A DNA stretch of 40,077 nucleotides from a virus. The stretch covers positions 1 to 40,077 of IMG/VR virus record IMGVR_UViG_3300043399_000551, one strand, 5' to 3'. The notes beneath the pieces are model-generated. The model did not search any database. It saw only the letters and a program-made list of their open reading frames with translations, and was not told the origin of the DNA. The position numbers were made by a program, and so were the translations under genes. Below, one piece after another: positions 1-40,077 of this stretch (position 1 is the first letter of the stretch; the number at the start of each line of letters is the position of its first letter).

Positions 1-135
1 TGATTGTCAGCCGCCGATTGGGCGCGAATGAGTCTTATCTGTGCCCAGAAGTCATTGGCCAGGCTATCGAAGTGGGCGGATCACTTTGGGCTGGCGGCAG
101 TGCGCTAGGCCTCACTATTGCAGTGAGCGGGGCGG
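1..135. repeat. Left copy of 135-bp terminal direct repeat
   Basis: These 135 bases recur at 39943-40077 with a single difference: G at 127 against A at 40069. A reading frame continues correctly across the join. The pair is either an assembly overlap of a circularly permuted headful genome or a true short terminal redundancy. The P22-like packaging genes favour circular permutation. The unique unit is 39,942 bp. Confidence 0.95.
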
Positions 136-149
136 AAATCACCAACTGA
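1..149 (+). CDS. 3' part of junction-spanning small virion-region protein
   Basis: This is the C-terminal part of the gene that begins at 39750. Joined across the terminal repeat it encodes 111 residues ending at TGA 147-149. The first complete codon here is at 3. The product is small, rich in Ala, Gly, Thr and Val, and beta-like, with no motif I recognise. It lies between a tail fibre/needle-like gene and the ejection-protein genes, so a minor virion or tail role is inferred. Codon 126-128 is AGC (Ser) here but AAC (Asn) in the right-end copy. Confidence 0.85.
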   Translation, partial: IVSRRLGANESYLCPEVIGQAIEVGGSLWAGGSALGLTIAVSGAEITN

Positions 150-178
150 TTCCCAAAAGGCTTGCGCGCTGCCATAAT
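150..178 (+). promoter_or_regulatory. Possible weak promoter before ejection genes
   Basis: TTCCCA at 150-155 and CATAAT at 173-178 are separated by 17 bp, in the only gap in this part of the late operon. GCGCGC at 164-169 and 179-184 can pair around the -10. The -35 is poor, so this is tentative. Confidence 0.25.
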
Positions 179-236
179 GCGCGCGACTACGCTGAGTAGA
201 CGAGCAAGCCGGCAGCTCATACACCCGCGAGGGCAT

Positions 237-593
237 ATGGACCGGCGATTGATGATCGAGGCGGCGTACAACTCAGCAAAAGCCAGGCTAGGCGGCATCA
301 CTCTGGATGAGTTCGACGCCGCTGTCTCCGCGTGCGAGTGCCATCCCGTTGAGGTTGATGGCCGCCTTGTCGGCGCGGTTCTCGTCCACGGCCCGGAAAT
401 GCATGCTTGCGTCAACCCCGAAGGTTTTGGGCGCTGGTTCTCCCGCAAATTCATTGCGCTCATTGATTCCGTTGCCCAAAAGCACGGGTTTGCAATGACT
501 CGCGCAGAAACGCAAGACGGCCGGGATTTTGTGTCCCGTCTCGGATTCAAAGAAGAACGCCCCGGGGTGTTTGTGAGGGCTTATGGGCATTGA
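237..593 (+). CDS. GNAT-fold-like protein at the ejection-gene position
   Basis: The product has 118 residues. Its C-terminal half has the look of a GNAT acetyltransferase core: a hydrophobic strand in GRLVGAVLV, then a helix, then RDFVSRLGFKEE near the end, typical of the last GNAT strands. No clear acetyl-CoA R/Q-x-x-G-x-G/A loop is visible, so enzymatic activity is doubtful. GNAT-like proteins are known in short-tailed phages near internal virion proteins, for example T7 gp13. It occupies roughly the P22 gp14 position. ATG 237 has a GAGGG-like site just upstream, and an in-frame ATG at 252 is the alternative. It overlaps the next gene by 11 nt. Confidence 0.7.
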   Translation: MDRRLMIEAAYNSAKARLGGITLDEFDAAVSACECHPVEVDGRLVGAVLVHGPEMHACVNPEGFGRWFSRKFIALIDSVAQKHGFAMTRAETQDGRDFVSRLGFKEERPGVFVRAYGH

Positions 594-1218
594 AACACTA
601 GTTACTGGCGGGCTCGGCCTTGTTGGCGGGATTCTTTCGTCGCGCTCGCAATCGAAGGCTGCGGATAGCGCTTCAGCGGCGCAAGTCGCCTCTACTGAGG
701 CCGGCATTGCCGAAAACCGTCGGCAATTCGACGCTATCCAAGCGCTCCTGCAGCCATATGTAACTGGCGGAACTGGTGCACTGGGCCAGCAGCAAACGCT
801 GCTTGGGCTAAGCGGCGCTGATGCGCAGGCGCAGGCGATTCAGGCTCTTCAAAACTCCCCGCAGTTCACATCGCTCCTACAGCAAGGCGAGAACTCGATT
901 CTCCAAAATGCATCGGCAACTGGCGGTTTGCGCGGCGGAAACACTCAAGCCGCACTAGCGCAGTTTTCCCCAGCCCTCTTGTCTGCCACCATAAACGACC
1001 AATACAACAAGTTAGGCGGCCTTGCATCAATGGGGCTTGGTGCGGCAACGCAAACGGGGAATTTCGGCCAGGCATCTACAAACAACGTCACCAATCTGCT
1101 ACAGCAGCAGGGGTCCGCCCTGGCCGGCAATGCTTTGGCGCAGGGGAAGATTCAATCCAACCTCTACAACTCGTTTGCTAGCGGCATTGGCTCACTTCTT
1201 GGCGGGATTAAATTCTGA
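583..1218 (+). CDS. P22 gp7-like DNA ejection protein
   Basis: The product has 211 residues. It opens with a glycine-rich hydrophobic segment (residues 5-17, LVTGGLGLVGGIL), continues with Gln/Ala-rich helices, and ends in another small-residue hydrophobic stretch (GIGSLLGG). This composition and position match P22 gp7, a virion protein ejected with the DNA to help form the conduit across the envelope. ATG 583 follows GTGAGGG at a usual spacing. The stop TGA (1216-1218) shares its A with the next ATG, so translation is probably coupled with the following gp20-like gene. Confidence 0.8.
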   Translation: MGIETLVTGGLGLVGGILSSRSQSKAADSASAAQVASTEAGIAENRRQFDAIQALLQPYVTGGTGALGQQQTLLGLSGADAQAQAIQALQNSPQFTSLLQQGENSILQNASATGGLRGGNTQAALAQFSPALLSATINDQYNKLGGLASMGLGAATQTGNFGQASTNNVTNLLQQQGSALAGNALAQGKIQSNLYNSFASGIGSLLGGIKF

Positions 1219-2519
1219 TGGACCCCATCAACTATTCCGTGGACGTAAAAGACCCGTTTCAAGCGGCATTGCAGGGCTATTCCGCTGGCGCGGCTATCCG
1301 CGACGATCGACAAAAACAGGCCATGCTCGCGCAACAGCAGCAGGCCCAGCTGGCAGCGCAGCAGCAGCTTTTGCAGGCACAGCAAGAGGTTTTCAAAAAC
1401 CCCACTGCCGACAACTACGCCAGGCTGATGACGCTCGACCCGAAATCGTCGGAGGCTTACCAGCGCGCATGGACGACGCGCAGCACAGAACAGCAGCGCG
1501 GGCTGGCCTCCGACCTCCTGCAGTGGGGTGCCGCGATCAAGTCTGGCAAGCCGCAACTAGCAGCCGATGCACTCGCACAACGCGCTGATTTGCTTGAGCA
1601 GCAAAACGGCGGTCAGCCTACGCAGGACTCGCAGGCCATGCGGGCCTATTCAAAGCTTGCGGCCGAACACCCGGAATTTGCGCTAGGACAAATCCAGGCC
1701 ATGCTTGCAGTCAACCCGACCGGCAAGGATGCGGCCGAGACGCTAGGCAAGTTCGGTGCTGAGCAGCGCGCCGCAGAGCTGCAGCCGTCTGCCATGCGCG
1801 AGGCCGCAGCTAAGGCAACGACTGCCGAAGTGGGCGCAAAGTACGCCGAAAGCGCAGCCCTGAAAGAACTAGAAGTCAAGGGCTGGAACATCGAGAATAT
1901 CAAGAGCGAGATTGGCTACCGCAAAGAGGCGAACCGCATTGCAGCCATGAACGCCGCAGCCAACCGCGAAAGCAACGATCTGAAGCGGCAGGAATTGAAG
2001 CAGAAGATTCAAGAGACTCAGCAGGCTATGGACGACAAGGCCCGCGCGAAGGTCGCCGATGTGGAAAGCGCTACTAGCAGCATTGACAACCTTCTCAACA
2101 CGGTTGACCGGCTCAAGCAAAACAAGAGCCTTGATAGCGTTATCGGCTCAATTCAGGGGCGTTTGCCTGCCGTCGTGAGCGATGAGGCCAACGATGCAAT
2201 CTCGTTGATCGACACTCTTGGCTCTCAGGCGTTCATGTCTCAAATCCCGGCAATGAAGGGGACGGGGGCGCTCAGTGAAAAGGAGGGCGCCAAGCTCCAA
2301 TCGTCGTTGCAGAACCTCAGCCGCGTGCAGTCTGAAGACCAATTCCGCACGAATCTCGACGAGGTTCAGCGCCTCATGCTCAAGGCGCGAAAGGGCATTG
2401 AAACACGCTACGGTGTGAAGGCCGGCCCGCCGGACACTCCAGCCGTCAAAACATCCCCTGGCGACATTGACGCCCTAGTGAACAAATACCTCAACCCGCA
2501 ACCGCTGGGCGCACGCTAA
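1218..2519 (+). CDS. P22 gp20-like DNA ejection protein
   Basis: The product has 433 residues, close to the size of P22 gp20. The N-terminal 60 residues contain a Gln-rich helix (about residues 33-57, runs such as QQQQAQLAAQQQLLQAQQE). Further long Ala/Glu/Lys/Arg helices follow, with coiled-coil character around 220-290. This is typical of ejection proteins carried in the capsid and injected with DNA. No enzymatic motif is seen. The gene starts on the last base of the preceding stop, and its own stop TAA overlaps the next ATG by one base, making a three-gene ejection block. Confidence 0.8.
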   Translation: MDPINYSVDVKDPFQAALQGYSAGAAIRDDRQKQAMLAQQQQAQLAAQQQLLQAQQEVFKNPTADNYARLMTLDPKSSEAYQRAWTTRSTEQQRGLASDLLQWGAAIKSGKPQLAADALAQRADLLEQQNGGQPTQDSQAMRAYSKLAAEHPEFALGQIQAMLAVNPTGKDAAETLGKFGAEQRAAELQPSAMREAAAKATTAEVGAKYAESAALKELEVKGWNIENIKSEIGYRKEANRIAAMNAAANRESNDLKRQELKQKIQETQQAMDDKARAKVADVESATSSIDNLLNTVDRLKQNKSLDSVIGSIQGRLPAVVSDEANDAISLIDTLGSQAFMSQIPAMKGTGALSEKEGAKLQSSLQNLSRVQSEDQFRTNLDEVQRLMLKARKGIETRYGVKAGPPDTPAVKTSPGDIDALVNKYLNPQPLGAR

Positions 2520-4582
2520 TGGCATCGCTCCAAGACCTTGAGGCCGCCCTCGTCAACGCAGACAAGGCGGGCGACGCCGATGCCGCGCGCCGACTGGCCG
2601 TAGCCGTGCGCGATGCCCGCGCCAACCAGTCTGCCGCCGACCGAATCCCAGGGGCTGGCCCAGCTCCTCAGAAGCAAGAGGAGCATGGGATTGCCCAGCG
2701 CATTGGAAACGAGATTGTCGGCGCTGGCGAGGCGGCCCTCAGCATGGCGTCGGCCATCCCTGCAACAGTGGCGGGCGGCGCGGGCTCAACGCTGCAAACT
2801 GTGGCCGGCCTGATTCACGCAGCGCTTGGAAATGATGAACAAGCCCGAGCGCTCATCAGTGACCCAAATTTTGAGCGCACCATGCAATCCATGGTCTACC
2901 GCCCGCGAACTGATGCTGGTCAACGCGACGCAGAGGCGGCCATGAACTTCGTGGCGCCGCTTGCCGGTCTTGGCGGCGAGGCCGCTGCGCTGTCGCAGGC
3001 GATGAGGCTGGGCCGATCCGGCGCAACCGCCGGGACAACCGCGCGGGCTGCTACTGAGGGCATAGCCCGTGACGCCGGGGCTATAGTTAGCCCAGCCGTA
3101 GGTGAGGCTGCGGCAGCGGGGGCGGCAAAGGCGATTGACGCCACGGCCAACGCCGCGCGCACTGTGCAACGCAGTGCAACCACGCTTCCTAGTCGGGCTT
3201 GGGCGAAAATCTCCAAGCAAGAGTCGACGCCTACGCCTGGCACCATGGGCAGCGCTGGCGCGGCAGGCACCGATGTGGCAGCGCAGCGCGTGGCAACGGC
3301 AGAAAGTGTCGGCTTGACAGGCGAGGCCGCATTGACGCGCGGGCAAGCCACGCGCGACCCGGCACAGCTCAAGTTCGAGACCGACACGGCCGGTAAAAAC
3401 ATGGAGCTTGGCGGCGCCATCCGCCAGCGTCGAATTGCGCAAAACGAGGCGCTTCTTCGCACCATCGAAAACGACATTGACTCCACCGGGGCAATCAGTC
3501 CGACCGTGCGGGCAACTGGTAAATCTGTTGACAAGGCTCTCACTGCTCAATACGCACGAGACAAAGCCAGTGTAGACGCCGCCTATACAGCGGCCCGCAA
3601 ATCGCCGGAAGCTGGGCGCATTGTTGACCAGACAGCACAAGTGACAATCGGCGAGGGCGACCGCGCAATCACCGGGACGCCAATAGACTACATCAACCAG
3701 CAGCCCACAGGGCTTCCAAGTTCTGCGGTTGCTGATTCGGCGCGCCAGTACGCCGTGAAGCTAGGCATCGCCGACATGGAAAACGGCAAGCTCGTCCCGC
3801 GCCCCGCAACCATCCAGCAAATGGAAGATTGGCGCTCGTCCATCAGCCAGTCGATTGACAGTATGAAGGACGCAGATATCAGGCACGGGACGATTATGAA
3901 GGGGCTAATTGACGCGCAGACAGAGCCCGCGATCGGCCCGATCTTCCGCAACGCCAGAAACATGCGCACCCGACTGGCGCAGAATTTTGAGGACCGCGCG
4001 ACGGTCGCAAAACTGCTATCCAAAAAGCCTGGCACTCAAGATCGAGCCGTTGCGCTTGAAGACGTGTTTGACCACTCGATAATGAAGGGAAGCCTTGATG
4101 ACGTGCGGAACATGCGCCGTATTCTCCAACGCGGTGGAGAAGATGGCGCGCAGGCATGGCGCGAGCTACAGGGGCAGACGCTGAAGCGCATTCGAGACGA
4201 CGCAACCAAGAGCGTAGCTGCGGATTCCGCTGGCAACCGCGTCCTGTCTCCTGCGGCTCTGGACAAGTCAATCCGCGCCCTAGACCACGATGGCAAGCTG
4301 GAATTCATTTTCGGCAAGCTGGGTGCTCAGCGGTTGCGCGATATTAACGACATCGCTCAAGTTGCCAAAACGGTCCCGCCAGAAGCCGCGATCAATTTCT
4401 CAAACACGGCAACCACGCTTTTGACGGCATCGGCGGACCTTGGCGCGGCACTTGTTACCGGCGTCCCAGCTCCTCTTGCAACAGCGACGAAGCTGGGCCT
4501 CAAACACATCAAGGACCGCAATCTTAGAGCGCGCATCAATGATGCCTTGTCCTACAATCCAAGCGAACAGAAGAGGCCGTAA
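2519..4582 (+). CDS. P22 gp16-like DNA ejection protein
   Basis: The product has 687 residues and is third in the ejection cluster, the position and approximate size of P22 gp16. The N-terminus carries the motif LEAALVNADKAGDADAARRL (about residues 5-24), common in large phage internal proteins. Residues 60-110 are hydrophobic and small-residue rich, consistent with membrane insertion during ejection. The C-terminal half is helical and charged. I looked for a lytic transglycosylase or muramidase motif and saw none. Confidence 0.78.
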   Translation: MASLQDLEAALVNADKAGDADAARRLAVAVRDARANQSAADRIPGAGPAPQKQEEHGIAQRIGNEIVGAGEAALSMASAIPATVAGGAGSTLQTVAGLIHAALGNDEQARALISDPNFERTMQSMVYRPRTDAGQRDAEAAMNFVAPLAGLGGEAAALSQAMRLGRSGATAGTTARAATEGIARDAGAIVSPAVGEAAAAGAAKAIDATANAARTVQRSATTLPSRAWAKISKQESTPTPGTMGSAGAAGTDVAAQRVATAESVGLTGEAALTRGQATRDPAQLKFETDTAGKNMELGGAIRQRRIAQNEALLRTIENDIDSTGAISPTVRATGKSVDKALTAQYARDKASVDAAYTAARKSPEAGRIVDQTAQVTIGEGDRAITGTPIDYINQQPTGLPSSAVADSARQYAVKLGIADMENGKLVPRPATIQQMEDWRSSISQSIDSMKDADIRHGTIMKGLIDAQTEPAIGPIFRNARNMRTRLAQNFEDRATVAKLLSKKPGTQDRAVALEDVFDHSIMKGSLDDVRNMRRILQRGGEDGAQAWRELQGQTLKRIRDDATKSVAADSAGNRVLSPAALDKSIRALDHDGKLEFIFGKLGAQRLRDINDIAQVAKTVPPEAAINFSNTATTLLTASADLGAALVTGVPAPLATATKLGLKHIKDRNLRARINDALSYNPSEQKRP

Positions 4583-6619
4583 ATGCTCGCCATCGAATCC
4601 CCATATCCGCAGTTTTTCGACACAGACGGTTCGCCGCTCGATGGCGGGAAGCTGTATTTCGGCGTTGCAAACCAGAACCCGGAAACGTCACCAATCACCG
4701 TTTACTGGGACCAATCCCTTACACAGCCTGCGGCGCAGCCAATCAGGATTGCAAATGGATATGCCGCACGCAGCGGAGCGCCTGCAATGGTTTACGCAGC
4801 GGGCGATTATTCATTAACGGTTAAAGACAGGCGCGGACGGCTCGTTTTCACGGCGCCGAATTCTGCAGATTACAGCCTTGGGTCTAGTGTTAGCGCAATC
4901 AGGCCAGATTTCGCCAGCACATCGGACGCCTCCAAGGGTGACGCACTTATCGGCGTCAAGCAGCCGCTAACCGGCTCATTTGGGAGAACTCAGCACAGTA
5001 AGAATTTCGAGTCCGTCAGTCTGCTCGATTTCATCCCCGACAATCTGCATGCGGCAATTCTGAATTTCACCTCTGTAATCGACGTTTCGAGCTATATCAA
5101 TGCCGCATTTTCCGCCTGCAATGGCCGCCGCCTGGTCGCGCCTGCCGGGCTTTATGTCCACGCCCAAACACTGCAGGTCCCGAAGGGCAGCAAACTGACG
5201 CTAGAGGGTGAATTCTCGGACTACGACGGCAATTGCGGAACGGTATTCAGCTACACAGGCGCGGGGGTTGCGCTGCAGCTTGGGATTGACGACGGGAACC
5301 CGGACGCAACCGGGCCGGCTCGCGGCGGCTCTGTGCGCAACATTCATTTCAAGACGGCAACCGGCGCAACTGCTGTTCGATTCCAAAACACCGCCCTTGC
5401 GGAAATGTGTGGTTGCACGACGCGCGGCTTTAGCGGGAAAGTTGTCGATTTGCGCGCCAACGTCATTACAACCATTCGAGACAACGATATTGCAGGCATT
5501 GTCGGCACAGAAGGTGTCGGCGTTGGATCTTATGGCATCTGGTGTGATGACCAGTATTTCGGGAACTTTGTTCTAGACATTGAAAACAACCATATTTTCC
5601 AGCTGAATCATGCCGGCCGATTCAGCGAGGGCCGCAGCCTCCGTGTATACAATAACGTCATTGAAAACATCATGCCAGGCGCATTGGGCGGCGTTTGGGA
5701 GTTCTCGACTTCCGGCTATATCAGCGTTGCGTCGTTTGAGCTGAATTATTACGAAAACCACCGTGGCTATGTATGGGAAGGTTCAACGTTTTCTGGCGCA
5801 ATCCTGTCTCTGTCGATCAAGTCCGAAGACGCATGGGGTAGCGGAGACGCAACGCACGTAAATCCAGGCGTTGGCAATCTCTCCCGGGCGAAGGTGTTCG
5901 CCCAAGACATTAGCGGAAATCTGTTTGTCGACGCAGAGTGGAACTTGCGGGGCTCGCTCGTCATGCCGTCCGTGTATCCGACAACAAATGTTTTCGACCA
6001 GACAACGACGGTAATCCGCAGTCAAGTCACTGGCGAGGACTACGAAAAAGAGCTTGTTTACCAATTGCAGCCTTCTGAAATGCTGCTGCAGGCCGGCGAC
6101 TTTTGTGCAGTCACTGGCGCAAATACAACCACGGCAACGGGCGGCGCGCTCGTCATTACAGGCCCAGGCGCCACCCCAGCGTTTTGGACAAACATGGCAA
6201 TACCGCAATGGCAGCTAATCCCTGAGACCATCAGCGGGACATGGGCGCTATTCGTCCCAAATTCTGCCGCCGACTTTGATAGGTGTTCGCGCGTTATTTC
6301 TATAACGCCGATTGCTCGAACTCGATATTTTGCGATTGGGTTTACCACAAAGGGATGGAGCGCTCTTTCGGTTGATGGCGTTTTAAAATACGACAGCGGG
6401 TCTAATGTGCCGAACTGGCACACAGAAGTGATAAAGTTTTTTATCGCCCCATCGGCGGCAAGTTTCACGCTCAAGTTTGGTACAAACGCATCAAACCCGT
6501 TTTACATTGGCGAGGCTCGACTTTTTGAAATTGGCGCAGCAGAATTCAACGAGCCGGGAACAATGAATTCAACGCTCACGAAGGCAGTAAAACGCCTGAT
6601 GAAGCGCGGCGCCTATTGA
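4583..6619 (+). CDS. Tailspike with P22-type head-binding domain and beta-helix
   Basis: The product has 678 residues. Residues 1-95 resemble the P22 gp9 head-binding domain (PQFFDTDGSPLDGGKLYFG near the start, ITVYWDQ, AGDYSLTVKD), which attaches spikes to the tail machine. From about 120 (SVSLLDFIPD) to about 440 the pattern fits a pectate-lyase-type right-handed beta-helix, with short strands and recurring Asn (IENNHIF, VYNNVIENI). The last 200 residues are beta-rich and may trimerise or bind ligand. The protein probably recognises and possibly cleaves or deacetylates host surface polysaccharide. Catalytic residues cannot be assigned by eye. GC is lower than in neighbouring genes, a common sign of host-range exchange. 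Confidence 0.85.
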   Translation: MLAIESPYPQFFDTDGSPLDGGKLYFGVANQNPETSPITVYWDQSLTQPAAQPIRIANGYAARSGAPAMVYAAGDYSLTVKDRRGRLVFTAPNSADYSLGSSVSAIRPDFASTSDASKGDALIGVKQPLTGSFGRTQHSKNFESVSLLDFIPDNLHAAILNFTSVIDVSSYINAAFSACNGRRLVAPAGLYVHAQTLQVPKGSKLTLEGEFSDYDGNCGTVFSYTGAGVALQLGIDDGNPDATGPARGGSVRNIHFKTATGATAVRFQNTALAEMCGCTTRGFSGKVVDLRANVITTIRDNDIAGIVGTEGVGVGSYGIWCDDQYFGNFVLDIENNHIFQLNHAGRFSEGRSLRVYNNVIENIMPGALGGVWEFSTSGYISVASFELNYYENHRGYVWEGSTFSGAILSLSIKSEDAWGSGDATHVNPGVGNLSRAKVFAQDISGNLFVDAEWNLRGSLVMPSVYPTTNVFDQTTTVIRSQVTGEDYEKELVYQLQPSEMLLQAGDFCAVTGANTTTATGGALVITGPGATPAFWTNMAIPQWQLIPETISGTWALFVPNSAADFDRCSRVISITPIARTRYFAIGFTTKGWSALSVDGVLKYDSGSNVPNWHTEVIKFFIAPSAASFTLKFGTNASNPFYIGEARLFEIGAAEFNEPGTMNSTLTKAVKRLMKRGAY

Positions 6620-6640
6620 CAACCAACGGAAGGTAATAAC

Positions 6641-6781
6641 ATGGAATATGTGGTCGCGTTCGCTATTGGCGCAATTGCCGGTGCTGTTGCATTTTGGTGG
6701 CTGAATGGGAGGAAGCCAGCAGCGCATGGCGAAGTCGCATCTATCCAAGGCGGCGGCGGCCCCGGCTCGACCGATGACTAA
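6641..6781 (+). CDS. 46-residue single-TM protein (lysis candidate)
   Basis: ATG 6641 follows a GGAAGG ribosome site. The product has one strong N-terminal membrane segment (about residues 4-21, VVAFAIGAIAGAVAFWWL), then a basic turn and a Gly/Pro-rich tail. The stop overlaps the next start by 8 nt. It is the first of three membrane-protein genes at the 3' end of the late operon. Holin, anti-holin or spanin-like roles are possible. No lipobox is seen. Confidence 0.65.
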   Translation: MEYVVAFAIGAIAGAVAFWWLNGRKPAAHGEVASIQGGGGPGSTDD

Positions 6782-7175
6782 GCGGCACTGGGTCGCCCCA
6801 GTAGTTCTGGCAGGTGTCGCGCTGACCCATTACGGTTACGATATCCTTGCCTCGTACTTTGATAACGTTGGCTATGCAGCACGAAACATTTTCTACGCTC
6901 TTCGAGGTCTTGAGGGCGCGTTATTCGCAATTGTTATTGGTCTGCTGGCTCGGCGTGCTGATGTATCGGCTGTTTGTTTGTGGGCGGTTTTTGAAGAGTC
7001 GCAAACGACAATCTGCCGCATCGTCAAAGGCATCGGGGCGCCCAATGAGGCATACGAGCAGTTCGCGGGCCTCTGCGGGAAACCGTCGTATTTACTGGGA
7101 CTCGTCTTTGCCGGGTTAATAGCTCTCGGCCTACTTTACGAATTGGGGAGACACCGTGGACAAAAGCGATCTTGA
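6774..7175 (+). CDS. 133-residue multi-TM protein (putative holin-like)
   Basis: The start at ATG 6774 overlaps the previous stop; longer in-frame starts exist from 6705 but would run through the upstream gene. Hydrophobic segments lie near residues 7-25, 46-75 and 107-124. A Cys-containing soluble stretch (TTICRIVKG to FAGLCGKP) lies between the second and third. The tail is basic (ELGRHRGQKRS). I do not recognise the family. The size and three membrane segments at the end of the late operon fit a class I holin, by inference only. Confidence 0.6.
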   Translation: MTKRHWVAPVVLAGVALTHYGYDILASYFDNVGYAARNIFYALRGLEGALFAIVIGLLARRADVSAVCLWAVFEESQTTICRIVKGIGAPNEAYEQFAGLCGKPSYLLGLVFAGLIALGLLYELGRHRGQKRS

Positions 7176-7434
7176 CGCAATCCAAGCGGCCACAATGGCG
7201 GGCTCAGCCGCAGGCACAAGGGCGGCCATTGCAGATCCAGAAACCTGGCGGGCTGGACTAGCTGCGATGCAAGAGGCTTTGTCCACGGCTGCACAAAAAG
7301 AGTCCGGCCGCTGGATTATGGGCTGGTTTGGATGGATGCTGCGCAAGGCCGCAGGCGCTGTAGTCATCATCGGCGTGCTGTATTACACGGGCGGCCTAGG
7401 TGCCGTGGTGGCTTACCTCAAAGTCAAGCCGTAA
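7156..7434 (+). CDS. 92-residue single-TM protein (putative holin/lysis)
   Basis: GTG 7156 follows GGGGAG by 5 nt and overlaps the previous gene by 20 nt. The first 55 residues are Ala-rich, amphipathic and acidic. One membrane segment (about 66-86, AGAVVIIGVLYYTGGLGAVVA) sits near the C-terminus and is followed by a short basic tail. The topology resembles small phage holins or membrane anchors, but I cannot name the family. It is the last gene of the plus-strand late operon before the convergent terminator. Confidence 0.6.
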   Translation: MDKSDLDAIQAATMAGSAAGTRAAIADPETWRAGLAAMQEALSTAAQKESGRWIMGWFGWMLRKAAGAVVIIGVLYYTGGLGAVVAYLKVKP

Positions 7435-7435
7435 A

Positions 7436-7456
7436 CCTGCCGATGTGCTCGGCAGG
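7436..7456. terminator. Hairpin between convergent operons
   Basis: CCTGCCGA (7436-7443) and TCGGCAGG (7449-7456) form a perfect 8-bp stem with a 5-nt loop. It begins just after the stop of the last plus-strand gene and before the last minus-strand stop at 7460. There is no strong U-tract on either strand (only TTT on the minus side), so efficiency is uncertain. Its position supports a bidirectional terminator. Confidence 0.6.
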
Positions 7457-7459
7457 GGA

Positions 7460-7627
7460 CTAGGAAATGTCGGCGGCTGTCGCCAGCCGATGCGGGTAGA
7501 ACCAGTCCTCGCCGCATACGCGACACCAGCACCAGTCCTCGTAGCCGTCCAGTGCCCGGTCGTCTCCGGTGTGGACGCACTCGACGGCAGCCCACTCGGC
7601 GCCGCACTGATGGCAGGCGTCCGGCAT
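7460..7627 (-). CDS. Zinc-ribbon microprotein
   Basis: The product has 55 residues starting at ATG 7627; an in-frame ATG at 7657 is the alternative, and neither has a good ribosome site. It carries Cys pairs in CHQCG near the N-terminus and CWCRVCGEDW in the second half, a likely four-Cys zinc ribbon. It is the terminal gene of the minus-strand operon. Function is unknown. Confidence 0.5.
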   Translation of the reverse strand: MPDACHQCGAEWAAVECVHTGDDRALDGYEDWCWCRVCGEDWFYPHRLATAADIS

Positions 7628-7679
7628 GTCTGAGGTGATGGCGGCTTCGGGTCGCATGGGCGGCAATGGGGGATGGGAA

Positions 7680-7871
7680 TCAGCGGCGCGGCACGGGTGG
7701 CCAGCAGTCGCGCTTGCAGAGCGGGCAGCCGATCTTGTAGACATCGCCGTCGCGCTGGTCGGCGATGTGCTGCGCCTCGCTGGGCAGGAACTCAAACAGC
7801 GTGCGGCAGTGGTTGCATCGGTGCTGAATCGGCGTCGTCTCGGGCACAGAGCCTTTCTCGATGATCTTCAT
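7680..7871 (-). CDS. Zinc-ribbon microprotein
   Basis: The product has 63 residues. Cys pairs CNHC (about residues 19-22) and CPLC (about 49-52), spaced by 26 residues, predict one zinc ribbon in a basic protein. The start ATG 7871 follows AAGGAAACACC on the minus strand. It may bind nucleic acid or a protein. No family assigned. Confidence 0.6.
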   Translation of the reverse strand: MKIIEKGSVPETTPIQHRCNHCRTLFEFLPSEAQHIADQRDGDVYKIGCPLCKRDCWPPVPRR

Positions 7872-7904
7872 GGTGTTTCCTTTGTGCGACCGGCGGGGTT
7901 GGGG

Positions 7905-8138
7905 TTAGGCGAAATCCGACTCGCGCAACTTCAGGTCGCGCACGCCGGCCCAGATGCGTTTGCACTCGTGGCAATCAATCTTGGTGCCGCGGGGCGGCTT
8001 GATATCGACTGGGCGCTGCCCCACAGCGTCGTCGTTGCCGTCGAGGCCGCAGAGAGTGGCGTAGTCTGGGCCTGCGACACCAGGGGCGTGCCATTCGATG
8101 ACGCCATCAGATTCGACGCCAATGATCTTGTTGCTCAT
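7905..8138 (-). CDS. Small phage protein with CxxC motif
   Basis: The product has 77 residues from ATG 8138, which overlaps the upstream stop as ATGA, with AGGGAAC upstream. It contains CGLDGND in the middle and CHECKRIW toward the C-terminus. Cysteines at three positions suggest partial zinc binding. No function is recognised. Confidence 0.65.
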   Translation of the reverse strand: MSNKIIGVESDGVIEWHAPGVAGPDYATLCGLDGNDDAVGQRPVDIKPPRGTKIDCHECKRIWAGVRDLKLRESDFA

Positions 8139-8608
8139 GTCGGTGTTCCCTGTGAGGGGATACGAATTGCCGGCATGACCGACAGGTCGATGTGACCGGC
8201 TCCGGCCTGTCCGTGCCACGCGGGCCAGCAGATCGGGATGCTGGTGGCGAGGCGGCCTGCTGGCTTCTGCTCCCAGTCGTAGGCGCCGGCTCGGTCGATG
8301 CCGCACGCGGCTTGGGCGACTGCGTGGGCCAGGGTGTCGGCGTCCGCAGCGCCATCGCGCCATGGGGCGGCGATCAGGTCGAAATCGCGGCGCAGCGATC
8401 CATGCACGCCGATGGCGTAGCCGTGGGCCTCGGCCGCCTCACGGATGGCCGGCAGGCGGGACAGGTAGAAGGTCGTCAGGTCGTCCACCGTGGGGATGTG
8501 CGTCCATGACCCGGGCTTGAAGGTCGGCGTGCAGCCGGCGCCGATGGCGCCCGGCTCGTCGTCCAGCGTCTCCATGATGAGGCGCTTGCGGGCTTCGTCG
8601 ATGGTCAT
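8135..8608 (-). CDS. Nucleotidyltransferase-like phage protein
   Basis: The product has 157 residues. The central motif GVHGSLRRDFDLIAAPW matches the GS...RD-x-D signature of the nucleotidyltransferase fold, in which the two Asp would bind metal. A third acidic residue expected later in the fold cannot be placed with confidence, so activity is uncertain. It is coupled by 4-nt overlaps to both neighbours. Similar small proteins occur in accessory operons of other phages; their substrate is not known to me. Confidence 0.65.
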   Translation of the reverse strand: MTIDEARKRLIMETLDDEPGAIGAGCTPTFKPGSWTHIPTVDDLTTFYLSRLPAIREAAEAHGYAIGVHGSLRRDFDLIAAPWRDGAADADTLAHAVAQAACGIDRAGAYDWEQKPAGRLATSIPICWPAWHGQAGAGHIDLSVMPAIRIPSQGTPT

Positions 8609-8730
8609 GGCTGGCGCTCCAAGGTCGGCTCAGGCCGGGTGAACGACTCGCCGCGCATTGCCGCGCGCAGCTTCTCGTGGTGCCACGCCCGCAGGGCGAC
8701 GAGGTAGGCGGTGACGTTGCGATAGATCAC
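8605..8730 (-). CDS. 41-residue protein, unknown
   Basis: It starts at GTG 8730, overlapping the upstream TGA by 4 nt, and ends overlapping the downstream ATG by 4 nt. Longer in-frame starts to 8850 would run into the upstream gene. The product is basic and helical (VTAYLVALRAWHHEKLRAAM). Function is unknown. Confidence 0.55.
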   Translation of the reverse strand: MIYRNVTAYLVALRAWHHEKLRAAMRGESFTRPEPTLERQP

Positions 8731-9095
8731 GACTGGCTCCCCTGTACCGGCACATCGAAAATAGCGGCAAACTCCAGCATTGCGTCGATCACAACTGACG
8801 GCGGCGCCTTTCCGAGCGCATCGCTGAAGCTGTCGCAGTGCTTGTGCCACATGAGGATTGCCTCATTGCGGGCATCCATCACTTCCGCGCGCCGTCGCAC
8901 CAGCCCTGCAACCTTTTTCCCGGCGCTGGCTAGCTTGATGAGCGCTAAACGGTACTCAAACTCCAGCGCTGCATAGTCCTCGCGCCGGACGTAGCCCCAG
9001 CCATTCTGGCAATCTGCTGGAGGCACTGCCTGCATAGCGCCGCTGACCGGCTTCCACAGGTCTGGACGGCGGAAACGGATTCGGCTGCGGCTCAT
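8727..9095 (-). CDS. Hypothetical helical phage protein
   Basis: The product has 122 residues from ATG 9095, coupled to the preceding gene by a 4-nt ATGA overlap. The first 25 residues are basic (SRSRIRFRRPDLWK). The rest is mostly helical with one CQNGWGYVRRED segment. No known domain is recognised. In-frame sequence upstream to 9179 lies inside the preceding gene and is not needed. Confidence 0.65.
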   Translation of the reverse strand: MSRSRIRFRRPDLWKPVSGAMQAVPPADCQNGWGYVRREDYAALEFEYRLALIKLASAGKKVAGLVRRRAEVMDARNEAILMWHKHCDSFSDALGKAPPSVVIDAMLEFAAIFDVPVQGSQS

Positions 9096-10078
9096 GACAT
9101 CCCCTTGCTGCTGGCAGGCGTCACGGACCGCGTGTAGAGCTGGCCACCGATGCGTTCGCAAAGTCCCGACTTCTCGCACAATGCCGGGTAGTGCTTCTTC
9201 AGCCAGTCAACTGCCTCGGTGCGGACCTCAACATAGCTGCGTCCGCAGACCTCTCGTGTCGCCGGCTCAGCCCCTACTGCGGGGGCTTGTACAAGCCCGT
9301 TCCAGCCATTGCAGAAGTAGCCAACCAGGTCGGCTCTGAAGCTGTGCGGAACGCCTGCCCTCTCCATTGCCTCGCGCAGCGCCTCAACGACCTGTTTACC
9401 GGTTGGGCCATGTGCAGACGCGGGGGCTTGGGCCGCCAAGCGCTTGGCGGCCTCCCGGATGGCCTCGGCGATGACGGCGACGGGCGTGTCGGCAGCGAAC
9501 TTGGGGCGGCCCATGGCCTCAATCAGCTCGCCCACGGCGCCCAGCCAGTTACCCATCGCGTGCTTGTACTCGCGTGTCTCGGTCAGCGGCATCCCCTTGG
9601 GCTGGGCCTTGGGCGCCGACCGCGTGTAGAGCGGCACGACCTCCACGTCGGGCCACACCTCGCGTTGCTTGTCGGCATACTCTTCGGCCACGTCCAAGCG
9701 ACGGATGACCTTGTCGATGGTCGGCGCGCGCAGGCTGGTGACGGCATACCAAGCAGGCGCATCCCCCTCTGCTGCCTTGGGCTGTACATTGGAGAGCAGC
9801 GCTTCCAGGTCAGACAAGCGCAACTCGAAGCCGCCATCAGGCCCAACGTCAAACCCGTGAATGTATTCCACGTCGATGCACTTGGCTTGCTTGCGTCGTT
9901 GGATGTAGGCGGCCACGCGGGCGGGCGCTTCTCCATGCGCCTCTGCTGGGGCTTGGGCGGCGTCATGAGCTGCAAGGGCTTCGGCGGCCACTTGCTTGGG
10001 GACGTCCAGCATTGACCCATCGCGGGCCGGCCAGTCTCGGATCGTGCGCAGCGCCTGCGCCAGTCGGTCAGCGGTCAT
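9092..10078 (-). CDS. Modular phage accessory protein
   Basis: The product has 328 residues from ATG 10078, preceded by AAGGAG at good spacing. The middle contains the phage cassette pattern DAPAWYAVTS ... VVPLYTRS (about 128-176), found in many modular accessory proteins of proteobacterial phages. The C-terminal part has a GKQVVEALREAMERAGVP helix segment and CGRSYVEVRTEAVDW. No enzymatic motif is visible. It overlaps the upstream zinc-finger gene by 11 nt and the downstream start by 4 nt. Confidence 0.65.
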   Translation of the reverse strand: MTADRLAQALRTIRDWPARDGSMLDVPKQVAAEALAAHDAAQAPAEAHGEAPARVAAYIQRRKQAKCIDVEYIHGFDVGPDGGFELRLSDLEALLSNVQPKAAEGDAPAWYAVTSLRAPTIDKVIRRLDVAEEYADKQREVWPDVEVVPLYTRSAPKAQPKGMPLTETREYKHAMGNWLGAVGELIEAMGRPKFAADTPVAVIAEAIREAAKRLAAQAPASAHGPTGKQVVEALREAMERAGVPHSFRADLVGYFCNGWNGLVQAPAVGAEPATREVCGRSYVEVRTEAVDWLKKHYPALCEKSGLCERIGGQLYTRSVTPASSKGMS

Positions 10079-10211
10079 TGGTGGGCTCCTTGGTGATGCA
10101 GTCGCGCGGACGAGCGCCGCACCACAGCCGATGGTCTTCAAACGGTGTTGTCGATACGTAGCCGCACCACCAGCAGGTGATCGGCGTCCAGCGGAGATAT
10201 CGCCCGCTCAT
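10068..10211 (-). CDS. 47-residue zinc-finger microprotein
   Basis: ATG 10211 overlaps the upstream TGA by 4 nt. Key residues are the pair CWWC (13-16) and Cys31 and Cys38 around WCGARPRDC, giving a probable four-Cys zinc site. It overlaps the downstream gene by 11 nt. The conserved cysteine spacing and coupled start argue that it is real despite its size. Confidence 0.6.
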   Translation of the reverse strand: MSGRYLRWTPITCWWCGYVSTTPFEDHRLWCGARPRDCITKEPTNDR

Positions 10212-10516
10212 GCCTTGGGCTCCTTGGTCTGCGGTGCGGCGAGGCCGTTCACACGGCAGAACTCTGCGATTGCGGCACGCGCAAAGCGCAGCAGGCGTCC
10301 GGGCTGCGGCGATGCAGGCATTTCAAGGCCAATAGCCTGAATCTGCCAGTCCGTCAGCGCCACGGGCGCCTGGGGCTGGGCGGCAAGGGCGGCGCGGGCG
10401 CCGGCCTGGAACACCTCCCAGTTCGTGCGCTCATCCGGCGGCGTGCTCTGTGCCCACGACTCAAAGTCCGTGCGCAGGTCGTGTCTACCCTCAGGGGCTT
10501 GGTTTTCGGTGGTCAT
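10208..10516 (-). CDS. Accessory protein sharing a module with the 21479 gene
   Basis: The product has 102 residues from ATG 10516, overlapping the preceding stop by 4 nt. Residues about 14-45 (DFESWAQS ... NWEVFQAGARAAL) follow the same pattern as the C-terminal end of the 21479-22234 product (RFEAYFAES ... WWTWQQAG), a small module common in phage accessory proteins. Function is unknown. Confidence 0.65.
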   Translation of the reverse strand: MTTENQAPEGRHDLRTDFESWAQSTPPDERTNWEVFQAGARAALAAQPQAPVALTDWQIQAIGLEMPASPQPGRLLRFARAAIAEFCRVNGLAAPQTKEPKA

Positions 10517-10767
10517 GCTGACGGTTCCTCCAGTTCAACTGCGGCAGCCATGACCAGCATCAGGTCCATGCCGATCAGTTCACGCTTCTTGGCGACCTCG
10601 GTGGCGACTGCCAACACCGATTTCCCGTCGCGGTCGGCCGTCATCTTGAGGATCTTGCCCAGCTCGGCCATGTGAGGCCGGTAGCGCTCGCCAAGCAGGC
10701 GCTTCGCCTTGTCGCGCATGTCGTAGAGCTGCGCGGCCATCTTCACTTGTTGCTCGGTGGCGGCCAT
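10513..10767 (-). CDS. 84-residue helical hypothetical protein
   Basis: The product is Met/Ala/Lys-rich and almost entirely helical. The start ATG 10767 is one base past the stop of the preceding gene; the 3' end overlaps the next start by 4 nt. No recognised domain. Confidence 0.65.
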   Translation of the reverse strand: MAATEQQVKMAAQLYDMRDKAKRLLGERYRPHMAELGKILKMTADRDGKSVLAVATEVAKKRELIGMDLMLVMAAAVELEEPSA

Positions 10768-10768
10768 G

Positions 10769-11143
10769 TCAGGCCTTCTTTCCGGTTGAGCCCATGATTG
10801 CGGTCATGTGCTCGCGGGCAAGCGAGCGGAGGGCCTCGCGGCGCTCCTGCACGCTCAGGATCTGTTTGATGTCGGTGGTCAGCTCGGACGCCATGTGGTT
10901 GACCATGCGGTCCACCATCTCGGACTCAATGCGCTCAGCGAACTTCCGCAGCAGCGCGTCGCGGTCCACCAGCGCCCAGGCCTGCGCCATCCACTCGGCC
11001 GGCAGCTTCAGCCGCGCCTCGTAGTTCGGCATCAGCCATCCGCCTTCGCCGATGAACTTCAGCACGGCGTGCTCGGCGGCGGCTTTGACCTTGGCGTCGA
11101 AATCGCTCAAGGGTGCAGGCTGGGGGGATTGGATTTCGGTCAT
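10769..11143 (-). CDS. First gene of operator-controlled minus operon, unknown
   Basis: The product has 124 residues, mostly helical, with alternating acidic and basic stretches (about 60-120) that could dimerise as a coiled coil. It begins at ATG 11143 behind AAAGGAGATAGAC, downstream of a promoter with the shared palindromic operator. The promoter, leader and first codons are nearly identical to those of the 18959 gene, but the two proteins diverge after about residue 4. Function is unknown. Confidence 0.7.
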   Translation of the reverse strand: MTEIQSPQPAPLSDFDAKVKAAAEHAVLKFIGEGGWLMPNYEARLKLPAEWMAQAWALVDRDALLRKFAERIESEMVDRMVNHMASELTTDIKQILSVQERREALRSLAREHMTAIMGSTGKKA

Positions 11144-11193
11144 GTCTATCTCCTTTGAGCCTCAATCATAGCGCCATTTGGCGCGGATGCAAG
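11113..11193 (-). repeat. Inverted copy of duplicated promoter-leader cassette
   Basis: Read on the minus strand, these 81 bases match 18909-18989 on the plus strand at 74 of 81 positions by my alignment. The repeat covers -35, operator, -10, leader, ribosome site and the first nine to ten codons, then similarity stops. Six mismatches lie in the operator centre or after the ATG and one in the -10; the leader is identical. Confidence 0.9.
11165..11192 (-). promoter_or_regulatory. Early promoter with operator (op1)
   Basis: On the minus strand: TTGCAT (11192-11187), a 16-bp spacer containing GCGCCAAATGGCGC (11184-11171), then TATGAT (11170-11165). The palindrome fills the spacer, so a bound repressor would block RNA polymerase directly. 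It drives the 11143-to-7460 operon. Confidence 0.8.
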
Positions 11194-11196
11194 AAG

Positions 11197-11221
11197 AAAA
11201 AGGCGCAGACACCTAGTGTCT
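11197..11221 (-). terminator. Probable terminator after the Gp157 operon
   Basis: On the minus strand AGACAC-TAG-GTGTCT (11221-11207) forms a 6-bp stem with a 3-nt loop, followed by GCGCC and five T (11201-11197). It lies between the Gp157-like gene and the next promoter. The 5-nt gap before the U-tract makes it imperfect. The same palindrome could serve as a protein-binding site. Confidence 0.45.
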
Positions 11222-11292
11222 ACCACTACGCAAGCACATGGGCTAGGAGGAGGCCCGCTGCGTGAGTGGCGCGAATGCACGCCGGGAAATGG

Positions 11293-11787
11293 TTACTTGA
11301 TTTGCAATGTCTTGCGTTGCTCGACATGAGCGCCAGGCACATCAAGACCGGCCTTGATGGCGTCGGCAATTGCCTTTTTGTCGGGCTCGGGCGGCGGGGC
11401 CGGCTTGGTGCGCATGTAATCTGCAGGGATCAGGTCTTGATCATCAATCACAACGGCCGATGACTTACGGAATCCCAACTCAACGCCGGGGCCGATGATC
11501 TTTTCGATTTGGCAAGACTGCATGCAGCTAGCGAGATAGTCGCGCATGCGTTCGGCCCGCTGTTCCATGGCCTTTGCGCGATCTGTTGCGTCCTTGGCCC
11601 ATTGGCGCATCGCGTCAGCGTCAGCCTCAAGGCCACGGATAAACAACGCGACGTTTTGCGCCTTTTGCTCAAGTTCGCCACCAAGGCTCTCTAGCGTGTC
11701 CGCTACGGTTTGCTCGTCAAGCTCAAGCTCTGCCAGCTTTTCCAGGTCTGCGCGGTATTCTTGCGCAATCAAATACAGTGCTGTCAT
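11293..11787 (-). CDS. Siphovirus Gp157-like protein
   Basis: The product has 164 residues. It has the typical Gp157-family layout: an N-terminal helical domain with an acidic stretch (LAELELDEQTVADTLESLGG), a coiled-coil middle (about 40-95) and a C-terminal half with IIGPGVELGFRKSSAVVIDD followed by IPADYMRTKP. Members of this family accompany single-strand annealing or recombination genes in many phages; their mechanism is unclear. It lies 9 nt downstream of the Sak3-like gene. Confidence 0.8.
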   Translation of the reverse strand: MTALYLIAQEYRADLEKLAELELDEQTVADTLESLGGELEQKAQNVALFIRGLEADADAMRQWAKDATDRAKAMEQRAERMRDYLASCMQSCQIEKIIGPGVELGFRKSSAVVIDDQDLIPADYMRTKPAPPPEPDKKAIADAIKAGLDVPGAHVEQRKTLQIK

Positions 11788-11796
11788 GTTTTCTCC

Positions 11797-12411
11797 TTAC
11801 GGCCAGACGGCCGTCAACTGGTCTTGTTCATCTTTTGTCAGCTTCGCCCAAACGGCATCAAGTCTGGACTGCGTGAGGCCGGCCAAGTATCTTGCGGCAC
11901 CCGACGCGTCGCCGCGCTTTACGCCCGCCTTCACTTCCAAAGCTGCGGCTTTCGCGTCAAATGCTTCTGACTTGTCGCCATTGTCTCGGCCATCATCATC
12001 TTGGGGCGGATAGCCTGATTCGAGCGGCAGCTTTGCCCAAAGCTCATAAGCCAGGCCGAATGTAAACGCAGCCGCCATACACACGCCACGGCGGTGCGTG
12101 TCTGTGATATCGCGGGCCGTGATGCGGTCGAGCGGAATTGCCGCATTGCGCGTGTCCATGACCGCCTGCGGGACGGCTGGCGTTACTGCATCGCCATGCC
12201 GAAAACGGATCAGCAAATAAGCGCCAACCGGCGATTGGTGCAGGATATCGCCCGCCTTTGTCTCGACAAGCTCAGGTAGCCAGCCCGGGGCGTGGGTCCG
12301 CAGCAAATTCATGGTGCGCGACCAGTTGATATAGGCGGCGCTGAACTTGCCAGTTCCAATTGTGTCGACCAGTTCGGCGGTGGCTACGCCCGCAAGATTG
12401 GGGTATTCCAT
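11797..12411 (-). CDS. Sak3-like single-strand annealing protein (DUF1071-type)
   Basis: The product has 204 residues. YINWSRTMNLLRTHAPGW (about 27-44) corresponds to the Y-x-S/N-W motif region of the Sak3/DUF1071 annealing family. VMDTRNAAIP and ITARDITDTHRRGVCMAAA then fit the family's 'D-x-N... R-x-x-v-k-a-l-a' core, ending in FGLAYELW. The C-terminal 70 residues are acidic and helical. The family anneals complementary single strands in phage recombination. ATG 12411 is preferred; a TTG at 12417 overlaps the upstream stop. Its partners here are Gp157-like, SSB, NinB and NinG. The assignment is by motif pattern, not by search. Confidence 0.7.
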   Translation of the reverse strand: MEYPNLAGVATAELVDTIGTGKFSAAYINWSRTMNLLRTHAPGWLPELVETKAGDILHQSPVGAYLLIRFRHGDAVTPAVPQAVMDTRNAAIPLDRITARDITDTHRRGVCMAAAFTFGLAYELWAKLPLESGYPPQDDDGRDNGDKSEAFDAKAAALEVKAGVKRGDASGAARYLAGLTQSRLDAVWAKLTKDEQDQLTAVWP

Positions 12412-12413
12412 GA

Positions 12414-12521
12414 TCAAAACGGAAGGCCACGGAATGCAACGCCAAACGCGATGCGGGCAGCGTACACGACGCCATGGATTCGCCTGTAAAGGCGATACGT
12501 GTGGACAAATTCGCGGATCAT
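12414..12521 (-). CDS. 35-residue basic protein
   Basis: ATG 12521 overlaps the upstream TGA by 4 nt, and its stop lies 2 nt from the next ATG. It is basic and partly hydrophobic (VVYAARIAFGVAFRG). Coupling on both sides supports it; function is unknown. Confidence 0.5.
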   Translation of the reverse strand: MIREFVHTYRLYRRIHGVVYAARIAFGVAFRGLPF

Positions 12522-12727
12522 TTGTTTTTCCTTCCTACAGTTGCAGCGTCTCGAATTGCATCGGCAAACTCAACCGCCTTTTCCAGCGGCAAAGAGAAGC
12601 CTGTAAACCCGAAATGCGCCGTGTCATCACAGCTTACGGTGCGGATGTAGATGAACCCGCTCCCGGCATCGGCCACGGCTTCAATTGCATGCCCATCAAC
12701 GTGGACTCGAAAAATTGATGTGGTCAT
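12518..12727 (-). CDS. 69-residue hypothetical protein
   Basis: Its start overlaps the stop of the preceding gene by 4 nt. The pattern is mixed alpha/beta: IFRVHVDGHAIEAV, then GFIYIRTVS, and a C-terminal helix ending in basic residues. No family assigned. Confidence 0.6.
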   Translation of the reverse strand: MTTSIFRVHVDGHAIEAVADAGSGFIYIRTVSCDDTAHFGFTGFSLPLEKAVEFADAIRDAATVGRKNK

Positions 12728-12939
12728 GTCGGGTCCTTCGGGATTGGTCGCCAGTGCGTAGCGTCACGAACGACGCACGGGCCCCTGAATCGCGGCGCGT
12801 AGAACACGTTTTGCTCACTCAGCGCCACTCGGAAATAGTCAGTGAGCCGGCCGTCGCCAGGGCGCCAAATGTCGATAGCCGTCGAGTCTTCAGGTGCCGT
12901 GCCGATTGGCATCCAATCGTCATTGTTTGCTGTTGTCAT
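12724..12939 (-). CDS. DUF551-like protein
   Basis: The product has 71 residues. It shows the family pattern WMPIGTAPED near the N-terminus and THWRPIPKDP at the end. These small proteins are common in phage accessory operons and have no known function. It starts behind AGGAGATAGG and is the first gene after the op3 promoter. A second DUF551-like protein is encoded at 16122-16490 on the other strand. Confidence 0.8.
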   Translation of the reverse strand: MTTANNDDWMPIGTAPEDSTAIDIWRPGDGRLTDYFRVALSEQNVFYAPRFRGPCVVRDATHWRPIPKDPT

Positions 12940-12959
12940 CCTATCTCCTAAGAGACTTC

Positions 12960-12987
12960 ATTATGCGCCACCTGGCGCCAATGTCAA
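12960..12987 (-). promoter_or_regulatory. Early promoter with operator (op3)
   Basis: On the minus strand: perfect TTGACA (12987-12982), a 16-bp spacer containing GCGCCAGGTGGCGC (12978-12965), and CATAAT (12965-12960), whose first base is shared with the palindrome. This is probably the strongest of the set. The -35 overlaps the stop of the preceding small gene, so the operons are packed back to back. Confidence 0.85.
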
Positions 12988-13121
12988 GCCCCATCAATCA
13001 GCGCGCCAACCACGTAGCACGCCAGAACGAACCCAACCAGCGCAACGCCAGGCCAGCGCGAGCAAGTGCGCTCGATTGCAAAGCCGATTCCGACGCAGAG
13101 CATGTCTAGGAGTTTGATCAT
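12984..13121 (-). CDS. 45-residue single-TM protein
   Basis: ATG 13121 overlaps the upstream TGA by 4 nt and follows AGGAGG with good spacing. The C-terminal half is a membrane segment (VALVGFVLACYVVGALI). The N-terminal half is short, with two Cys. Function is unknown; a small membrane regulator or superinfection factor is possible. Confidence 0.6.
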   Translation of the reverse strand: MIKLLDMLCVGIGFAIERTCSRWPGVALVGFVLACYVVGALIDGA

Positions 13122-13375
13122 TGCTTACCTCCTGTTGCTTTTGCGATGGCTGCGCGGGCGTTTGTCCACAGCTGATCATTTGGATCATTGGGGGCGATTT
13201 CGCTTTCGAATGCCTGCAGAGCTGCCAAGAGATCAGGGGCGGCAGCGATAAGGCGGGCGTTGCCATCTGTGCAATGAACCCCGTAGTCTGATGATGTGTG
13301 CCAAAGGATTAGCCCATCGCTGCCGCGAAGAAAGCGGCCAGACCACACCCACGGTCCAGGAGTGTGCCCGCTCAT
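13118..13375 (-). CDS. Ead/Ea22-like accessory protein
   Basis: The product has 85 residues from ATG 13375, coupled to the upstream gene by 4 nt. It shows the common phage pattern TPGPWVW at the start and NARLIAAAPDLLAALQ in the middle, as in many Ead/Ea22-type early proteins of unknown function. Confidence 0.75.
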   Translation of the reverse strand: MSGHTPGPWVWSGRFLRGSDGLILWHTSSDYGVHCTDGNARLIAAAPDLLAALQAFESEIAPNDPNDQLWTNARAAIAKATGGKQ

Positions 13376-13683
13376 TGCGCACTCCATGCACCAGCCAGCA
13401 CATTGGCCCACGACAGGGCGCCGCAGATCGAAACCATGACGATTGCCAGGAAGCGCAGTACTTCGCCGTCAGCGCTCTCACTCTGGTCGTCGTCCTCGGC
13501 ATAGTCCTTGATGACCGGGAACGGCTCGGCCGATTTGATCGTCGGCACCAAACGCCCCTGGTAGTCGCAGCCTTGCGGGATGTAGGCGCGCTTGATCATC
13601 GGGCTGCTCTCTGCCCATTCCCCCATGTCGTCCATGTCGGCGTGGCGGTGGTTCTTGGTGGATTCCCAGACTTGATTGTTCAT
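13372..13683 (-). CDS. 103-residue protein with C-terminal membrane segment
   Basis: It starts at ATG 13683 behind AAGGAGCACTGAA. The N-terminal 70 residues are hydrophilic and the central stretch is very acidic (DYAEDDDQSESADGE). The C-terminal 28 residues are hydrophobic (FLAIVMVSICGALSWANVLAGA), likely a membrane anchor. Function is unknown. Confidence 0.65.
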   Translation of the reverse strand: MNNQVWESTKNHRHADMDDMGEWAESSPMIKRAYIPQGCDYQGRLVPTIKSAEPFPVIKDYAEDDDQSESADGEVLRFLAIVMVSICGALSWANVLAGAWSAQ

Positions 13684-13694
13684 TTCAGTGCTCC

Positions 13695-13997
13695 TTAGAA
13701 GTTACTTTGATCACGCTTGTAAGCGTCTGTCAGCTCTTGTTCCCACGCATCCCGGATGTGCGCCGGAATCACCTCCTCGGCATCCAACACCATGCCATTG
13801 ATGAGCGCGCGGAGAACGATGGCCTGCCCGCTGACGACTTCGTACTCAACTTTTACCGATGCATTGCCGAGAGGCATGAAAGTGGCCTGGCAGTAGTAGC
13901 GGGGAACGAGATAGAAGCCTTTCCATCCGTTCAGCTCGTCAATTGCGCGTTTGTACGCTGCGTCAGCGGCTTGCATTGTGTTTTCTGCGTTGTCCAT
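13695..13997 (-). CDS. 100-residue hypothetical protein
   Basis: The product has a helical start, an aromatic beta-like middle (GFYLVPRYYCQATFMPLG), and a helical acidic end. Its ATG shares one base with the upstream stop. No recognised family. Confidence 0.6.
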   Translation of the reverse strand: MDNAENTMQAADAAYKRAIDELNGWKGFYLVPRYYCQATFMPLGNASVKVEYEVVSGQAIVLRALINGMVLDAEEVIPAHIRDAWEQELTDAYKRDQSNF

Positions 13998-14326
13998 CAG
14001 AACACCTTGGTAACAGTGATTTGGTTGCGACGGATGACGATGTAGGCGCCAGCCTTCGACCCGATGTAAGCCCCGGCAACGTCGGCCGCCAGGTCTTTGA
14101 GCGATGCCGTGTGGCGCGGAGACCGGCTGTCCGCAATTTCCTTGGCCGCGCCGATGGCAACCGAAGCCCAGAAGCCGGCCCGCTCGCTCTCAGTTGCCAG
14201 CGTCACCGCTGCAGCGATGGCGGCAGAGCCCGCCAGGTGCTTGGCCTTGTCCGGGCCTGTGAATGAGTCTGCGTGAACAGCCCCGGCGAGAAGAACCGCT
14301 GCGGCTGCGATGGTCTTTGCGATCAT
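13997..14326 (-). CDS. YfiM/DUF2279-like exported protein
   Basis: The product has 109 residues. An N-terminal signal peptide is clear (IAKTIAAAAVLLAGAVHA, cleavage near residue 19); no lipobox Cys is present. The following GPDKAKHLAGSAAIA and SERAGFWASVAIGAAKEIADS match the pattern of YfiM/DUF2279-type periplasmic proteins. The role in phages is not known to me; envelope modification or superinfection effects are possible. It is the first gene leftward of the divergent control region, with AGGAG before ATG. Confidence 0.75.
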   Translation of the reverse strand: MIAKTIAAAAVLLAGAVHADSFTGPDKAKHLAGSAAIAAAVTLATESERAGFWASVAIGAAKEIADSRSPRHTASLKDLAADVAGAYIGSKAGAYIVIRRNQITVTKVF

Positions 14327-14361
14327 GTTGTTGCTCCTGCTGGCTCAGTGCCAGTGCCTCA

Positions 14362-14389
14362 ACTCTAGCGCAACGTGGCGCGATTGCAA
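14362..14389 (-). promoter_or_regulatory. Leftward early promoter with operator (op4)
   Basis: On the minus strand: TTGCAA (14389-14384), a 16-bp spacer with GCGCCACGTTGCGC (14381-14368), then TAGAGT (14367-14362). It diverges from the promoter of the Cro-like gene. The operator has one half-site change (TTGCGC), so binding may be weaker. Confidence 0.75.
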
Positions 14390-14424
14390 GCCCTCTTCGC
14401 ACAAATATTTTTAGCGCCATGCGC

Positions 14425-14452
14425 TTGACTTATCAGCGCCATGTGGCATGAT
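14425..14452 (+). promoter_or_regulatory. Promoter of the Cro-like gene with operator (op5), leaderless
   Basis: TTGACT (14425-14430), a 16-bp spacer carrying most of GCGCCATGTGGCAT (14436-14449), and CATGAT (14447-14452). The next gene's ATG begins 7 nt after the -10, where transcription should start, so the message would have no leader. The right half-site is degenerate (GGCAT), consistent with weak autorepression. Confidence 0.8.
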
Positions 14453-14458
14453 TGAGCC

Positions 14459-14653
14459 ATGAACAAAGCCGAAGCAAAAGCCATCGTCGCCCGCATCAAG
14501 AACCTGACCGAGTTCTCTCGGAAATCCGGTGTCGCTCGTCGCACGCTGGACAGGATCAAGGCGGGCACTGTTGAACCAACCCGGGGTACTTTGGCCCTGC
14601 TGTCTGCAGGCATCGCCAAGATCAAGCCCAAACTCAAGGAGCAGGAAGAGTGA
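14459..14653 (+). CDS. Small Cro/CI-type HTH regulator
   Basis: The product has 64 residues. A helix-turn-helix is seen around residues 18-42 (EFSRKSGVARRTLDRIKAG), of the Cro/CI type, and the C-terminus is basic with no dimerisation or peptidase domain. There is no Shine-Dalgarno because the ATG sits at the predicted transcription start, as for lambda cI from PRM. It is the only Cro/CI-type protein found, so it is the best candidate for binding the dispersed GCGCCANNTGGCGC sites. The next gene begins at an overlapping GTGA. Confidence 0.8.
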   Translation: MNKAEAKAIVARIKNLTEFSRKSGVARRTLDRIKAGTVEPTRGTLALLSAGIAKIKPKLKEQEE

Positions 14654-14922
14654 AAACCAAGTTTGAAAAGATGCGCGCCAACCGCGAGCGCGTGCTGAAG
14701 GTGCCGGCATCGTTCCCGGCTCTGCCTAAAACGCCTGAAGTTCCGTTCATGGAAATCGACGGCGTGAAGTATGTCGAGGCGCCGGAACTGTCAATAGAAG
14801 ACAGATGCCGTGGGTGCAATTGGGAGTTTTTCCCTTGCAGCCAGATCGTCGATAAGGCAGAGCGCGCGTTCGGCACTGACTGTACTGTCCGAGACGTCAT
14901 CTACATCAAGGCCGCATCATGA
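14650..14922 (+). CDS. 90-residue Cys-containing early protein
   Basis: It starts at GTG 14650 (GTGA overlap). The N-terminus is basic and helical; FMEIDGVKYVEAPE is beta-like. CRGC and a later Cys pair (FFPC, TDC) suggest a zinc site. No family assigned. Confidence 0.65.
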   Translation: MKTKFEKMRANRERVLKVPASFPALPKTPEVPFMEIDGVKYVEAPELSIEDRCRGCNWEFFPCSQIVDKAERAFGTDCTVRDVIYIKAAS

Positions 14923-15014
14923 AAATGTGCTGCATCTGCGCCCAGCCAGGGCACTACTCCAACAAGTGCCCCAAGGGGCCAGCTTTCCGACTGCAATTCA
15001 AGGAGAAGAAATGA
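14919..15014 (+). CDS. 31-residue CCHC zinc-knuckle protein
   Basis: ATG 14919 overlaps the previous stop by 4 nt and its stop overlaps the next ATG by 4 nt. CCICAQPGHYSNKC fits the zinc-knuckle pattern C-x2-C-x4-H-x4-C exactly, followed by a basic tail. Such knuckles bind single-stranded nucleic acid in other proteins. As a stand-alone phage protein it is unusual. Confidence 0.6.
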   Translation: MKMCCICAQPGHYSNKCPKGPAFRLQFKEKK

Positions 15015-15424
15015 CTACACCTCACAAGCACGCCGATCTGATCAAGAAGTGGGCGGATGATCCGTCGCAAAAGGTGTGGCATTGGTTTGCCGGAGAATGG
15101 ACGCAGTGCCCTTCAATCCCATTGTGGTATGAAACCAACTGCTACGCCATCGGCGAAAAGCCCACATCACCGCCCGCCAAAATGTGCGTCCTGGCCGGAG
15201 TTGAGTTCCCGATGCCGATGACTGAGGTGCCGAAGCGTGGCGATGTTTACTGGACGATTCACCCGCTGTCCAGTGATCGCACTGCGAGCTTTACATGGGA
15301 TGAAGATCAGTCAGACTACCGCATGTTGGAAGGCATGACTGCGTTTGCAACAAGGGGAGGCGCCGAAGCCTACGCCCGCGCCCTCATCGCCGCCACCAAG
15401 CAAGCCATGGAGGCCGCAAAGTGA
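15011..15424 (+). CDS. Hypothetical phage accessory protein
   Basis: The product has 137 residues. It begins HKHADLIKKWADDPSQ followed by VWHWFAGEWTQCP, a recurrent pattern in phage early proteins of unknown role. ATG 15011 follows AAGGAGAAG, which lies inside the preceding tiny gene. An Ala-rich helix closes the protein. Confidence 0.7.
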   Translation: MTTPHKHADLIKKWADDPSQKVWHWFAGEWTQCPSIPLWYETNCYAIGEKPTSPPAKMCVLAGVEFPMPMTEVPKRGDVYWTIHPLSSDRTASFTWDEDQSDYRMLEGMTAFATRGGAEAYARALIAATKQAMEAAK

Positions 15425-15624
15425 CGCACCAACAGGAACTAATCGCCGCCCTGCGCCGCAACGGCCCCATGACGATGATGGAGCTGGAACGTCTCGGCAT
15501 CAGCTCATGCCCGTGGCGCCGCCTGTCGGACGACGAAAACCCGCAGAAGTGGCTGAAAGGCCGCGAGCGCCTGGCGCGCAAGACCGGCAAAGACGGCCTG
15601 GTCCGCATCTACATCGCACGCTGA
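15421..15624 (+). CDS. Small winged-helix-like protein
   Basis: The product has 67 residues, starting at GTG 15421 with a 4-nt overlap. The pattern (LIAALRRNGPMTMMELERLG, then SCPWRRLSD, then LVRIYIAR) fits a winged helix with a C-terminal strand pair. It is a likely DNA-binding protein; target unknown. A 146-bp gap follows (15625-15770) in which I see no gene or convincing signal. Confidence 0.65.
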   Translation: MTHQQELIAALRRNGPMTMMELERLGISSCPWRRLSDDENPQKWLKGRERLARKTGKDGLVRIYIAR

Positions 15625-15770
15625 ACACTTAGCCCCCGGCCGATGGGCCCCGCCAGCTATCCGCCCCCTCCTGGGCACGATTGGACGCTGGAACAACGGG
15701 CATCTAGACAGAGCCAGACAGGCGGCCCTCTGACGAATCGGCCTAGCCGCCACTAACCAAGGAATAGAAA

Positions 15771-16106
15771 ATGGGAACTAACTTCTACCTTCACCAAAAG
15801 AAAGATTGCGAATGCTGCGGCCGGCCGTTTGAGCCGCTGCACATCGGGAAAAGCAGCGCCGGCTGGGCGTTCAGCCTGCATGTTATTCCAGAAAAAGGAA
15901 TAACAACGCTGTATGACTGGATAAAGCTATTCACCGCTGATGGAAGTTATATCAGAAACGAATACAGAGAAACCGTTAGCGTTGGTGAGATGCTTAGTCG
16001 CATAGTAAATCGGAACTTGGATGTTCAACGGCACTATGTTGACGGCGTTCATTGTGTTAGACGCGGCGAGGGGACTTGGGATTACATCACTGGCGAGTTT
16101 TCGTAA
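15771..16106 (+). CDS. Hypothetical phage protein with CxxCxR motif
   Basis: The product has 111 residues. It starts MGTNFYL and carries CECCGRPFEPLHIGKSS, a Cys cluster with nearby His that may bind metal. Lower GC and more A-ending codons than its neighbours suggest separate acquisition. This type is widespread in phages and has no known function. Confidence 0.75.
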   Translation: MGTNFYLHQKKDCECCGRPFEPLHIGKSSAGWAFSLHVIPEKGITTLYDWIKLFTADGSYIRNEYRETVSVGEMLSRIVNRNLDVQRHYVDGVHCVRRGEGTWDYITGEFS

Positions 16107-16121
16107 ACCAAGGATTATCGA

Positions 16122-16490
16122 ATGACCACCACACAAGACACAACCGCCGTCATGCGGCAGGCGCTGGAAGCGCTGGAGACATGCGAATGGGACGGCTCAC
16201 ACGAGCCCGGATCGCAGTGGTTTGATATCGACAAGGTGAAGGAAGCGATTCGCGCGCTTCGCTCCACCTTGGACACCAATGGCTGGCAACCCATTGAGAC
16301 AGCTCCAAAGGATGGCTACTTCCTGGCCTTTAAGCCGGGTACGGCTCACATTGTTGCAACGATCCTGGACATGGATCACCCGGACTGCGAGTACGATGGC
16401 GGCGTGCATGAGGCGTGGTCGCTCAACTTCGTTGATGGCGTGACGCACTGGATGCCGCTTCCATCCGCCCCGGTGAAGGAGGTCCTGTGA
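16122..16490 (+). CDS. DUF551-like protein
   Basis: The product has 122 residues. The N-terminal half is a helical cassette (MRQALEALETCEWD ... VKEAIRALRS). The C-terminal half is the DUF551 pattern, WQPIETAPKDG ... VTHWMPLPSAP. It is a paralogue in domain content of the 12724-12939 product, with an extra N-terminal module. Function unknown. Confidence 0.8.
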   Translation: MTTTQDTTAVMRQALEALETCEWDGSHEPGSQWFDIDKVKEAIRALRSTLDTNGWQPIETAPKDGYFLAFKPGTAHIVATILDMDHPDCEYDGGVHEAWSLNFVDGVTHWMPLPSAPVKEVL

Positions 16491-16714
16491 TGAACGCAAG
16501 CGACCGCAGCCTTATACGACAGGCGTGCGCCTGCTGGGTTAGTGCAGAGTCAGAAAGTGCCGCCATCTCCAATCACACTCTCGGGAACGCGCGGAGCGCG
16601 CTTTACTGGCGTGCTCGTTCAGTTGTCGTGCATGACCGCGTATTGCGGCTTATTGACAGTTCTTCATCCTGGCAGGACTACAACAATATGACGCCAAAGG
16701 ACGCCAAGAAATGA
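16490..16714 (+). CDS. 74-residue hypothetical protein
   Basis: ATG 16490 follows AGGAGG by 7 nt and overlaps the preceding TGA by one base; a GTG immediately before is in frame. The product is mostly helical and basic. No known domain. Confidence 0.6.
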   Translation: MNASDRSLIRQACACWVSAESESAAISNHTLGNARSALYWRARSVVVHDRVLRLIDSSSSWQDYNNMTPKDAKK

Positions 16715-16965
16715 CAACCACAGAACAAGACCTCCGCCGCCGCGTGGAGGCTGGCGAGACGCACGGCCAGATTGCCGCCTCGCTCGGCATGTGCCGCACT
16801 CATGTCGCGTCGGCGTGCGCTGTGCTTGGCATAAAGCGACCGCGCAAGGCCAAGCCTGCCAATTCACCCCGCCCGCCAGTCATCCCGACAACCAGCTACG
16901 GCGTGGACTCGTCAGAGCTGCTGCGCGCCATGGCTGGGTTTGCGCGCCCATCCTCCAGGCTTTGA
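16711..16965 (+). CDS. HTH-type DNA-binding protein
   Basis: The product has 84 residues. Residues about 8-35 (VEAGETHGQIAASLGMCRTH to VASACAVLG) form a homeodomain-like helix-turn-helix; the second half is basic and Pro-rich. It lies just before the replication module and may regulate or aid it. Coupled to the previous gene by 4 nt. Confidence 0.7.
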   Translation: MTTTEQDLRRRVEAGETHGQIAASLGMCRTHVASACAVLGIKRPRKAKPANSPRPPVIPTTSYGVDSSELLRAMAGFARPSSRL

Positions 16966-16967
16966 CA

Positions 16968-16996
16968 TTGCCCGCCGTGGCACCAAGGCGTAGAAT
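16968..16996 (+). promoter_or_regulatory. Putative promoter of the replication operon
   Basis: TTGCCC (16968-16973) and TAGAAT (16991-16996) are 17 bp apart, predicting a start near 17003 and a leader of about 120 nt. A perfect TTGACA lies at 16962-16967 but is 23 bp from the -10. There is no GCGCCA operator, so this promoter is outside the main regulon. Confidence 0.5.
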
Positions 16997-17030
16997 TGGG
17001 CCATCGCCGTGAGAAGCGAATAGAGCCGGA

Positions 17031-17122
17031 CAGTCCTCATTGGGGTCGGTCTGGGACCGTATATACCTGTGAAGGTGTGGGCTCCGGAATTCTCACCCCG
17101 GGCCGACCACCAATGAGGATTG
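17031..17122 (+). promoter_or_regulatory. Structured leader RNA sequestering the initiator ribosome site
   Basis: 17031-17055 pairs with 17097-17122: 25 base pairs with three G-U pairs and one bulged A (17109). Inside the 41-nt loop, ACCT-GTGA-AGGT (17065-17076) makes a hairpin with a GNRA-type tetraloop, extendable to 17062-17079. The 3' arm contains the ribosome site GAGGA (17115-17119), so translation of the initiator gene should be off when the stem forms. It could be a riboswitch, a protein-regulated or temperature-sensitive switch, or a site acting at the DNA level. Pairing is read directly from sequence; function is inferred. Confidence 0.75.
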
Positions 17123-17125
17123 AAA

Positions 17126-18013
17126 TTGATTGTCGACCCAGACTTTTTCGACCACTGGCGAACGGGCATGGTGATCCATGCTCTGAACGATCAGGCGGCA
17201 CCCGTCTACATCATGCGCCTTTGGGCTCATTGCCAGGATCGAAAGGCTGACTCATTCGTCATGCCTACAGCCGGCCTGCGGGCTCAGTGCAAATGTCCTG
17301 CTGACGCTGAGACGTTCGAGAAGGCGCTCATCGATGCCGGCTTCATCGCCCGCGATGGTGACACTGTGACGGTCATCGGGTGGGCTGAAAAGAACGCCTC
17401 ACTCATCGCAGCATGGCGCAACGGTGGGACTGGCGGGCGACCAAAGAAGAACCCAGCGAAAACCCATGGGTTAGCCACGGGTAACCCAGCGCTAACCCAG
17501 CTCGATCCCATGGATAACCAAGAAGAAACCCATGGCGAACCCATGGCGAACCCACGCGTAACCGATAAGATAAGAGAAGATAAGATAAGAGAAGATGGGA
17601 TTAGAGAAGAGCCCACATCTTCGCTTCGCTCAGATGTTCCCCCTCGCGCTTCGCGCTCGTCGGACGATATGCCCGACGGATTCTCAGAGTTCTGGACCGT
17701 TTGGCCAAGGTCGAGCCGTAAGGGCGGGAAGACTGAGTGCCTGAAGGTCTGGAAGTCTCGGAAGCTGGAACCCCTCAAGACCGAAATCGTGGCCCACGTC
17801 AAAGCAATGACTGGGAGTCACGATTGGACGAAAAACGGGGGCGAGTACATCCCGGCGCCTGTGGTGTACCTGCGGGCTGCGAAGTGGGATGGCGCGGAGG
17901 TGCAGCAGAGGGCGAGCATTCAGACGATTGGCGGCAGCAACTCAACAAGCCGCGCAGATGCCACCAGGCGGGCGCTAGGGCTTTTTCAGAGCGGGGATGT
18001 GATCGATGTTTGA
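17126..18013 (+). CDS. Lambda O-like replication initiator with internal origin
   Basis: The product is about 295 residues. The N-terminal domain (FFDHWRTGM, YIMRLWAHCQDRK, FEKALIDAGFI, VIGWAEKNASLIAAWRNGG) fits the initiator/replisome-organiser family with winged-helix-like DNA binding. A low-complexity linker (about 105-165) is encoded by iteron repeats. The C-terminal domain (FSEFWTVWPRSSRKGGK ... EYIPAPVVYLRAAKWDG) matches the phage replication C-terminal domain that recruits the helicase loader. TTG 17126 has GAGGA 6 nt upstream; TTG 17120 is an alternative. No ATG is available in frame. The 3' end overlaps the P-like gene by 8 nt. Confidence 0.8.
   Translation: MIVDPDFFDHWRTGMVIHALNDQAAPVYIMRLWAHCQDRKADSFVMPTAGLRAQCKCPADAETFEKALIDAGFIARDGDTVTVIGWAEKNASLIAAWRNGGTGGRPKKNPAKTHGLATGNPALTQLDPMDNQEETHGEPMANPRVTDKIREDKIREDGIREEPTSSLRSDVPPRASRSSDDMPDGFSEFWTVWPRSSRKGGKTECLKVWKSRKLEPLKTEIVAHVKAMTGSHDWTKNGGEYIPAPVVYLRAAKWDGAEVQQRASIQTIGGSNSTSRADATRRALGLFQSGDVIDV
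17450..17608 (+). other. Probable replication origin (iterons plus AT/purine-rich repeats)
   Basis: Inside the initiator gene lie many AACCCA-based repeats: 17450, 17461 (palindrome AACCCATGGGTT), 17483, 17494, and a tandem set AACCCATGGCG at 17527-17537 and 17538-17548 with AACCCACGCG at 17549-17558. Directly after come two perfect tandem copies of GATAAGATAAGAGAA (17564-17578, 17579-17593) and a degenerate third (17594-17608). Iterons followed by an asymmetric A-rich tract within the O-type gene is the architecture of the lambda origin. Confidence 0.75.
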
Positions 18014-18902
18014 TTCTGACCTTGAATCGTTCCAGAGCATGCTAGACGCCGTTAGCGGCATGCTCAGCAACGGAAAGCATGAGCGCAGCGCCGAAGAGTC
18101 AGCACTTTTTTTCAATGCACTGCTCCCGTACTCGCTGGCTCAGGTGTCGGCGGCGTTCTCGGCCCATGTCAAAGACCGCGACCGTGGCAGGTTCGTCCCG
18201 AAGCCGGCCGATATCATCGACAAGATCGAGCAGGCGGCCCACAACGAGAGACCTGGCGTCGAGCAGGCATGGTCAATGACTCCAACAGGAGAGGATGACA
18301 CGGTAGTCTGGACGACCGAAATGGCAGAGGCGCACGCGGCCTGCGCTCCCCTCCTGTCGGATGGGGACAGGATAGGCGCTCGCATGACGTTTAAAGAGGT
18401 CTACTCAAAGCTCGTGACAAAGGCCGTTGCCGAAGGCAGGCCCGTTCAGTGGGTGCCGTCGCTTGGCTGGGACATGGAGAAGCGCAAGCGGGTTTTGTTG
18501 GCTGCTGTTGAGGCGGGGCGGCTCCCAGCCATTGCAGCCAGGGACGAGTGCCAGGCCTTGCCTCTGACGAAGAGCGAGCGTCTCGCACTCCCGCCAGCAA
18601 GCCCGGAACGGCGACAGAGCTACCGCGAAAAGCTGACGGCGCTAGTCGCGGCGAAGCGAGACGCCGAAACCTCCTCAGACCCAAAGGCGTGGGCGCGAGA
18701 ACTGAAGCGCAGAGACGAGGCCGGCGACAAGATCACCACGGAGCAGCGCGAGGCATACAAGCGGGCGCTGCACTACTCGACAGACGAAGCGACGCTATTC
18801 ACGGGCGGCGCGCTGATCCCAGTCGAGAATTTCCCGCCAGCGATGCGAGCCGAGCGCGCGAGGGCCTATGCACGCGCCGCAAAGAAGCAGACAACCGAGT
18901 AA
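18006..18902 (+). CDS. Lambda P-like replication protein (helicase loader type)
   Basis: The product has 298 residues and follows the O-like gene with an 8-nt overlap. The N-terminus (FFNALLPYSLAQVSAAFSAH ... FVPKPADIIDKIEQ) has the pattern of phage P-like and replication accessory proteins that load the host DnaB helicase. WVPSLGWDMEKRKRVLLAA and a long basic helical C-terminus follow. No Walker motif is seen, so it is of the P rather than the DnaC type. Assignment is by gene order and pattern. Confidence 0.65.
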   Translation: MFDSDLESFQSMLDAVSGMLSNGKHERSAEESALFFNALLPYSLAQVSAAFSAHVKDRDRGRFVPKPADIIDKIEQAAHNERPGVEQAWSMTPTGEDDTVVWTTEMAEAHAACAPLLSDGDRIGARMTFKEVYSKLVTKAVAEGRPVQWVPSLGWDMEKRKRVLLAAVEAGRLPAIAARDECQALPLTKSERLALPPASPERRQSYREKLTALVAAKRDAETSSDPKAWARELKRRDEAGDKITTEQREAYKRALHYSTDEATLFTGGALIPVENFPPAMRAERARAYARAAKKQTTE

Positions 18903-18908
18903 AAACAG

Positions 18909-18989
18909 CTTGCATCCGCGCCAGTTGGCGCTATCATTGAGGCTCAAAGGAGATAGACATGACCGAAAACCAAGCCCCCGCGCCTGCAC
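18909..18989 (+). repeat. Plus-strand copy of duplicated promoter-leader cassette
   Basis: This is the partner of 11113-11193 (minus), identical at 74 of 81 positions. It contains promoter, operator, leader and the first ten codons of the 18959 gene. Confidence 0.9.
18910..18937 (+). promoter_or_regulatory. Early promoter with operator (op2)
   Basis: TTGCAT (18910-18915), a 16-bp spacer with GCGCCAGTTGGCGC (18918-18931), and TATCAT (18932-18937). The leader carries AAAGGAG at the same distance as in the 11143 gene. It drives a second rightward transcript starting at 18959. Confidence 0.8.
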
Positions 18990-19276
18990 ATGAATGCGAC
19001 ACCGAATACGAGCAGCGCTGGCCGAACGCTGTGACGCCAGCCCCCGCAGTAGGGGCTGACGATGTGCGAGACGCGGCGCGGTATCGCTGGCTAAAGAGCC
19101 TTCCCGGCTCTTCGCCAAATCTCAGGGGCATGGCTATCGAGGGCGCCCGGACGCTGAAGAACAGCTTCAGCACGCCGCATGCTGTCTACGTGGCGGAAAG
19201 CATTGACGGGGCCATTGACGCCGCTATGGGCACGGCCAAGCCCCCGGTACAGCACAACGGAGGCGCCAATGGCTAA
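18959..19276 (+). CDS. Hypothetical accessory protein after op2
   Basis: The product has 105 residues. It begins MTENQAPAPAHECD, the common low-complexity start of modular phage accessory proteins. It then has a DVRDAARYRWLKSLPG segment and IDGAIDAAMG, a pattern seen in several phage early proteins ('DAARYRWL...IDAAI'). Function unknown. The ribosome site AAAGGAG is part of the duplicated cassette. Confidence 0.75.
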   Translation: MTENQAPAPAHECDTEYEQRWPNAVTPAPAVGADDVRDAARYRWLKSLPGSSPNLRGMAIEGARTLKNSFSTPHAVYVAESIDGAIDAAMGTAKPPVQHNGGANG

Positions 19277-19499
19277 CGTCAGCAATGTCGTTGCTTGGGA
19301 TGTCTTTGAGCGCCGCATCTACGGCGCCCCTGGCGAAGTCCGCCACAGGATTCTGTGGGTCGCCGACTACCTCCGCGATGACGGATCGACCCCAGACCTG
19401 GACTGGATGCTGGAGCTGGCCCGGGGCAACGACCTCGACAGTTGCGCACGAACGATTCACGTTCGCCCGCTGGTCTACGGAGACGGCAATGAAGATTGA
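19269..19499 (+). CDS. 76-residue hypothetical protein
   Basis: ATG 19269 overlaps the preceding gene by 8 nt. Pattern alpha/beta: VVAWDVFERRIYGAPGEVRH, then LDWMLELARGNDLDS. No recognised domain. It overlaps the next start by 11 nt. Confidence 0.6.
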   Translation: MANVSNVVAWDVFERRIYGAPGEVRHRILWVADYLRDDGSTPDLDWMLELARGNDLDSCARTIHVRPLVYGDGNED

Positions 19500-19749
19500 G
19501 AAGCGCGGCTACAGCCGCAGTCCTTGGCGACTGATCGACAACAACGGCAACGAGGTTTACTGGCAACGTCCGATGAAGCATGCCGACCTCGGCATGACAT
19601 ACGTGACAGAGCCGGTCTGCGGCGCAACCAAGCAGGAATGCACCGAAGCGACGCTGGAGTTGCTCGGACTGTGCTTCGCTCGCCTCAATGCTGGCCACGC
19701 CGTCAACCCGGCATCTGCCGCCCCTCCCATCCCTTCACAGGAAACCTAA
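19489..19749 (+). CDS. 86-residue hypothetical protein
   Basis: The product starts MKIEKRGYSRSPWRLID, with VCGATKQEC in the middle and a helical segment before a Pro/Ala tail. No family assigned. Overlaps the previous gene by 11 nt. Confidence 0.6.
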   Translation: MKIEKRGYSRSPWRLIDNNGNEVYWQRPMKHADLGMTYVTEPVCGATKQECTEATLELLGLCFARLNAGHAVNPASAAPPIPSQET

Positions 19750-19751
19750 AA

Positions 19752-19922
19752 ATGTCAGCAGACATGACCGACGAAATCAAATCCCGCTACAACCGGGCCA
19801 TGAAACTAAAACGCTACAGCAAAGAGCAGTGCATTGAGCTGGTTGCACAAGGCCTTGGCATTGACACGGCCGGCGTAAGGGCCGCGCTGGAGGCTGTTGA
19901 AGAGCAAGAGGAGCAATCATGA
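19752..19922 (+). CDS. 56-residue helical protein
   Basis: ATG 19752 lies 2 nt past the previous stop. The pattern (KRYSKEQCIELVAQGLGIDTA, then AALEAVEEQEEQS) suggests a small helical bundle, perhaps HTH-like, with an acidic C-terminus. Ends in a 4-nt overlap. Confidence 0.6.
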   Translation: MSADMTDEIKSRYNRAMKLKRYSKEQCIELVAQGLGIDTAGVRAALEAVEEQEEQS

Positions 19923-20188
19923 AAGTCTATGTTTCTAAATACGCCCATACGATTGGCATCGTCGCTGTTGAGGCGACAGTTTTTAAGAGCAGCGGAGCTG
20001 TTTATCCACACAATGGGCAAAAGGTGAGCTCACTTTGTTTGCTGAAGATGGGTTCAAGCGCGCACAAAAACTACGAAGATGCCGCCGCCGCTGCAAATGC
20101 AATGATTACAAGAAAAATAACATCACTTCGTAAGCAAATCAAAAAGCTGGAAGCTGCGATGCTATCGGTGACAAAAGAGGAGCAGTAA
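19919..20188 (+). CDS. 89-residue hypothetical protein, lower GC
   Basis: The N-terminal part is beta-like (MKVYVSKYAHTIGIVAVEAT); the C-terminal part is a long basic coiled-coil helix (ITSLRKQIKKLEAAMLSV). Base composition is more AT-rich than its neighbours, suggesting recent transfer. Coupled at both ends by overlapping start and stop. Confidence 0.65.
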   Translation: MKVYVSKYAHTIGIVAVEATVFKSSGAVYPHNGQKVSSLCLLKMGSSAHKNYEDAAAAANAMITRKITSLRKQIKKLEAAMLSVTKEEQ

Positions 20189-20535
20189 TGCACCTCATAT
20201 CCACATGCGTAGGCGGGCGCCGCTCAGGCATCACACAGCCAATCATCCCGCCTGCCCCTCGCTGGCAAGTGATACCAGAAGTCATTCACAAGCCGACGGC
20301 GCGGCAAATCGAGACCATCGAGACGGTCATTCGTGCGGGCGACCTGGTGCGGGCGGCCAAAGAGATGGGCATATCCATCAAGACCATGGAGTGCCACATG
20401 AGCGAACTTCGGGCGCGCTATGAGGTGCGGACCACCTATCAGCTAATCGCCAAATATGTGGAGATGAAGACCCGCGAGCAAGTGCAAAAAGAGCTTGCAA
20501 CGGCGCCTGGTGGCGCTACAATTGACGCACGTTGA
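20188..20535 (+). CDS. LuxR/GerE-type HTH protein
   Basis: The product has 115 residues. PTARQIETIETVIRAGDLVR, then AAKEMGISIKTMECHMSELR, is a GerE-type helix-turn-helix (tetra-helical DNA-binding domain); there is no receiver or sensor domain. It is similar in layout to the 23503 product. It could control late transcription or the phage decision. Its 3' end contains the next operator promoter (op6). Confidence 0.75.
   Translation: MHLISTCVGGRRSGITQPIIPPAPRWQVIPEVIHKPTARQIETIETVIRAGDLVRAAKEMGISIKTMECHMSELRARYEVRTTYQLIAKYVEMKTREQVQKELATAPGGATIDAR
20495..20522 (+). promoter_or_regulatory. Early promoter with operator (op6)
   Basis: TTGCAA (20495-20500), a 16-bp spacer with GCGCCTGGTGGCGC (20503-20516), and TACAAT (20517-20522). 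It lies inside the end of the LuxR-type gene and drives MazG-like, SSB and Nin genes. The operator's coding use is Ala-Pro-Gly-Gly-Ala, near the C-terminus. Confidence 0.8.
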
Positions 20536-20551
20536 ACGTTAGGAGAAGAGA

Positions 20552-20992
20552 ATGAATGTGGATAAAGAAGTCTTTTTCTGCTTGCTGGCGGAAAGAATTA
20601 ACGGACTGGTGCAAGTGGCGCACGGGAACGCATGCCGTGCCGGATGGTGGGGCGTCGTCAGTGGCGGTGACGGTGTGCCTCTGGATGTCAATCTTGTGCG
20701 CACCGATGATACGAGGCTTGGGAAAGCGCTTGTCGCACAAAAGCTGTGCCTGATCCACTCCGAAATCAGCGAAGCCATGGAAGGCCACCGCAAAGGCCTG
20801 ATGGACGACAAGCTGCCGCACCGCAAGATGATCGAGGTCGAATTGGCTGACGCGATGATCCGCATCGCAGACCTGGCTGGCGCACTTGGCCTTGACCTTG
20901 GCGGCGCCATCGTCGAAAAGATGGAATACAACGCGAACCGCGAAGATCACAAACTCGAAAATCGCCAGAAAGCTGGCGGGAAGGCGTACTAA
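20552..20992 (+). CDS. MazG-like nucleotide pyrophosphohydrolase
   Basis: The product has 146 residues. The metal-binding pattern E-x-x-E ... E-x-x-D is present: HSEISEAMEGHRKG and, 19 residues after the first half, ELADAMIRIADLAGALG, followed by a family-like NREDHK near the end. Phage MazG-like enzymes hydrolyse NTPs or dNTPs and may modulate alarmone levels or clean nucleotide pools. The N-terminal 60 residues are an extra segment. ATG 20552 follows TAGGAGAAGAG. It ends directly coupled to ssb. Confidence 0.8.
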   Translation: MNVDKEVFFCLLAERINGLVQVAHGNACRAGWWGVVSGGDGVPLDVNLVRTDDTRLGKALVAQKLCLIHSEISEAMEGHRKGLMDDKLPHRKMIEVELADAMIRIADLAGALGLDLGGAIVEKMEYNANREDHKLENRQKAGGKAY

Positions 20993-21459
20993 TGGCATCC
21001 GTCAACAAAGTAACAGTGCTCGGGAACGTCGGGCAGGAGCCAGAGATTCGCTACAACCCCAGCGGAACGGCCTGGTGCACTCTGTCAATCGCAACGTCCT
21101 ACAAGTGGACGAACAAGGAAGGCGAGAAGCAGGAGGAGACCGAATGGCACCGCGTCGTTTTCAACGGCCGGCTTGCTGAAGTCGTTGGCGAATACGTCAA
21201 GAAGGGTAATCCGCTGTACGTCGAGGGCCGCCTGAAGACCCGCAAGTGGCAGGACAAGGAAGGCCGCGACACCTACACAACCGAAATCATGGCCAGTGAA
21301 ATGCAGTTGCTCGGAGGCCGCGAAGAAAAGCAGCCGCAGCAGCCGCAAGGCCGAGCTCCGGCTCCCGCGCCGCGCACCCATGGCGACCGACCGGGCGGCC
21401 CGAAAAACCGCCCACAGGCTGGTGGATTCGACGACATGGGAGACGATATCCCTTGGTGA
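20992..21459 (+). CDS. ssb: Single-stranded DNA-binding protein
   Basis: The product has 155 residues. It has a standard OB-fold start (VNKVTVLGNVGQEPEIRY), core motif EWHRVVFNGRLAEVVGEYVKKG, YVEGRLKTRKWQD, a Gln/Pro/Gly-rich linker (about 110-140) and the acidic tip DDMGDDIPW, which recruits replication and repair partners. It protects single-stranded DNA in replication and would cooperate with the Sak3-like annealing protein. Confidence 0.95.
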   Translation: MASVNKVTVLGNVGQEPEIRYNPSGTAWCTLSIATSYKWTNKEGEKQEETEWHRVVFNGRLAEVVGEYVKKGNPLYVEGRLKTRKWQDKEGRDTYTTEIMASEMQLLGGREEKQPQQPQGRAPAPAPRTHGDRPGGPKNRPQAGGFDDMGDDIPW

Positions 21460-21478
21460 GCACAGCAGGAGATAAAAC

Positions 21479-22234
21479 ATGACAAACGATCAATCACCCC
21501 GCGCAGGGGATGGGAACGTGGCAAACCTCATCGAGGCTGTTGAGGCCTATCTCGACGCGCAGGGCGCACTCGACAACCGGGAGCTGATGGGGCTGAATGC
21601 AGCGCCCTATGAAGAGATGCTCCGAGCATGCAAGCGCGCCTACGAAGTGCTGGATGACGCACTGCACGCGGCGAAGCTCGCCGCAGCCCCTGGCGCTACA
21701 AGCGTGCCGTTCGGCATGGCGCTGGTGCCTATCGAGCCTACCCAGCAGATGTGCCAGGAGGGCCAGTGGAAGGCCCAGGAGTGGCCCAAATTCCCGCTGC
21801 GCATCGTGCCGATCTGGAAAGCCATGCTGGAGGCGGCCCCTGTCGTCACACCGCTGACGCTGGAGACGGCCGAGGAAGCCCGCAAGGACCGCGAGCACGC
21901 CGAGGCGTACTACCGCCAGGCCGAGCGGCTGCTGACGGCCAACGAAGCGACGCTGCGAGCCGAGCGCGACCAGTTGCTTGAGCAACTCGCGGCGGCGCAG
22001 CGGGATGTCATCGAACTCCGCGCCGCAGCCCCTGCAGTGGCGCCGGCCGACCGCGAACGCTTTGAGGCCTACTTCGCCGAGTCTCGCCGCAGCCGCGGCG
22101 CCGGCAAGCGACCCAACTTCGCGCGCCTGGCCGACAGCACCTACGCCGACGACCATACCCAGCGGCATTGGTGGACCTGGCAGCAGGCCGGAACTTTCCA
22201 AGCCCCTGGCGCCACACATGAGGAGCGCGAATGA
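21479..22234 (+). CDS. Modular accessory protein
   Basis: The product has 251 residues. An N-terminal helical segment leads to VPIEPTQQMCQEGQWKA and FPLRIVPIWKAMLEAAP, a cassette frequent in phage accessory proteins. A coiled coil (about 140-185, EHAEAYYRQAERLL to ERDQLLEQLAAAQRDVIEL) follows, then a terminal module (RFEAYFAESRR ... HWWTWQQAG) shared with the 10208-10516 product. Function unknown. Confidence 0.7.
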   Translation: MTNDQSPRAGDGNVANLIEAVEAYLDAQGALDNRELMGLNAAPYEEMLRACKRAYEVLDDALHAAKLAAAPGATSVPFGMALVPIEPTQQMCQEGQWKAQEWPKFPLRIVPIWKAMLEAAPVVTPLTLETAEEARKDREHAEAYYRQAERLLTANEATLRAERDQLLEQLAAAQRDVIELRAAAPAVAPADRERFEAYFAESRRSRGAGKRPNFARLADSTYADDHTQRHWWTWQQAGTFQAPGATHEERE

Positions 22235-22455
22235 ACACACTTGTTACGCTCATGCAGAGCGAACGCCACCAGCTCGAAAACAACCTACTGGCGTTTTTCG
22301 ACCGCAACCGGGACGAGGAGCTAACAACCGCTGACGCGGCCGCGAAGTTCGGAGTCCGTCAAGGCCCTGCGGCCACCATCATGAAAGAAATGGTCGAGCG
22401 CGGGCTTTTGAAGAGGTACAGAAGCGGAAACCTCACTGTTTACGCCGCGCCGTGA
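22231..22455 (+). CDS. Small winged-helix protein
   Basis: The product has 74 residues. DEELTTADAAAKFGVRQGPA, then MKEMVERGLLKRYRSGNLTV, fits a winged helix-turn-helix with a C-terminal beta wing. Coupled by 4-nt overlaps to neighbours. A regulator or nucleic-acid-binding role is inferred. Confidence 0.7.
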   Translation: MNTLVTLMQSERHQLENNLLAFFDRNRDEELTTADAAAKFGVRQGPAATIMKEMVERGLLKRYRSGNLTVYAAP

Positions 22456-22904
22456 CAGAACGCAGGTCGCTCACGCTGCACAACTGGCAAACCGCAGCAA
22501 AACAACTGCGGGATCTGGCTGAGTGGATGAAAGCAATGCTTATTGCTGGGCACAAGCTGAGTCTTGAGGTCAAGAAGGCCACCAGGTCAACCGAACAAAA
22601 CAACCTCATGTGGTCAGTATTGACTGACCTGTCAAAACAGTGCGAATGGGCGGTTGACGGCCAGATGACGAAACTATCTCCGGAGGATGTAAAGCACATC
22701 CTCACTGCGGGGTTGAAGTGTCATCAAAGAATGGCGAGAGGAATCGACGGCGGCGTCGTCATCCTGGGCCAGTCCACCAGCAAAATGACCGTGCAGGAAA
22801 TGAGCGAGCTGATTACCCTGGGCCATGCTTACGGCGACCAAGCTGGGGTAGTGTGGTCTAGGACTAGCCTGGGGCGCGATGCGCCAGAAGGGGCATTTGA
22901 ATGA
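22452..22904 (+). CDS. ninB: NinB-family recombination protein
   Basis: The product has 150 residues, starting at GTG 22452. KKATRSTEQNNLMWSVLTDL and WAVDGQMTKLSPEDVKHIL are hallmark NinB patterns; SKMTVQEMSELITLGHAYG matches the C-terminal part. NinB (Orf) supports RecF-pathway-type recombination with SSB-coated DNA in lambda. Gene order ninB then ninG is as in lambdoid phages. Confidence 0.9.
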   Translation: MTERRSLTLHNWQTAAKQLRDLAEWMKAMLIAGHKLSLEVKKATRSTEQNNLMWSVLTDLSKQCEWAVDGQMTKLSPEDVKHILTAGLKCHQRMARGIDGGVVILGQSTSKMTVQEMSELITLGHAYGDQAGVVWSRTSLGRDAPEGAFE

Positions 22905-23506
22905 TGTGGGTATCTATGCCGACTATTCGACCGAGACGATGCGACGCGAGAAAGGGCGGGTGCGGTGAAATGTTCACGCCATCCCGACCAATGCAAAAAG
23001 CGTGCTCGCCGAAGTGCGCGGCTGATATGGTGTCAGCCAAGAAGCTCAAGGATGCAGAAAAAGCGAAGGCAGAAGACAAGCGGAAGACCCGCGAACAGCT
23101 CGAAAATCTCAAGACGGTTCCCGAGCTGAAGAAGGAGGCGCAGCGGGAATTCAACCGCTATGTCAGACTCCGAGACGCTGGGAAGGGCTGTTTTGTCTGC
23201 GGTGAGACGCTGATTCTTGGGGGTGTTGGGGGCGGTTTTGATGCCGGCCATATCCGCTCGCGCAGCAACGCCGACAATCTGAGATTCGACGAGCGCAACG
23301 TTCACGGCCAATGCAAGCGGTGTAACGCCGCAGGGGCTACGAAGGATTGGGAAATGAGGGAAGCTGCCGACCGACTCCTAGGCCCCGAAGTGGCTGCGGC
23401 ACTCTACGCAGACAACCGTGTCCACAAATGGCAGAGGGACGAGCTGCGGGAAATCCGCGACACCTCAAGAGCAAAAGCGAACGCGCTAGAGAAGGGAAAA
23501 GGATGA
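22901..23506 (+). CDS. ninG: NinG-family recombination nuclease (Rap-like)
   Basis: The product has 201 residues. A first Cys cluster (CDARKGGCGEMF, then CSPKC) is followed by a charged coiled helix, then CFVCGETL ... FDAGHIRSRS and HGQCKRCN, an HNH-type zinc nuclease core (here GH with two CxxC). Lambda NinG/Rap is a structure-specific Holliday-junction endonuclease. ATG 22901 follows GAAGGGG and overlaps the previous stop by 4 nt; ATG 22904 and 22916 are alternatives. Confidence 0.9.
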   Translation: MMWVSMPTIRPRRCDARKGGCGEMFTPSRPMQKACSPKCAADMVSAKKLKDAEKAKAEDKRKTREQLENLKTVPELKKEAQREFNRYVRLRDAGKGCFVCGETLILGGVGGGFDAGHIRSRSNADNLRFDERNVHGQCKRCNAAGATKDWEMREAADRLLGPEVAAALYADNRVHKWQRDELREIRDTSRAKANALEKGKG

Positions 23507-23757
23507 AGAACAAGAGCCGCGCGAACTACGATGCCCCATATCCTCAAAACCTAACCCCCACAGAACGAAAAGCCGTGGAAGCCATACGGGACCACGGCGA
23601 GGACAAGCGGGCAGCTCAAGCAATGGGGATCAGCGTCAGCACCCTCAGAACACACACCCGCCAGGCCAGAAGCAAGGCGGGCGTATCGTCCACAGTCAGG
23701 ATGGTTGTGCTTTACATGCAGGCCGAATGCCAGCGGCAAGGGCTGCAGTCTCAATAG
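23503..23757 (+). CDS. LuxR/GerE-type HTH protein at the Q position
   Basis: The product has 84 residues. LTPTERKAVEAIRDHGEDKR, then AAQAMGISVSTLRTHTRQAR, form a GerE-type HTH. It occupies the place of the Q antiterminator in lambdoid genomes, last in the rightward early operon, so a role in late expression is plausible. It resembles the 20188 product. Its 3' end overlaps the opposite-strand RHH gene by 62 bp. Confidence 0.75.
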   Translation: MKNKSRANYDAPYPQNLTPTERKAVEAIRDHGEDKRAAQAMGISVSTLRTHTRQARSKAGVSSTVRMVVLYMQAECQRQGLQSQ

Positions 23758-23908
23758 CCCGACCAACCCACGATGACGCAGAAATTCCAGAAGCCTGCGC
23801 CATGATTGCCAGCAGCTCCTGCTGCTCAATGGTCAGCGTGTGTGAGCAGGGCTTTTTGCGCTCGCCAGGAGCTTTTGTGGGCCGGCCGCGTTTTGGTTTG
23901 TCAGTCAT
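23696..23908 (-). CDS. Ribbon-helix-helix-like protein
   Basis: The product has 70 residues from ATG 23908. A basic arm (KPKRGRPTKAPGERKKPC) is followed by SHTLTIEQQELLAIMAQASG and SASSWVGRAIETAA, a ribbon-helix-helix pattern. It is a likely transcriptional repressor. Last of a six-gene minus-strand cluster; overlaps a plus-strand HTH gene tail to tail. Confidence 0.7.
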   Translation of the reverse strand: MTDKPKRGRPTKAPGERKKPCSHTLTIEQQELLAIMAQASGISASSWVGRAIETAALAAGIRPACKAQPS

Positions 23909-24120
23909 TCGTCGTTCCAGCATTGGCACATGCGCCCATCAATATTCATCTGCCCGCAGTTGGCGCAAAACCACCGGCCTACGTCGCAGCGCTGCTCATC
24001 GGTGAGCGCTGCCAGTGCGTTCACGATTTTTGCTTCAGGGGTGTCTACAGGCGACCACGCCAAACCAGGGCGGGCGCGCCAGCACAAAACGCCGTCGATG
24101 ATCATTTCGTCGTTAGCCAT
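23905..24120 (-). CDS. 71-residue protein with C-terminal zinc ribbon
   Basis: The C-terminus CANCGQMNIDGRMCQCWND is a compact zinc ribbon. The N-terminus MIIDGVLCWRARPGLAW is beta-like. Coupled by 4-nt overlap to the RHH gene. Function unknown. Confidence 0.65.
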   Translation of the reverse strand: MANDEMIIDGVLCWRARPGLAWSPVDTPEAKIVNALAALTDEQRCDVGRWFCANCGQMNIDGRMCQCWNDE

Positions 24121-24268
24121 TTGCTTCTACCTCAGTGATATCCAGCAGCCCCGCACGCAGCCGGCGCGCGATTTCCTCGCCAACAAGGCGGCGTGAGGCT
24201 GGATCGCACTCGACCTCAGCCCAAAACGTCACAAGGGCCTTGCGGAATTCCATTCGATAGCGGGTCAT
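24113..24268 (-). CDS. 51-residue hypothetical protein
   Basis: ATG 24268 overlaps the upstream stop by 4 nt. Pattern: beta strand (KALVTFWAEVECD) then a helix (SRRLVGEEIARRLRAG). No family assigned. Confidence 0.55.
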   Translation of the reverse strand: MTRYRMEFRKALVTFWAEVECDPASRRLVGEEIARRLRAGLLDITEVEANG

Positions 24269-24411
24269 TTCTTGACTCCAAAGAGGCCGAGCAGTCGCGC
24301 CAGGAGGCCGGGACGAGCTGCGCGGCGGCAGGTTGAGGGGCGCGCCCACGGCGGGGCCGGGCGAGGATGGAGCGCGGTGTGCGCCTCGCGGTAGTTGCGC
24401 GGGTCTTTCAA
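24265..24411 (-). CDS. Possible 48-residue protein with amphipathic C-terminus
   Basis: TTG 24411 overlaps the preceding TGA (TTGA). The C-terminus RPGLLARLLGLFGVKK is hydrophobic and basic, possibly membrane-active. The longer reading to 24483 would overlap its neighbour. The start codon is weak, so the call is tentative. Confidence 0.4.
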   Translation of the reverse strand: MKDPRNYREAHTALHPRPAPPWARPSTCRRAARPGLLARLLGLFGVKK

Positions 24412-24515
24412 AACGGCGCGGGCTCGAAGGGTTTGCGGGGAGTCTTCGGGACAGGCGCGGGCTTGTACGGGGCGCCGCGCCAAGTCGGGAAGGGCCAGAC
24501 GGGCGGGGGTGTCAT
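24408..24515 (-). CDS. Pro-rich 35-residue protein
   Basis: ATG 24515 overlaps the upstream stop by 4 nt. About one third of residues are Pro (PPPVWPFPTW, PVPKTPRKPFEPAP). It may bind an SH3-like or other partner; function unknown. Confidence 0.45.
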   Translation of the reverse strand: MTPPPVWPFPTWRGAPYKPAPVPKTPRKPFEPAPF

Positions 24516-24730
24516 GCCGCTCGGACGAAGCCGCTGCGCGTCAGGTAGTCGCGGGCCTCTTCGATGGACGCGAAGCCGGTCAGGAACTTCCCGATGCACC
24601 GGCGATACTCGTACACGTCGATGTGCACGTCAAGCACGATGCCGCAGCGGCTCTGTGGCCACACCTTGGCGCGCTGAAGGGTTTTCGGGTTGCGCCAGGT
24701 TTCGGCGGCGTGAAGATGGGGCTTGGTCAT
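24512..24730 (-). CDS. 72-residue first gene of the minus cluster
   Basis: ATG 24730 follows ACAGGAGCAAAG. The product contains SRCGIVLDVHIDVYEYRRCIG and a C-terminal helix (IEEARDYLTRSGFVRAA). No known domain. It reads away from the divergent control region at 24731-24878. Confidence 0.6.
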   Translation of the reverse strand: MTKPHLHAAETWRNPKTLQRAKVWPQSRCGIVLDVHIDVYEYRRCIGKFLTGFASIEEARDYLTRSGFVRAA

Positions 24731-24814
24731 GGTCTTTGCTCCTGTTTGCCGGGCCGCACCGTGCAGCCCATGGGAATAAATATAACAGCGAAAAGCGGAG
24801 ACACAAGGACTATT

Positions 24815-24858
24815 TTGTAACAAGCGTGCGCGCAACATGGCGCGATGTGTAGTACAAT
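24815..24858 (+). promoter_or_regulatory. Divergent control region with operator (op7)
   Basis: GCGCAACATGGCGC (24830-24843) is a variant of the shared operator. A good -10, TACAAT, is at 24853-24858, but no convincing -35 is present; the operator covers that position instead. An activated promoter, or repression from an upstream site, is possible. It precedes the long late operon. On the minus strand, TTGTGT, 17 bp and ATATTT could drive the 24730 operon. Confidence 0.5.
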
Positions 24859-24878
24859 GCAAGCACCAGGAGACGCAC

Positions 24879-25238
24879 ATGGAAGACAGAGAGCTTTTGG
24901 GGCTGGCGGCCGAAGCGGCGGGGCTCAAGATCGAATGGAAAACGGGAACGTGCAAGGGCGGTGCGTACTGCGCGCCGTTCGTGAATGGTGAGCCGTGGCG
25001 GCCACTTGTCGCCGACAACGCCGACGCATTGCGGCTGATGGCAGGGCTCTCTATGGGCGTAGCCGTATGGGATCAAGATTACATGCACGCAAGCCCCCAT
25101 GTTGCGGCTAGGGTTGACATGCCAGACGGGCATGAAATTGAGCTTATTGAGCCAATAGTCAGCAATGCCGAGGCCTCAACGTGCCGCGCAATCGTCCGAG
25201 CCGCTGCACAGGTAGCGCTTGCTAGGAGGGGCGTGTGA
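24879..25238 (+). CDS. 119-residue hypothetical protein, first of the late operon
   Basis: ATG 24879 follows CCAGGAGACG. An acidic N-terminal helix is followed by FVNGEPWRPLVADNADALRL, a pattern seen in phage early proteins of unknown role. Several Cys are scattered. No function recognised. Confidence 0.7.
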   Translation: MEDRELLGLAAEAAGLKIEWKTGTCKGGAYCAPFVNGEPWRPLVADNADALRLMAGLSMGVAVWDQDYMHASPHVAARVDMPDGHEIELIEPIVSNAEASTCRAIVRAAAQVALARRGV

Positions 25239-25465
25239 TGTTTGACATTGGCGCGTTTTTTGCCGGCTACGATGCAGGAGTTGACTACCGCGAACAGGCG
25301 GAGTTGTTGCGCAAGAATGACGAGGAATATCTGCATGAGCAGTACAGGCTCCACCGGGCCATGGGTGAAAAGGCGCTGAAGTACATCCTCAAGACCAATC
25401 ATCATTGCATCAACTGCGGCGCACCATATGAGCCGGTGTGCAGCTACTGCGGTAGTAAATCATGA
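25238..25465 (+). CDS. 75-residue protein with C-terminal zinc ribbon
   Basis: ATG 25238 follows AGGAGG by 7 nt; the in-frame GTG immediately before it is an alternative. The helical N-terminus (YDAGVDYREQAELLRKNDEE) is followed by CINCGAPYEPVCSYCGS, a tight four-Cys zinc ribbon. Function unknown. Confidence 0.65.
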   Translation: MFDIGAFFAGYDAGVDYREQAELLRKNDEEYLHEQYRLHRAMGEKALKYILKTNHHCINCGAPYEPVCSYCGSKS

Positions 25466-25707
25466 GCAAATGGCAAAGTGGACCTCCCCCTGCCGTGGGA
25501 TGGTGGCCGACGAGCATCTCAAAAAACACTGGGGTATGGCGCTGGTGGGATGGGTCGAATTGGTCGATTTCAGTCCTGGAGTGCAACTCGGCCGATTACG
25601 CTGCACGTTGCTCACGGCATAAGTCCGCCTATGAAGACGGAATTGAGTGGTGCGACTGGCCGGAAAGTATGCGCCATCTCCCCGGCTACCCATTGAGGAG
25701 CGAATGA
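25462..25707 (+). CDS. Trp-rich 81-residue protein
   Basis: Unusually Trp-rich (10 Trp), with WWPTSISKNTGVWRWWDG and NWSISVLECN, and repeated aromatic pairs of a small beta domain. Cys residues appear late. No family assigned. 4-nt overlap with the preceding gene. Confidence 0.65.
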   Translation: MSKWQSGPPPAVGWWPTSISKNTGVWRWWDGSNWSISVLECNSADYAARCSRHKSAYEDGIEWCDWPESMRHLPGYPLRSE

Positions 25708-25814
25708 TGAACCTCCTAGCCATTTTTGTACTATGCTTCGTAGCAGCCATTATCCCGCATGCTGCCCTATTTGGGCTTGCGTTTGTGGCGTTTACACACA
25801 TGATGGACAACTGA
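25704..25814 (+). CDS. 36-residue hydrophobic peptide
   Basis: ATG 25704 follows GAGGAG and overlaps the previous stop by 4 nt. Almost the whole product is membrane-like (LLAIFVLCFVAAIIPHAA, then LFGLAFVAF). Possible membrane effector or early holin-like peptide; function unknown. Confidence 0.6.
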   Translation: MMNLLAIFVLCFVAAIIPHAALFGLAFVAFTHMMDN

Positions 25815-26017
25815 TGATCGTGACAACGACGACACCGAACGCCATGAAAGAGGGCGACGTACTCACCATCAAAGGCATATGCAAGCCGGATAAGCGCCTA
25901 TGGCCGCGCCTGAGAAACTGGGTGCTGCGCCGCCCGCCGCCCATGACAAAGGAGCTTGTGCGATGGAAAGTGACAAACGCAGGGTGCGTGTCCGTCATGG
26001 TTGAGCGGGAGGAATGA
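25814..26017 (+). CDS. 67-residue hypothetical protein
   Basis: ATG 25814 overlaps the preceding TGA by one base. Pattern: EGDVLTIKGICKPDKRLWPR, then VRWKVTNAGCVSVMVERE; beta-rich with basic loops. Ends in ATGA overlap with the terminase small subunit. Confidence 0.6.
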   Translation: MIVTTTTPNAMKEGDVLTIKGICKPDKRLWPRLRNWVLRRPPPMTKELVRWKVTNAGCVSVMVEREE

Positions 26018-26493
26018 TGGGACGCAAAAGCACATTCACCCAAGAGATTGCAGACAAGATCATCGCTCGCCTGAGCACGGGCGAGCCGCTGGCGCAGATT
26101 TGCAGGGATGACGGATTCCCTCATGACGACACTGTGCGGAATTGGATGGACGCTGACCCCGTTTTTGCTCATGCTATCGCGCGCGCGAGGGAAAAAGGCT
26201 TTGACGCCATCGCGCTCGACTGCCTGCGTATCGCCGATGACTCAAGCTCCGACACCATCGAGACCGAGAACGGCCCCAGGGTGAATGCTGAGTTCGTGGC
26301 CCGCTCACGGCTGCGCGTGGACACGCGGCTCAAGCTCCTGGCAAAGTGGGATCCGAAGCGCTACGGAGACCGGACTATCCTGGCCGGAGACCCGGAAGCC
26401 CCGCTATCCGGCCTGACAGATGCTGAGATTGAGGCCAAAGCCGCCGCTCTGCACGCAAAACGCACCGGCAAGCCTTCGCCGGAAAGCAAGTAG
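26014..26493 (+). CDS. terS: Terminase small subunit
   Basis: The product has 159 residues. An N-terminal homeodomain-like helix-turn-helix (FTQEIADKIIARLSTGE, then CRDDGFPHDDTVRNWMDAD) is followed by a helical oligomerisation core and a C-terminal LTDAEIEAKAAALHAKRTG, typical of the terminase small subunit type that recognises pac DNA. It lies two genes before terL. The HTH is expected to bind near its own gene. Confidence 0.85.
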   Translation: MMGRKSTFTQEIADKIIARLSTGEPLAQICRDDGFPHDDTVRNWMDADPVFAHAIARAREKGFDAIALDCLRIADDSSSDTIETENGPRVNAEFVARSRLRVDTRLKLLAKWDPKRYGDRTILAGDPEAPLSGLTDAEIEAKAAALHAKRTGKPSPESK

Positions 26494-26524
26494 GCAGCAA
26501 AAACACCGACCTGAGACGGGCACA

Positions 26525-26541
26525 CTTCGCGCAAAGCGAAG
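26525..26541. other. Hairpin downstream of terS
   Basis: CTTCGC (26525-26530) and GCGAAG (26536-26541) form a 6-bp stem with a 5-nt loop, without a U-tract. It lies in the 65-bp gap after terS. It could be a processing or pausing element, or part of a packaging site. Confidence 0.35.
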
Positions 26542-26558
26542 CCACCACAAGGAAGACC

Positions 26559-26951
26559 ATGAGTTATCAGCAATACCTGGACGCAGGCCTATCTAGAGCA
26601 TGGGGACGGCCGGCAATTAACGCAGATCTGCTGGAAGAGCTGCGCGCCATCAAGGCCCGTCTTTATGCGCTCGAAAACCCCATCAAGCAGGGAAGCCCAT
26701 TCATTGAAGAGCGGGAAGACGGGAGCTTGTATTACAAGCAGCAGAACTACGTCAGTGCTGGCAAGGCTATCCCGCTGGAAGCCCTGCAAGCGGTGATTGA
26801 TCAGATATCGCTTTACTTGGCTGAAAATGAGGATGCAGCGCGGCATGCCGCCGCTGGATCGTTTAGCAGCGGCCTCTCTATCGGCGCGGCGGGAGCGCAG
26901 GCTGACGCGTTGCGGCTGCTAAAAGACCTCATCAAATCCCACGAGGACTAA
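26559..26951 (+). CDS. 130-residue hypothetical protein in the packaging module
   Basis: The product begins YQQYLDAGLSRAWG, with a central LEELRAIKARLYALENPIKQ segment and FIEEREDGSLYYKQQNYVSA. Helices at both ends; no known domain. It sits between the terminase subunits, so a packaging or head-related role is possible. Confidence 0.65.
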   Translation: MSYQQYLDAGLSRAWGRPAINADLLEELRAIKARLYALENPIKQGSPFIEEREDGSLYYKQQNYVSAGKAIPLEALQAVIDQISLYLAENEDAARHAAAGSFSSGLSIGAAGAQADALRLLKDLIKSHED

Positions 26952-26953
26952 CC

Positions 26954-27199
26954 ATGGCGAACACCATCGGCGAGCCGATTGAGATTGAATGCGGTCCTTG
27001 CGGATACGTGCCCTATCACGCGCTGCACGGAATGTCATCCCATAGCAGATCTATCTGCGCCCTAAAGAGACTTCGTCGCTACATGGCGACGACCGAGGAT
27101 GCGGAATTGCTTGGCTCGCTTGCCATGAAAACAGTGCTTGAAACCATCGACGCCTGTATCAAGGCCGTGGAGACTGCCGAGAATGCTGACAAGCGCTGA
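26954..27199 (+). CDS. 81-residue protein with Cys/His cluster
   Basis: ATG 26954 is 2 nt after the previous stop. CGPCGYVPYHALHG, then HSRSIC, may form a zinc site. The C-terminal half is helical. It overlaps terL by 17 nt. Function unknown. Confidence 0.6.
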   Translation: MANTIGEPIEIECGPCGYVPYHALHGMSSHSRSICALKRLRRYMATTEDAELLGSLAMKTVLETIDACIKAVETAENADKR

Positions 27200-28628
27200 G
27201 GCCGCCGAGCTGCTTAGGCTAGAGGAGGAGCTGGCCAGGCGGGCGAAGGCATCGCTGCATCGCTCGCTGTTCGCAACGCTGTACGAATGGCAAACGGACT
27301 TCGTGCGTGAGACCGCGACGCATTCACAGTGCTGCCTTATCGCAGCAAACCGCATCGGTAAAACTTACCTTGGCACGTACATGGATGGCGTGCATGCGCT
27401 TGGGGAATACCCGGACGGGTGGGAAGGCCACAGGTTTGACCATGCCCCGCTGATCTGGTGCCTCGGCTACTCGGGAGAGAAAACCCGCGACCTGCTCCAA
27501 ACCCCGCTTGTGGGCCGCAAGAACGGCGACAAGTTCGAGGGCGGAATCATCCCGGCCGATCGAATCGTGGGCTATGAGTCCATGACAGGCACGCCGAATG
27601 CAGTGCGCTCGCTGATGGTCAAGCACAAGAGCGGGGAGATTGCCAAGATCCAGTTTTGGAGCTACAGCCAGGGCCAGCATGCCCTGATGGGCGACGCCGT
27701 GGACTGGTACCACATTGACGAGGAGCCGCGCGACGGCTCGATATTCCCGCAGGTGCTTGTTCGCACCGCATCGGGCGACCGTGGGCGCGGCGGCCGGGGT
27801 ATTCTGACGTTCACCCCGGAAAATGGTCGCACTGACCTGGTTATCCAGTTCATGGATTCCCCCAGCCGCGCGCAGTTCTGCATGCAAAAGGGTTGGGATG
27901 ACGCGCCGCACCTGAGCGAGAAAGTCAAGGAAGACCTGTTGGCCAGCTTCCCAGCTCACCAGCGGGAAATGCGAACCAAGGGCGTCCCGATGCTGGGCCA
28001 CGGCCGGATTTACGATATCGCAGAGGAGGAAATCACCTGCGCTCCGTTTGCAATCCCGCCGCACTTCCGGGTAATCAACGGGATGGACTTCGGGTTTGAT
28101 CACCCGCAGGCGCAGGTTCAACTGGTGATTGACCAAGAATCTGAGACTTTCTACCTCACGAAGGCATGGAAGAAATCAGGCGTGAGCCCATCGGACGCCT
28201 GGGGCGCGGTGAAGTCGTGGGCTGCCAATGTCCCGACAGCCTGGCCGCTGGATGGCCTGCAGACAGAGAAGGGATCAGGCAAGCAGCAGAAGTCCTACTA
28301 TTCGGCCGCAGGCTTCAAACTCGTGGCGTCTCACGCTACATGGCCCGATGGATCGAACGGCGTTGAGGCTGGTCTGTTCGAGCTGCGCGACCTGATGCTG
28401 AAAGGCAAGTTCAAGGTGTTCGCCGGCCTGCGGGACTTCTTTGATGAGTTCCTGCAGTACCACCGAGACGACAAGGGCCATATTGTCAAGACTAGGGATG
28501 ACGTTCTGGACGCGGCGCGCTACGCCTACATGATGAGGCGCTACGCCATCCCTTATGGGGAGATTGGCCGCACGCAGGAGATAAAGGTTGAGCCCATCCC
28601 TGTAGCGTCCCCGTGGCGTCGCGGCTAA
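27183..28628 (+). CDS. terL: Terminase large subunit
   Basis: The product has 481 residues from ATG 27183. Walker A is AANRIGKT (about 54-61), Walker B with catalytic Glu is WYHIDEEP (about 175-182), and the motif III-like segment GRGILTFTPENG follows. The C-terminal nuclease (RNase H-like) shows VINGMDFGFDHPQ, FELRDLMLKGKF and DDVLDAARYAYMM. It powers DNA packaging and cuts headful lengths, given the P22-type head genes. The ATG at 27183 lies inside the preceding gene; the longer reading from 27138 duplicates that gene's DNA and is unlikely. Confidence 0.95.
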   Translation: MLTSAEAAELLRLEEELARRAKASLHRSLFATLYEWQTDFVRETATHSQCCLIAANRIGKTYLGTYMDGVHALGEYPDGWEGHRFDHAPLIWCLGYSGEKTRDLLQTPLVGRKNGDKFEGGIIPADRIVGYESMTGTPNAVRSLMVKHKSGEIAKIQFWSYSQGQHALMGDAVDWYHIDEEPRDGSIFPQVLVRTASGDRGRGGRGILTFTPENGRTDLVIQFMDSPSRAQFCMQKGWDDAPHLSEKVKEDLLASFPAHQREMRTKGVPMLGHGRIYDIAEEEITCAPFAIPPHFRVINGMDFGFDHPQAQVQLVIDQESETFYLTKAWKKSGVSPSDAWGAVKSWAANVPTAWPLDGLQTEKGSGKQQKSYYSAAGFKLVASHATWPDGSNGVEAGLFELRDLMLKGKFKVFAGLRDFFDEFLQYHRDDKGHIVKTRDDVLDAARYAYMMRRYAIPYGEIGRTQEIKVEPIPVASPWRRG

Positions 28629-28686
28629 ACTAGCACTGTCAGCTGAGTAAATCGAGCCCGCCAGCAGCTCATTACCCCGAGCGGGA

Positions 28687-30780
28687 ATGACTATGGCACG
28701 TTACAACGAGGAAAAACTCAAGCGCATCCATGTGGAGGCGTTGCGGGAATTTGACGATATCCAAAGCGTTGAGGCTGACGAGCGCGCCCAGTGCTATGAG
28801 GACCGCCGATTCTGCATGATTTCGTCGGCCCAGTGGGAAGGGCCGGTGGGCGAGCAGTTTGAGAATAAGCCGCGCTTTGAGTTCAACCGCGTTCAGCTCG
28901 CGGTGATGCGGATTTTCAACGAGTATCGGGCAAACCGCATTGATGTGCTGTTTGAGCCCAAGGACGGCGAGCCCAACGACGAATTCGCGGATGCGCTGAC
29001 CGGCCTGCTCCGGGCGGATGAGAAAAAGTCCGTCGCAGATGAGGCATACGACAACGCATTCGACGAGGGCACATCGGGCGGGATTGGCGCCTGGCGCCTG
29101 CGCGCGGAGTATGAGGACGATGATGACGAGGAGGACGACCGCCAAACCGTCTGCATTGAGCCCATCTTTGACGCTGACCGGTCTGTGTTTTTCGACCTGG
29201 GTGCGAAGAGACACGATAAGGCAGATGCCAAAACGTGCTTTGTCGTTACTCCAATGCCACGCGCCGAATTTGAGGACGAGTGGCCCGAAGCACTAGCCGC
29301 TGACTGGCCGACGGGAATCTATACCCCAACGTTTGATTGGGTCCTGCCTGATGTGGTTTACGTCTGCGAGTACTACCGCGTCGAAGAGAAAAAGGAAACG
29401 GTGATTTGGTTCACTGACCTGACCGGCACGCAGAAGCAGAAGTATTCCGAGCAGGAATTGAAGGACGATCCGACGATTCTTGAGGAGCTGACCGCCACCG
29501 GATGGGTTGAGACCAAGCGCAAGCGGGTGGAGCGCAAGCGGTGCTTTAAGTACCTCATGACGGGCTCGCAAATCCTCGAGGAGTGCGGCGAAGTCCCGGG
29601 CGGGATGATCCCCATCGTGCCGTTTTACGCCAAGCGCTCGGTTATCGGTGGCATCGAGCGTTACTGCGGGCATGTCCGCCTGGCGAAGGATGCCCAGCGC
29701 CTGACAAACACCTTGATGAGCTGGCTGGCAGAGATTGCGGCCCGCTCGCCCGTCGAGGTGCCAATCGTCACGCCGGAGCAGATCACAGGGCATCAGCAAA
29801 TGTGGTCGGACCATGCAATCAGTCCATATCCCTACCTGCTGCTCAACCCACTAAAGGGGCCGGACGGCCAGCCGATCCCCGGCAGCGCTGCGCCCACTGC
29901 TTACAGCAAGGTGCCAAACGTCCCCCCGGCGATGGCTGCACTGATGCAGCTTACGGGTGAATCGCTGCAGTCTCTGCTTGGGTCACAGCAGGCGGGCGAA
30001 GAACTCCACGCGAACCTGTCAGGCAAGGCGGTTGAGCTGGTTCAGAACAAACTGGACATGCAGACGTTTATTTACATGTCCAATTTCGGCAAGGCCATGA
30101 AACGTAGCGGCCAGATTTGGCTGGCGATGAAGAAAGCACTGACCCGCGAAGAAAACCGCAAGGCCAAGACCGTGAGTAAGGACGGCGTCACGGGCTCAAT
30201 TACGCTCAACCAGCCGACATACGACGCCGAAACCGATCAGCAAAAGATTCTGTACGAGATGGCGAAGGCCAATTTCGAACCGGATGTAGAGATTGGCCCG
30301 TCAAGCTCCAGCAAGCGAGCGGCAACCGTCCGGGCTATCACAGGGCTGATGACGATCACTCAAGACCCTGAAACCATCCAGGTTTTGACCGCAGCCGCAA
30401 TCATGAACATGGAAGGCGAGGGCCTGGGCGATTACCGCGATTACTACCGCTCCAAACTCGTCAGCATGGGCGCTGTTAAGCCGACCAAGGAAGAGCAAGA
30501 GGAGTTGATGCAGGCCGCGCAAAACCAGCAGCCTGACCCGAACTCGCAATATCTCCTGGCTGCAGCGGCAGAAGCGGCGGCGAACGCCCAGCAGGCCAAG
30601 GCTAAGACCGTCGAGACGATCACGAACGCCGAACTCAAGCGCGCTCAAACTGCCGAGACATACGCCAAAACCATGGAGACAGTGCGGGATCAGCAGCTCG
30701 CATCGGCTGGCATCCTGCGGGATATGCTTTTCCAACCCGTCGATATGTCGCAGATTGCGCCAACGCCAGGAGGCGCGTAA
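28687..30780 (+). CDS. P22 gp1-like portal protein
   Basis: The product has 697 residues, close to P22 portal (725). It has the P22 portal patterns: EDRRFCMISSAQWEG near residue 40, RPRFEFNRVQL-type NKPRFEFNRVQLA, NEYRANRIDVLFEPKDG, FDADRSVFFDLGAKRHDKAD, and a long helical barrel-like C-terminus (AAAAEAAANAQQAKAKTVE). It forms the dodecameric ring through which DNA enters and to which gp4 attaches. ATG 28687 or 28693 could start it. Confidence 0.95.
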   Translation: MTMARYNEEKLKRIHVEALREFDDIQSVEADERAQCYEDRRFCMISSAQWEGPVGEQFENKPRFEFNRVQLAVMRIFNEYRANRIDVLFEPKDGEPNDEFADALTGLLRADEKKSVADEAYDNAFDEGTSGGIGAWRLRAEYEDDDDEEDDRQTVCIEPIFDADRSVFFDLGAKRHDKADAKTCFVVTPMPRAEFEDEWPEALAADWPTGIYTPTFDWVLPDVVYVCEYYRVEEKKETVIWFTDLTGTQKQKYSEQELKDDPTILEELTATGWVETKRKRVERKRCFKYLMTGSQILEECGEVPGGMIPIVPFYAKRSVIGGIERYCGHVRLAKDAQRLTNTLMSWLAEIAARSPVEVPIVTPEQITGHQQMWSDHAISPYPYLLLNPLKGPDGQPIPGSAAPTAYSKVPNVPPAMAALMQLTGESLQSLLGSQQAGEELHANLSGKAVELVQNKLDMQTFIYMSNFGKAMKRSGQIWLAMKKALTREENRKAKTVSKDGVTGSITLNQPTYDAETDQQKILYEMAKANFEPDVEIGPSSSSKRAATVRAITGLMTITQDPETIQVLTAAAIMNMEGEGLGDYRDYYRSKLVSMGAVKPTKEEQEELMQAAQNQQPDPNSQYLLAAAAEAAANAQQAKAKTVETITNAELKRAQTAETYAKTMETVRDQQLASAGILRDMLFQPVDMSQIAPTPGGA

Positions 30781-30789
30781 CATCGCCGC

Positions 30790-31140
30790 ATGAATATCGA
30801 AAAATGGTGCGAGCCCAAAGACCAGTGCTGCCAAATTGGGCGCCACGTTTGGAGCGTGGCAAGGCTTCACAACCTTGCCGCAAGCCTGCCAGTGATGGAC
30901 GTAAAGCTTGACCATTTGTATGTGTACTACACCTACGAAAAACTCAAGCTGCGAGACTTTGTGATGCACATGAAAGCGGTGAACGAAGCCGACCTCAGTT
31001 ATCCAATCATCATTGACGAGGATGGAGACCTGATGGACGGCCGGCACCGCCTAATGAAAGCCATGCTTGAGGGCGCGGAAACCATCAAGGTTGTGCGGTT
31101 TGAAAAGAATCCGGAACCATGCAGAGTCGAGGAAAGTTGA
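30790..31140 (+). CDS. ParB/Srx-domain protein
   Basis: The product has 116 residues. YPIIIDEDGDLMDGRHRLMK (about 77-96) is the ParB/sulfiredoxin-like core motif (I-x-x-D-G-x-L-x-D-G-x-H-R). The N-terminus (KWCEPKDQCCQIGRHVWSV) has Cys residues. This superfamily includes nucleases and NTP-using partition proteins. Its location between portal and scaffold suggests a virion or packaging role, but this is inference. Confidence 0.75.
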   Translation: MNIEKWCEPKDQCCQIGRHVWSVARLHNLAASLPVMDVKLDHLYVYYTYEKLKLRDFVMHMKAVNEADLSYPIIIDEDGDLMDGRHRLMKAMLEGAETIKVVRFEKNPEPCRVEES

Positions 31141-31165
31141 AATATTTTCAACCTTGCGCGATGAT
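31136..31165 (+). promoter_or_regulatory. Putative head-gene promoter with palindrome
   Basis: GTTGAAA-TAT-TTTCAAC (31136-31152) is a perfect 7+7 inverted repeat. TTGAAA (31137-31142), 17 bp and GATGAT (31160-31165) could form a promoter, in which case the palindrome is an operator over the -35. It lies at the end of the ParB-like gene, ahead of scaffold and coat, and differs from the GCGCCA operator. Confidence 0.45.
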
Positions 31166-31192
31166 TGATACAAACCACCACCACTGAGACGC

Positions 31193-32122
31193 ATGAACAC
31201 ACAAACCGATATCGTTGAGGACCCCGAGCTTGAAGAGGTTGCCGAGCCCGAAGAGGACGAAGTAACCACTGAAGAGACGGAGGAGACTGGCGAGGAAGAA
31301 TCCGACGAATCCGAAAGCGAGGAAGAAGCCCCCGCTGAGGATGAAGAGGAAGAAGAGCTTGTAATCACCCTTGACGGTGAGGCTCTTGGTAAAGAGGACG
31401 AACTCCCTGATGGGACTAGCCCCCGCGCTGCGGCGAAGTTTGCGGAGATGCGTACCGCAAACCGCCGCCTTGAGCGCGAGAGTCGTGAACTGCGCGCCCG
31501 CCTGGATGCGTTGGAATCGGGCCAGGTTGCTCCGAAGCAGCTCGAGCCGCTGGGGCCTGAGCCGAAGATCGACGACGACGATATCGGGTTCGACGGCGAG
31601 AAGTACGCCGAAAAGCTCAAGGCATACCTGGGTCGAAAGGCCGAACATGACGCCAAGCAGCGCCAGGCCGAAGAGGCCCAAAAGGCCCAGCAGGCCGAGT
31701 GGGCTAAGCGGGTAGAAGAGTATCGCGGCAAGGCTGCAAACCTGAAGAAGCCCGATTTCGAGGACGCGGAAGCGGAGGTGCAGAAGAGCCTGTCTGTCGT
31801 CCAACAGGGGATTCTGCTCAAGCACCCGAAAGCCGAAGTGTTGGTGTATGTGCTTGGCAAGCATCCCGGCCGAGCTAAGAAGCTGGCAGCAATTGCGGAC
31901 CCGGTGGATTTCGCGTATGCTGTCAAGGACTTGGAAAAGGAAGTGGCCGTAACGGCGCGCAAGAAGGGGGAATCTCTCCCGCCGCCTAGCGATACTCCTG
32001 TCCGAGGCAAAGTGACGGGCAAGTCTGTAGGCGCTGCCAGTTTGGAGCAACTGCGAGAACAGGCCCGTCGCACTGGTGATTACAGCCGATACCACGCTGC
32101 TAAAGCGAAACTCGGAAAGTAA
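31193..32122 (+). CDS. Scaffolding protein
   Basis: The product has 309 residues, near P22 gp8 (303). The N-terminal 60 residues are extremely acidic (EEVAEPEEDEVTTEE, EEEAPAEDEEEEELV). The middle is a helical coiled coil (about 85-190, QRQAEEAQKAQQAEW). The C-terminus is basic, with EQLREQARRTGDYSRYHAAK, consistent with the coat-binding helix-turn-helix of P22 scaffold. It directs procapsid assembly and then leaves. Confidence 0.9.
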   Translation: MNTQTDIVEDPELEEVAEPEEDEVTTEETEETGEEESDESESEEEAPAEDEEEEELVITLDGEALGKEDELPDGTSPRAAAKFAEMRTANRRLERESRELRARLDALESGQVAPKQLEPLGPEPKIDDDDIGFDGEKYAEKLKAYLGRKAEHDAKQRQAEEAQKAQQAEWAKRVEEYRGKAANLKKPDFEDAEAEVQKSLSVVQQGILLKHPKAEVLVYVLGKHPGRAKKLAAIADPVDFAYAVKDLEKEVAVTARKKGESLPPPSDTPVRGKVTGKSVGAASLEQLREQARRTGDYSRYHAAKAKLGK

Positions 32123-32133
32123 TCACCCGACTC

Positions 32134-32174
32134 GCCCCCGTAAGGGGCAGTGGCCGCCATTCAGCCTGTGAATG
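32134..32174 (+). other. Two hairpins in the coat-gene leader
   Basis: GCCCC-CGTAA-GGGGC (32134-32148) and CATTCA-GCCTG-TGAATG (32158-32174) lie between scaffold and coat. Neither has a U-tract, so they are more likely mRNA stability or translation elements for the highly expressed coat than terminators. Confidence 0.45.
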
Positions 32175-32219
32175 AGACAACGAGACCCTTAACGTTTTCT
32201 CATTCAAAGGAATTGAATC

Positions 32220-33443
32220 ATGGCAAACCTTTTGGCCAAAGACCTGGAAATGATGTTCGAGCCGCTGATTGACGGCTTCGACTCCGCTTGCGTTATCTCG
32301 CAGGCTGCTACCACGACGTATCCGTCGCCGCAGAAGATGCAGCGCGCGAACGACGTTTTCTACAAGAAGCAAGACTATCAGGCCGCTGTCGTCACGGGCC
32401 TGGACGTTTCCGCTGCCACGCGCACCGACGTTATCGAGCGCTTTGTCCCTACCGTTTTCCGCTCGCCGGACAACGTGGTTTACGAACTCAGCGCCTATGA
32501 GCTGCGCGACAAGGCGCACATGGAAGGCATGGGCCGCGCCGCTGCAACCCGACTGGCCGGTGAAGTCGATAAGAACCTGTACGCCGCTGTCGCGGCCCAG
32601 GCGTCGATTGTCGTGAAAAAGGTTGGCGCGTTGACCTGGGACGACGGCGCAACCGCCGAAGCCCTGATGGTGTCTCGCGGCATCAGCGCCAGCCAGGCCA
32701 AGCTGTTCATGAACCCGTTCGACTACAAGGACGTTTCGAAGGATCTGGGCAACAAGGCCTACATGGCTGACTGGTCGAAGTCTGCCTATGAGCGCTCGCG
32801 CGTCCCCGGCATCGCCAACTTCGAATCGTTCCGGACCGACAATGGCGCCGTTTTGGCTGCTGTTGGTACCGTGACTGGCACGACCGTGACAGCGAACACC
32901 TCGCACACCGTCACCGCGATGACTGGCGACCTGCCGACTGACAACCGGTACGGCACGCTGGGCGTCTCTGGCGCCAACATCGCCAATATCAAGAACGGTG
33001 ACGCCTTCACGATTCCAGGCGTAAACGCTGTCCACAACATCGACAAGAGCGACACCGGCCAGCCGATGACGTTCCGTGTTGTCTCTGGCGGCGGTACCGC
33101 GTCCCTGACTGTCACGCCCAAGATCGTGACGACTGGCCCGTATCAAAACGTCACGGCTCAGGCGGCCGCAGGTGCTGCGCTCACGTTCCTGAACACGGCC
33201 AGCAAGTCGGTGAATGCGTTTTGGGAACAAGGCGCAGTTACGCTGGACTACGGCAAGCTGGAATTCCCGTCGGGCACGGGCGCTCAGGTCATGACCAGCA
33301 CGACCAAAAACGGCGTGCCCATTGTCATGGTGGCTCAAATGAACGCGCAAACCGGCAAGGTTTTCGTTCGCTGCACCACGCTTTACGCGGCGACCGTGCT
33401 GCTGCCTGACCGCTGCGGGCTGATTTTGGCAAATCAGGTTTGA
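32220..33443 (+). CDS. P22 gp5-like major coat protein
   Basis: The product has 407 residues (P22 coat 430). N-terminal LAKDLEMMFEPLIDGFDS and VFRSPDNVVYELSAYELRDK follow the P22 coat pattern; FMNPFDYKDVSKDLG and RSRVPGIANFESFRTDN are characteristic. Residues about 220-330 (TVTGTTVTANTSHTVTAM, ANIANIKNGDAFTIPGVNAV) correspond to the P22 I-domain inserted in the HK97 fold. AAAGGAATTGAATC precedes the ATG; a strong terminator follows the gene. Confidence 0.95.
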   Translation: MANLLAKDLEMMFEPLIDGFDSACVISQAATTTYPSPQKMQRANDVFYKKQDYQAAVVTGLDVSAATRTDVIERFVPTVFRSPDNVVYELSAYELRDKAHMEGMGRAAATRLAGEVDKNLYAAVAAQASIVVKKVGALTWDDGATAEALMVSRGISASQAKLFMNPFDYKDVSKDLGNKAYMADWSKSAYERSRVPGIANFESFRTDNGAVLAAVGTVTGTTVTANTSHTVTAMTGDLPTDNRYGTLGVSGANIANIKNGDAFTIPGVNAVHNIDKSDTGQPMTFRVVSGGGTASLTVTPKIVTTGPYQNVTAQAAAGAALTFLNTASKSVNAFWEQGAVTLDYGKLEFPSGTGAQVMTSTTKNGVPIVMVAQMNAQTGKVFVRCTTLYAATVLLPDRCGLILANQV

Positions 33444-33452
33444 GTGCGTCTC

Positions 33453-33504
33453 CCGGCCGCGTGGTGGCGGCCGGCCTGCCCGGGGCTCATCCCCCGGGCT
33501 TTTT
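33453..33504 (+). terminator. Two stems and U-tract after the coat gene
   Basis: CCGGCCGC-GTGGTG-GCGGCCGG (33453-33474) is an 8-bp stem. GCCCGGGG (33478-33485) pairs with CCCCGGGC (33492-33499) and is followed by TTTTT (33500-33504): a canonical rho-independent terminator. It should lower expression of downstream tail genes relative to coat, with read-through supplying them. Confidence 0.9.
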
Positions 33505-33514
33505 GCGAGGTGTT

Positions 33515-33805
33515 ATGGACAACTTGGAATTCCCGCGTTTCATGTGCCGGCCCGGCGGGGCTTGGCAATTGGAAACTGGCCTGTACGAAGTCCGCACCGT
33601 TGCAGACAAGGACGAGGCGACGCAAGCGCTGGCCGATGGCTGGCTGTTCAGCCAATACGATAAACCAGCCGAAAAGGTTGCAGAGCCCGAAGAGCCCACG
33701 GCCCGCAAGAAGCTGGAAGCCGAAGCCCGTGAACTCGGCCTGACCTGGCGCAAGAATGCCACCGATGAAAGCCTTTCCAAGCTCATCGCGGAGGCCCGCA
33801 AGTGA
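33515..33805 (+). CDS. 96-residue head-region protein with HeH-like tail
   Basis: ATG 33515 follows GCGAGG. The N-terminal part is beta-like with LETGLYEVRTVADKDEATQA. The C-terminal 35 residues (ARKKLEAEARELGLTWRKNA, then ESLSKLIAEARK) form two helices resembling the HeH/LEM-like end found on small head-completion-region proteins. Role unknown. Confidence 0.7.
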   Translation: MDNLEFPRFMCRPGGAWQLETGLYEVRTVADKDEATQALADGWLFSQYDKPAEKVAEPEEPTARKKLEAEARELGLTWRKNATDESLSKLIAEARK

Positions 33806-34269
33806 CTACCAAGCGTGAGTTGATCGAAATGGCCTTCGCAGAGAACGGCCTAGCAACGAGCGCTTTTGACCTGCAGCCTGACGAGGTGCTGTGGGCGTTG
33901 TCCCGCCTTGATATGCAGATGGCGACATGGGACGGCAACGGCATCCGCGTGGGCTACAACCTGTCCAGCGATGACCCAGACGCAGATTCTGGCCTGGCCG
34001 ATTCCGTGGCCGAGACCGTGGCAATGCACCTGGCTATCCGCATCGCGCCGCGCTTCGGCAAAACCCCCTCTGTGGACACCCGCCGCGCCGCACGGGACGG
34101 ATATGACCGCCTCCTGATCGACGCAGCCCAGCCGCTTCCCACATCGATGCCCAACACGCTGCCAGTTGGGGCCGGCAACCGATCGCCCATCGGCACGCCG
34201 TTTTTCACCCAATCCAATCCCGACCCGCTGACCGTGAGTAACGGCGGAGAGTTGGAAATCACGGAGTAA
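33802..34269 (+). CDS. P22 gp4-like head-tail adaptor
   Basis: The product has 155 residues (P22 gp4 166), starting at GTG 33802. KRELIEMAFAENGLA, DEVLWALSRLDMQMATWD and NLSSDDPDADSGLAD are typical of gp4, which binds below the portal and stabilises packaged DNA; AMHLAIRIAPRFGK continues the pattern. The C-terminal tail (TPFFTQSNPDPLTVSNGGEL) also fits the family. Confidence 0.9.
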   Translation: MTTKRELIEMAFAENGLATSAFDLQPDEVLWALSRLDMQMATWDGNGIRVGYNLSSDDPDADSGLADSVAETVAMHLAIRIAPRFGKTPSVDTRRAARDGYDRLLIDAAQPLPTSMPNTLPVGAGNRSPIGTPFFTQSNPDPLTVSNGGELEITE

Positions 34270-34271
34270 TC

Positions 34272-34730
34272 ATGTCTGCAACGATCAACGAACTGACGCA
34301 GGCGGATATCTCCGCTTCCGATCAGATCCCTTATTTCTCAACGACCAACGGTGGTAGCCGGCGCACATCGCTGGCCCAGCTTCAGGCCGTGGTGCTGGAT
34401 GGGCTTGAGGATGGCACGTTTGCCACTCAATACGCAGCGCCCAGCGCGACCGGCTTCAACGTCGCCATTGCCCCGCCCACGGATGGGCAATCCGTCTGGC
34501 TGGTGCTGACGCCCGCCGCTGGCTACGCAGCCGGAACGATCACGCTCCCAGCCGTCGCCACTTGCGCGCACGGGCAGGAGCTGCTGGTCAACACAACCCA
34601 AGCCGTCACGACGCCGACCATCACCGGAAATGGGGCCATAGTCACGGGCGCCCCGACCACGCTGGCGGCAAATGCATTCTTCCGCCTCAAGTTTGAAGGC
34701 GTCCTGAAAATCTGGTATCGAGTGGGGTAA
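34272..34730 (+). CDS. Virion-associated beta-domain protein
   Basis: The product has 152 residues. An N-terminal motif (NELTQADISASDQIPYFSTT) common to phage tail-associated proteins is followed by a beta domain in the second half (TITLPAVATCAHGQELLVNT, LAANAFFRLKFEG). Such domains occur in head or tail fibre accessory proteins. It is followed by three more structural-looking genes before gp10, an insertion relative to P22. Confidence 0.65.
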   Translation: MSATINELTQADISASDQIPYFSTTNGGSRRTSLAQLQAVVLDGLEDGTFATQYAAPSATGFNVAIAPPTDGQSVWLVLTPAAGYAAGTITLPAVATCAHGQELLVNTTQAVTTPTITGNGAIVTGAPTTLAANAFFRLKFEGVLKIWYRVG

Positions 34731-34732
34731 TC

Positions 34733-35344
34733 ATGGCTCAAATCACCGTCTCCGCCGGCAGCACAACGACCGTCCCCATTGCTGCGGGTCAAAAGGTTAT
34801 CCTCACTGGTCAAGGCATTTACCGCGTGTCTGGCTTGGGCGGATCGCAACGCCCTACCGTGGATGAGTCAATCGACACCACATCTACTGTTGGCCCGTTT
34901 GGCGATACATGCTCCGTGCAGGTTTGGGGCGCAGGGGCCGGCGCTGTCTACGAAGTTGTTTCGACAACCGACGCACTAGACCAGACTGGGCGGCCATCAT
35001 CGGTGTCAGGGGCTTGCAACCTGGTCCTAGAAGGGGCATTGGTAGGGCAGTCCAGCTCGTGGGTCCAGTTCGCGCCCGATCAGCGGATCGCATACGCGCT
35101 TGATTCCGGCTCCACGGCCTCAACCGCTGCGGTCGACTTCGGCTTTGATGGCGTCACCACGGCCGGGCAGGCGTACACGATCAGCTACGCAAGCAGCACG
35201 CAGTTTGAGGTCGGCATTTTGGCCGTGTCGGCCTACTTCGTCGCCCTAGCCCTCGCAGCCAAACGCGCTGGCACCTTCCGTGGTTACTATTTCAAGGTTA
35301 CCGTCCAAACCGGCGGCCCTCTTTCTGTCTACATCAACGTCTAA
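34733..35344 (+). CDS. Beta-rich structural protein, unknown
   Basis: The product has 203 residues, rich in Ser, Thr, Gly and Val, with few charged residues; predicted beta throughout (ITVSAGSTTTVPIAAGQKVI, VDFGFDGVTTAGQAYTISYA). It is 2 nt from the preceding gene. Probably a virion decoration or tail-associated protein; no family recognised. Confidence 0.6.
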   Translation: MAQITVSAGSTTTVPIAAGQKVILTGQGIYRVSGLGGSQRPTVDESIDTTSTVGPFGDTCSVQVWGAGAGAVYEVVSTTDALDQTGRPSSVSGACNLVLEGALVGQSSSWVQFAPDQRIAYALDSGSTASTAAVDFGFDGVTTAGQAYTISYASSTQFEVGILAVSAYFVALALAAKRAGTFRGYYFKVTVQTGGPLSVYINV

Positions 35345-35354
35345 GGAGACCGTC

Positions 35355-35732
35355 ATGACTTTTACCGCCTCCGCTGGATCGATCAACGCCACCCAAACCC
35401 AGGCTGTCACACAATCCAGCACAGCCATTGTTACGCCACTGCTCATCAATGGCGGCTCAATCTCCCCTAGCGGCACGTTCTACACCGCATCGGCCGACGA
35501 AATCCTGTTAACCTGCACTCCGACCGGCACTTTGTCCGGGGACAGTACGGCCGAACTGCAGGTCACGGTCGCATCAGGCGTTGTCCAGGTACTCAAGAGC
35601 TGGACTAATGCGCAGATCGTGGCGGGATTCGCCGAAATCGTGCGCGTCGGCCTGGGGACTCAGTTCAGGCTGCAGTTTAAGGCGGGCACGACGACCGGCG
35701 CTAACGGCGTCACTTTCCGTTTCAGGAACTAA
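35355..35732 (+). CDS. 125-residue beta-rich structural protein
   Basis: ATG 35355 follows AAGGAGACCG. Ser/Thr/Ala/Gly-rich, with FYTASADEILLTCTPTGTLS and FAEIVRVGLGTQFRLQFKAG. The pattern fits a small jelly-roll or immunoglobulin-like virion protein. Function is unknown. Confidence 0.6.
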   Translation: MTFTASAGSINATQTQAVTQSSTAIVTPLLINGGSISPSGTFYTASADEILLTCTPTGTLSGDSTAELQVTVASGVVQVLKSWTNAQIVAGFAEIVRVGLGTQFRLQFKAGTTTGANGVTFRFRN

Positions 35733-35734
35733 TC

Positions 35735-37099
35735 ATGGCATTGCGCGGTTTCACCGTCGGCCTCAACGGGGCGACCCTGCGGGATGGTGTTCGCTTTCGG
35801 AACATCGGCTGTAACTACAGGTGGGGTATAGCTCGCAGCTATGGGCAGACAAACCCGACCGGTTTTATTGCCACGCCAGCGGCTGAGCGGGATGCCGGGT
35901 TGGACTACCTGGCGGCTATCGGCGTCAAGGCAATCCGGACGGCCGCCTACCCGATCTATCCAAACCAGTGGACGGCGGCCGTACTGAACGGAAAAACGTG
36001 GAGCACTGTCACCAACGCCGACATTGACGCGTACCTGTCCACCTACGTTGACCCGTTTGTTGCAGCGGCTCGGAGCCGGGGGCAGATCGTGCTACTGGTG
36101 GCCGTTCCGCGTTTGCTGACGCCATCGGACCTGACGGGGGAGACTGGCCGAGCCCTGTTTACCCCTGGCAGCAACGCTCGCGGCTTGGTGCAGAGGGTCA
36201 CTGAACGAATGGTCACACGATACTTGGCCGAGGAGGCTGTGGGTGGATACGTCGGGTTCAACGAGATTAACAATTACGCCAACCAGACAAACATGAGCTG
36301 GGCGGCTGTCAATACCGCCTATGGTACGCAGTCCAGCTATCCGACCGCGACGACAACCTACAGCCAGCAAGAAATGCGCGACATGCTAGCGTGGTGGGAT
36401 GGCATCGTGCGCGCCATTGACAACCAGCGCATCACGCTCACCGGTCACGGGACATGCCGTTATGCCAAGCCTGGTGGGGCTGGTGAAATTCCGTTCCCAC
36501 TTGCAGAGTACTACCGCGAGCTTGTGTTGGACAACCCGACCAGTGCGGCACAAATGCACTGGTACGGAAACGTGCCGTACTGCTCCCCTAATGATCGCGG
36601 GCTGGATTCGTTCCTGGCCGGCTGTCGGCATTGGCCGGCTATCTACGGAAAGCCGTTTGTTTTGGGAGAGTGGGGCGACCAGCCGGTGCATATCGGCAGC
36701 ATCACAGCGACCAATGGCATGGCCACGATCACTGTCAGCGGTGCCGACGCCCTGTGCTGCGAGCCCGGTGACCAGGTGCAGATTATTGACGCTGGGGCGT
36801 GGTCTGGGCTATACACCCTTTCGACGCTCTCTGCAAGCAGGCAGATCGCGACGGCGCCTATCGACAACGCGCCCGGCACACCGTTCTCTGGCACTGCATC
36901 TGCGCTGTACCAAGCGTCGAAATTTCAGCGCAACCTTGATTCCATAATCAACTCGGGCGTTGACATCAGCCTGCTCTGGAACTACGACACCGACCCGGCC
37001 TACCCACGGGGGATGTCCTGCGACGCTGCCGGCCCCAACGCCTGGCAGGGCCCATTGATCGCTGCCGCCAATGCCCGGCTGGCTGCAATGGGCTACTGA
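35735..37099 (+). CDS. GH5-like glycoside hydrolase with inserted beta domain
   Basis: The product has 454 residues. The layout fits a clan-A (GH5-type) TIM barrel: GCNYRWGIARS near the start, AAIGVKAIRTAAYPI on an early strand, YVGFNEINNY with acid/base Glu177, MHWYG (His275, Tyr277), PFVLGEWGD with nucleophile Glu312, and LLWNYDTD (Trp415) on the last strand. Between Glu312 and strand 8, residues about 320-393 form an inserted beta domain of the 'TATNG...ATITVSG...PGDQVQI' type common in phage proteins. It lies between gp4 and gp10, so it is probably virion-borne and degrades a surface polysaccharide. Substrate unknown. Confidence 0.75.
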   Translation: MALRGFTVGLNGATLRDGVRFRNIGCNYRWGIARSYGQTNPTGFIATPAAERDAGLDYLAAIGVKAIRTAAYPIYPNQWTAAVLNGKTWSTVTNADIDAYLSTYVDPFVAAARSRGQIVLLVAVPRLLTPSDLTGETGRALFTPGSNARGLVQRVTERMVTRYLAEEAVGGYVGFNEINNYANQTNMSWAAVNTAYGTQSSYPTATTTYSQQEMRDMLAWWDGIVRAIDNQRITLTGHGTCRYAKPGGAGEIPFPLAEYYRELVLDNPTSAAQMHWYGNVPYCSPNDRGLDSFLAGCRHWPAIYGKPFVLGEWGDQPVHIGSITATNGMATITVSGADALCCEPGDQVQIIDAGAWSGLYTLSTLSASRQIATAPIDNAPGTPFSGTASALYQASKFQRNLDSIINSGVDISLLWNYDTDPAYPRGMSCDAAGPNAWQGPLIAAANARLAAMGY

Positions 37100-37121
37100 T
37101 TTCCATCCCCTCCGCAAGCTC

Positions 37122-38522
37122 ATGCAAATCCCCATCCTCTCTGGCCTGTACGCGGACACTGCCGCAGACTTGCGCACGCAGTACCCGCGCAACATGGTGC
37201 CGGTGCCGAAGCAGAGCGGCGTTAGTCAGGGCTACATCCGCCCTGCCGATGGCATCGAGCTTTTTGGCTCCGGGCCTGGCGTGGGCCGTGGCGGCTATTG
37301 GTGGAACGGGGTTTTGTACTGGGTCATGGGCTCGAAGCTCTGCAGCGTGTCCAGCTCTGGCGCAATCACGGAGCTTGGCGACGTTGGCGCGGGCGGGCCG
37401 GTAACGATTGACAACGGCCCGGACTATCTCTCCATCTGGTCCGGTGGACGGCTGTATTACTGGGATGGCTCGACGCTCACGCAAGTGACGGATACCGACC
37501 TTGGCAATGTCATCGATGGGACTTGGATCGCCGGATACAACCTCTCGACAGACGGTGAGTTTCTGATCGTCACGGAGTTGAGCGATAAAACAGCCGTCAA
37601 CCCGCTGAAATACGGCACCGCTGAGGCCGACCCTGACCCAATTGTGGGGGTGACGAAGCTGCTCAACGAAGCCTATGCAATTGGCCGATACACCATTGAA
37701 GTGTTTTCAAACGTAGGCGGCGACAATTTCCCATTCGCCCCTATCGAAGGCGCGCAGGTTTCTCGCGGCGCTATCGGAACCAAGGCGTTCTGCAAGTTTG
37801 GCGGGTCAATCGCGTTTGTCGGCTCCGGCAAAAACGAGGCCCCGGCTGTGTGGGCCATGGCGCCAGGCGATGCCACGAAGCTAAGCACGAGTGAGATTGA
37901 CAAGCTGCTGCTGAACTACTCAGAAGCGGAGTTGAGCGCGTGCGTCGTCCGAGCGAAGGTGGATAAGGGCCACAACTGGCTGATGATCCACCTCCCTGAT
38001 GTGTGCCTGGTCTATGACCTCAACGCGTCCAAAGCAGCCCAAGAGCCGGTGTGGTTCGAGCTGAGTTCGGCTGTCGTCGGCCGCTCGACCTACCGGGCGC
38101 GCAATCTTGTGTGGGCCTACGATCGCTGGATTGCGGATGACCCCACAACCTCTAACCTTGGAGTCATGACTGACGAGGTTGCGAGCCACTACGGGGAGGT
38201 TGTTGGGTGGGAGTTTGGCACGCTCATGCTCTACAACGAGGGGCGTGGCGGGATCGTCCACGACCTAGAGCTAGTCGCCCTGCCTGGTCGAGTCGCGTTC
38301 GGGGCTGATCCCGTCGTGTGGGCCAGCTACTCGGAGGACGGCGAAACGTGGAGCATGGAGCGCCCCATTGCCGCAGGCAAGCAAGGTGAGCGGCTGAAGC
38401 GTCTGGCCTGGCGGGGAAATGGGATGGTGCGAAACTACCGCATGCAGAAATTTCGGGGCACCTCTGACGCCAAGGTCAGTTTCATGAGGCTGGAAGCTCG
38501 CGTGGAGCCGCTGAATGGTTGA
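37122..38522 (+). CDS. P22 gp10-like tail adaptor
   Basis: The product has 466 residues (P22 gp10 472), starting at ATG 37122. ADLRTQYPRNMVPVPK, EAYAIGRYTIEVFSNVGGDN and GAIGTKAFCKFGGSIAFVGS are typical of gp10, which with gp4 closes the portal and anchors tailspikes and needle. The C-terminus (MRLEARVEPLNG) overlaps the next gene by 8 nt. Confidence 0.95.
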   Translation: MQIPILSGLYADTAADLRTQYPRNMVPVPKQSGVSQGYIRPADGIELFGSGPGVGRGGYWWNGVLYWVMGSKLCSVSSSGAITELGDVGAGGPVTIDNGPDYLSIWSGGRLYYWDGSTLTQVTDTDLGNVIDGTWIAGYNLSTDGEFLIVTELSDKTAVNPLKYGTAEADPDPIVGVTKLLNEAYAIGRYTIEVFSNVGGDNFPFAPIEGAQVSRGAIGTKAFCKFGGSIAFVGSGKNEAPAVWAMAPGDATKLSTSEIDKLLLNYSEAELSACVVRAKVDKGHNWLMIHLPDVCLVYDLNASKAAQEPVWFELSSAVVGRSTYRARNLVWAYDRWIADDPTTSNLGVMTDEVASHYGEVVGWEFGTLMLYNEGRGGIVHDLELVALPGRVAFGADPVVWASYSEDGETWSMERPIAAGKQGERLKRLAWRGNGMVRNYRMQKFRGTSDAKVSFMRLEARVEPLNG

Positions 38523-39747
38523 CAAAACAATCCTAGCCCCGCTCACGCGGCAGAGGCTGCAGCAGTTTCTCCCAACTCACGAACTTGTCAAATATTTCGA
38601 GGAGCTGCTAAAGATTGTCCCGGGCGACACCAATGCAATCATTGATTTGGTTGAGGAGGTGGCAAATCAGGCATCTAACGCATCAGCGCAATCTCGCGCG
38701 GCTCGGGCATTTACCGATTCGGTAGCGCGCGATGTGTCCGACCTATCGGCCAGACCATACAAGCCAGCACAGACCAATTCACCAGCTCTAGACTATATCG
38801 ACTTCAGAAAGTCGGCGCCCCACGCTGAGGTGCCGCGCCGGATGGTTTGGAATGATGTTGATGACACTATCAACCTGCACCACCTTGACGGCGTTACCCA
38901 ACAAATCGGGCTTGAGTCGTACATTCGCGTCATCAATACATCCGGCGCCACAATTACAAACGGCACTGTTCTTGGGTTTGGAGGTGTTTCTTCTGGGGTC
39001 CCAATCGGGGTCAAATACATTGCCGATGGCACTATGCCAATCGGTTATCTTGGCGGCGTTGCAACGCAAAACATCCCCAATGGTTCGATTGGTCGCGTCA
39101 CGGCATTTGGCTTTGTGCGTGGCATTGATACATCGGCGTTCACCGCTGGGGCGCTGCTTTACGCATCGCCAACAACTCCCGGCGCGATCACGTCAACCAA
39201 GCCAACGGCCCCGCAGTTTGCAATCCCGATTGGAGTCGCTAGCGTCATCAGCTCGACCGCTGGCGAGATTTTTGTTCGACCAATCCTTGAGCAAACTAAA
39301 CACTACGGCAGGTTTAACAAAACCACTAACCAAACGCCAGCGGCAATAAATACCGCCTACACGATCACTTTCGATTCCGCAAGCACTGCGAACGGCATCA
39401 GCATCGGTTCTCCCGCATCTAGGCTTGTTATTGCAAACGCTGGCCTTTACTCGTTTTCGTTCAGCGTTCAGCTTGTCAGCGGTTCTGCGTCCGTCAAAAA
39501 CGTTTGGGTATGGTTGCGCAAAAACGGAGCAGATATCGCAAACTCTTCGCTGAAACTGTCACTAGAAAGCGCAACGGCGATCACAACGCAAAGTAGGTCT
39601 GTTTTTGAGAGCGTTGCCGCTGGCGACTATATAGAACTCATGTGGGCGGCCGATAGCACAAACGTTACACTGTCTGCAGTGGCGTCAACGGCATTTGCCC
39701 CCGCCGCGCCATCCTGCGTCATGTCAATCCATCAAATTCAACAGTAG
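38515..39747 (+). CDS. Tail fibre/needle-position protein with C1q/TNF-like knob
   Basis: The product has 410 residues and sits where P22 encodes the gp26 needle. Residues 1-70 are helical with heptad-like ENLLDLVE-type segments (AIIDLVEEVANQASNASA). Residues about 128-260 follow a phage fibre module (RVINTSGATITNGTVLGFGG, GFVRGIDTSAFTAGALLY, ITSTKPTAPQFAIPIGVA). Residues about 270-410 (FDSASTANGISI, VIANAGLYSFSFSVQL, ESVAAGDYIELMWAADSTNV) fit a C1q/TNF-type jelly roll, a trimeric receptor-binding fold. It is probably a receptor-binding tail protein. Confidence 0.75.
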   Translation: MVDKTILAPLTRQRLQQFLPTHELVKYFEELLKIVPGDTNAIIDLVEEVANQASNASAQSRAARAFTDSVARDVSDLSARPYKPAQTNSPALDYIDFRKSAPHAEVPRRMVWNDVDDTINLHHLDGVTQQIGLESYIRVINTSGATITNGTVLGFGGVSSGVPIGVKYIADGTMPIGYLGGVATQNIPNGSIGRVTAFGFVRGIDTSAFTAGALLYASPTTPGAITSTKPTAPQFAIPIGVASVISSTAGEIFVRPILEQTKHYGRFNKTTNQTPAAINTAYTITFDSASTANGISIGSPASRLVIANAGLYSFSFSVQLVSGSASVKNVWVWLRKNGADIANSSLKLSLESATAITTQSRSVFESVAAGDYIELMWAADSTNVTLSAVASTAFAPAAPSCVMSIHQIQQ

Positions 39748-39749
39748 CC

Positions 39750-40077
39750 ATGGCAACGACCTACAAAACACTCGTGCTGCCGCAAGCTTTGCCGGCTGCA
39801 GATACATCGCTTTACGCGGTCGCCTCTCCGGTTACTCGCTCTCGAATTGATGCCTGCACGGTCGCAAACACGACGGCGGGCGAGCTTATCTTGACGATGT
39901 ATATCGTGCCTCCTGGCGGTTCTGCTGGCGCAAGCAATAAGCTGATTGTCAGCCGCCGATTGGGCGCGAATGAGTCTTATCTGTGCCCAGAAGTCATTGG
40001 CCAGGCTATCGAAGTGGGCGGATCACTTTGGGCTGGCGGCAGTGCGCTAGGCCTCACTATTGCAGTGAACGGGGCGG
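39750..40077 (+). CDS. 5' part of junction-spanning small virion-region protein
   Basis: ATG 39750 lies 2 nt after the preceding stop. The frame runs open to the window end and, across the 135-bp repeat, continues to TGA 147-149 at the left end, giving 111 residues. The sequence is Ala/Thr/Gly/Val-rich with LILTMYIVPPGGSAGASNK and a beta-like pattern, without a recognised motif. The last full codons contain Asn (AAC 40068-40070) where the left copy has Ser. Confidence 0.85.
   Translation, partial: MATTYKTLVLPQALPAADTSLYAVASPVTRSRIDACTVANTTAGELILTMYIVPPGGSAGASNKLIVSRRLGANESYLCPEVIGQAIEVGGSLWAGGSALGLTIAVNGA
39943..40077. repeat. Right copy of 135-bp terminal direct repeat
   Basis: Identical to 1-135 except A at 40069 (G at 127). 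See the left copy. Confidence 0.95.

Follow-up and report, generated by a model that had tools for sequence, protein, structure and literature searches.

A C4-like structured leader predicted to mask the ribosome site of a lambda-O-type replication initiator

The region 17003–17122 of the viral sequence, which was analysed over its whole length of 40,077 nucleotides (the window), is probably a compact and divergent antisense module of the C4 type, placed on a lambda-O-type replication initiator gene and keeping its translation off by default. The long stem, the masking of the Shine–Dalgarno (SD) site in the fold, the exact complementarity of the a and b segments and their C4-type spacing were all computed. 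Judged from its sequence, the element is C4-like in architecture and divergent beyond formal membership of the family; its descent from C4 is plausible. All features of the module and its gene are located on the plus strand.

The stem is formed by pairing of 17031–17055 with 17097–17122 and contains 25 base pairs, a single bulged nucleotide (A17109) and three G-U pairs (17033–17120, 17050–17103 and 17052–17101). It encloses a hairpin (17062–17079, UAUACCU-GUGA-AGGUGUG) capped by a GUGA tetraloop of the GNRA type. These features had been described in the first-pass annotation, and all of them are present in the minimum-energy fold (−65.3 kcal/mol, z = −4.06). None of 200 shuffles equals this fold; the free energy by itself is unexceptional for the GC-rich 40-kb window. 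The stem is the longest helix with at most one bulge in the window, and the best helix among 60 whole-window shuffles has 22 pairs. The upper stem (5′ strand 17044–17055) is P1-like, both in the fold and in a weak alignment to the C4 model, and the lower stem (5′ strand 17031–17043) is an anti-SD extension that canonical C4 does not have. The enclosed hairpin is P2-like and, compared by eye, resembles P2 (ACACCC-GCGA-GGGUGU) of the C4 locus L118. The fold also contains a short P3-like helix (CCG, 17057–17059, with CGG, 17085–17087), the 5′ strand of which precedes P2, unlike in canonical C4. Two segments are largely unpaired in the ensemble, the b′-like antisense segment GGCUC (17080–17084) and the a′-like antisense segment UUCUCAC (17090–17096). 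The latter directly adjoins the stem's 3′ arm and occupies the junction where a′ is found in C4. The 3′ arm (17097–17122) contains, around the bulged A17109, the CCACC (17107–17111) found in C4, as seen in both the fold and the C4 model alignment.

The SD site of the initiator, GAGGA (17115–17119), is located in the lower stem, within the 3′ arm as originally annotated, and in the fold of 17003–17140 it is paired with a probability of at least 0.99. In the model, the SD is about 99.7% paired throughout 25 to 60 °C, and opening of the lower 13 pairs costs about 23 kcal/mol. Removal of the 5′ arm at 17042 lowers the predicted SD pairing to about 0.3–0.9. Masking of the initiator ribosome site by the structured leader is well supported by this modelling.

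A sigma70-like promoter (TTGCCC-17 nt-TAGAAT, 16968–16996) is predicted upstream, with a start near 17003; it is the sole one within 16500–17400 (900 bp, 0.2 expected). As it lies just upstream of the stem, the 5′ arm should be present in the mRNA. The minimum-energy fold places a leader hairpin, UCGC-(8-nt loop)-GCGA, at 17004–17019. Its loop presents an a1-like target, GUGAGAA (17009–17015), which is the exact complement of the seven bases of 17090–17096, and its 4-bp/8-nt geometry is that of c4-a1b1 in true C4 loci. Among 79,804 window positions tested, the a1/a′ match is unique to 17009–17015. A b1-like target, GAGCC (17023–17027), is complementary to 17080–17084; its start is offset from that of a1 by 14 nt, as it is in C4. 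The modelled pairing of a1b1 with a′b′ (−15.6 to −18.4 kcal/mol) is weaker than the lower stem, and the predicted default state is therefore off. An 84-residue open reading frame at 16996–17250 was set aside as a coding candidate; it overlaps the initiator gene by 125 bp and is without support.

The positives for the geometry comparison were 31 C4 loci, 30 from Comamonadaceae genomes together with P1. In nearly all true C4 loci, a1 is exactly complementary to the 7-nt junction that precedes the P1 3′ strand. It begins one nucleotide into the 8-nt loop of a 4-bp hairpin, and b1 is found at +14, give or take a base or two. The window matches every C4 spacing (UCGC-C-GUGAGAA-GCGA-AUA-GAGCC, and a gap of 5 nt between b′ and a′). 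At the exact offsets it fits 7/7 for a1, 4/4 for the hairpin and 5/7 for b1, a score of 16, with b pairing over 5 bp compared with the usual 6–9. This score is attained by one of 100,000 leader shuffles and by no other of the 79,804 window positions, probabilities that are somewhat optimistic because the complementarity was noticed before the geometry was applied. A detector preset to C4 geometry recovers 26 of the 31 true loci, and for the window it returns a stem of 25 and a b of 5. In 701 kb of non-C4 phage DNA it finds matches of 12–13 bp only, to which later loci add one of 15 bp (L125). On 16 Mb of shuffled window it finds none with a stem of at least 18 bp and none with a stem of at least 15 bp combined with a b of at least 5. 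Agreement with the three-stem fold of C4 (P1–P2–P3), in which the tetraloop-capped P2 stands between P1 and P3, is ambiguous: P1 and a tetraloop-capped P2 are found, and the short P3 encloses P2.

Covariance models place the element outside the family. It scores 12.2 bits with the Rfam C4 model (RF01695; gathering cut-off 45), which, though weak here, puts the a′ consensus on 17091–17096. No Rfam family reaches its gathering cut-off anywhere in the window. With a C4 model of 21 sequences, the element scores 13.2 bits, which is fourth in the window and within background; with 4426–4526 at 20.1 bits, the profile does not establish homology to C4. A model made from the window element only was searched against 381 kb, and its best non-self matches were in two C4s (11.5 bits); without filters, C4s were only mildly enriched among the weak matches. 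For the leader, no match to c4-a1b1 (RF03163) or isrK (RF01394) is listed up to an E-value of 10. Downstream there is no exact copy of a2: the best candidate, AUGAGGA over the SD, agrees at 5/7 positions, compared with 7/7 in 26 of 27 canonical C4 loci. No terminator was found between a1/b1 and the stem. Owing to the sub-cut-off scores, the lack of an exact a2, the odd P3, the short b and the missing terminator, we do not file the element as a C4 member.

The closest architecture is that of P1/P7 C4 with its c4-a1b1 leader. In both, a promoter is followed by a 4-bp hairpin that carries a1 in its 8-nt loop, by b1 at +14 and by a long stem. Within the stem are a hairpin with a GNRA or UUCG loop, then b′ and, after a gap of 5 nt, a′, which adjoins the 3′ strand of the stem; CCACC occurs at the 3′ end. 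Upstream of P1 c4 there are an a1 of 7 nt and a b1 of 8 nt, the start of b1 being 14 nt beyond that of a1; a2 and b2 come after c4, at the icd SD. Canonical C4 is processed by RNase P to an RNA of about 77 nt, which acts in trans. The window differs in an 11-bp stem extension over the SD, a displaced P3 5′ strand, the absence of exact a2/b2 and of a terminator between a1b1 and C4, and a next gene that is the replication initiator rather than icd/ant. It had been suggested that such an element is without precedent at lambda-type O genes, which is too strong: the P4 CI RNA, which scores as C4 (74.9 bits), represses the P4 replication genes by terminating transcription prematurely (PMC4825925), and in P1 the region that leads to repL begins with c4. 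P4 CI resembles the present element in being an antisense RNA, in belonging to a replication operon's leader and in having its target (seqA) upstream of the RNA; CI, however, lies well upstream of alpha, whereas here the initiator's own SD is within the stem. IsrK of Gifsy-1, which is related to the a1/b1 leader, has a terminator of its own at its end and works in trans on the antirepressor operon (orf45), where it unmasks a structured ribosome binding site (PMC4825925). As proposed here, this kind of leader RNA pairs with a structured region around a ribosome binding site further downstream, but the window has no such terminator and the gene is a replication initiator, not an antirepressor operon. 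Lambda OOP RNA, antisense to cII (PMC12197685), likewise occupies a small RNA region between cII and O; the RNA described here is instead sense to O and masks an O-type SD. Twelve C4 antisense RNA matches are present in a single Comamonadaceae genome (G040, 2.7 Mb), which recalls the C4-like expansion reported in Acinetobacter baumannii (PMC5320573).

The main weakness of the assignment is that the element is known from a single record. Conservation upstream of homologous initiators, named as a check in the first-pass annotation, was not found: the stem is absent at about 20 related loci from IMG/VR and genomes, which yields no covariation. Rfam detects no C4 near initiator relatives in the 16 loci scanned. 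No DNA similarity was found in phage records, plasmid records or 401 Comamonadaceae genomes, and no second example was detected with the window-only model in 399 genomes of the order. In IMG/VR, exact patterns of both stem arms gave no match, and the 66 one-arm matches are at the level of chance. A search by way of the upstream gene and its relatives gave none, and C4 geometry at the initiator is absent from relatives of the downstream gene and from annotated Pseudomonas, Xanthomonas, Erwinia, Serratia and Sodalis phages. Other RNA features were observed at these loci. One (L003, 2590–2655, plus strand), located upstream of an Acidovorax initiator homologue at a distance of about 350 nt, is a borderline match to int-alpA RNA (36.0 bits against a cut-off of 35.8). 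This locus and L112 belong to the same Acidovorax facilis contig (86,949 bases), which contains a canonical C4 at 39117–39210, about 20–25 kb from the initiator homologue. Another (L075, 320–548, minus strand) is a Group I intron (86.8 bits) less than 2.5 kb from an initiator relative.

The gene at 17126–18013 encodes a phage replication initiator (phrog_9474 / phrog_270), the relatives of which are mostly 47–74% identical over the N-terminal domain. Since the relatives all begin M-(I/L)-(V/I)-D-P-D-F, the start is most likely TTG 17126, located 6 nt after GAGGA, rather than TTG 17120. Iteron-like AACCCATGG repeats inside the gene (17464–17546) are the likely origin, which in lambda is also located inside the initiator gene; similar repeats are carried by the relative L003. 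The phage encodes a P22-like terminase and NinG. Neither a tyrosine integrase nor a clear CI repressor was found in the whole record; a weak 64-residue HTH_3 protein is encoded at 14459–14650.

We infer a transcript, a trans-acting processed RNA, switching and a role in immunity. The transcript from the 16968–16996 promoter would fold with the initiator SD hidden in the lower stem, leaving translation off as the default state. The loops a′ and b′ would recognise the leader's own a1 hairpin and b1 (17009–17027), either within one transcript or between two copies of it. As 3 nt separate the end of b1 from the foot of the 25-bp stem, a1b1 could hardly pair with a′b′ in the same molecule while the lower stem was fully closed, for steric reasons. 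This pairing is therefore the likely handle, either on whether the SD is masked or by allowing a resident copy to silence the initiator of an incoming phage. Control could be exerted by pairing in trans of a processed copy, as in P1 and P4, by unmasking through a leader RNA, as with IsrK, or by RNase P or RNase III cleavage. A more tentative proposal, which we hold with some doubt, is a one-piece switch in which the element is both an antisense immunity RNA and a lid on the SD in cis; mutually exclusive pairings (a1b1 with a′b′, or the lower stem) would govern both phage replication and immunity to superinfection, perhaps with no CI-type repressor involved.

A simpler explanation, which we regard as rather unlikely, is that the stem is a plain cis silencer that hides the SD, sets low or conditional initiator synthesis and is opened by RNase III (or RNase P), the match of the a and b segments being a coincidence. 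The near-perfect 25-bp helix is RNase III-like, and RNase III acts in the lambda N leader; the nearly complete SD pairing and its decrease on loss of the 5′ arm also fit. This explanation would, however, not account for the exact match of a1 to a′ over 7 nt, the placing of a1 in a 4-bp/8-nt hairpin or the C4 spacings, a combination whose score is reached by one shuffle in 100,000. The inverted repeat might instead function as DNA with no role as RNA, as a cruciform or part of the origin (the alternative offered at first) or as a MITE-like insertion remnant. Its length in a gene-dense phage and its absence from related initiator loci are consistent with this. A replication element should, however, track the initiator family, and as the stem does not travel with the initiator an origin role is disfavoured; like those of lambda, the iteron-like repeats are internal to the initiator gene. 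Phage and plasmid records hold no further copy, the G-U pairs and GNRA loop favour RNA, and a promoter lies just upstream, so that a DNA element is quite improbable.

A functionless chance hairpin in an intergenic gap would agree with a single record and the failure to find conservation. Against it, the stem is unmatched in the 60 window shuffles, C4 geometry with at least 18 bp is unmatched in the 16 Mb of shuffles and the hairpin is positioned exactly over the SD, and we give it slightly less weight than a DNA element. Least probable is control of the initiator by a ligand-binding riboswitch or an RNA thermometer, although an SD in a structured leader behind a promoter would suit either. The element matches no ligand-riboswitch family in Rfam, no conserved aptamer was found in the relatives, and a thermometer was rejected as the modelled SD, still paired at 60 °C, shows no release in the physiological range. 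Of the translational control by ligand, protein, temperature or antisense RNA that was first envisaged, the control itself agrees with the masking of the SD in the fold, and ligand and temperature are disfavoured. Antisense RNA is the trigger with evidence among those proposed, namely a sequence anatomy that matches C4-type antisense RNAs. The first interpretation is partly supported overall.

Few phage immunity systems are known to be based on RNA, and C4 and CI RNAs belong to these. An RNA of the C4 type fused to the ribosome site of an initiator would show divergence past current covariance models and direct action on DNA replication. The geometric rule of an a1 hairpin with an a′ junction could find further such RNAs that Rfam misses. 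Elsewhere in the window, a strong 18-bp inverted repeat, possibly a terminator, is located between two genes at 32165–32210.
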